A stretch of DNA of 35,267 nt from Ramlibacter sp. (GTDB lineage Bacteria > Pseudomonadota > Gammaproteobacteria > Burkholderiales > Burkholderiaceae_C), in NCBI GenBank assembly GCA_022844525.1, contig JALHLO010000010.1, forward strand, positions 1-35,267. Direction: 5' to 3'. Each line of letters starts with the position of its first letter. Positions within the stretch are counted from its first letter, which is position 1. Position numbers and translations under genes: made by a program. Positions 1 through 35,267 of this stretch are shown here, in pieces. The notes below the pieces were generated by a model. It was not told where the DNA came from. It saw nothing but the letters and a program-made list of their open reading frames with translations, and did not search any database.

Positions 1-222
1 CGGCGGGCGAACCGCGGCCTCGGGAGCCGCGACGGCCGCCATGGGCGGCGCCGGCGGGGCGTCCATCACCTGCGCCGCGCGCAACTGGAACACCATGGCC
101 GCCGGGCGCTGCACTCCCTGCGGTGCGGGCGCCGGGGGCAGCGTGCCCAGCCAGGCCAGTACCGCGGCATGCCCGGACACCGCCAGCACGGTCGCGTGCC
201 AGAAGGCCGGGCGCTGCGTCAC
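1..222 (-). CDS. N-terminal fragment of an unidentified membrane-anchored protein
   Basis: A minus-strand reading frame begins with GTG two bases after the pilY1 stop codon and runs off the window edge, so only about 74 residues are visible. The fragment has a short N-terminus, one hydrophobic segment (about residues 8-27, with WHATVLAVSGHAAVLAWLG), then an Ala/Pro-rich stretch that continues to the edge. This layout (one membrane anchor, then a proline-rich linker) resembles TonB-like transducers and some anchored periplasmic proteins of Burkholderiales, but no diagnostic domain is present. A GGTGGA sequence about 8 bases upstream could serve as ribosome binding site. The tight junction suggests co-transcription with the pilus genes. 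The start could lie slightly upstream inside pilY1. I do not assign a function. Confidence 0.45.
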   Translation of the reverse strand, partial: MTQRPAFWHATVLAVSGHAAVLAWLGTLPPAPAPQGVQRPAAMVFQLRAAQVMDAPPAPPMAAVAAPEAAVRPP

Positions 223-224
223 CT

Positions 225-3200
225 TCAGTCCACCAGCTCGCGCCAGGAAGTGCGCTTGAGCGGTCCGCCCGTCGGCGGGGTGGCCGTGATGTCCGTCTGC
301 AAGCTGCCGTCGCTTCGCGTCAGGATCGCGTCCAGGCTGCCGGCGGCGCCGCCCGTGGTGAGCTGCACCACCGTCAAGCCCTGGATCAGCACGTTGCCGA
401 TGTAGGTGGCGACCGAGGAGCCGTTGACGATGTTGAACTTGTAGAGGAACGAGTTGCCGCCCACGGTACAGGCATCGTTGGCCGGGATGTTCGTGCCGAT
501 GAACAGCGTATCCAGCGCCAGCTGCGGGTTCACCGACACGCGCTCGCCGCCCACAGGCAGGTCGGCGCGCCAGCCGTCCTTGCTCGACCAGTCCACCTGG
601 TGGTTCGTGCTCGTGCGGGTGTTGCCGCTCGCGGTGATGGTCTGCGTCACGAAGCGCGGGTTGCTGCGCACCACGCCGTGGCTCGCATCGATCAGCGGAT
701 CCTTGATGGCGTAGATCGACTGCTTCTTGGTGTCCGCCAGGTCCGAGGTTCCCAGGTAACGGCCGGTCGGCACGAACACCACCGGGTACCGGACGCCGTT
801 GTAGGAAACCTCGGCCAGCGCCGGCCGCACGGTCACCGGCTGGGGCGTGCCGTCGGTGCTGGTCAGCTGCGCCAGCAGCAGCGCCTTGCCATGGGGCTCG
901 ACGATGTCGTCGATGTCGAAGCGCCAGAGGTTGCCCAGCAGGTCGCCGCCGTAGAAGCGCTTGGACGTGTTGACCGTCTCCGAGTCCACCCAGGTGTTGA
1001 TCCGCGCCAGGCCGCTCGGCGTGGTCGTGTCGCCGGCCGGCGTGGTGCCGCTGGTGAACGTGCTCACCTTCTTGACCAGCGCGCCCGTGTTCGCGTTCAC
1101 CACGAACAGGTGGCCGTTGCCGTCGCCGGGGCTGACGTTGTTGTAGCCCGAGGCGAATACCACCACCCACATGCCGTCGGTGCGCTTGGTGATGATCGGG
1201 TTGCCGAAGGTCAGGCCCAGGTCGTCGTGCTTGAACTCCCACATGACCTTGGGCACCGCCGGGTCGGTGAGGTCGAGCGCGTAGTAGCCGCGGCCGCCGG
1301 CGTTCAGGCCGCCGACGACGATCGTCTTCCACTTCGCGCCGGTGCCGTCGCCGTCGTCGACGAAGATGTCGCCCACCTGCGGCGAGCCGTCCACGAAGAA
1401 GCTGTGGTTGTTGGAGTACGAGGTGTCCGCCAGCTTGTACAGGTTGGGCATCACGAACGACGGGATGTAGGCCCACAGTTCGTTGCCGTTCGCCCGGTCG
1501 AAGGCGTGCAGCATGCCGTCGTTGGCGGCGGCCAGGACCACGGCCTGCCGGCCGGCCTTCGTCGAGGCGAAGGTGGCGTAGTCGTTCTCGGTGTAGCGGA
1601 ACGCCGGCTTGCCCACGAACAGCGGCGACGCGTTGATGATGTCGCCCAGCAGGTTGTCACGCGTGCGGTAGTACGCCATCGACTTGTCCCCGCGCAGGAA
1701 ATTCACCAGGTTCGTGCCGGTGCTGGCGTTGGTGACGTTGCCGGAGCTCAGCGTCGAGCACTGCTCGGGGGTGAGGCCGCCGTTGGCGCCGGGCTTGGTG
1801 CAGAAGCCGTCGAACAGGCCGGCGTAGCCGTCGGTGGACAGGTTGGAGTAGGTGAACGTCCTCAGCTCCGGCGTGCTGCCCGGCCGCTTGTAGTAGATCT
1901 TGCGGCTCGCGGGCGTCAGGGTCTCCAGCTGCGAGCGCGCGGACCAGGTGGAGGTCCGGGAGATCAGGCCCGTCTCCGGATCGATCTTGAACGACAGCAC
2001 GTCGCCGTACCACTTGGCGGTGGTGAACTGCGCCACGTAGATGTCGTTGTCGCCCTCCACCGGCTGCAGCGAGCTGGTGGACGCGGCGGAGGCGGCGCCG
2101 GTGATCTGCTTGATCGAGTCCAGCGCCGAGTTCAGGCTGCGCGTCAGGGTGCCCGGGTCGCCGGCGCTGAAGTACTGGCCCCGGCCGTTCACGGCGGCGT
2201 GCCACAGGTCGTCGATGTTCTCCGCGGTCTGGCTGTCGCCCGGCACCGGCCAGTTCGCGCCGTTGCTCAGGATGTCGTAGAAGCTGCCGGACTGGAGCGA
2301 CTGGTAGTTCGCGTCGTAGGTCATCAGGCCGCTCACGCCCAGGCCCAGCGTGAAGGTCGTCATGTGCTGCCACGGCGCGTTGTCGCCGAACGAGTGGGCG
2401 GCGTCGGCGTCCTCGCCCGGCACGTTGTTCTCGCAGACGTCCGAACCGAGCGCACCGGTGCAGTTGCTCAATGCGCTGGTGCGCAGGTCGGTCTGGTAGT
2501 AGTACATCGCCACGTCGGCCAGCGAGTTGCTGGATCCTCCGACCGTGCTTTGGGTCGTGGAACTCGTGTGCGCACTCTCCGTCGTGGTCGTGCCGGTGGT
2601 CGTGAGCACCACCGCGCCCGCCGCCGAAGTGGAACTGGTGCTCACCGTACCGCCGTTGAGCGTCTGAGTACCGCTGATGCTGCTGGCGCTGCCGGCGCCG
2701 CTGGCGGAGTCACGACAGCTCGTGCCCGTCGAGAGAGCCACGCCAGTGGAGCGGAAGGTCCCGCCGATCGCAGTCGCCGGCGTGCTGCTCAGCGTGGTCG
2801 AGCTCGACGAGGAGGTGCCGGTGGAAACCGACGCGGTACCGCGCTGGGTCGAGCCCACCACGGCCCCGGCCACCGTCTCGTCCAGCACTGTCGTGCCGTT
2901 CTGGACCTTGAGCGTGCGCGTGTACGGCGTTCTGTCCGTCTGGGTGATGACGACGGTCGACGTCGACGTCTGCACCGTCGTGGTCTGCGTCGTCGCCGTC
3001 TCGAAGGACGCGTTCTTCAGTTCGAGGAAGTTCCGGCGGACGCCTTCGCCCCCGGAACACGAGGCCGCAACGGCGGGCGTGACGGTAAAGTTCGTGCCGC
3101 CGCTGCCCGTCATGTTGCTGCCGACGTCGACATAGCTGAACGCGGTATCCGAGATGCGGGTGATGATCACGTCGGTCGCCCGCAGGCTGGAACTGGCCGA

Positions 3201-4772
3201 GTTGCCGCCGGTGACGGTAATCACGTCGCCGCTCACCAGGTCGTGGAGCGTCGTGCCGGTGGAAACGGTCACCACGTTGCCGGAGCGCGAAAAGTTCCCG
3301 GCGGGGACGCTCAGCGAGGTGACCAGCCGCTGATTCGTGCGGGACTCGGCGCTGGCGCCTGCAGTGATGGTGCCGGTCGTGACCACGGCGGTGGTGGTCG
3401 TCGTCGTCGGCGTGGCTTCGGTGCCGGTCGTCACAACGGTCACCGTCCATTTTTCCGTCGTGGTGTCGGTGATTGCGCCGCCGTCATACATCGGCCGCTT
3501 GGTGCTGCCGCCGTCCTGCTGGCCGACCGGCGTCGTCCGGTCCAGCTGATAGGGACCGTACTTCGGCGAGGACGTGGTTTCGTCGTTGGTGTTCCAGTAG
3601 CCGTCCGTGGACAGGATCGTGAAGTTGCGCTGGCAGGAATACTGCACCGGGTCGTAGGTCTGGCCGTTCGCCTTCTTGGCGTAGTACTGGCCGGCCTTGG
3701 CCAGCGCCGCGCGCAGCGGCGTCCAGCTGATCGGCTGGGCGGCATCGACGGCGGTGTAGAACTTCTGCTTCTGCGTTGCGTCGACTTCGCGGATGTCCAG
3801 GAAGTTGCTGCCTTCCGTGATCGTCTCTTCCGAGATCGTGCTGTAGCCCAGGCGGTAGCGGTTGTCGAGGCCCTTGAAGGCCAGGCTCACGGAGGACTTC
3901 ATCATGTCCATCCGCGTGCGGTAGTACTTGTACCAGTTCGCGTAGTTCTGCGCTTCGGCCGAGGCCGCGGTCACGGTGACCGCGGTGAACACGCTGGAAC
4001 CGGGAGTCGAGCCGATGTTGCTCGCGCACTGCTTGTAGAAGTCCGTCGTGGTGTCGACGTTGCCGGAAGAGTTGTACGTGTACCCCAGCTTCGGGAAGGT
4101 GCCGGTGTACTTGTAATACACCGGGTTGGTCGGCTGGCCGTCGCCGATCGTGGGCGTGAGCATGGTGCCGGCGAGCGTGCTGAGGCTCGTGATCCTCACC
4201 TTCAGCGTCCGGGTGCTCCGGTCCCAGGAGGTGACGACGCCCACCATGTAGTTGCTGGCGTCCTGGAAGATGGTGACCACGTCGTTGGTGTCGTACCAGC
4301 TCGAACGCGGGTTGTTGCCCTGCGGGGCGACGGTGATCGTGCTGCCCACCGCCGGCAGGGTGGCGATCGCGGCGCCGAGCGCGCGCTGCGCGGTCGTCTG
4401 CGTGGCCGGGTTGGCGGTGATCGCCGCGACGTCGCCGGCCGGCTTGCTGGCGCCGGTGTAGTCCACCGGCAGGGTGTAGACGATGTCCGGGTTGTAGGCG
4501 ACGCCGTTGCACTGGGCCGCGCGGCGGCCGTACTTGCCGATGTCGAACTTGCCGGCCTCGTCGGGCAGGAAGTCGGACTTCATGGACCCGGAGTCGTCCA
4601 GGATGAACATGATGTTCGGCTTGACCGCCGTGGCCGAGGACGTGAACAGCGGTGCGTTGCTGATCTCCGTGCTGGCCGCGATCGCCGTTCCGGAAAGCGC
4701 GAGCGCGAGCCACGCCAGCGCCGGCATGGCGCTGCGGGTTCGGGACGCGATCGAATGGTTGGCGGGCTGCAT
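225..4772 (-). CDS. pilY1: Type IV pilus tip-associated adhesin/assembly protein PilY1
   Basis: A protein of 1515 residues. PilY1 primes pilus assembly together with the minor pilins and is thought to sit at the pilus tip or on the cell surface, acting in adhesion and mechanosensing. Visible here: a signal peptide (residues 1 to about 33, ending near AIAAS), a von Willebrand A-like region starting with a MIDAS-type DDSGSM motif at residues 59-64, and a C-terminal PilY1 beta-propeller (about residues 1025-1515) with AANDGMLHAFDR, GGRGYYALDLTDP and GDLLGNLWRFDIDD. Between about residues 430 and 745 the von Willebrand region is interrupted by a Ser/Thr/Gly-rich low-complexity insertion. I do not see the canonical EF-hand-like calcium loop described in Pseudomonas PilY1. 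AAAGG 6 bases upstream of the ATG is the ribosome binding site. The gene follows pilX after 26 bases and is the last clear gene of the minor pilin operon. Confidence 0.93.
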   Translation of the reverse strand: MQPANHSIASRTRSAMPALAWLALALSGTAIAASTEISNAPLFTSSATAVKPNIMFILDDSGSMKSDFLPDEAGKFDIGKYGRRAAQCNGVAYNPDIVYTLPVDYTGASKPAGDVAAITANPATQTTAQRALGAAIATLPAVGSTITVAPQGNNPRSSWYDTNDVVTIFQDASNYMVGVVTSWDRSTRTLKVRITSLSTLAGTMLTPTIGDGQPTNPVYYKYTGTFPKLGYTYNSSGNVDTTTDFYKQCASNIGSTPGSSVFTAVTVTAASAEAQNYANWYKYYRTRMDMMKSSVSLAFKGLDNRYRLGYSTISEETITEGSNFLDIREVDATQKQKFYTAVDAAQPISWTPLRAALAKAGQYYAKKANGQTYDPVQYSCQRNFTILSTDGYWNTNDETTSSPKYGPYQLDRTTPVGQQDGGSTKRPMYDGGAITDTTTEKWTVTVVTTGTEATPTTTTTTAVVTTGTITAGASAESRTNQRLVTSLSVPAGNFSRSGNVVTVSTGTTLHDLVSGDVITVTGGNSASSSLRATDVIITRISDTAFSYVDVGSNMTGSGGTNFTVTPAVAASCSGGEGVRRNFLELKNASFETATTQTTTVQTSTSTVVITQTDRTPYTRTLKVQNGTTVLDETVAGAVVGSTQRGTASVSTGTSSSSSTTLSSTPATAIGGTFRSTGVALSTGTSCRDSASGAGSASSISGTQTLNGGTVSTSSTSAAGAVVLTTTGTTTTESAHTSSTTQSTVGGSSNSLADVAMYYYQTDLRTSALSNCTGALGSDVCENNVPGEDADAAHSFGDNAPWQHMTTFTLGLGVSGLMTYDANYQSLQSGSFYDILSNGANWPVPGDSQTAENIDDLWHAAVNGRGQYFSAGDPGTLTRSLNSALDSIKQITGAASAASTSSLQPVEGDNDIYVAQFTTAKWYGDVLSFKIDPETGLISRTSTWSARSQLETLTPASRKIYYKRPGSTPELRTFTYSNLSTDGYAGLFDGFCTKPGANGGLTPEQCSTLSSGNVTNASTGTNLVNFLRGDKSMAYYRTRDNLLGDIINASPLFVGKPAFRYTENDYATFASTKAGRQAVVLAAANDGMLHAFDRANGNELWAYIPSFVMPNLYKLADTSYSNNHSFFVDGSPQVGDIFVDDGDGTGAKWKTIVVGGLNAGGRGYYALDLTDPAVPKVMWEFKHDDLGLTFGNPIITKRTDGMWVVVFASGYNNVSPGDGNGHLFVVNANTGALVKKVSTFTSGTTPAGDTTTPSGLARINTWVDSETVNTSKRFYGGDLLGNLWRFDIDDIVEPHGKALLLAQLTSTDGTPQPVTVRPALAEVSYNGVRYPVVFVPTGRYLGTSDLADTKKQSIYAIKDPLIDASHGVVRSNPRFVTQTITASGNTRTSTNHQVDWSSKDGWRADLPVGGERVSVNPQLALDTLFIGTNIPANDACTVGGNSFLYKFNIVNGSSVATYIGNVLIQGLTVVQLTTGGAAGSLDAILTRSDGSLQTDITATPPTGGPLKRTSWRELVD

Positions 4773-4798
4773 GGTGGCCTTTCGGGGCGGGATCGCCG

Positions 4799-5479
4799 TC
4801 AGAAGTGCACGAGTGATTCGGTGAAGCTCACGGTGTTTCGCGGACCCGTGATGCGGACGATGATTCGGTAGTAGGGACCCGCGATGCCGCTGGTGATGCG
4901 GCCGCCGGGCTGCAGTTCGCCGCGCTCGACGGCGGTGGAAGTCGAGGCGGCGGCGGGGCGCAGGCACAGGTTGGTGCCCGTCGGGGCGCCTTCCTGGTCG
5001 CACAGGCGCGTGATCAGCCACTGGACGCGGTTGCCGTTGACGGTCGCGGCCTCGGAGTACGGCGCTTCGCAGCTGTCGTACGCGCTGGACGGCAGGCCGT
5101 TGCAGTTGCCGTCCCAGTTCACGACCGGCAGCTTGTTGGCGGCGTTCGTGCGGCTGCCCGTCACGTCCAGCTTGTCCGTGGCGCGGGCGTAGTAGCCGTG
5201 GTTGGCGACGTTGTTGTTCAGGGCCGCGGCGGTCGCCGGGGTGGACAGCTGGGTCTGCAGCCAGCTGATGGCCATCTCGGCGCCCGAGGAGCTGGCCGCG
5301 AGCGTGTCCTGCTTGAAGGCCAGGTTGCCCATGATCAGCGTGCCCGTGTCGACCGAGCGGGTGAGCGCCACCGCCCCGAAACCCAGGATCACGAGCGCCA
5401 TCAGCGCGAACAGCAGCGAGATGCCGCGCTGGGCGCTGCGCCGGGCCAGGCGACGAAGGGATGAGGGTGGGCGGGTCAT
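4799..5479 (-). CDS. pilX: Type IV pilus minor pilin PilX
   Basis: A protein of 226 residues. It starts with a basic leader ending in SAQRG, is predicted to be cleaved after Gly19, and continues with the hydrophobic pilin helix ISLLFALMALVILGFGAVAL. Mature position 5 is Phe instead of the Glu found in the other pilins here. Loss of Glu5 is a known trait of PilX/GspK-type subunits, which sit at the tip and do not need to pair with a preceding subunit. The downstream region has paired cysteines and ends in a beta-rich segment (YYRIIVRITGPRNTVSF). The start codon overlaps the pilW stop (ATGA), indicating translational coupling. The place between pilW and pilY1 matches the usual gene order pilV-pilW-pilX-pilY1. 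Confidence 0.88.
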   Translation of the reverse strand: MTRPPSSLRRLARRSAQRGISLLFALMALVILGFGAVALTRSVDTGTLIMGNLAFKQDTLAASSSGAEMAISWLQTQLSTPATAAALNNNVANHGYYARATDKLDVTGSRTNAANKLPVVNWDGNCNGLPSSAYDSCEAPYSEAATVNGNRVQWLITRLCDQEGAPTGTNLCLRPAAASTSTAVERGELQPGGRITSGIAGPYYRIIVRITGPRNTVSFTESLVHF

Positions 5480-6588
5480 GAGTTCCACAGCATGTTGCGC
5501 AGCGGCACGATCGTCTCGAACACGCGGTACCGGTAATGCTTGTAGTCCGGCAGGTGGTCGACCTTGATGGACAGGCAGCGCTTGGGAGCACCGCAATCGA
5601 CGCTGCCCGTCACCGCGATGCTGCCGACCTCCCAGTTGAGGTTGTCCGCGGTGACCTCTTCCTTTTCGTACTGCGTGCTGCGCGCGACCACCGCCATGCG
5701 CACGGCGGTCACCCGCCGCCATTCCGCGTTGTTCGCCGGCACGCTGCGGTCCCACAGGTCCACCGCGCCGTCGCCGTTGGCGTCCTTGCCGTAGAAGGCC
5801 TGCAGCTGCACGATGTTCGGGAACAGCTCCACCGCCGCCGGATAGTCCGGCGTGGAGAGCGCGCCCGCAATGCTGAGCGTGCGGGCCATCAGCGAGTTGT
5901 TGGCGATGCTGTAGGTGACGTCGAGCGGCGCGCCCAGGTTGACCAGGATGCCGCCTTCGGGGTAGTTCTGCATGGCGCCGACGTTCCAGCCGGCGTCGGC
6001 GGCGCGCGCGACCTCCGAGACCGTCCCGGGGTTGGCCGTCACGCGGAAGACCTCGCAGGCAGACGCCCCCGGAGGGGTCGTGCCGCTGATCGAGGCCACC
6101 ATCAGGTCGCCGGCGACGACGCTGCGGACGCTCGCCACCGGGAACCTGGTGTCGCCCGGCACATAACCGGGCGCGGTGATGCGCAGCGGCACCGAATAGG
6201 AGGTCTTGCCGCTGGCCAGCACGCGCACGCTGTCGGGCAGGCCGCCGGCGCCCGTGGCGATGATCACGGGCGCGAGCACGGCCGGCAGGCCGGCGGCGGC
6301 GCCCGCGTACTGGGCGGAGAGCGTGCAACCGATCACCGAGGGGTTGGCCGCGAAGCCGTAGCCCGCCGGCTGCACCGAGCGCTGCATCGCGCTGAGCGCC
6401 AGCGCCCCGTTCACCTGGGAGTCGGAGCCGGACGTGGTGCTGCGCTTCTGGCCCTCGGAGTTCACCAGCACGTGGGTCACCGCCAGGCTGGCCAGCAAGC
6501 CGATCAGCACGCCGATCATCAGCTCGATCAGCGTGAAGCCGGCCGCGTGGCGGCCGCGCGGTTCAGCGAATGGACGTCGCGACGACAT
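5476..6588 (-). CDS. pilW: Type IV pilus minor pilin PilW
   Basis: A protein of 370 residues. PilW is one of the minor pilins that form the initiation complex of the pilus in the inner membrane. The class III prepilin signal is clear: a basic leader ending in RHAAG, cleavage after Gly17, then FTLIELMIGVLIGLLASLAV with Glu at mature position 5. The length fits the PilW family, which is larger than other minor pilins. I chose the ATG of MSSRRPFAEP because it gives a normal short leader. A longer in-frame start at 6645 would add a 19-residue extension inside pilV. The start overlaps the end of pilV by 26 bases, and the stop overlaps the pilX start by 4 bases. Confidence 0.9.
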   Translation of the reverse strand: MSSRRPFAEPRGRHAAGFTLIELMIGVLIGLLASLAVTHVLVNSEGQKRSTTSGSDSQVNGALALSAMQRSVQPAGYGFAANPSVIGCTLSAQYAGAAAGLPAVLAPVIIATGAGGLPDSVRVLASGKTSYSVPLRITAPGYVPGDTRFPVASVRSVVAGDLMVASISGTTPPGASACEVFRVTANPGTVSEVARAADAGWNVGAMQNYPEGGILVNLGAPLDVTYSIANNSLMARTLSIAGALSTPDYPAAVELFPNIVQLQAFYGKDANGDGAVDLWDRSVPANNAEWRRVTAVRMAVVARSTQYEKEEVTADNLNWEVGSIAVTGSVDCGAPKRCLSIKVDHLPDYKHYRYRVFETIVPLRNMLWNS

Positions 6589-6979
6589 GGGTATGCGTTC
6601 CTTCCGCCGGGGTGGTCCAGGTGATGGTGAGCGCGACGGTGCCATCGGCCGCCGTGTACTCGAGGGTCGGGCTGCCGCCGGGCAGGCTGGCCGAGACCTT
6701 GTCGCGCCAGTCCTTGCACGGGTCGTAGGAGCCGCAGTTCGCCGTGTTGTACTGGGCCAGGTTGGGCTGGTCGGCCCACATCCGGCCGATCACCTCGGAG
6801 CCCAGGTAGGCCGCGTCGGCGCGGAACTTGGCGGTGCCCTGGGCGCGCGTCATCGCCACCTGCAGGCCCACCAGTCCGATGATGCCGAAGGCGAAGATCA
6901 GGATGCCCACCAGCGCCTCGATCAGGGCGACGCCGCGCTGCGACTTGCGGCGGGCGCGGAGGGAGCGGACTGCGTTCAT
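6563..6979 (-). CDS. pilV: Type IV pilus minor pilin PilV
   Basis: A protein of 138 residues. It has the prepilin leader MNAVRSLRARRKSQRG, a cleavage site after Gly16, and the mature N-terminus VALIEALVGILIFAFGIIGL with Glu5. The sequence VALIEALVGILIFAFG is typical of PilV, and the small size also fits. Two cysteines in the CGSYDPCKDW segment could form a disulfide. The gene lies 10 bases downstream of the second fimT-like gene and overlaps pilW. It is expected to join PilW, PilX and the FimT/FimU-type subunit in the priming complex. Confidence 0.9.
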   Translation of the reverse strand: MNAVRSLRARRKSQRGVALIEALVGILIFAFGIIGLVGLQVAMTRAQGTAKFRADAAYLGSEVIGRMWADQPNLAQYNTANCGSYDPCKDWRDKVSASLPGGSPTLEYTAADGTVALTITWTTPAEGTHTHVVATSIR

Positions 6980-6989
6980 GGCTCGTTCC

Positions 6990-7589
6990 TCAGGGGCAGA
7001 AGCGCGGGTCGGTGGCGCCCACGGCGGGGTCGCACATGCGGATGCCGCCGCTGGTGCTGATCTGGATGCGCAACGGCCGGACGCTGGGGCCCGAGTTGTG
7101 CGTGACGTCGATCCGGGCGATGCCGGCGCCCACCCGCTGGCCGAAGCCGTTGAAGCTGACGAAGCTGGCGGGGGTGCCGCCGGCGTCGGTTGCGGCGATC
7201 ACCACGTCGGCAGCGGTCGGGCCCGGGCCGTAGGTTTCGACGATCCGCGGCGTCGCGCTCAGGGAGGGCGCCGTCGCGCACTTGCTGGTGGGGTTGTCGC
7301 CACTGACCACCCAGGCGCCGGAGGCGGTGGACAGCACGCAGTCGTCCCCCGGGGACGTCGTGGTCTCGGGCGAGACCATCCAGAAGCTCACGACCTGGTT
7401 GCGCTTCATCGCCTCGGTGCGGGCCTTCTGCAGGCCGGCCTGGGTCGTCTCGGCGATGTTGCGCACCTTGATCGCCCGGATCCAGTCGACCATGCTGGGC
7501 ACGCTCGCGGCCAGCAGGATCCCCAGGACCGAGACCGTCACCATGGTCTCGATCAGGTTGAAACCGCGCTGGCGCACCGGATTCAGCAC
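6990..7589 (-). CDS. GspH/FimT-family pseudopilin (FimU/FimT-like)
   Basis: A protein of 199 residues. No ATG is available close to the pilin motif. The best start is a GTG (MLNPVRQRG) with AGGGG about 7 bases upstream, overlapping the stop of the pilE-like gene. Cleavage is predicted after Gly9, giving FNLIETMVTVSVLGILLAAS with Glu5. The following KARTEAMKRNQVVSFW segment is characteristic of the FimT/FimU/GspH group (RSEAIKRN-type helix). C-terminal cysteines (MCDP and RFCP) may form a disulfide. This is the second FimT-like subunit in the operon, and its place directly before pilV fits the FimU role. Whether it is FimU or FimT cannot be settled by eye. Confidence 0.85.
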   Translation of the reverse strand: MLNPVRQRGFNLIETMVTVSVLGILLAASVPSMVDWIRAIKVRNIAETTQAGLQKARTEAMKRNQVVSFWMVSPETTTSPGDDCVLSTASGAWVVSGDNPTSKCATAPSLSATPRIVETYGPGPTAADVVIAATDAGGTPASFVSFNGFGQRVGAGIARIDVTHNSGPSVRPLRIQISTSGGIRMCDPAVGATDPRFCP

Positions 7590-8053
7590 TCCGAACCCCT
7601 TTGCAGCCAGCAGTTCTTGTCGACCGTGGCACCCTTGAACTGCGTGGTCTTCTGCTGGTTGGCCTCGTTGACCGTGTAGACGTGGCCGGTCACGCGGCCG
7701 GACGCGCCGGTCGCCGTGAGCGTGTAGCCGGAGCCGGTCACCAGGCAGGCGAAGGTGAAGTGCTTCTGGTTGTTGGGAACGAAGTTCGACCACGGCGGGG
7801 CGTTGGTGCCGTTGGCGCAGGGCGTGCCGGCGCCGCCGGTGCCGTAGTTGCGGTAGTCCTGGAAGTACTGCTCCATCTTCACCCGGTAGTCCGACAGCGC
7901 GGCGAACGCCTCGGGCAGCTGGCCGCGGCGCAGGTAGTCGGTGTAGGCCGGCAGGGCCACGGAGGCCAGGATGGCGATGATGGCCACCGTGATCATGACT
8001 TCGATCAAGGTGAAGCCCGCGGCGGCTCTTGCGGAGGGGGTACGGGCGTGCAT
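7583..8053 (-). CDS. pilE: PilE-like type IV pilin
   Basis: A protein of 156 residues. The leader MHARTPSARAAAG is followed by FTLIEVMITVAIIAILASVA, with Glu5 and the classical ALPAYTDYLRRG continuation of PilE-type pilins. It has four cysteines, including a C-terminal pair (KNCWLQRGSEC) that would make the disulfide-bonded D-loop of type IVa pilins. In many betaproteobacteria a PilE homologue is encoded with the minor pilins rather than being the major PilA, so this is probably a minor or core-minor subunit. The spacing of 155 bases to the upstream fimT-like gene leaves room for a separate promoter, but I could not identify a convincing one there. Confidence 0.85.
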   Translation of the reverse strand: MHARTPSARAAAGFTLIEVMITVAIIAILASVALPAYTDYLRRGQLPEAFAALSDYRVKMEQYFQDYRNYGTGGAGTPCANGTNAPPWSNFVPNNQKHFTFACLVTGSGYTLTATGASGRVTGHVYTVNEANQQKTTQFKGATVDKNCWLQRGSEC

Positions 8054-8208
8054 GAAAGGGGCTCTCTCCAGCGATGGAACGAAGTGGATGCTACGCACCG
8101 CCGCCAGGGCGGACCACGCTGCCTCGCCCAGCGGTCCCGGTCGTGTGACAAGCGGCTCGGACCCCGGCGAACGGTCGCGTGGGGCTACCACAGCGGTTCC
8201 GGCACGGA

Positions 8209-8754
8209 TCAGGTACAGCTGTCCAGCCAGACCTTCTGGACCCGCGGACGCCCGCCCGCGTTGATGACGATCTGGCGTCCTTCCACGGCCCGCGCGGAGG
8301 CGCGGCAGATGGTGAAGGTGCCGGCCTGGAAGGCCCCGGAAGTGAGCTCGGTCGTGCCCAGCGGCCCGTAGGAGACGTAGCGCGCGACCGGGCCGTTGCC
8401 GAGGATGCGCCAGCCGCCCGGAACCAGCGGCGGCTGCTGCAGCAACGGCTCCTGCGGCTCGCGCGTGCCGCTGTTGTCGCGGTCCTGGAACAGGATCCAG
8501 CCCTGCTCCCAGCGCCCCTGCGCCGTGCAGGTCTGGCCGTCGGCCGACTTGCACAGCACGACGCGGGCATTGCGCTTGATGGCCTCGCTGCGGGCGAGCA
8601 TCAGCTGGTACTGTACGTCCCCCGCCACCGCCTGCAGCCGCAGGCCCTCCAGGAGGTCGCCGACGGTGGAGACGCCCACCGTCACCAGCGTGCCCGCCAC
8701 GGCGAGGGTGACGAGCGACTCGCCGAGGCTGAATCCGCGCTGTCCTGGGTCCAT
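8209..8754 (-). CDS. fimT: GspH/FimT-family pseudopilin (FimT-like)
   Basis: A protein of 181 residues, first gene of the minus-strand pilus locus. The leader is very short (MDPGQRG, cleavage after Gly7). The mature start is FSLGESLVTLAVAGTLVTVG, with Glu5. The motif YQLMLARSEAIKRNARVVLC is the hallmark of the FimT/GspH family. Paired cysteines (LCKSADGQTC) and a C-terminal cysteine (LDSCT) are present. Some FimT proteins bind DNA for natural transformation through C-terminal basic residues. This C-terminus has GRPRVQKVW, which is compatible with that but proves nothing. There is no obvious ribosome binding site: a -10-like TATCGT ends 6 bases before the ATG, so the message may be leaderless. 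Confidence 0.85.
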   Translation of the reverse strand: MDPGQRGFSLGESLVTLAVAGTLVTVGVSTVGDLLEGLRLQAVAGDVQYQLMLARSEAIKRNARVVLCKSADGQTCTAQGRWEQGWILFQDRDNSGTREPQEPLLQQPPLVPGGWRILGNGPVARYVSYGPLGTTELTSGAFQAGTFTICRASARAVEGRQIVINAGGRPRVQKVWLDSCT

Positions 8755-8850
8755 GCGGGCACGATAGGCAGCCTCGGTCGTTCGCGCAGTGCGAACTTGG
8801 GATGCGCGCAGGTGACGGAAGAAGCAGGCGCGATGCCGCACAATGCGCAC
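8755..8850. promoter_or_regulatory. Divergent promoter region between fimT and ribD, with a 17-bp palindrome
   Basis: This 96-base region separates the divergent fimT-like and ribD genes. On the minus strand a TATCGT hexamer (8761-8766) stands 6 bases before the fimT ATG. On the plus strand CACAAT (8839-8844) stands 6 bases before the ribD ATG at 8851. A palindrome, GTTCGC-GCAGT-GCGAAC, occupies 8780-8796 and could be an operator affecting either gene. No FMN riboswitch-like conserved blocks are visible. The promoter calls are based on motif and spacing only. Confidence 0.45.
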
Positions 8851-9960
8851 ATGCCAGGTGCGAACCCGTGGATGCAGGAGGCCCTCGCGCTGGCGCGGCG
8901 CGCCGTCGGCGTGTCCGAACCCAACCCGCGGGTGGGCTGCGTCATCGTGTCCGCCGCGGGCGAGCTGCTGGGGTCGGGCCACACCCAGGCCGCCGGCCAG
9001 GCCCACGCCGAGATCATGGCCTTGCGCGATGCCGCGGCGCGCGGCGCGGACGTGCGCGGCGCCACCGCCCATGTCACGCTGGAGCCCTGCTCCCACCATG
9101 GCCGCACCGGTCCCTGCTGCGATGCGCTCGTCGCCGCCGGCATCGGCCGCGTCGTCGCCTCGCTGCAGGACCCCAACCCCCTGGTGGGTGGCCAGGGCTT
9201 CGAGCGGCTGCGCGCCGCGGGCATCGCGGTGGAAGTGGGTTTCGGCGCGGCCGAGTCGCGCGAGCTGAACATCGGCTTCTTCAGCCGCATGGTGCGCGCG
9301 CGGCCCTGGGTGCGGATGAAGATCGCCGCCTCGCTCGACGGCCAGACCGCGCTGGCCGGCGGGCAGAGCCAGTGGATCACCGGCGAAGCCGCGCGCGCCG
9401 ACGGCCACGCCTGGCGCGCCCGGGCGGGCGCCGTGCTGACCGGCATCGGCACCGTGCTCGAGGACGACCCGCGGCTGGACGTGCGGCTCGCGAGCGTGGG
9501 CCGGCAGCCGCCCCTGGTGGTCGTGGACAGCCGCCTGCAGACCCCGGCCGACGCCGCCCTCTTCGAGGTCGGGCAGCGGCCGGTCTGGATCTACGCGGCC
9601 GAGGCCCGCCCGCAGGCGCAGGCGCGACTGGAGGCGCGCGGCGCCACGGTCGCCCACCTGCCCGGGCCCGGCCAGAAGGTGGACCTGGCCGCGCTGCTGG
9701 AGGACCTGGCCGGCCGCGGGGTGAACGAGCTGCACGTGGAGGCCGGGTTCAAGCTCAACGGATCGCTGCTGCGCGAAGGCCTGGTCGACGAGTTCCTGGT
9801 GTACCTGGCGCCCAAGCTCCTGGGGCCCGGGCAGGGCATGGTGAACATCGGCCCGCTGGCGAGCCTGGCGGACGCGGTGGCCCTCGCCTTCCACTCGGTG
9901 GAGCCGGTCGGGCCGGACCTGCGGGTGCTGGCGCGTATCCCCGGCCGGGATGCGTTCTAG
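8851..9960 (+). CDS. ribD: Bifunctional diaminohydroxyphosphoribosylaminopyrimidine deaminase / 5-amino-6-(5-phosphoribosylamino)uracil reductase RibD
   Basis: A protein of 369 residues that catalyses the second and third steps of the riboflavin pathway: deamination of the pyrimidine ring, then NADPH-dependent reduction of the ribosyl side chain. The N-terminal cytidine-deaminase-like domain shows the zinc and catalytic motif HAEIMALRD and the PCSHHGRTGPC segment. The C-terminal reductase domain begins around WVRMKIAASLDGQTAL and ends near residue 369. The start at MPGANPW gives a normal family length. Another ATG at 8833 would add six residues, and a GTG lies further upstream. The chosen start is preceded at 6 bases by CACAAT, like other genes here. 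It heads the riboflavin, nusB, tolQRA gene string. Confidence 0.93.
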   Translation: MPGANPWMQEALALARRAVGVSEPNPRVGCVIVSAAGELLGSGHTQAAGQAHAEIMALRDAAARGADVRGATAHVTLEPCSHHGRTGPCCDALVAAGIGRVVASLQDPNPLVGGQGFERLRAAGIAVEVGFGAAESRELNIGFFSRMVRARPWVRMKIAASLDGQTALAGGQSQWITGEAARADGHAWRARAGAVLTGIGTVLEDDPRLDVRLASVGRQPPLVVVDSRLQTPADAALFEVGQRPVWIYAAEARPQAQARLEARGATVAHLPGPGQKVDLAALLEDLAGRGVNELHVEAGFKLNGSLLREGLVDEFLVYLAPKLLGPGQGMVNIGPLASLADAVALAFHSVEPVGPDLRVLARIPGRDAF

Positions 9961-9970
9961 CCGGACCTGT

Positions 9971-9976
9971 CAAAAT
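9971..9976 (+). promoter_or_regulatory. Candidate -10 element for ribE
   Basis: CAAAAT, preceded by TGT (an extended -10 arrangement, TG plus one base), ends 6 bases before the ribE ATG. Transcription from it would begin at or next to the start codon, giving a leaderless message. It lies in the 22-base gap after the ribD stop, so it would be an internal promoter of the riboflavin operon. The call rests on sequence and spacing alone. Confidence 0.4.
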
Positions 9977-9982
9977 GCGCGG

Positions 9983-10612
9983 ATGTTCACCGGCATCATC
10001 ACCGGCGTCGGGCGTATCGCCGCCATCGACGACCTCGGATCTTCCCAGCAGCACGGCAAGCGGCTCACCATCGCGGCGCCCGCCGGCTACCTGGAGGACG
10101 TGGGGCTGGGGGACAGCATCGCGCTCAACGGCGCCTGCATGACGGTCACTTCCCTGGACGCCGGCGCGGGCCGCTTCGGCATCGACATCTCCGCCGAATC
10201 CCTGGACAAGACCGCCGGGCTGGACCGCCTGGGCGAGGTGAACCTGGAAAAGGCCCTGCGCCCGCAGGACCGCCTGGGCGGGCACCTGGTCTCCGGCCAC
10301 GTCGACGGCGTCGGCCGCGTGCTGAAGATGGAGCCGGTGGGCGAGAGCTGGGAACTGCGCATCCTGGCGCCGCGCGCCCTGGGCAAGTACCTGGCGTACA
10401 AGGGCTCGATCACCGTCAACGGCGTGAGCCTCACGGTCAACAGCATCGCCGACACCGCCGAAGGCACCGAGCTGAGCATCAACCTCATCCCGCACACCGT
10501 GCAGAACACGGCGCTGCATGCGCTGGCCGCCGGCAGCCGGGTCAACCTGGAGATCGACCTGATCGCCCGTTACGTCGAGCGCATGCTGAGCGCCGGAAAG
10601 GTCAACGCATGA
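9983..10612 (+). CDS. ribE: Riboflavin synthase, alpha chain
   Basis: A protein of 209 residues that dismutates two 6,7-dimethyl-8-ribityllumazine molecules to riboflavin and a pyrimidinedione. The family signature [10 protein letters not shown] is at the N-terminus. The two lumazine-binding repeats are visible: the first with [16 protein letters not shown] and ISAESLDKT, the second with [15 protein letters not shown] and [10 protein letters not shown]. The link [13 protein letters not shown] between them is typical. The length matches the family. The stop overlaps the ribBX start (ATGA). The gene lies 22 bases after ribD. Confidence 0.95.
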
Positions 10613-11742
10613 ACGCCCGCACCCCCCTCGTCCCCGTTCCCGTCGCTCCCGTGGAGGAGATCGTGGCCGAGATGAAGGCCGGCCGCATGGTCATCCTGGT
10701 CGACGAGGAGGACCGCGAGAACGAGGGCGACCTGGTCCTCGCCGCCGAACACGTCACGCCCGAGGCGATCAACTTCATGGCGCGGTTCGGCCGCGGGCTG
10801 ATCTGCCTGACGCTCACCCGCGAGCGCTGCGAGCGCCTGAAGCTGCCGCCCATGGTGGCGCGCAACGGCACCAAGATGGGCACCGCCTTCACCGTCTCGA
10901 TCGAGGCGGCCGAGGGCGTCACCACCGGCATCTCCGCGGCCGACCGCGCCCGCACCGTGCAGGCCGCCGTGGCCCGCGATGCCCGGCCCGACGACCTGGT
11001 GCAGCCGGGGCACATCTTCCCGCTGCAGGCGGTGGACGGCGGCGTGCTGATGCGCGCCGGCCATACCGAGGCGGGCTGCGACCTGGCGGCGCTGGCCGGC
11101 CTGACGCCCGCCGCCGTGATCTGCGAGATCATGAAGGACGACGGCACCATGGCGCGGCTGCCGGACCTGCAGCTGTTCGCCGCGGAACACGGGCTGAAGA
11201 TCGGCACCATCGCCGACCTGATCGGCTACCGCAGCCGCACCGAAAGCCTGGTGGAGAAGCTGGCCACCCGGCCGCTGGCCACCGCCTACGGCGAGTTCAT
11301 CGCCCACGCCTGGCGCGACAAGCCCAGCCAGGGCCTGCACCTGGCGCTGGTCAGGGGCGAGTGGCAGCCCACCCAGGAAGTGCCGGTGCGCGTGCACGAG
11401 CCGCTGTCGGTGCTGGACGCGCTGGAGGTGAACCGCGGCATGCACTCGTGGAACCTCGACGCCAGCCTCAAGCACATCGCGGCCACCGGCCACGGCGTGG
11501 CGGTGCTGCTCAATTGCGGCGAGAGCGCCGAGCAGCTGCTGGCGCAGTTCGAGGGCACGGCGAAGGCCTCGCACGCGCCCGAGCGCGGCCGCATGGACCT
11601 GCGCAGCTACGGCGTGGGCGCGCAGATCCTGCGCGAGTGCGGCGTGCACCGCATGAACCTGATGGGCACGCCGCGGCGCATGCCCAGCATGGCCGGCTAC
11701 GGCCTGGAAGTGGCGGGCTACACGCCCCGCCCGAACGCGTAA
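10609..11742 (+). CDS. ribBX: 3,4-dihydroxy-2-butanone 4-phosphate synthase with degenerate GTP cyclohydrolase II-like domain (RibBX type)
   Basis: A protein of 377 residues. The N-terminal RibB domain (residues 1 to about 205) makes the four-carbon precursor of riboflavin from ribulose 5-phosphate. It contains [11 protein letters not shown] at residues 32-42 and the HTEAGCDLA motif at 152-160. The C-terminal part (about 220-377) resembles GTP cyclohydrolase II: it keeps [11 protein letters not shown] and the terminal [20 protein letters not shown]. It lacks the zinc cysteine cluster that normally follows the VRVHSEC-type motif, and it lacks the catalytic GRGIGL-type segment. Proteins of this kind are known in Proteobacteria as RibBX and do not replace RibA. 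A separate ribA must therefore exist elsewhere. The gene is translationally coupled to ribE. Confidence 0.9.
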
Positions 11743-11757
11743 GAACCAAGGGAAATC

Positions 11758-12222
11758 ATGTTCGGAGCAGACAAGGGCACGTCGAGTAGCCTCGACGGCA
11801 AGAAGCTGGTCATCGGCATCGTGCAGGCGCGCTTCAACCAGGCGGTGACCAACGCGCTGGCCAAGGCGTGCTGGGACGAGCTGCTGGCGCACGGCGTGCA
11901 GGAAAAGGACATCGAGCACGTGCAGGTGCCCGGCGCCCTGGAAGTGCCGGTGGCGCTGCAGGCCATGGCCGAAAAGGGCGGCTACGACGCGCTGATCGCG
12001 CTGGGCTGCATCATCCGCGGCGAGACCTACCACTTCGAGCTGGTCGCCAACGAGTCGGCCGCCGGGGTGACGCGCGTGTCGCTCGACTACCAGCTGCCGA
12101 TCGCCAACGCGATCCTGACCACCGAGAACATGGAGCAGGCGGTGGCGCGCCAGGTCGACAAGGGCCGCGACGCCGCGCAGGTCGCGATCGAGATGGCCAA
12201 CCTGCTGGACGAGATCGAATGA
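11758..12222 (+). CDS. ribH: 6,7-dimethyl-8-ribityllumazine synthase
   Basis: A protein of 154 residues that condenses the pyrimidine product of RibD with dihydroxybutanone phosphate to form the lumazine substrate of RibE. Family motifs are clear: VQARFN near the N-terminus, [14 protein letters not shown], and the active-site region [19 protein letters not shown]. The length matches the family. The ATG follows a GGGAA ribosome binding site and lies 15 bases after ribBX. The stop overlaps the nusB start codon (ATGA), as is common in Proteobacteria. Confidence 0.96.
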
Positions 12223-12695
12223 CGACGGCACCCGCCCGCAAGACCTCGGCCAAGCCGCCGCGCAGCCGCGCCCGCGAGTTCGCGGTGCAGGCGCTGTACC
12301 AGCACCTGGTGGGCCGGCAGGACGCCGAGTCGATCGACCAGTTCACCCGCGGCCTGTCGGGCTTCCACAAGGCCGACTCGGTGCACTACGACGCCCTGCT
12401 CCACGGCTGCATCCGCGAAGCGGCGGAGCTCGACGCCCTGATCCTGCCGCTGCTCGATCGCAAGCTGGAGGAGATCTCGCCGATCGAGCATGCGGTGATG
12501 TGGATCGGCGCCTACGAGTTCCTGCACGCGGCGGACGTGCCGTGGCGCGTGGTGCTCAACGAGTGCATCGAACTGGCCAAGGAGTTCGGCGGCACCGATG
12601 GCCACAAGTACGTCAACGGCGTGCTCAACGGCCTGGCGCCCAAGCTGCGCGGGCCGGAGGTGGAGGCGGACCGCGCCACCGGGAAGGCGCGCTGA
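12219..12695 (+). CDS. nusB: Transcription antitermination factor NusB
   Basis: A protein of 158 residues. NusB pairs with NusE (S10) and binds boxA RNA, supporting processive transcription of rRNA operons. The NusB fold is recognisable by [17 protein letters not shown] near the N-terminus, [18 protein letters not shown], the [19 protein letters not shown] helix, and the [16 protein letters not shown] end. The N-terminus has a short basic, disordered stretch. The gene overlaps ribH at its start and the aminotransferase at its end (TGATG). The ribH-nusB pairing is widespread. Confidence 0.95.
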
Positions 12696-13879
12696 TGAGG
12701 ATCTCGAAACGCGCCGAGCGGATCGAGCCCTTCTACGTCATGGAGGTCGCCAAGGCGGCCGCGCAGATGGCGCGCGAGGTCGCCCACAGCGGCACCCCCA
12801 TGATCTTCCTGAACATCGGCGAGCCGGATTTCACGGCACCGCCGCTGGTGCAGGAAGCGGCCGAACGCGCGGTCCGCCAGGGCCGCACCCAGTACACGCA
12901 TGCCGCCGGGCTCGATGCCCTGCGCGAACGCATCAGCGGCTGGTATGCCCAGCGCTTCGGGGCGGACGTGCCCGCCAGCCGCATCGTGGTCACGGCCGGC
13001 GCTTCGGCCGCCCTGCAGCTGGCCTGCCTGGCGCTGGTCGAGGCCGGCGACGAGATCCTGATGCCGGACCCGAGCTATCCCTGCAACCGCCACTTCGTGA
13101 GCGCGGCGGACGGCAATGCGGTGCTGATCCCGACCACCGCCGGGGAGCGCTACCAGCTCAGCGCCGCCAAGGTGCAGGAGCACTGGGGGCCCAGGACGCG
13201 CGGCGTGCTGCTGGCGTCGCCGTCGAACCCCACGGGCACCTCGATCCACCCGGACGAACTGCGCAAGATCCATTCCTTCGTGCAATCGAAGGGCGGCATC
13301 ACCCTGCTGGACGAGATCTACCTGGGCCTGTCCTACGAGGACACCTTCGGCCACACCGCGCTGGCGATCGACGACCAGGTGGTCAGCATCAACAGCTTTT
13401 CCAAGTACTTCAACATGACCGGCTGGCGCCTGGGCTGGATGGTGGTGCCCCAGGCGCTGGTGCCGGCCGTGGAGCGGCTGGCGCAGAACCTGTTCATCTG
13501 CCCCAGCACGGTGGCGCAGCATGCGGCGCTGGCCTGCTTCGAGCCTGAGAGCATCGCGGAGTACGAGCGCCGGCGCGCCGAATTCAAGGCCCGCCGCGAC
13601 TGGTTCATCCCGCAGCTGCGGGCCATGGGCCTGCCGGTGCCGGTGATGCCCGACGGCGCCTTCTACGCCTGGGCCGACTGCGGCGAGGCCGCGCGCCGCC
13701 TGGGCGTGCAAGGCAGCTGGGACTTCGCCTTCGAGGCGATGAAGCGCGCGCACGTGGCGGTCACGCCGGGGCGCGACTTCGGCCATGCCGAGACCGGCCG
13801 CTTCATCCGTTTCTCCACCGCCAACTCGATGGCGCAGCTGCAGGAAGCGGCCGCGCGCCTGCAGGGCCTGCTTCGATGA
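12695..13879 (+). CDS. PLP-dependent class I/II aminotransferase
   Basis: A protein of 394 residues of the aspartate aminotransferase fold. Seen: IGEPDF at 41-46 (substrate-binding N-terminal segment), SPSNPTG at 175-181 (PLP-contacting Asn178), LLDEIYLGL with Asp206, and SFSKYFNMTGWRLGW with the PLP lysine at 237. A C-terminal RFIRFS supplies the carboxylate-binding arginine. It belongs to the general AspC/alanine/aromatic group, and substrate specificity cannot be told from sequence by eye. In Burkholderiales an aminotransferase is often encoded between nusB and ybgC. It is coupled to both neighbours by overlapping start and stop codons. Confidence 0.9.
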   Translation: MRISKRAERIEPFYVMEVAKAAAQMAREVAHSGTPMIFLNIGEPDFTAPPLVQEAAERAVRQGRTQYTHAAGLDALRERISGWYAQRFGADVPASRIVVTAGASAALQLACLALVEAGDEILMPDPSYPCNRHFVSAADGNAVLIPTTAGERYQLSAAKVQEHWGPRTRGVLLASPSNPTGTSIHPDELRKIHSFVQSKGGITLLDEIYLGLSYEDTFGHTALAIDDQVVSINSFSKYFNMTGWRLGWMVVPQALVPAVERLAQNLFICPSTVAQHAALACFEPESIAEYERRRAEFKARRDWFIPQLRAMGLPVPVMPDGAFYAWADCGEAARRLGVQGSWDFAFEAMKRAHVAVTPGRDFGHAETGRFIRFSTANSMAQLQEAAARLQGLLR

Positions 13880-14289
13880 ACAGTCACCAGGTCTTTACCT
13901 GGCCGATACGCGTCTACTGGGAAGACACCGATGCGGGCGGCATCGTGTTCTATGCAAACTACCTGAAGTTTTTCGAGCGGGCGCGCACGGAGTGGCTGCG
14001 TTCGCTGGGCGTCAACCAGGGCACGTTGAAGGAGGCCGGCGGCGGCATGTTCGTGGTGAGCGAGACCTCGGTGCGCTACCTGCAGCCGTCCCGCCTGGAC
14101 GATGAACTTCTTGTTACGGCCCGGCTGGAAGCGGGCGGGCGCGCGTCTCTCATAATCGCGCAACAAGCGTTGAGGGGCGGCACCGTGCTGTGCGAAGGAA
14201 CGATCCGCATCGGCTGGGTCGACGCCGCGACGCTGCGGCCCGGGCGCATCCCGCCCGCGATCCTCGAAGTGCTGAACACCAAGGCATGA
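13876..14289 (+). CDS. ybgC: Tol-Pal-associated acyl-CoA thioesterase YbgC
   Basis: A protein of 137 residues with the hotdog fold of the 4-hydroxybenzoyl-CoA thioesterase family. The motif RVYWEDTDAGGIVFYANYLKFFERARTEWL is diagnostic (catalytic Asp in DTDAGG). YbgC is a cytoplasmic acyl-CoA thioesterase encoded at the head of tol-pal operons and linked to phospholipid metabolism at the inner membrane. The gene overlaps the aminotransferase by 4 bases and tolQ by 4 bases. A CATAAT sequence at 14151-14156 could be an internal -10 for the tol genes, but no matching -35 is seen. Confidence 0.94.
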   Translation: MNSHQVFTWPIRVYWEDTDAGGIVFYANYLKFFERARTEWLRSLGVNQGTLKEAGGGMFVVSETSVRYLQPSRLDDELLVTARLEAGGRASLIIAQQALRGGTVLCEGTIRIGWVDAATLRPGRIPPAILEVLNTKA

Positions 14290-14983
14290 ACCAAGACCTC
14301 TCCATCCTGCAGCTCGTGCTCGGCGCGAGCTTCGTCGTGCAGCTCGTCATGCTGCTGCTGCTGCTGGTGTCCGTCACCAGCTGGGCGGCCATCTTCCGCA
14401 AGCTGTTCGCGCTGCGCCGCGTGAAGACGCTCAACGCCGACTTCGAGCGCGAGTTCTGGTCCGGCACCAGCCTGAACGACCTGTTCTCCTCCGCCGCGCA
14501 GAACGCCAAGCTGGCCGGCCCGATGGAACGCATCTTCGCCTCCGGCATGCGCGAGTACCAGAAGCTGCGCGAGCGCCGCATCGGCGACGCCGGCACGCTG
14601 CTCGATGGCGCGCGCCGCGCCATGCGCGCGAGCTTCCAGCGCGAGCTGGACGCGGTGGAAAGCAACCTGTCCTTCCTGGCCTCGGTCGGCTCGGTGTCCC
14701 CCTACGTCGGCCTGTTCGGCACGGTCTGGGGGATCATGCATGCCTTCACCGGGCTGGCCTCGCTGCAGACCGTGACGCTGGCGACCGTGGCGCCCGGCAT
14801 CGCCGAAGCGCTGGTGGCCACGGCGCTCGGCCTGTTCGCCGCCATCCCGGCGGTGGTCGCGTACAACCGCTTCGCGCGCGACATCGACCGCGTCGCGATC
14901 AACCTGGAGACCTTCATCGAGGAGTTCTCCAACATCCTGCAGCGCAACCTGGGCGGGCTCACGGGCACCGCCTCCGGCCACTG

Positions 14984-14984
<1 letters not shown>
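14286..14984 (+). CDS. tolQ: Tol-Pal system inner membrane protein TolQ
   Basis: A protein of 232 residues of the MotA/TolQ/ExbB proton channel family. There is one N-terminal membrane segment (about residues 8-32, LQLVLGASFVVQLVMLLLLL), a cytoplasmic region, and two more membrane segments in the C-terminal half with VGSVSPYVGLFGTVWGIMHAF and VAPGIAEALVATALGLFAAIPAVVAYN. With TolR it forms the proton-driven motor that energises TolA for outer membrane invagination during division. The start overlaps ybgC (ATGA) and the stop overlaps tolR (TGATG). Confidence 0.96.
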
Positions 14985-15411
<427 letters not shown>

Positions 15412-15415
<4 letters not shown>

Positions 15416-16320
15416 ACGCCACCACCGACCGCCTGGAGTTCGCGCCCCCGAAGCAACCCGGGCTGCTGCGCGGCTTCGCGCTCGCGGTGCTGGCGCATGG
15501 CCTGCTGGTGGCGGGCCTGATGCACGGCCTGCAGTGGAAGCGCGACGCGCAGGACGCCGCGGTGGAGGCCGAACTCTGGTCCGCGCTGCCGCGGGAGGCC
15601 GCCCCGCGCGAGGTGCAGCCCCCGCCCCCGCCGCCGCAGCCCGTGGTGCAGGCCCCGCCGCAGCCGCCGGTGGTGAAGGCGCCGCCCCAGCCCGACCCGC
15701 AGGTCCAGCGCGATGCGCAGATCGCGCTGGAACGCGAGCAGGAAAGGCGCGAACGCGAACTGGAAAAGCGCGAGCTCGAGAAGCGCAAGCTGGTCGAACA
15801 GCGCGCCAAGCTGGAAGCGCAGAAGAAGAAGCAGCGCGAGGAAGAACTCGCGAAGAAGAAGCTGGAGCAGCAGAAGCTCGTGGCCGAGGCGAAGCGCAAG
15901 GAAGAAGAGAAGAAGCGCAGGCAGCAGGAGCAGGAGGAGCGCGACGCCAGGAGGCTCGCCGCGATCCGCGAGGAGAACATGCGCCGCATGCAGAACATGG
16001 CCGGCACGGGCGCGCCCTCCTCCACCGGGACCGCGGCGCAGTCCTCGGGGCCGTCGGCGGGCTGGGGCGCCAAGGTGCAGGCGCGCGTGCGGCCCAACAT
16101 CGTGTTCACCGAGGCCGTCGGCGGCAACCCGAAGGCGGAAGTGGAAGTGCGCACCGCCCCCGACGGCACCATCGTCGGCAAGAAGCTGGTGCGCTCCAGC
16201 GGCGTCAAGGCCTGGGACGACGCGGTGCTGCGCGCACTGGACAAGACGGAGTCGCTGCCGCGCGACGTCGATGGCCGCGTGCCCTCGCCCGTCATCATCG
16301 ACTTCCGACCGCGCAACTGA
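15412..16320 (+). CDS. tolA: Cell envelope integrity protein TolA
   Basis: A protein of 302 residues with the three-part TolA layout. An N-terminal membrane anchor spans about residues 18-40 (GFALAVLAHGLLVAGLMHGL). A proline-rich stretch and then a long charged coiled coil rich in Glu, Arg, Lys and Ala fill about residues 60-190. A small C-terminal globular domain of the TonB/TolA type contains GWGAKVQARVRPNIVF and ends in PSPVIIDFRPRN. It spans the periplasm to contact Pal/TolB. A hairpin lies just after the stop, and tolB-pal do not follow. In many Proteobacteria they do, so the rest of the system must be elsewhere. Confidence 0.94.
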
Positions 16321-16325
16321 CCGCC

Positions 16326-16344
16326 GGTCCGCGACGCGCGGACC
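16326..16344 (+). terminator. Hairpin after tolA, probable terminator
   Basis: A perfect 8-bp stem, GGTCCGCG with CGCGGACC around a 3-base loop, begins 5 bases after the tolA stop. It is followed by a mixed ATCCTGTTGC stretch rather than a long T run, so intrinsic termination may be partial. It marks the end of the ribD-to-tolA gene string. Confidence 0.5.
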
Positions 16345-16468
16345 ATCCTGTTGCATCCCGCGCCCGGACTTCTACCAGACCCCTCTTACGCGGCCTGCTT
16401 ATAGTGGTCCGGCAGGCATTAAGCAAATTGCCTCCACTGCTCCTGATTTGCTAGCGACGTTTGCAACC

Positions 16469-16485
16469 TGCGGTAAGTTGCCGCA
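16469..16485 (+). promoter_or_regulatory. Near-palindromic element upstream of the LivK-TauD-Bug unit
   Basis: TGCGGTAAGTTGCCGCA is a 17-bp near-palindrome (7 of 8 pairs) 112 bases before the first start codon of the unit. A related element with 14 of 17 identical bases is found at 19773-19789, 109 bases before the next unit. The surrounding 16345-16597 region holds no gene I can support and is less GC-rich than the coding DNA around it. I could not place a confident -35/-10 pair, although TATAGT at 16400-16405 is a possible -10. Confidence 0.45.
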
Positions 16486-16597
16486 GGACACGCCAATTCC
16501 CTCTGTTCAATCAACACGCGTCCTCACGAAACTCGTGTAGGCGTGGCAAGCCGTGGCGCAACCAGCGCCCGCCGCGCCGACAGGGAGGGGAACAACA

Positions 16598-17728
16598 ATG
16601 AACCGCCGCAAGTTTCTCGCGCGGGGGGCCGGCGTGGGAGTCGCCGCCGCCGTGTCGTCCGCAGGCCTGGGCGCAGCCGCCGACGCCACGCCCATCGTGG
16701 TGGGGCAGTCCGCCGCCCTGACCGGCCCGCAGGCCGGATTCGGCATCGCCATCCGCGACGGCATTCTCGCCGCGCTGCAGATCGCCAACCGCAACGGCGG
16801 CGTGAACGGCCGCCCCGTGCAGCTTCTTTCCGTCGACGACGTGGGCGAGAAGGCGAAGACGGAGGCCAACGTCGACCTGCTGTCGGCCAACCCCAAGGTG
16901 GTGGGCCTGACCGGATTCACCACCCGCCCCTGCTCCGAAGCGGGCGCGCTGCTGGCGGCGAAGGAAGGCATAGCGCTGGTCGGCGCCTTCTCGGGCACGC
17001 CGCTGCTCTATGGCGACAAGGCGGCGACCACCTTCACCACGCGCGCCAGCTACGAGCGCGAGCTGGACGCCATCGTGCGGCACTACCGCTTCCTGGGCAT
17101 GCAGAAGTTCGGCTTCGTGCACCTGGAGGATGCGAAGTCCACCAACGTGCCGCTGCTGGAGAAGATCCTCGCCACGCACGGCGGCCAGCTGGTGGTGACG
17201 GCGGGCGTGGACCGCAAGGGTCCCGGCCTGAATGCCAACGCCATCCGCACGCTGGAGGCCAGCAGGCCGGACATGCTGATCATCCTGGCCAACAACGCGC
17301 CGCTGACCGGCTTCCTGCGCGAGTACGCGCCGCGCACGCTGGTGCTGCCCAAGATGGTGATCTCCTTCGTCGACCGCGAGAAGCTGCTGGCCGACCTGGG
17401 CAAGGACGCCGCGGGCGTGGGCTTCAGCGTGGTCGTGCCCGAGTACACGCGCGGGAAGTACTGGGTGGTGCGCGAGTTCCTGGCGCAGGCCAGGGAGATG
17501 AAGGTGGCCGTCACGCCGGTGTCGCTGGAGGGCTTCGTCACCGGGCTGGCGCTGGTGGAAGGGCTGCGCAGCGCGCGCAGCGACACCCGCGCGGCACTGG
17601 TCGAAGGCATGGCCCGCGTGGGCAGCCTCGACCTGGGCTACACCAACCTGCGCTTCACCCGCAATGAGCGCTCGGGCTCGCGCTTCGTGGACCTGTCGCT
17701 CGCCTCCCGCAACGCGGGCATCGTCTGA
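16598..17728 (+). CDS. LivK-like ABC transporter substrate-binding protein (orphan)
   Basis: A protein of 376 residues. The N-terminus MNRRKFLARGAGVGVAAAVSSAG is a twin-arginine (Tat) type signal sequence. The mature part matches the branched-chain amino acid type periplasmic binding family (Peripla_BP_6): IVVGQSAALTGPQAGFGIAIRDGI at the start, NRNGGVNGRPVQLLSVDD next, and VVGLTGFTTRPCSEA in the ligand cleft. This family binds amino acids, aromatic acids, amides and other small organics, so the ligand is not predictable. GGGAGGGG is the ribosome binding site. No permease or ATPase gene is adjacent. It shares a unit with a TauD-type oxygenase 15 bases downstream. Confidence 0.88.
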   Translation: MNRRKFLARGAGVGVAAAVSSAGLGAAADATPIVVGQSAALTGPQAGFGIAIRDGILAALQIANRNGGVNGRPVQLLSVDDVGEKAKTEANVDLLSANPKVVGLTGFTTRPCSEAGALLAAKEGIALVGAFSGTPLLYGDKAATTFTTRASYERELDAIVRHYRFLGMQKFGFVHLEDAKSTNVPLLEKILATHGGQLVVTAGVDRKGPGLNANAIRTLEASRPDMLIILANNAPLTGFLREYAPRTLVLPKMVISFVDREKLLADLGKDAAGVGFSVVVPEYTRGKYWVVREFLAQAREMKVAVTPVSLEGFVTGLALVEGLRSARSDTRAALVEGMARVGSLDLGYTNLRFTRNERSGSRFVDLSLASRNAGIV

Positions 17729-17743
17729 TCCAGGGAGGCATCC

Positions 17744-18622
17744 ATGGGCATCCGCCACACCCCCATCACCCCCGCCCTCGGCGCGCTCGTCGAGGGCGTG
17801 GACCTCGCCCGCGTCACGGCGGCGGAGTTCCGCCAGCTGTACGACATCTGGAAGAAGCACCACGTACTGGTGATGCGCGGCCAGGATCTCACCAACGCGC
17901 AGTTCGAGCGCTTCTCGGCGATGCTGGGCGAGCTCGACCCGCCGCCCAACCAGGGCGCGGGCCGCAAGAGCGTGCCCGGCCACCCGAACCTGTACGTGGT
18001 GTCCAACCGCAGGAATGCCGAGGGCGAACCCATAGGAGCGCTCGGGGACGGCGAGGCAGCGTGGCACACGGACATGTCCTACCTGGAGCGGCCGCCCTTC
18101 GCGTCGATGCTGTGGGCGCTGGAGCTGCCCGGCACCGGCGGCGACACCTGGTTCGCCAGCATGCCGGCGGCCCTGCGCTCGATGCCGCGCGACCTGGTCC
18201 AGCGCATCTCCCGCATGGCGATCAAGCACGACGGCACCTACGACAGCGGCGGCAACGTGCGCAAGGGGATGGTCGCCAACGACGATCCCACCCGCTCGGT
18301 GGGCACCATGCACCCCATCGTCATCGTGCAGCCGGAATCGGGCGAGTCCACCCTGTACCTGGGCCGCCGGCGCAACGCGTGGATCGCCGGCCTGCCGCTG
18401 GACGAATCCGAGCGGCTGCTGAACATCATCTGGTGCTATGCGACGGCCGAAGCCGTGACGCTGCGCCACCGCTGGCAGCTGGGCGACGTGGTGCTGTGGA
18501 ACAACTTCACCACCATGCACCGGCGCGACGCCTTCCCCGCCACCGAGTTCCGCACCTTGCATCGCTCGCAGATCAAGGGCCAGTACACGCTGTCCGCACC
18601 CGTCCAGCAGGAGGCCGCATGA
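17744..18622 (+). CDS. TauD/TfdA-family 2-oxoglutarate-dependent dioxygenase
   Basis: A protein of 292 residues, close to TauD in length. The iron facial triad is visible: WHTDMSY gives His108 and Asp110, and NNFTTMHRRDAF gives His259. Arg270 and Arg274 lie 11 and 15 residues after the distal His. This is the spacing of TauD Arg266 (2-oxoglutarate) and Arg270 (sulfonate of taurine) after its His255. The family hydroxylates carbon next to a leaving group, releasing sulfite from sulfonates (TauD), phenol from phenoxyacetates (TfdA) or sulfate from alkyl sulfates. The arginines are also kept in TfdA, so the substrate is open. The sulfite oxidase genes downstream favour a sulfonate. GGGAGG precedes the ATG, and the stop overlaps the next gene. 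Confidence 0.88.
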   Translation: MGIRHTPITPALGALVEGVDLARVTAAEFRQLYDIWKKHHVLVMRGQDLTNAQFERFSAMLGELDPPPNQGAGRKSVPGHPNLYVVSNRRNAEGEPIGALGDGEAAWHTDMSYLERPPFASMLWALELPGTGGDTWFASMPAALRSMPRDLVQRISRMAIKHDGTYDSGGNVRKGMVANDDPTRSVGTMHPIVIVQPESGESTLYLGRRRNAWIAGLPLDESERLLNIIWCYATAEAVTLRHRWQLGDVVLWNNFTTMHRRDAFPATEFRTLHRSQIKGQYTLSAPVQQEAA

Positions 18623-19623
18623 TCAACCGCCGACACTTCACCCGGGGCCTGCTCGCCTCCTCCATCCTGGCCGCGCCCGGCGTGCGCGCGCAGGACCCCT
18701 GGCCGGCCAAGCCGCTGCGGCTGGTGGTCGGACTGGCGCCCGGCGGCATCGCCGACATCACCTCCCGCATCATCGCGCCGCGGCTGTCCGAAGTGCTGGG
18801 GCAGCCCGTGCTGGTGGAGAACCGCACGGGCGCGGGCGGCGCGATCGCCACGCGCATGGTCGCGGGCAGTCTTCCCGACGGCTACACGCTGCTGACGGCC
18901 TTCGACGGCACGCACGTGACCATTCCGGCGTCGAATCCCTCGGCGGGCTTCGACCCCATCGGCGACTTCGCGCCGATCGGCAAGATCGTGGACTCGCCCG
19001 TGCTGATCACGGCGCATCCCAGCTTCCCGGCCAGCGACTTCGCCGAGTTCATCGCGCTGTCCCGCAAGTCGATCACTTCCCGCGACGGCGCGCGCCTGTT
19101 CGACTACGGCACGGCCGGCGTCGGCAGCACCGGGCACCTCACCATGGAACTGCTGAAGCTGCGCCTGGGCTTCTTCGCGGTCCACATCCCCTACCGCGGC
19201 GGCGGCGATGCGCGCGCGCAGGTGCTGGGGCGCCAGATCCCGCTGATGCTGGCGGCCGTGCCGACCACGTCCGGGGACATCCGCGCGGGCGTGCTCAAGG
19301 GCCTCGCCGTCACCAGCGCGAAGCGCGCGCCGGTGCTGCCCAACGTGCCCACGCTGGGCGAGCTGAACCCCGACCTGAAGAACGTGGACGTGAACTCCTG
19401 GGTGGGCCTGGTCGCCCCGGCGAAGACGCCTTCGGCCGTGGTCGCGCGGCTCGATGCCGCCCTGCGGCAGGTGCTCGCGATGGAGGACATCCAGAACCGC
19501 CTGCTGGCCGCCGGCTCCACGCCGGTGAAGAGTTCCCCGGAGATCTTCGGCCAGCAGATCTCGGCGGACCTGACGCAATGGAAGAAGGTGATCGCCGACT
19601 CGCGGCTGCGCCTGGAAGCATAG
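18619..19623 (+). CDS. Bug/TctC-family tripartite tricarboxylate transporter substrate-binding protein (orphan)
   Basis: A protein of 334 residues. The signal sequence MINRRHFTRGLLASSILAAPGVRAQ has a twin arginine and an AQ cleavage site. The mature protein shows standard Bug features: WPAKPLRLVVGLAPGGIADITSR, LGQPVLVENRTGAGGAIATRMVA, HIPYRGGGDARAQVLGRQIPLML and LKGLAVTSAKRAPVLPNVPTLGE. Bug proteins are very numerous in Burkholderiales, bind carboxylates, amides and aromatics, and mostly lack their own membrane partners, as here. The start overlaps the dioxygenase stop (ATGA), so the two are coupled and probably concern the same compound. Confidence 0.92.
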   Translation: MINRRHFTRGLLASSILAAPGVRAQDPWPAKPLRLVVGLAPGGIADITSRIIAPRLSEVLGQPVLVENRTGAGGAIATRMVAGSLPDGYTLLTAFDGTHVTIPASNPSAGFDPIGDFAPIGKIVDSPVLITAHPSFPASDFAEFIALSRKSITSRDGARLFDYGTAGVGSTGHLTMELLKLRLGFFAVHIPYRGGGDARAQVLGRQIPLMLAAVPTTSGDIRAGVLKGLAVTSAKRAPVLPNVPTLGELNPDLKNVDVNSWVGLVAPAKTPSAVVARLDAALRQVLAMEDIQNRLLAAGSTPVKSSPEIFGQQISADLTQWKKVIADSRLRLEA

Positions 19624-19898
19624 TGGCGCCGGGGGCCACGTTGTCCCCCTAGGCCCTTGCGCTGATTTCCCTCCCCCATCCTAAGTGTGCGCCCTAGGCG
19701 CGCCCAGCGGCCGCGCGTGTTCGTCGCTTCATGCTCTCGGAAAAATAGCACCTCCGGCGACCCGCTGAAACCGGCGGTAACTTGTCGCAGCAGCGAGCGA
19801 TTGCTCTCTTGTGGTCCCCGCTGACCTTTGACCACACTGGTTACAGCGCGGCCGTTCAAGGCGCTACGGGTGCCGGGATCGCGCCAGGGAGAACCAGG
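19624..19898 (+). promoter_or_regulatory. Intergenic control region before the PhnD-rhodanese/sorAB unit
   Basis: This 275-base gap holds no gene I can support. Just after the Bug gene, GTGGC and GCCAC (19623-19639 area) could form a weak terminator stem. CCCTAGGC occurs twice, at 19647-19654 and 19692-19699, 45 bases apart. The second copy sits inside the small palindrome GCGCC-CTA-GGCGC (19689-19701). A longer in-frame start at 19782 exists for the downstream gene but would put non-signal sequence before a clear signal peptide. A confident -35/-10 pair was not found. Confidence 0.45.
19773..19789 (+). promoter_or_regulatory. Second copy of the palindrome-like element, upstream of the rhodanese/sorAB unit
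   Basis: GGCGGTAACTTGTCGCA matches the element at 16469-16485 in 14 of 17 positions. The 27-base windows 19766-19792 and 16462-16488 match in 22. It lies 109 bases before the start codon at 19899. The symmetry is weaker than in the first copy. It may bind the same regulator, but this is inferred only from similarity and position. Confidence 0.45.
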
Positions 19899-21116
19899 AT
19901 GAAGGATTCGACTGGACTGGTGGGCGGAATCGCGGCCCTGGCACTCGCGCTGGGGGCGGTGCAGGCGCATGCCGCCGTGCCGCAGGACGCCGGTGCGCCG
20001 CTGCGCGTGCTGGTCAACCCCGGCGACGCGGGGGAACACTCCCGCTTCGGCGTGTACAGCGCCTGGCGCGGCGCGCTGGAACAGGCCCTGCGCAAGCACA
20101 ACATCGGACCGGTGACCTTCGTGCTGTCGGTGGACGCGACGGCCGACCTTTCTTCCACCCGCGCGGGGACCAACGACATCTTCGTCGCGCCGGCGCACGT
20201 GGTGGGCAGCGCCGTGCGCTACGGCTACAAGCCCGTGCTGGGCGTGGACAAGCCCGTGCAGGCGGTGCTGGTGACGCTGAAGAACAGCGGCATCCAGGAC
20301 CTGGCGCAGGCCAAGGGCAAGCGCCTGGGCATGCCGCTGCAGGACAGCGTGGTCACCTACCTGGTGCGCGGCGAGGTCAACGCCGCCAACACCACGATCA
20401 AGCGCCACTTCGCGTCGGTCTACGACACCCGCTACCAGGAAGCCCTGCTGCCCTGCCTGCACCTGCGCCATTGCGAAGTGGTCGCGGTGGAACGCGCGGT
20501 GTACGAGCGCTGGGTGGCCGCCGGCGAACCCGTCCTTGCCATCATGGAAACCCGGCCGGTCCCCAACCTGAGCGTCGCCATCAAGGACGGCACGCGGCCG
20601 GGCACCGAGGCGCTGCAGGCCGCGCTGGCGGATTCGCCGGTGTTCGCGAACCTGCTGCGCACCGAGAAGTCGCTGGCCGTGGCGCACCGCGCGGACGACT
20701 TCAAGTACGTGGCCACCCTCGGCTACTTCACGCCCCGCGCCCTGCCCGGCGCGACCGTCGTGGACGCCAGGCGCGTCGCGCAACTGATGCAGGAAGGCGC
20801 CGCCTACGTGGACACGCGCACCGACGCGGAGTTCAAGGCCGGGCACGTGCCGGGTGCCGTGCTGGTGCCGTACCACGAGAAGAGCGCGAAGGACGCGGAC
20901 TTCGACGCGTCGCTGGACAAGTTCGAGGTCGCCAAGCTGGGCCCGGACCGCGGGGCCACGCTCATCTTCGCCTGCAACGGGCCGGAGTGCTGGAAGAGTT
21001 TCAAGGCGGCGCATGCCGCGATCAAGGCCGGCTACCGGAAGGTGCACTGGTTCCGCGGCGGCTTTCCCGAGTGGCGCAGCTCCGGGCTGAAGTTCGACGC
21101 GGCGGCAGCCCAATGA
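19899..21116 (+). CDS. Periplasmic PhnD-like binding domain fused to a rhodanese domain
   Basis: A protein of 405 residues. It has a signal peptide (1 to about 26, ending AHAAV) and then a PhnD/SsuA-like ligand-binding domain (about 33-275) with LRVLVNPGDAGEHSRFGVYS, NDIFVAPAHVVGSAVRYGYKPVL, and GKRLGMPLQDSVVTYLV. A single rhodanese domain follows (about 284-398) with VDTRTDAEFKAGHVPGAVLVP, the active-site loop CNGPECWKS (Cys359 catalytic, Cys364 second) and WFRGGFPEW. A pair of cysteines, Cys186 and Cys192, lies in the binding domain. The rhodanese should carry persulfide sulfur in the periplasm, and the ligand is unknown. AGGGAG precedes the ATG. The gene is 18 bases before sorA, pointing to a role in periplasmic sulfur or sulfite handling. 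Confidence 0.88.
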   Translation: MKDSTGLVGGIAALALALGAVQAHAAVPQDAGAPLRVLVNPGDAGEHSRFGVYSAWRGALEQALRKHNIGPVTFVLSVDATADLSSTRAGTNDIFVAPAHVVGSAVRYGYKPVLGVDKPVQAVLVTLKNSGIQDLAQAKGKRLGMPLQDSVVTYLVRGEVNAANTTIKRHFASVYDTRYQEALLPCLHLRHCEVVAVERAVYERWVAAGEPVLAIMETRPVPNLSVAIKDGTRPGTEALQAALADSPVFANLLRTEKSLAVAHRADDFKYVATLGYFTPRALPGATVVDARRVAQLMQEGAAYVDTRTDAEFKAGHVPGAVLVPYHEKSAKDADFDASLDKFEVAKLGPDRGATLIFACNGPECWKSFKAAHAAIKAGYRKVHWFRGGFPEWRSSGLKFDAAAAQ

Positions 21117-21134
21117 CAACCTGAGGAAGACGAC

Positions 21135-22343
21135 ATGACGCAATCGACCGATCTCTCCCGCCGCGGCCTGCTGGCCGGCGGCCTCACGGCGCTCGCCGGG
21201 GCCGGCCTCGGCCGCTCCGCCCAGGCCCAGGCGCCCGCGGCAGCGCCGGCGAAGCCCGGGCTGCCGGCGTACGTGGCCTGGAAGGACCCGGACCAGATGA
21301 TCGTGCACACCGGCACGACCATCGAGACGAAGCGCAGCGCCTTCGGCACCAGCGTCATCACGCCGGCCGAGCGGCTGTACATCCGCAACAACCTGCCGGC
21401 ACCCGACGTGTCCATCGTCGCCAACCGCGACGCCTGGACGGTGGCCGTCGAAGGCGTGCGCCAGCCGGTCACGCTGAGCGTCGCCGACCTCAAGTCGATG
21501 GGGCTGGAGACCGTGGCCGCCGTGCTGCAGTGCTCGGGCAACGGCCGCGGCTACTTCCCCAGCAAGCCCAGCGGCACCAAGTGGCAGGTGGGCGCCGCGG
21601 GCTGCGTGATCTGGAGCGGCGTGCCGGTGCGCAGCGTCGTGGCCGCGCTCGGCGGCGTGGTGGAGGACGCGCGCTTCATGACCGGCACCGGCGGCGAGAC
21701 CCTGCCCGCGGGGCTGGACCCGAAGAGCGTGATCGTGGAGCGCTCGGTGCCGCTGCGGGCGATGGACGACGCGCTGCTCGCCTGGGAAATGAACGGCGAG
21801 CCGGTGCCGCATGCGCATGGCGGGCCGCTGCGCCTGGTGGTGCCGGGCTACAGCGGCGTCAACAACATCAAGTACGTCAAGCGGCTGGCATTCACGCCGG
21901 TGGAAACCGACGCGGCGATCCAGCGCACCGGCTACCGCATGACGCCGCCGGGCACGCGCGGCGACCCGAGCTTCCCCGCGGTGTGGGAGATGGACGTGAA
22001 GTCCTGGATCAACGGCCCGGCGCCCGAGGCGGGGCCGGTGCGCGCGGGCATGGTGCAGATCCACGGCGTGGCCATGGGCGGGTCGCGCAACCTGCGCCGC
22101 ATCGACGTGTCCGTCGACGGCGGCCAGAACTGGCAGGAGGCGCGCTTCGTCGGCCCGGATCTGGGCCGCTTCGCCTGGCGCCAGTTCGTGCTGCCGGTGC
22201 GGCTGGCGCCGGGGCAGTACCTGCTGGCTTCGCGGGCGCAGGACTCGCGCTTCAACTGGCAGGTCGAGGCCACGCCGGACAACGGCGGCGGCTTCCTCAA
22301 CAGCGGCTGGCGCGCGCACGCATTTCCGGTCACGGTCGTCTGA
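21135..22343 (+). CDS. sorA: Periplasmic sulfite dehydrogenase, molybdenum subunit (SorA/SorT-like)
   Basis: A protein of 402 residues of the sulfite oxidase family, which oxidises sulfite to sulfate using a molybdopterin cofactor. The N-terminus LSRRGLLAGGLTALAGAGLG is a Tat signal, as expected for a cofactor-loaded periplasmic enzyme. The molybdenum-ligating cysteine is Cys133 in LQCSGNGRGYF. The cofactor domain includes GGETLPAGLDPKSV, WEMNGEPVPHAHGGPLRLVVPGYSG and NNIKYVKRL. A C-terminal dimerisation domain follows, with GSRNLRRIDVSVDGGQNW. It has no heme domain of its own, and the next gene supplies the cytochrome. SoxC is the closest alternative, but no other sox genes are present. The stop overlaps the cytochrome start (TGATG). 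Confidence 0.9.
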   Translation: MTQSTDLSRRGLLAGGLTALAGAGLGRSAQAQAPAAAPAKPGLPAYVAWKDPDQMIVHTGTTIETKRSAFGTSVITPAERLYIRNNLPAPDVSIVANRDAWTVAVEGVRQPVTLSVADLKSMGLETVAAVLQCSGNGRGYFPSKPSGTKWQVGAAGCVIWSGVPVRSVVAALGGVVEDARFMTGTGGETLPAGLDPKSVIVERSVPLRAMDDALLAWEMNGEPVPHAHGGPLRLVVPGYSGVNNIKYVKRLAFTPVETDAAIQRTGYRMTPPGTRGDPSFPAVWEMDVKSWINGPAPEAGPVRAGMVQIHGVAMGGSRNLRRIDVSVDGGQNWQEARFVGPDLGRFAWRQFVLPVRLAPGQYLLASRAQDSRFNWQVEATPDNGGGFLNSGWRAHAFPVTVV

Positions 22344-22654
22344 TGGCGGCGGGTTCCCGCGGCGCGGCGGCCTTCGCCGCGCTCGCCTTCGCCGCCCTGC
22401 CGGCGGCGGCGCAGGCGGACGACGAAGGACGCAGGCTGTTCACCGGCGTGACGCCGGCCTGCGCGCTGTGCCACACGCTCAAGGATGCCGGCGCCGCCGG
22501 CGCCGTCGGCCCGTCGCTGGACGAATTGCGCCCGGACCGCGAGCGGGTCATCAAGGCCCTGCGCAACGGAGTCGGGCAGATGCCGCCGTTCGGCCACCTG
22601 AGCGAAGCGCAGATCCAGGCGCTGGCGCGCTACGTGGAAGCCGCGACGAAATAA
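22343..22654 (+). CDS. sorB: Small periplasmic cytochrome c, SorB-like
   Basis: A protein of 103 residues with a signal peptide (to about Ala25) and one heme c site, CALCH, at 40-44. Met80 in GQMPPF is the likely distal heme ligand. It has the size and layout of SorB, the monoheme cytochrome that accepts electrons from SorA and passes them to the respiratory chain. The start codon overlaps the sorA stop, which supports a heterodimeric SorAB enzyme. It ends 52 bases before the convergent dnaE gene. Confidence 0.88.
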   Translation: MAAGSRGAAAFAALAFAALPAAAQADDEGRRLFTGVTPACALCHTLKDAGAAGAVGPSLDELRPDRERVIKALRNGVGQMPPFGHLSEAQIQALARYVEAATK

Positions 22655-22678
22655 CCGGCAGCCTCGCGCGCTCCCCTA

Positions 22679-22699
22679 ATCCCCGCGGGGGCGGGGGAT
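22679..22699. terminator. Hairpin between convergent sorB and dnaE
   Basis: ATCCCCGC and GCGGGGGAT flank a GGGG loop, giving a strong GC-rich stem with one bulge, in the short gap between the two convergent genes. No long T run follows on either strand, so termination in both directions is plausible but not certain. Confidence 0.4.
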
Positions 22700-22706
22700 G
22701 ACGGGG

Positions 22707-25700
22707 CTAGTTCTCGTACACGATCTGCGCCTGCCCCCCGTGGGCCTGCGCCATCCAGCTGGCCAGCGCCGCATCGCTCGGGAAGAACTTGGCCTGCTCG
22801 CCCAGCTGCAGCTCGGCCTGGGCCGTCTCGCGCTGCACCACCAGCCGCACACCGAGCCCGCGCACCAGCTCGCCCTGCTCCGACACCTCGCGCCTGGGCG
22901 GGAAGTCGCGCAGCAGCCGCTGGATGTCCGGCACCGTCCCGTTCACCGCCACCTTGAGGTACTTGCCGAAGCGGCAGCGGGCCGTGGCCAGGTCCCAGAT
23001 CTGCTGCACGTTCAGGCGGAAGCCGCCGGAAAAGCGGTCCGGCTGCAGCTTGGCCTGCACCACCACCAGCTCGTCGTCCTTGAACCAGCCGCGCTGCGGG
23101 TTGAACACGGCCTCGTCGGCCGCCGCGTCGATGGCGCCGCTCTTGTCGTCCAGCTTGAACAGCGCCAGCTTGCCGCGCTGGCCGTTGATGATGCGCAGGT
23201 CGGTGACGATGCCCGCCAGCAGCAGCGGCTCGCGCGTGTCCACCAGCTCCTCGATGCGCCGCTTGCAGAAGCGCCGCACCTCGCGCTCCACCTCGTCGAA
23301 CAGGTGGCCCGAGAGGTAGAAGCCGATCGCGGTCTTCTCCTGCGACAGCCGCTCCTTCACGCCCCAGGGCGTGGCCTCCACCAGGTCGGGCTCCTGGTGG
23401 CTGGCGCCGTGGGAATCTTCCCCGCCCAGGTCGAACAGGCCGCCCTGGTTGGCGTTGGCCTCCGCCGCGTTGGCGAAATCGAAGGCGCGGTCGATCGACG
23501 CCACCATGGCGGCGCGGTTCATCTGCAGCGCGTCGAAGGCGCCGGCCTTGATCAGCGCCTCCACCGTGCGCTTGTTGATGCGGCCGCGGTCCACGCGGCA
23601 GCAGAAGTCGTACAGGCTCTTGAAGGGACCGCCCTCCTGCCGCGCCGCCACGATCGCCTCGATCGCCGACTGGCCCGTGCCCTTGATCGCGCCCAGCCCG
23701 TAGCGGACCACCTTGTCGGAGATCGGCTCGAAGCGCCAGGTGCCGCGGTTCACGTCCGGCGGCTCGAAGGTCAGGCCGAAGCGGTTGACCGCATCCTCGA
23801 ACAACACCTTCAGCTTGTCGGTGTTGTCCATTTCGATGGTCATGTTGGCGCAGAAGAACTCCGCCGTGTAATGGACCTTCAGCCACGCGGTGTGGTACGC
23901 CAGCAGCGAGTAGGCGGCCGCGTGCGACTTGTTGAAGCCGTAGCCCGCGAACTTCTCCATCAGGTCGAAGACCTCGTCGGCCTTCTCCGCGGAGATGTTG
24001 TTCTTCGCCGCGCCTTCCCGGAAGATTTCCCGGTGCTTGGCCATCTCCTCGGCCTTCTTCTTGCCCATGGCCCGGCGCAGCAGGTCGGCGCCGCCGAGCG
24101 AGTAGCCGCCCAGCACCTGCGCCGTCTGCATCACCTGCTCCTGGTAGACCATGATCCCGTAGGTTTCCGAGAGCACCGGCTCCACCAGCTTGTGCGGGTA
24201 CTCCACCACTTCGCGGCCGTGCTTGCGCGCCACGAAGCTGGGGATCAGGTCCATCGGGCCCGGCCGGTACAGCGCGTTCAGGGCGATCAGGTCCTCCAGC
24301 CGCGTGGGCCGCGCGTCGCGCAGCATGCCCTGCATGCCGCGGGATTCGAACTGGAACACCGCTTCGGTCTTGCCGTCCGAAAAGAGCTTGTAGGTGGCCG
24401 CATCGTCCAGCGGCACCGCTTCGAAGGTGAAGCCCTCCTGCCCCGGATGGCGCTGCGCGATGAACTGGCGCGCGAGCTCCAGGATGGTCAGCGTCGCCAG
24501 CCCCAGGAAGTCGAACTTCACCAGGCCGGCGGCTTCCACGTCGTCCTTGTCGTACTGGCTCACCGCGGAGTCGCTGCCCGGCTGCTGGTACAGCGGCGTG
24601 AAGTCGGTCAGCTTGCCCGGGGCGATCAGCACGCCGCCCGCGTGCATGCCGACGTTGCGCGTCATGCCTTCGAGCTTCTGCGCCAGGTCCAGCAGCGTCC
24701 TGACCTCGTCCTCGCGCTGGTAGCGCTCGGCCAGGATCGGTTCCTGCTTGAGCGCATCGGCGATCGTGATGTGCGTGCCCGGCTTGTTGGGGATCAGCTT
24801 GCTGATGCCGTCGCAGAAGGTGTAGCTCATGTCGAGCACGCGGCCGACGTCGCGCACCGCGGCGCGCGCGGCCATGGTGCCGAAGGTGGCGATCTGCGAC
24901 ACCGCGTCGCGGCCGTACTTCTCCTTGACGTACTCGATCACGCGGTCGCGGTTGCCCTGGCAGAAGTCGATGTCGAAGTCGGGCATCGACACGCGCTCGG
25001 GGTTCAGGAAGCGCTCGAACAGCAGGTTGTACTGCAGCGGGTCGAGGTCGGTGATCTTCAAGGCGTAGGCCACCAGCGAACCGGCGCCCGAGCCCCGGCC
25101 GGGGCCGACCGGGCAGCCGTTGTTCTTGGCCCAGTTGATGAAGTCGCCCACGATCAGGAAGTAGCCCGGGAAGCCCATCTTGACGATGGTCCCCAGCTCG
25201 AACTCCAGCCGCTCGACGTAGCGCGGGCGCTGCCGCTCGCGCTCGGCCTCGTCGGGGTACAGGTGCAGCAGCCGCTCGTTCAGGCCTTCGTGCGAGGCGA
25301 AGCGGAAGTACTCCTCGATCGGCATGCCGTTGGGCGTGGGGAAGTCGGGCAGGCGCGGCTTGCCCAGTTCCAGCACCAGGTTGCAGCGGCGCGCGATCTC
25401 CGCCGTGTTGGCGACGGCCGAAGGGATGTCCTCGAACAGCGCCTCCATCTGCGCGGCGGTCTTGAAGTACTGCTCGCGGGTGAACTTGCGCACGCGCCGG
25501 GCATTGCCCAGGATCTCGCCTTCCGAGATGCAGACGCGCGCCTCGTGCGCCTCGTAGTCCTCTTCCCGGGTGAACTGCACCGGGTGCGTGGCCACCACCG
25601 GCAGGTTCAGGCGGGCGGCCAGCTGGACCGCCGCGGCCACGTGCGCCTCGTCGTCGTTGCGGCCGGCCCGCTGCAGCTCGATGTAGAAACGGTGCGGGAA

Positions 25701-26174
25701 CACGCCGGCCAGCTGCAGCGCCACTTCGGAGGCACGGCTCCCGTCGGCCTGCAGCAGCGCCTGGCCCACCGGGCCGGCCTGCGCGCCCGACAGCAGGATC
25801 AGCCCCTCGCCCAGCTCCTGCAGCCACTCCAGCTTCGCGATCGCCTGCGCGCGCACCACGTTGCGCGTCCACGCCCGCGCCAGGATCTCGCACAGGTTCA
25901 GGTAGCCCCGGTGGTCCTGCACCAGCAGGACGATGCGCGAGATGGCGGCGGCGTCGGAGCCCAGGCCCTGCAGCATCAGCTCGCAGCCGATCACGGGCTT
26001 CAGGCCGGCGCCGCGCGCCTCCTTGTAGAACTTGATGGCGCCGAACAGGTTGTTCAGGTCGGTGATGCCCAGCGCCGGCTGGTGGTCGGCCGCGGCCGCC
26101 TTCACGATCTCCTCGATGCGGTTGGTGCCGTCGACGACGGAGAATTCGGTGTGGAGGCGCAGGTGCACGAACAT
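22707..26174 (-). CDS. dnaE: DNA polymerase III subunit alpha
   Basis: A protein of 1155 residues, the replicative polymerase catalytic subunit, with the length of E. coli DnaE. The N-terminal PHP domain begins [15 protein letters not shown]. The polymerase palm shows [16 protein letters not shown] and PDFDIDF with Asp401 and Asp403, the same numbers as in E. coli. The third catalytic region is [37 protein letters not shown] and the C-terminal OB-fold and tau-binding region follow. The ATG is preceded on the minus strand by TACAAT, 6 bases before the start, with no ribosome binding site. It is divergent from trhO. Confidence 0.98.
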
Positions 26175-26180
26175 GGTTCG

Positions 26181-26186
26181 ATTGTA
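26181..26186 (-). promoter_or_regulatory. Candidate -10 element for dnaE
   Basis: On the minus strand TACAAT (5 of 6 consensus bases) is followed by six bases and the dnaE ATG. Transcription from it would start at the start codon. No consensus -35 is found at 16-18 bases upstream. The 53-base gap to trhO must carry both divergent promoters. Confidence 0.45.
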
Positions 26187-26227
26187 GGAAACGCGCCCCC
26201 CTTGACATCCGGCGAGAATCTCGGACC

Positions 26228-26962
26228 GTGAACAATGTCCTCAACATTTCCGCCTACAAGTTCGTGCCCCTGCCGGACGCCGCCGCGCTGCGCGAGCCGC
26301 TGCTCGAACGCGCCAGGGCGCTGGGACTGAAGGGCACGATCCTGCTGGCCGGGGAAGGCATCAACCTGTTCCTGGCGGGCGCGCCGGACTCCGTGCGCGC
26401 CCTGCTGGCGCAGCTGCGCGCCGACCCGCGGCTGGCCGACCTGCAGGCCAAGGAAAGCTGGTCGGATGCGGTGCCCTTCGGGCGCATGCTGGTCAAGCAC
26501 AAACGCGAGATCATCCGGATGGACCATCCGGCGATCCAGCCCGCGGCGGGACGCGCCCCGGCGCTGGCTGCGCACACCTTGAAGCGCTGGCTGGACCAGG
26601 GCCACGACGACGCCGGCCGGCCGGTGGTCACGCTCGACACCCGCAATGCCTTCGAAGTGGACTACGGCACGTTCGACGGCGCGATCGACTGGCGGCTGCG
26701 CAAGTTCAGCGAATTCCCGCAAGCGCTGCGCGCGCACCTGCAGCAGCTGCAGGGCAAGACGGTGGTGAGTTTCTGCACCGGCGGCATCCGCTGCGAGAAG
26801 GCGGCGCTGGTGATGCGGGAGGCCGGCCTGGACCAGGTCTGGCAGCTGGAGGGCGGGATCCTGAAGTACCTGGAGGAAACGGGCGGCGCGCACTTCCATG
26901 GCACCTGCTTCGTGTTCGACGAGCGCGAAGCGCTGGATGGCGCGTTGCAGCCGAAGGCGTGA
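26228..26962 (+). CDS. trhO: tRNA uridine(34) hydroxylase / rhodanese-like protein TrhO (YceA)
   Basis: A protein of 244 residues with a GTG start (first residues [15 protein letters not shown]). It has the N-terminal acylphosphatase-like half of the YceA family ([19 protein letters not shown], and [12 protein letters not shown]) and a rhodanese half with [20 protein letters not shown] and the active loop [13 protein letters not shown] (Cys183 and Cys189). TrhO hydroxylates uridine 34 of tRNAs on the way to 5-carboxymethoxy- or methoxyuridine. This protein ends soon after [12 protein letters not shown] and is about 100 residues shorter than the E. coli enzyme. Short forms like this occur in betaproteobacteria. 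It is divergent from dnaE and converges on a pirin gene through an inverted-repeat element. Confidence 0.88.
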
Positions 26963-26983
26963 TGCGGTGTCGAGCGCTCTCTC

Positions 26984-27021
26984 GTAGGTCGGGGTGAGCG
27001 GGCGAAGCCCGAACCCCGACA
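26984..27021. repeat. REP-like inverted repeat between convergent trhO and pirin
   Basis: The outer arms GTCGGGGT (26988-26995) and ACCCCGAC (27013-27020) are perfect complements, and an inner stem CGGGC-GAA-GCCCG lies at 26999-27011. The block begins GTAGGTCGGGGTGAGC. A clearly related pair of elements lies at 32380-32477, also between convergent genes. It may act as a bidirectional terminator and is probably a genome-wide dispersed repeat. Confidence 0.7.
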
Positions 27022-27035
27022 TTTGCAAGCCAAGC

Positions 27036-27935
27036 CTAGGACAGCGGCTCGGGCGGCGTGAACCGCGCCGGCGGCAAGGGAATGAACTCCTCGTCGTCCC
27101 CCGGCACCGTCCCCATGCGCATCGCTTCCCAGTCCGCGCTGGCCTGCAGGATGCGCTCCTTGCGGCTGGACACGAAGTTCCACCACATGTGGCGCGGCGC
27201 GTCCAGCGGCGCGCCACCCACCAGTGCCACGCGGGCGCCGGTGGGCGCGAACAGCGTGGCCGGGAGGCCCGGCGCCAGCACCCCCATCTGCCGCTCCGGC
27301 AAGGGCTCGCCATCGACCTCGATCGCGCTCTCGACCGGGTACAGGGCCATCTCCGCTTCCAGGGGCGGCAGTTCCATGTGGCCCCCAGCGGGGATCCACA
27401 GGTCCAGGTAGACCGTGGGCGACAGCGCGGGCACCGGCGAGCGCGCGCCGAAGGCCTCGCCCACCATCACGCGGGCACGGCCGTCGCCGACGCTGACCTC
27501 GGGGATGGCGCGCGCGGGCGTGTGCGAAAAGGAAGGTTCGGCTTCCTCGTGCGCGAGCGGCAGCGCCGTCCACAGCTGCAGGCCGTGGTTGACGAAGCGC
27601 GTCTCGCGCAGGTGCGCGGGCCTGCGCTCCGAATGCACGATGCCGCGGCCGGCCGTCATCCAGTTGACCGCGCCGGGCTCGATCAGCTGCGCGCTGCCCA
27701 GGCTGTCGCGGTGCATCATGGCGCCGTCGAACAGGTAGGTGACCGTGGCCAGCCCGATGTGCGGGTGCGGCCGCACGTCGTGGTTGACGCCCGGCAGTTC
27801 CTCGGCGGGGCCGAAGTGGTCGAAGAAGATGAAGGGGCCGACGCTGCGCTGCCGCGCCGCGGGCAGCAGCCGCCGGACCAGGAAACCGCCGCCGAGGTCC
27901 TTCTCGTGGCCGGTGAGCTGCTGCGCGAGAGGCAT
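27036..27935 (-). CDS. Pirin family protein
   Basis: A protein of 299 residues with the double cupin fold of pirins. The N-terminal cupin shows VGPFIFFDHFGPAEELPG, the metal-binding RPHPHIGLATVTYLFDG and NWMTAGRGIVHSERRP, which together supply the His/His/His/Glu ligands. The C-terminal cupin has AFGARSPVPALSP and the WWNFVSSRKERI segment of bacterial pirins. Some pirins act as quercetin 2,3-dioxygenases, others as redox-sensing regulators. The physiological substrate here is unknown. It is the last gene of a four-gene minus-strand array containing a second, different pirin. Confidence 0.92.
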   Translation of the reverse strand: MPLAQQLTGHEKDLGGGFLVRRLLPAARQRSVGPFIFFDHFGPAEELPGVNHDVRPHPHIGLATVTYLFDGAMMHRDSLGSAQLIEPGAVNWMTAGRGIVHSERRPAHLRETRFVNHGLQLWTALPLAHEEAEPSFSHTPARAIPEVSVGDGRARVMVGEAFGARSPVPALSPTVYLDLWIPAGGHMELPPLEAEMALYPVESAIEVDGEPLPERQMGVLAPGLPATLFAPTGARVALVGGAPLDAPRHMWWNFVSSRKERILQASADWEAMRMGTVPGDDEEFIPLPPARFTPPEPLS

Positions 27936-27961
27936 GCGGCAAGCTTAACGCTTGCGCGCCT

Positions 27962-28516
27962 TCAGCGCCTCCAGCGGTCCGCCGCCTCGCTCAACCGCCG
28001 GCCGAACTGCCGGCCCGTTTCCAGGTCGCCCGGCAGCATCTCCTGCACGGACGCATCGCCCGGCGACTGGGAGACGGCCCCGCTGAAGGTCCCCAGGTAG
28101 TTGATGTCGTTGCGCTGCGCGGCCTTGGCGTTCGACGGCAGCATGCCGTTGCCCACCCAGACGCCGCCGTGCTGCATGGCCAGCGTGAAGAAGTAGGCCA
28201 GCGTGCTGGACTTGTCGCCGTCCATGCTGGCGCTGTTGGTGAAGCCCGCGAACATCTTGTCCCGCCAGGCCTGGGCGAACCAGGGCTTGGAGGAGGCGTC
28301 CGCGAACTTCTTGAACTGCCAGCTCGGCCCGCCCATGTAGGTGGGTGCCCCGAAGACGATCGCGTCGGCCTGGGCCAGCTGCTCCCAGGCGCCCTGGGGG
28401 AGGTTGCCATCGGCGTCGATCGCGATCAGCGCCGCGCCGGCACCCTCGGCGACCGCCTGCGCCATGCGCTGGGTATGGCCGTAGCCCGAGTGGAAGACGA
28501 CGACGACGTTGGCCAT
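27962..28516 (-). CDS. Flavodoxin family / WrbA-like NAD(P)H-dependent oxidoreductase
   Basis: A protein of 184 residues. The N-terminal beta strand and phosphate loop ANVVVVFHSGYGHTQRMAQ bind FMN phosphate. ADAIVFGAPTYMGGPSWQFKKFADA is the second FMN-contacting loop, as in WrbA and related NAD(P)H:quinone oxidoreductases. Such enzymes reduce quinones by two electrons and protect against redox cycling. The gene is 11 bases downstream of doxX and 26 bases upstream of the pirin stop, consistent with one operon. The exact acceptor is not predictable. Confidence 0.88.
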   Translation of the reverse strand: MANVVVVFHSGYGHTQRMAQAVAEGAGAALIAIDADGNLPQGAWEQLAQADAIVFGAPTYMGGPSWQFKKFADASSKPWFAQAWRDKMFAGFTNSASMDGDKSSTLAYFFTLAMQHGGVWVGNGMLPSNAKAAQRNDINYLGTFSGAVSQSPGDASVQEMLPGDLETGRQFGRRLSEAADRWRR

Positions 28517-28527
28517 GGAGGTCGCGC

Positions 28528-28995
28528 TCAGGGCGAGCGCCGGCGTCCGTCGAGGCTGAAGGCGCCGGCACCGAACGCGGCCAGCACCAGCAGGCCGCCG
28601 ACGATCGCGTAGTTCTTGAAGAAGGCCTGCTTCTGCACCATGACCTGCGCTTCCGGCATGGCCCAGTAATTGTGGAACATGGGCGTGATCACGGCGACGA
28701 AGATCGCCAGCCCGATGGCGGCCAGCCGCGCCTTGAAGCCGAACACCAGCATCAGGCCGAGCCCGATTTCCGCCGCGATCGCGATGGCGGCGGCCACTTC
28801 CGGCAGCGGAATGCCCTTGGAGGCGATGTAGCCGGCCGTGCCGGCGAAGCCGCCGATCTTCGCCCAGCCCGCGGGAATGAACAGCACCGCGATCAGGATG
28901 CGGCCCACCAGCGCCATGAGGTTCTGCGCCGGACTCAGCGCCGCTGCGCTCGAATCGACTGCATACCCGGTGCCATTGGAAGTCAGCGTTGCCAT
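28528..28995 (-). CDS. DoxX family membrane protein
   Basis: A protein of 155 residues with four hydrophobic segments, about residues 25-45, 62-85, 88-107 and 128-146. The family motif LVGRILIAVLFIPAGWAKIGGFAGTAGYIASKG is at the N-terminus. DoxX-like proteins such as YqjF and YphA are small inner membrane proteins linked to quinone, thiosulfate or oxidative stress functions, and their biochemical role is not settled. AAGGAG lies just upstream of the ATG. The surrounding pirin and flavodoxin genes suggest a quinone or electrophile response unit. Confidence 0.88.
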   Translation of the reverse strand: MATLTSNGTGYAVDSSAAALSPAQNLMALVGRILIAVLFIPAGWAKIGGFAGTAGYIASKGIPLPEVAAAIAIAAEIGLGLMLVFGFKARLAAIGLAIFVAVITPMFHNYWAMPEAQVMVQKQAFFKNYAIVGGLLVLAAFGAGAFSLDGRRRSP

Positions 28996-29031
28996 CGAAG
29001 CTCCTTGGGTGAAGAAAGTTGCGGTGTCGGA

Positions 29032-29736
29032 TCAGTGTTCGGTCAGGTCGAACACGAGTACTTCGGCGTCCTTGCCTTCGGACAGGTTCAGCTGCGTCTC
29101 GCCTTGAAGCTTGGCGGCGTCGCCGGCCACCAGGCGGGTGCCATTGACCGACAACTCCCCGCGAATGAGGTGCACGTACACGGGACGCTTCGGGTCGAGC
29201 GCCATTGTTGCCTTTTCCGCGCCGTCGAACAGGCCGGCGTACAGCCGCGCATCCGCGTGGAGGCTCACCGAGCCCTCGGCGCCGTCGGGGGAGGCCACCA
29301 GGCGCAGCTTGCCGCGCTTCTCCTCGTCGGCGAAGCGCTTCTGCTCGTAGCTGGGCTCGATGCCGGTCTGGTTGGGCTCGATCCAGATCTGCAGGAAGTG
29401 GGTGGTGCGGTCCTTGGCGTGGTTGAACTCGCTGTGCATGACGCCGCGGCCGGCGCTCATGCGCTGCACTTCCCCGGGCGGGATGCCCTTCACGTTGCCC
29501 AGCGTGTCGCGGTGGGCCAGCTCGCCCGACAGCACGTAGCTGATGATCTCCATGTCGCGGTGGCCATGGTTGCCGAAGCCGGTGCCGGGGGCGATGCGGT
29601 CCTCGTTGATCACGCGCAGGTTGCCGTAGCCCATGTGCTCCGGGTCGTAGTAGCCGGCGAACGAGAAGCTGTGGTACGACTTCAGCCAGCCGTGGTCGGC
29701 GTAGCCGCGGTCCTGGGATTTGCGCAGGTGCACCAT
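29032..29736 (-). CDS. Pirin family protein, YhhW-like (quercetin 2,3-dioxygenase type)
   Basis: A protein of 234 residues matching the length of E. coli YhhW, which has quercetinase activity. Seen: VHLRKSQDRGYADHGWLKSYHSFSFAGYYDPEH at the N-terminus, the metal motif GNHGHRDMEIISYVLSGELAHRD, and MSAGRGVMHSEFNH. Most bacterial YhhW homologues sit next to LysR regulators. Here the gene leads a pirin-doxX-flavodoxin-pirin array and is divergent from lysR. The minus-strand ribosome binding site AAAGGAA is embedded in an operator-like sequence at 29740-29752. Confidence 0.93.
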   Translation of the reverse strand: MVHLRKSQDRGYADHGWLKSYHSFSFAGYYDPEHMGYGNLRVINEDRIAPGTGFGNHGHRDMEIISYVLSGELAHRDTLGNVKGIPPGEVQRMSAGRGVMHSEFNHAKDRTTHFLQIWIEPNQTGIEPSYEQKRFADEEKRGKLRLVASPDGAEGSVSLHADARLYAGLFDGAEKATMALDPKRPVYVHLIRGELSVNGTRLVAGDAAKLQGETQLNLSEGKDAEVLVFDLTEH

Positions 29737-29739
29737 GAG

Positions 29740-29752
29740 TCAATTCCTTTGA
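29740..29752. promoter_or_regulatory. LysR-type T-N11-A box overlapping the pirin ribosome binding site
   Basis: TCAATTCCTTTGA fits the T-N11-A pattern bound by LysR regulators and shares TCAA...CTTTGA with the box at 29814-29826. It overlaps the AAAGGAA ribosome binding site of the pirin gene on the other strand, so part of the similarity could come from that site. Confidence 0.4.
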
Positions 29753-29764
29753 ATGAGGGGGAAT

Positions 29765-29786
29765 GTAGGGGGCAGTCGCCCCCTAC
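29765..29786. repeat. 9-bp inverted repeat in the pirin/lysR divergent region
   Basis: GTAGGGGGC and GCCCCCTAC are perfect complements around an AGTC loop, lying between two LysR-type boxes. It could be a transcript hairpin in the pirin leader or a dispersed repeat related to other GTAGG-starting elements in this window. Confidence 0.55.
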
Positions 29787-29813
29787 GACTCAGCCGCGAT
29801 TTGATGGCATCAT

Positions 29814-29826
29814 TCAAAAACTTTGA
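29814..29826. promoter_or_regulatory. LysR-type T-N11-A box upstream of lysR
   Basis: TCAAAAACTTTGA lies within the perfect palindrome TTCAAA-AAC-TTTGAA and ends 15 bases before the lysR ATG. Its centre is 74 bases from that of the other box, about seven helical turns. It is a good candidate for the autoregulatory recognition site of the divergent LysR regulator. Confidence 0.6.
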
Positions 29827-29841
29827 ACGACCATACCCGGA

Positions 29842-30789
29842 ATGGCCTCTCCGCGTGAAGTATTGACGCCCGACACCCTGGGCGTGGTGCAGGCGGTCGC
29901 CGCCCATGGCAGCTTTGCCGCCGCCGCGCGCGAGCTCGGCCTGGTCCCCAGCGCCGTCACCTACCGCATCCGCCAGCTCGAGGACGCGCTGGACGTGCTG
30001 CTGTTCGACCGCAGCTCGCGCCAGGCGCGGCTGACGCCCGCCGGCAGCGAGCTCCTGGCGGCGGGGCAGCAGCTGCTGCAGGACATCGACACGATGACCA
30101 ACCGGGTCAAGCGGGTGGCCACCGGCTGGGAGGCCGAATTCACCGTCGCGGTCGACACTGCGCTGTGGGATTCCACCGTGCTGGAACTGGCCGAGTCCTT
30201 CTATGCGCAGGAGCCCACCACCCGGCTGCGCCTGCGTGAGGAAGCACTGGCGGGAACGCTGGAGGCCGTGACCGCCGGCCGGGCGGACCTGGCGCTGGGC
30301 GTGGTGGTGGAGCCCGGCACCACGGCCGGGATCAACAGCCACGAGCTGGGCGACCTGCTGTTCGTCTACTGCGTGGCGCCGCCCCACCCGCTGGCCACCG
30401 CGCCCGAGCCGATCGCCGACGAGGTGCTGATCCGCCACCGGGTCGTCGCCGTGTCGGATTCGGCGCTGCAGCGCGGCATGGCCCTGACCATCGGGCTGCT
30501 GGCCGGGCAGGACGTGTTCACCGTGCCCACCATGCGCGCCAAGCTCGACGCGCAGTTGCGAGGCCTCGGCGGCGGCTTCCTGCCGGAGCCGATCGCCCGG
30601 CCCTACATCGAGAGCGGCAGGCTGGTGGTGCGCGAGATCCAGCGCGCGCCCCGCCGCGCCATCCGCCTGAGCTACGCCTGGCGCAACCCCGGCAACCTCG
30701 GTCCCGGGCGCGCACTGCAGTGGTGGCTGGGCCAGCTGGAAAGCGCAGCCACGCGCGCGGCCCTGCTGCAAAGGCGGCGCGCCCCATGA
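29842..30789 (+). CDS. LysR family transcriptional regulator
   Basis: A protein of 315 residues. The N-terminal winged helix-turn-helix (about residues 9-68) reads [52 protein letters not shown], typical of the family. The rest is the LysR substrate-binding domain (about 93-300) with [16 protein letters not shown] and [12 protein letters not shown]. It is divergent from the pirin-doxX-flavodoxin-pirin array and almost certainly regulates it, because LysR genes usually control the adjacent divergent operon. The effector is unknown. Its stop overlaps the gluQ start (ATGA), so the regulator and gluQ are co-transcribed. Confidence 0.93.
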
Positions 30790-31658
30790 GCGGTTACCGC
30801 GGCCGGTTCGCCCCCTCGCCGACGGGCCCGCTGCACGCCGGTTCGCTGGTCGCCGCCCTGGCCAGCTGGCTGGACGCGCGCGCGCACGAGGGGCGCTGGC
30901 TGGTCCGCATCGAGGACGTGGACAGGCCGCGCTGCGTGCCCGGCGCCGGCGAGGATATCCTGCGCCAGCTCGCGGCCTGCGGCCTGGTGCCCGACGAGCC
31001 GCCGCAATGGCAGTCGGCGCGCGAGCCGCGGTACCAGTCCGCGCTGGACCGGCTGGTGCGGGCCGGCCTCGCCTACCCCTGCGCCTGCTCGCGCAAGGAC
31101 ATCGAACTGGCGCTGCGGGCGCAGGGCCGCGACCGGCCGCGGCATGGCGAGCTGGTCTATCCCGGCACCTGCCGCGCGGGCCTCGGCGGCAGCGAGCCGC
31201 GCGCCTGGCGCCTGCGCGTGCCGGAAGGCACCGTCGCCTGGACCGACCGGCGCGTGGGCGTGCACCTGCAGGACGTCGCGCGCGAGGTCGGCGACTTCGT
31301 GCTCAAGCGCGCGGACGGACTGTTCGCGTACCAGCTCGCGGTGGTCGTCGACGATGCGGAGCAGGGCATCACGCACGTGGTGCGCGGCGAGGACCTGGTC
31401 GACAACACGCCCCGCCAGCTGCTGCTGCAGCGCGCGCTGGGCTGCGGCGAGCCGTCCTACCTGCACACGCCGCTGGTGCTCGGCCCCAATGGCGAGAAGC
31501 TGTCCAAGCAGAACGGCGCGGCACCGCTGGACCTGCGCGAGCCGCGCGCGGCCGTGCACGCCGCCGCCTCCGTGCTGGGAATCGCGCTGCCGGCGCAGGG
31601 CACGCTGCAGGAGGCGCTGGCCGAGGCGGCGCGTGCCTGGGGCCGGCGCTGGCCGTAG
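30786..31658 (+). CDS. gluQ: Glutamyl-Q tRNA(Asp) synthetase
   Basis: A protein of 290 residues that attaches glutamate to the queuosine base of tRNA(Asp). It is a truncated glutamyl-tRNA synthetase without an anticodon-binding domain. The HIGH-like motif lies in [26 protein letters not shown]. The KMSKS-like motif is KLSKQNGA. The zinc site is [11 protein letters not shown] with a later YPGTCR, which is present in GluQ-RS and distinguishes it from short GltX fragments. [10 protein letters not shown] and [18 protein letters not shown] are family hallmarks. It overlaps lysR by 4 bases and is followed 14 bases later by trmB. Confidence 0.94.
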
Positions 31659-31660
31659 CG

Positions 31661-31666
31661 GACAAT
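31661..31666 (+). promoter_or_regulatory. Candidate -10 element for trmB
   Basis: GACAAT ends 6 bases before the trmB ATG in the 14-base gap after gluQ. No ribosome binding site is visible in that gap. The spacing would place the transcript start at the A of ATG. The match to consensus is 4 of 6 and no -35 is evident. Confidence 0.4.
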
Positions 31667-31672
31667 CCGGGG

Positions 31673-32374
31673 ATGAGCGACGAACCGAACGCGCCCGAGA
31701 GCGTGTCCCACCCCCGCGGCATCCGCAGCTACGTCCTGCGCACCGGCCGCACCACCATCGGCCAGGCCAAGGCGATCGAGACGCTGGGCCCGCGGTACCT
31801 GGTGCCCTATCAAGCGCAGCCGGTGGATCTCGCCGCCCTGTTCGGCCGTGCCGCGCCCACCGTGCTGGAGATCGGCTTCGGCATGGGTGAGGCGACGGCG
31901 CACATCGCGGGGCTGATGCCGGAGAAGAACTTCCTGTGCTGCGAAGTGCACACGCCGGGCGTGGGCGCCTTGCTCAAGCGCATCGGCGACCTGGGCCTCA
32001 CCAACATCCGCATCGTGCAGCACGACGCGGTGGAAGTGCTGGACCACATGCTGGCACCGCAGGCGCTGGCGGGCGTGCACATCTTCTTCCCCGACCCGTG
32101 GCACAAGGCACGCCACAACAAGCGCCGCCTGGTGCAGCCGCACTTCGTGGCCAAGCTGCTGCCGCGGCTGGAGAGCGGTGGCTACATCCATTGCGCCACG
32201 GACTGGGAGCCGTATGCGCAGCAGATGATGGAGGTGCTGTCGGCGGAGGCGGAGCTGCAGAACACCGCGGAGGGTTTCGCGCCGCGGCCGGAGTACCGGC
32301 CGCTCACGAAATTCGAGAACCGGGGGATCCGGTTGGGGCACGGGGTGTGGGACGTGGTGTTCCGGAAGAAGTAG
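31673..32374 (+). CDS. trmB: tRNA (guanine-N7-)-methyltransferase
   Basis: A protein of 233 residues that methylates G46 of tRNA variable loops with S-adenosylmethionine. The SAM site is [16 protein letters not shown]. Further family motifs are [18 protein letters not shown], the [11 protein letters not shown] segment and the C-terminal [16 protein letters not shown]. The length is normal. It converges on alaS with a composite inverted repeat in between. Confidence 0.95.
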
Positions 32375-32379
32375 CGCCC

Positions 32380-32477
32380 GGTGTCGAGGTTCGGCGCTGC
32401 GCGCGCTCACCGCGACCTACGCAATCCCCGCGGCCCCCTGCAGGTCGTGGTGAGCCCGAAGGCGAACCGCGACACCC
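32380..32477. repeat. Tail-to-tail pair of REP-like elements between convergent trmB and alaS
   Basis: Two related copies in opposite orientation lie at 32380-32420 and 32441-32477. Their arms read inward as GGTGTCG.GGTTCG and GCTCACC.CGACCT and are imperfect complements of each other, with about 20 bases between. Each copy can also fold by itself: the second has GTCGTGGT against ACCGCGAC with an inner GCC-CGAA-GGC. The pattern GTAGGTCGCGGTGAGC, read on the minus strand from 32420, matches the element at 26984. It probably forms a large bidirectional terminator hairpin. Confidence 0.7.
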
Positions 32478-32493
32478 GCAGCGCGGCCCCCGC

Positions 32494-35118
<2,625 letters not shown>

Positions 35119-35140
35119 GGGGGGTCCAGCTGAACCTTTG

Positions 35141-35146
35141 ATTATA
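35141..35146 (-). promoter_or_regulatory. -10 box of the alaS promoter
   Basis: On the minus strand a perfect TATAAT lies in an AT-rich patch otherwise rare in this DNA. It would start transcription about 15 bases before the alaS ATG. The -35 region (CAGGGG area) is a poor match. The leader is very short and has no clear ribosome binding site close to the ATG, although AAAGG is near the -10. Confidence 0.6.
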
Positions 35147-35216
35147 GGTTTGGGCCCCTGGCGCCCCTGGCGCGACGGTGCCAGAGACCCTTTGTCGCCG
35201 AGCGCGCGCGGCTGGC

Positions 35217-35267
35217 TCAGGACGGCAGCGGGATGTCGCGGCCGCGCAGCCGCTGCCACAGCCAGGC
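35217..35267 (-). CDS. C-terminal tail of an unidentified protein (window edge)
   Basis: On the minus strand an open frame enters from the window edge and reads [14 protein letters not shown] before a TGA at 35217-35219. It is the only plausible gene end upstream of alaS, on the same strand and 98 bases before its start codon. Seventeen codons are too few to name a family, and the frame could be fortuitous. Confidence 0.3.

Follow-up and report, generated by a model that had tools for sequence, protein, structure and literature searches.

A conserved fusion of a PhnD-type binding domain and a CX4CW rhodanese, encoded beside sorTU in Ramlibacter sp.

Binding proteins of the PF12974 family include PhnD, PtxB, HtxB and ArrX, and the anion-binding residues of PtxB form an STS-H motif for phosphite and phosphonate (Ser124, Thr125, Ser126 and His155; accessible portion of PMC5700983). 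Single-domain rhodaneses of the PF00581 family, such as GlpE and RDL2, are of the type with Arg, Thr or Ser at the end of the active loop for thiosulfate cleavage; in RDL2 the six-residue loop ends in an Arg that is required to form the persulfide from thiosulfate, a role taken by Thr or Ser in other rhodaneses (PMC8533005, available text). TsoB, a rhodanese/DsbD fusion-like selenoprotein, has a UxxxxU motif in which two selenocysteines stand at a spacing equal to that of C-X4-C (available sections of PMC13188914). The TIGR03865 PQQ-associated CXXCW proteins are exported rhodaneses with a Cys pair and a Trp, and PP_2666 is probably one of them. Quinoprotein dehydrogenases of the ped cluster have PedG/XoxJ/MxaJ and the rhodanese PP_2666 as companions; according to the accessible text of PMC12997753, a cytochrome, a partner resembling binding proteins and a rhodanese located in the periplasm surround PQQ dehydrogenases, and enzyme maturation or redox control has been proposed for them. 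The sulfite dehydrogenase systems SorT/SorU and SorA/SorB are those whose genes adjoin the family described here. Expression of sorT in Sinorhizobium meliloti is highest with thiosulfate (PMC6527743), and the part of that paper available to us names no PhnD–rhodanese partner of SorT and has zero occurrences of the word ‘rhodanese’. Both domains of the present protein are of known kinds and their fusion is seemingly undescribed; among the matches listed by literature searches, with most subscription papers outside their coverage, there is no paper on a PhnD-type/rhodanese fusion.

The window, i.e. the whole stretch of 35 267 nucleotides of Ramlibacter sp. that was analysed, encodes one such fusion in full. 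Conservation is counted over an alignment of 79 rows, which contains the window protein and 78 of 80 relatives; gene calls at the 80 loci are full-length and fused, save two partial calls (L093 and L126) that were left out. The features of the gene and its product are as follows.

19899..21116, + strand: fusion of a PhnD-type binding protein and a CX4CW rhodanese, 405 amino acids (ATG at 19899; the stop codon ends at 21116)
19899..19976, + strand: probable signal peptide, about residues 1–26, Sec-type as judged by eye
20073..20630, + strand: Phosphonate-bd domain (PF12974), residues 59–244, from Pfam and profile matches to solved PtxB, PhnD and ArrX structures
20454..20474, + strand: clade-specific cysteine pair of the binding domain, C186 and C192
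20700..20753, + strand: conserved linker, residues ∼268–285, with V271, L274, G275, T278, P279 and G284 invariant in the 79 rows
20769..21080, + strand: rhodanese domain (PF00581, Pfam), residues 291–394
20973..20999, + strand: active loop CNGPECWKS, residues 359–367, with C359 and C364

Both domains score above their Pfam cut-offs in the window protein (Phosphonate-bd, E = 1.5e-11, 44.6 bits against 27; Rhodanese, E = 6.7e-16, 59 bits against 22.2), and both families are matched in all 79 rows at E ≤ 0.001. The fusion is real and exceeds what chance would give, because the two families recur together in every aligned relative and orthologues occur in 12 of the 58 other genomes of the genus. 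The initial annotation, which had described one polypeptide with a C-X4-C-W loop and had proposed a search for the domain architecture, is borne out on these points, including its numbering (CNGPECWKS starts at C359, and the second cysteine is C364). Its assignment of the N-terminal half to a binding-protein fold family agrees at the sequence level with profile matches to solved structures (5jvb, E = 1.6e-11; PtxB, 5o2j, E = 1.8e-07; ArrX, 6x8w, E = 9.7e-07; PhnD, 3p7i, E = 1.1e-04). The protein is predicted to be exported. A scan for promoters and terminators gave no matches, with expected numbers of 0 and 1.8.

Among 99 related genomes, the 12 orthologues of the genus are 62–76% identical over almost their full length, a second fusion with 36–38% identity is present in four genomes including that of the window, and a further genome of the order contains a 40% relative. 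The genomes of 84 980 species, scanned with the patterns CNG[PA]ECWK and V[YHN]W[FL]RGG[FL]P, by which the conservation of both motifs is partly built in, gave 239 pattern matches; the locus set consists of the best 80 among 227 confirmed relatives. Their host names are mostly Burkholderiales (Ramlibacter, Hydrogenophaga, Rubrivivax, Roseateles, Variovorax and others), and five are recorded merely as Proteobacteria. One locus (L105) is from an assembled genome labelled Klebsiella pneumoniae, a label that may be wrong; its fusion groups among betaproteobacterial ones. Of 369 genomes sampled across the class, four match at E ≤ 1e-30 (the window's own genome and three with the rhodanese part only), and in an order-wide sample 41 of 399 match at E ≤ 1e-25, with 21 carrying the whole fusion, 20 the rhodanese half alone and 13 the binding half alone in overlapping groups. 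The CX4CW motif is kept in all 19 fused loci fetched from the profile survey, the profile having been made from the same family; four of the 19 order-wide loci are on the same contigs as L103, L104, L108 and L111 of the 80. Gene calls at the loci used a GC-frame heuristic, which fails in the low-GC locus L193 and in part of L178.

In a 48-row rhodanese tree, 33 sampled fused rhodaneses lie on one side of a branch from 15 others with support of 95/90; L019 was dropped as a long branch, and the support is 88 with it included. Of eight further loci only L132 gave a usable row, and PQQ_CXXCW-like rows are absent from the tree. The PhnD–rhodanese fusion is a conserved family, and a single origin of the fusion is supported.

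When aligned against 5o2j, Ser124, Thr125, Ser126 and His155 of PtxB correspond to S150, V151, V152 and Q180, and thus one of the four STS-H residues (S150) is retained; column 180 is His in nine of the 79 rows. Unlike the PhnD/PtxB/HtxB and ArrX-type proteins, the window protein is fused to a rhodanese and has no adjacent transporter genes. The loss of the motif weakens the case for a phosphonate receptor. The family has a residue set of its own, different from that of PtxB, with R88, P98, D149 and Y154 invariant and S150, T153 and W205 (78 rows each), R178 (74 rows) and Y179 (72 rows) nearly so; A105, P146 and G158 are also invariant in the binding half. As little of the STS-H motif is left and a different set is invariant, we take the latter to be a probable conserved pocket for another anion.

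Upstream and downstream of the fusion, Pfam and NCBIfam identify the following genes.

16598–17728: Peripla_BP_6 receptor (Pfam)
17744–18622: TauD-type dioxygenase (Pfam)
18619–19623: TctC receptor (Pfam)
21135..22343, + strand: sorT, catalytic subunit of sulfite dehydrogenase (NCBIfam NF052247; Pfam Oxidored_molyb and Mo-co_dimer)
22343..22654, + strand: sorU, c-type cytochrome partner (NCBIfam NF052248; Pfam cytochrome c)
After sorU, opposite strand: dnaE, named from its sequence

The upstream block (16598–19623), with two receptors, a dioxygenase and no transporter genes among them, is kept in two other loci (L040 and L045); the TauD-type product, with a score of 140.5, stays below the cut-off for taurine dioxygenase (313). 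These genes bear on the possibility that the protein is a conventional receptor of an ABC importer that takes up a compound resembling a phosphonate or sulfonate, the attached rhodanese being unrelated and the position next to sorT a matter of chance. The match to PF12974, whose solved members are transporter receptors, and the presence of a TauD-type gene and two other receptors upstream are in its favour. Against it, Pfam finds no ABC permease or ATPase among the six genes from 16598 to 22654, only a quarter of the STS-H residues is kept, two families of sulfite dehydrogenase are linked to the fusion (see below) and both the rhodanese loop and the linker are invariant. We regard an importer receptor as quite improbable.

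The rhodanese half has in common with GlpE and RDL2 the Pfam match, D305, R307 and the position of the catalytic Cys, but its loop CNGPEC ends in Cys and not in the Arg, Thr or Ser of thiosulfate-cleaving members. C359, N360, G361, E363, C364, W365, K366 and S367 are present in all 79 rows, 78 of which come from the motif-peptide scan; a loss of Cys359 in most homologues, which had been named as evidence against the initial annotation, is therefore not seen. The annotation had also proposed transfer or storage of persulfide sulfur. The rhodanese domain itself stands, and a simple thiosulfate-to-persulfide transferase fits poorly, as Cys364 at the end of the loop weakens the case for a plain thiosulfate:acceptor rhodanese. 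A dithiol or resolving-cysteine mechanism at C359/C364 would be the favoured alternative, because the loop ends in Cys364 and the TsoB motif has two selenocysteines at the same spacing. Among the NCBIfam models, TsoB fits the rhodanese half best (NF045694, E = 6.2e-16), with 57.6 bits against a cut-off of 805; it differs in having a DsbD-like part and no binding domain.

The window protein has only four cysteines, at positions 186, 192, 359 and 364. C186 and C192 occur together in 52 of the 79 rows and never singly. From residue 35 onwards, 52 rows contain just these four cysteines, 21 contain the loop pair only and six contain the loop pair with one or two others. Sixteen unfused or otherwise fused rhodanese stretches have exactly two cysteines each; as the stretches were cut around a C-X3/4-C motif, the pair is a built-in condition and the absence of other cysteines is not. 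The residues between the two cysteines vary among these stretches (CNAGEC, CGASEC, CNGSPC and CNSGTC), and this variation is likewise not built in. The conserved unit is thus the cysteine pair and not a lone catalytic Cys, since pairs are kept, other cysteines are mostly absent and the intervening residues change. The C186/C192 pair may form a structural disulfide or serve as a second relay pair. The window also encodes, at 26228–26962 and thus near this locus, another rhodanese protein, which combines a UPF0176_N with a Rhodanese domain.

The sorT gene begins 18 bases past the stop codon of the fusion and is overlapped by sorU by one base, with all three genes co-directional. The initial annotation had named the downstream pair sorAB; this is ruled out by the NCBIfam scores, as the sorT product reaches 622.2 bits against the SorT equivalog cut-off of 570 and only 181 against the SorA cut-off of 600, and the sorU product reaches 109.6 bits against the SorU equivalog cut-off of 100. 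The neighbours are therefore sorTU. Across the locus set, a sulfite dehydrogenase gene lies within two genes of the fusion in 16 of the 80 loci in addition to the window; 59 loci have none and five cannot be scored at contig ends. The gene is downstream and co-directional in seven of the 16 linked loci and upstream and divergent in nine, and by best BLAST match 12 of the dehydrogenases are of SorT type and four of SorA type. NCBIfam results for five of these 16 neighbours place two above the SorT cut-off (L125, 672.9; L117, 641.5), one just under it (L085, 567.2) and two above the SorA cut-off (L118, 648.3; L130, 651.9); the cytochrome in L118 is SorB (106.7 against a cut-off of 93). Adjacency to a dehydrogenase requires eight changes on the tree of 79 fusions, and the arrangement is thus not one inherited block. 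In the order-wide survey, all 19 loci lacked a sulfite dehydrogenase within three genes.

Among 59 genomes of the genus, eight have both the orthologue and SorT, five the orthologue alone, seven SorT alone and 39 neither (Fisher p = 0.0019, uncorrected for kinship), and the two genes are adjacent in five of the eight. The five genomes without a SorT match, out of 13 with the orthologue, include two that are only 63% and 83% complete, and the orthologue is absent from seven of the 15 genomes with SorT. Where SorT genes occur without the fusion, their neighbours differ. The coupling to sulfite oxidation claimed by the initial annotation is consequently upheld as a frequent link and not as an obligate one. 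SoxB is present in the window's own genome, in 11 of the 13 same-genus genomes with the orthologue and in 29 of the 46 without it, which gives no clear signal of a link to the Sox pathway. In one genome of the genus (G040), a third molybdenum oxidoreductase faces the fusion and scores under all three cut-offs. The molybdate uptake genes modA/modB adjoin the fusion in four loci (L095, L097, L099 and L101; over the cut-off in L095), and a TupA-like gene, under its cut-off, is found in three of these. The glutathione synthase gene gshB lies directly downstream in nine of 99 fused loci (L078, L081, L084, L088, L090, L091, L096, L100 and L121), which belong to two clades; this may be local synteny.

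The best reading, to which we assign a probability of about 0.42, is that the fusion is exported and plays an accessory part in the oxidation of sulfite in the periplasm. The transporter-less PhnD-type domain, assigned by family match, would have a small anion as its ligand, a sulfur oxyanion being the most likely. The rhodanese would act as a dithiol sulfurtransferase: the ligand would donate sulfane sulfur or a sulfonate group to C359, and C364 would resolve the C359 adduct to release sulfite and reduced or sulfane sulfur, leaving a loop disulfide that would need re-reduction. The sulfite would then be passed to SorT for oxidation to sulfate, with electrons going to SorU; these last functions are known for the families, and the coupling to the fusion is the predicted part. 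An accessory role is supported by the co-directional sorTU genes, the linkage in 16 of 80 loci in two arrangements and with two dehydrogenase families, the co-occurrence within the genus, the cysteine pairs and the modA/modB neighbours. It is weakened by the 0 of 19 order-wide loci, the 59 of 80 unlinked loci, the occurrence of SorT without the fusion in seven of 15 genomes and the lack of Arg, Thr or Ser at the end of the loop.

The same neighbours, namely two families of sulfite dehydrogenase and molybdate uptake genes, would also suit a partner protein for the maturation or redox repair of molybdenum sulfite dehydrogenases in the periplasm, by analogy with PedG/XoxJ/MxaJ and PP_2666 beside quinoprotein alcohol dehydrogenases. 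The ped cluster (PMC12997753, accessible text) offers a good parallel, with an exported rhodanese, a binding-protein-like partner and a periplasmic dehydrogenase; the genes are separate there and fused here, and the dehydrogenase acts on alcohol there and on sulfite here. With the PQQ-associated CXXCW model TIGR03865 the rhodanese half gives E = 3.3e-12, but its 46.6 bits fall well under the cut-off of 128.05. SorT is found without the fusion in seven of 15 same-genus genomes and most fused loci have no adjoining sulfite dehydrogenase, both of which speak against a maturation role, and SorT is not known to depend on a chaperone in the periplasm. We judge this explanation unlikely.

Unfused CX4CW rhodaneses have a different setting. 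A chemoreceptor gene adjoins 10 of 12 such rhodaneses (L019, L048, L049, L050, L187, L188, L189, L190, L191 and L196), the 12 being the strongest or first-fetched matches and not a random draw. Seven of the ten contain MCPsignal by Pfam, and those of L019, L049 and L050 were recognized by BLAST to one of these. The gap between the two genes is −4 to 125 bases in nine measured loci, with an overlap of four bases in L048. The following rhodanese and chemoreceptor pairs were delimited.

L048:7566-9607
L187:5982-8109
L188:6155-8344
L189:6274-8422
L190:4516-6613
L191:4279-6512
L196:4341-6507

When the tree is rooted on distant CX4CG rhodaneses, the chemoreceptor-linked rhodaneses are nearest to the fused clade. 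ArrX and AioX act as sensors. The unfused sister rhodaneses weaken the accessory role in sulfite oxidation, as they point to chemosensing, and they suggest that the fusion could be a soluble periplasmic receptor for reactive sulfur or thiol redox, in which the PhnD-type ligand and the dithiol, disulfide or persulfide state of the rhodanese would be read by a membrane chemoreceptor or kinase. Besides the chemoreceptor neighbours and the position of the 33 fused rows on the tree, such a sensor is favoured by the kinship with ArrX seen in the profile match and by the two receiver-domain genes and one CheW-domain gene that follow the fusion in L203–L206, which are of one family. It is disfavoured by the lack of a chemoreceptor match up to three genes away from any of the 99 fusions (BLAST against four MCPs), by the absence of a chemoreceptor or kinase next to the fusion in the window and by the dependence of the root on a distant outgroup. 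Overall, a sensory role appears somewhat unlikely.

Other combinations of the two domains also occur. In L177, L179 and L180 (about 5–7.5 kb), two CX4C rhodaneses lie beside a lone PhnD-type protein, and these side-by-side genes indicate that binding and rhodanese functions are linked also when unfused; a heavy-metal ATPase gene adjoins the lone binding protein, and a weakly SQR-like (sulfide:quinone-reductase-like) gene lies upstream in L179 and L180. The unfused rhodaneses of L194 and L195 have a PF03601 protein as their neighbour, and the one in L194 reaches 88 against the cut-off of 232.6 for TIGR00698 (‘putative sulfate export’). One genome (G813) encodes two 466-residue proteins in which a PBP_like_2 (PstS-like) domain is joined to a CX4CW rhodanese (L192:5848-7248 and L193:6298-7698). 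This is not a widespread parallel, as the two copies are from one genome only and a survey of 300 genomes gave no full coverage of the rhodanese half among the matches listed. At L034:8271-12342 and L032:1801-5064, a CxxCH protein is encoded between pairs of PhnD-type binding proteins; the CxxCH protein of L034 (9108-10226) has no Pfam or NCBIfam match, and a second PhnD–rhodanese fusion follows in that locus.

A broader and rather doubtful proposal is that the CX4CW dithiol rhodaneses constitute a periplasmic sulfur-sensing module, which would be paired with chemoreceptors when alone and would have been fused once to a PhnD-type domain and separately to a PstS-like domain. The resulting receptors would recognize a sulfur oxyanion as ligand and register its sulfane sulfur or redox state through the cysteine pair, and beside sulfite dehydrogenases they would couple the detection of sulfite to its detoxification. 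The cysteine pair and the lost phosphite motif give clear predictions for single-residue tests. The unfused exported two-cysteine rhodanese beside a chemoreceptor is a candidate for the sensing of extracellular reactive sulfur in bacteria, and the fusion is a candidate for the missing steps that lead from sulfur compounds, organic or inorganic, to sulfite oxidation in the periplasm.
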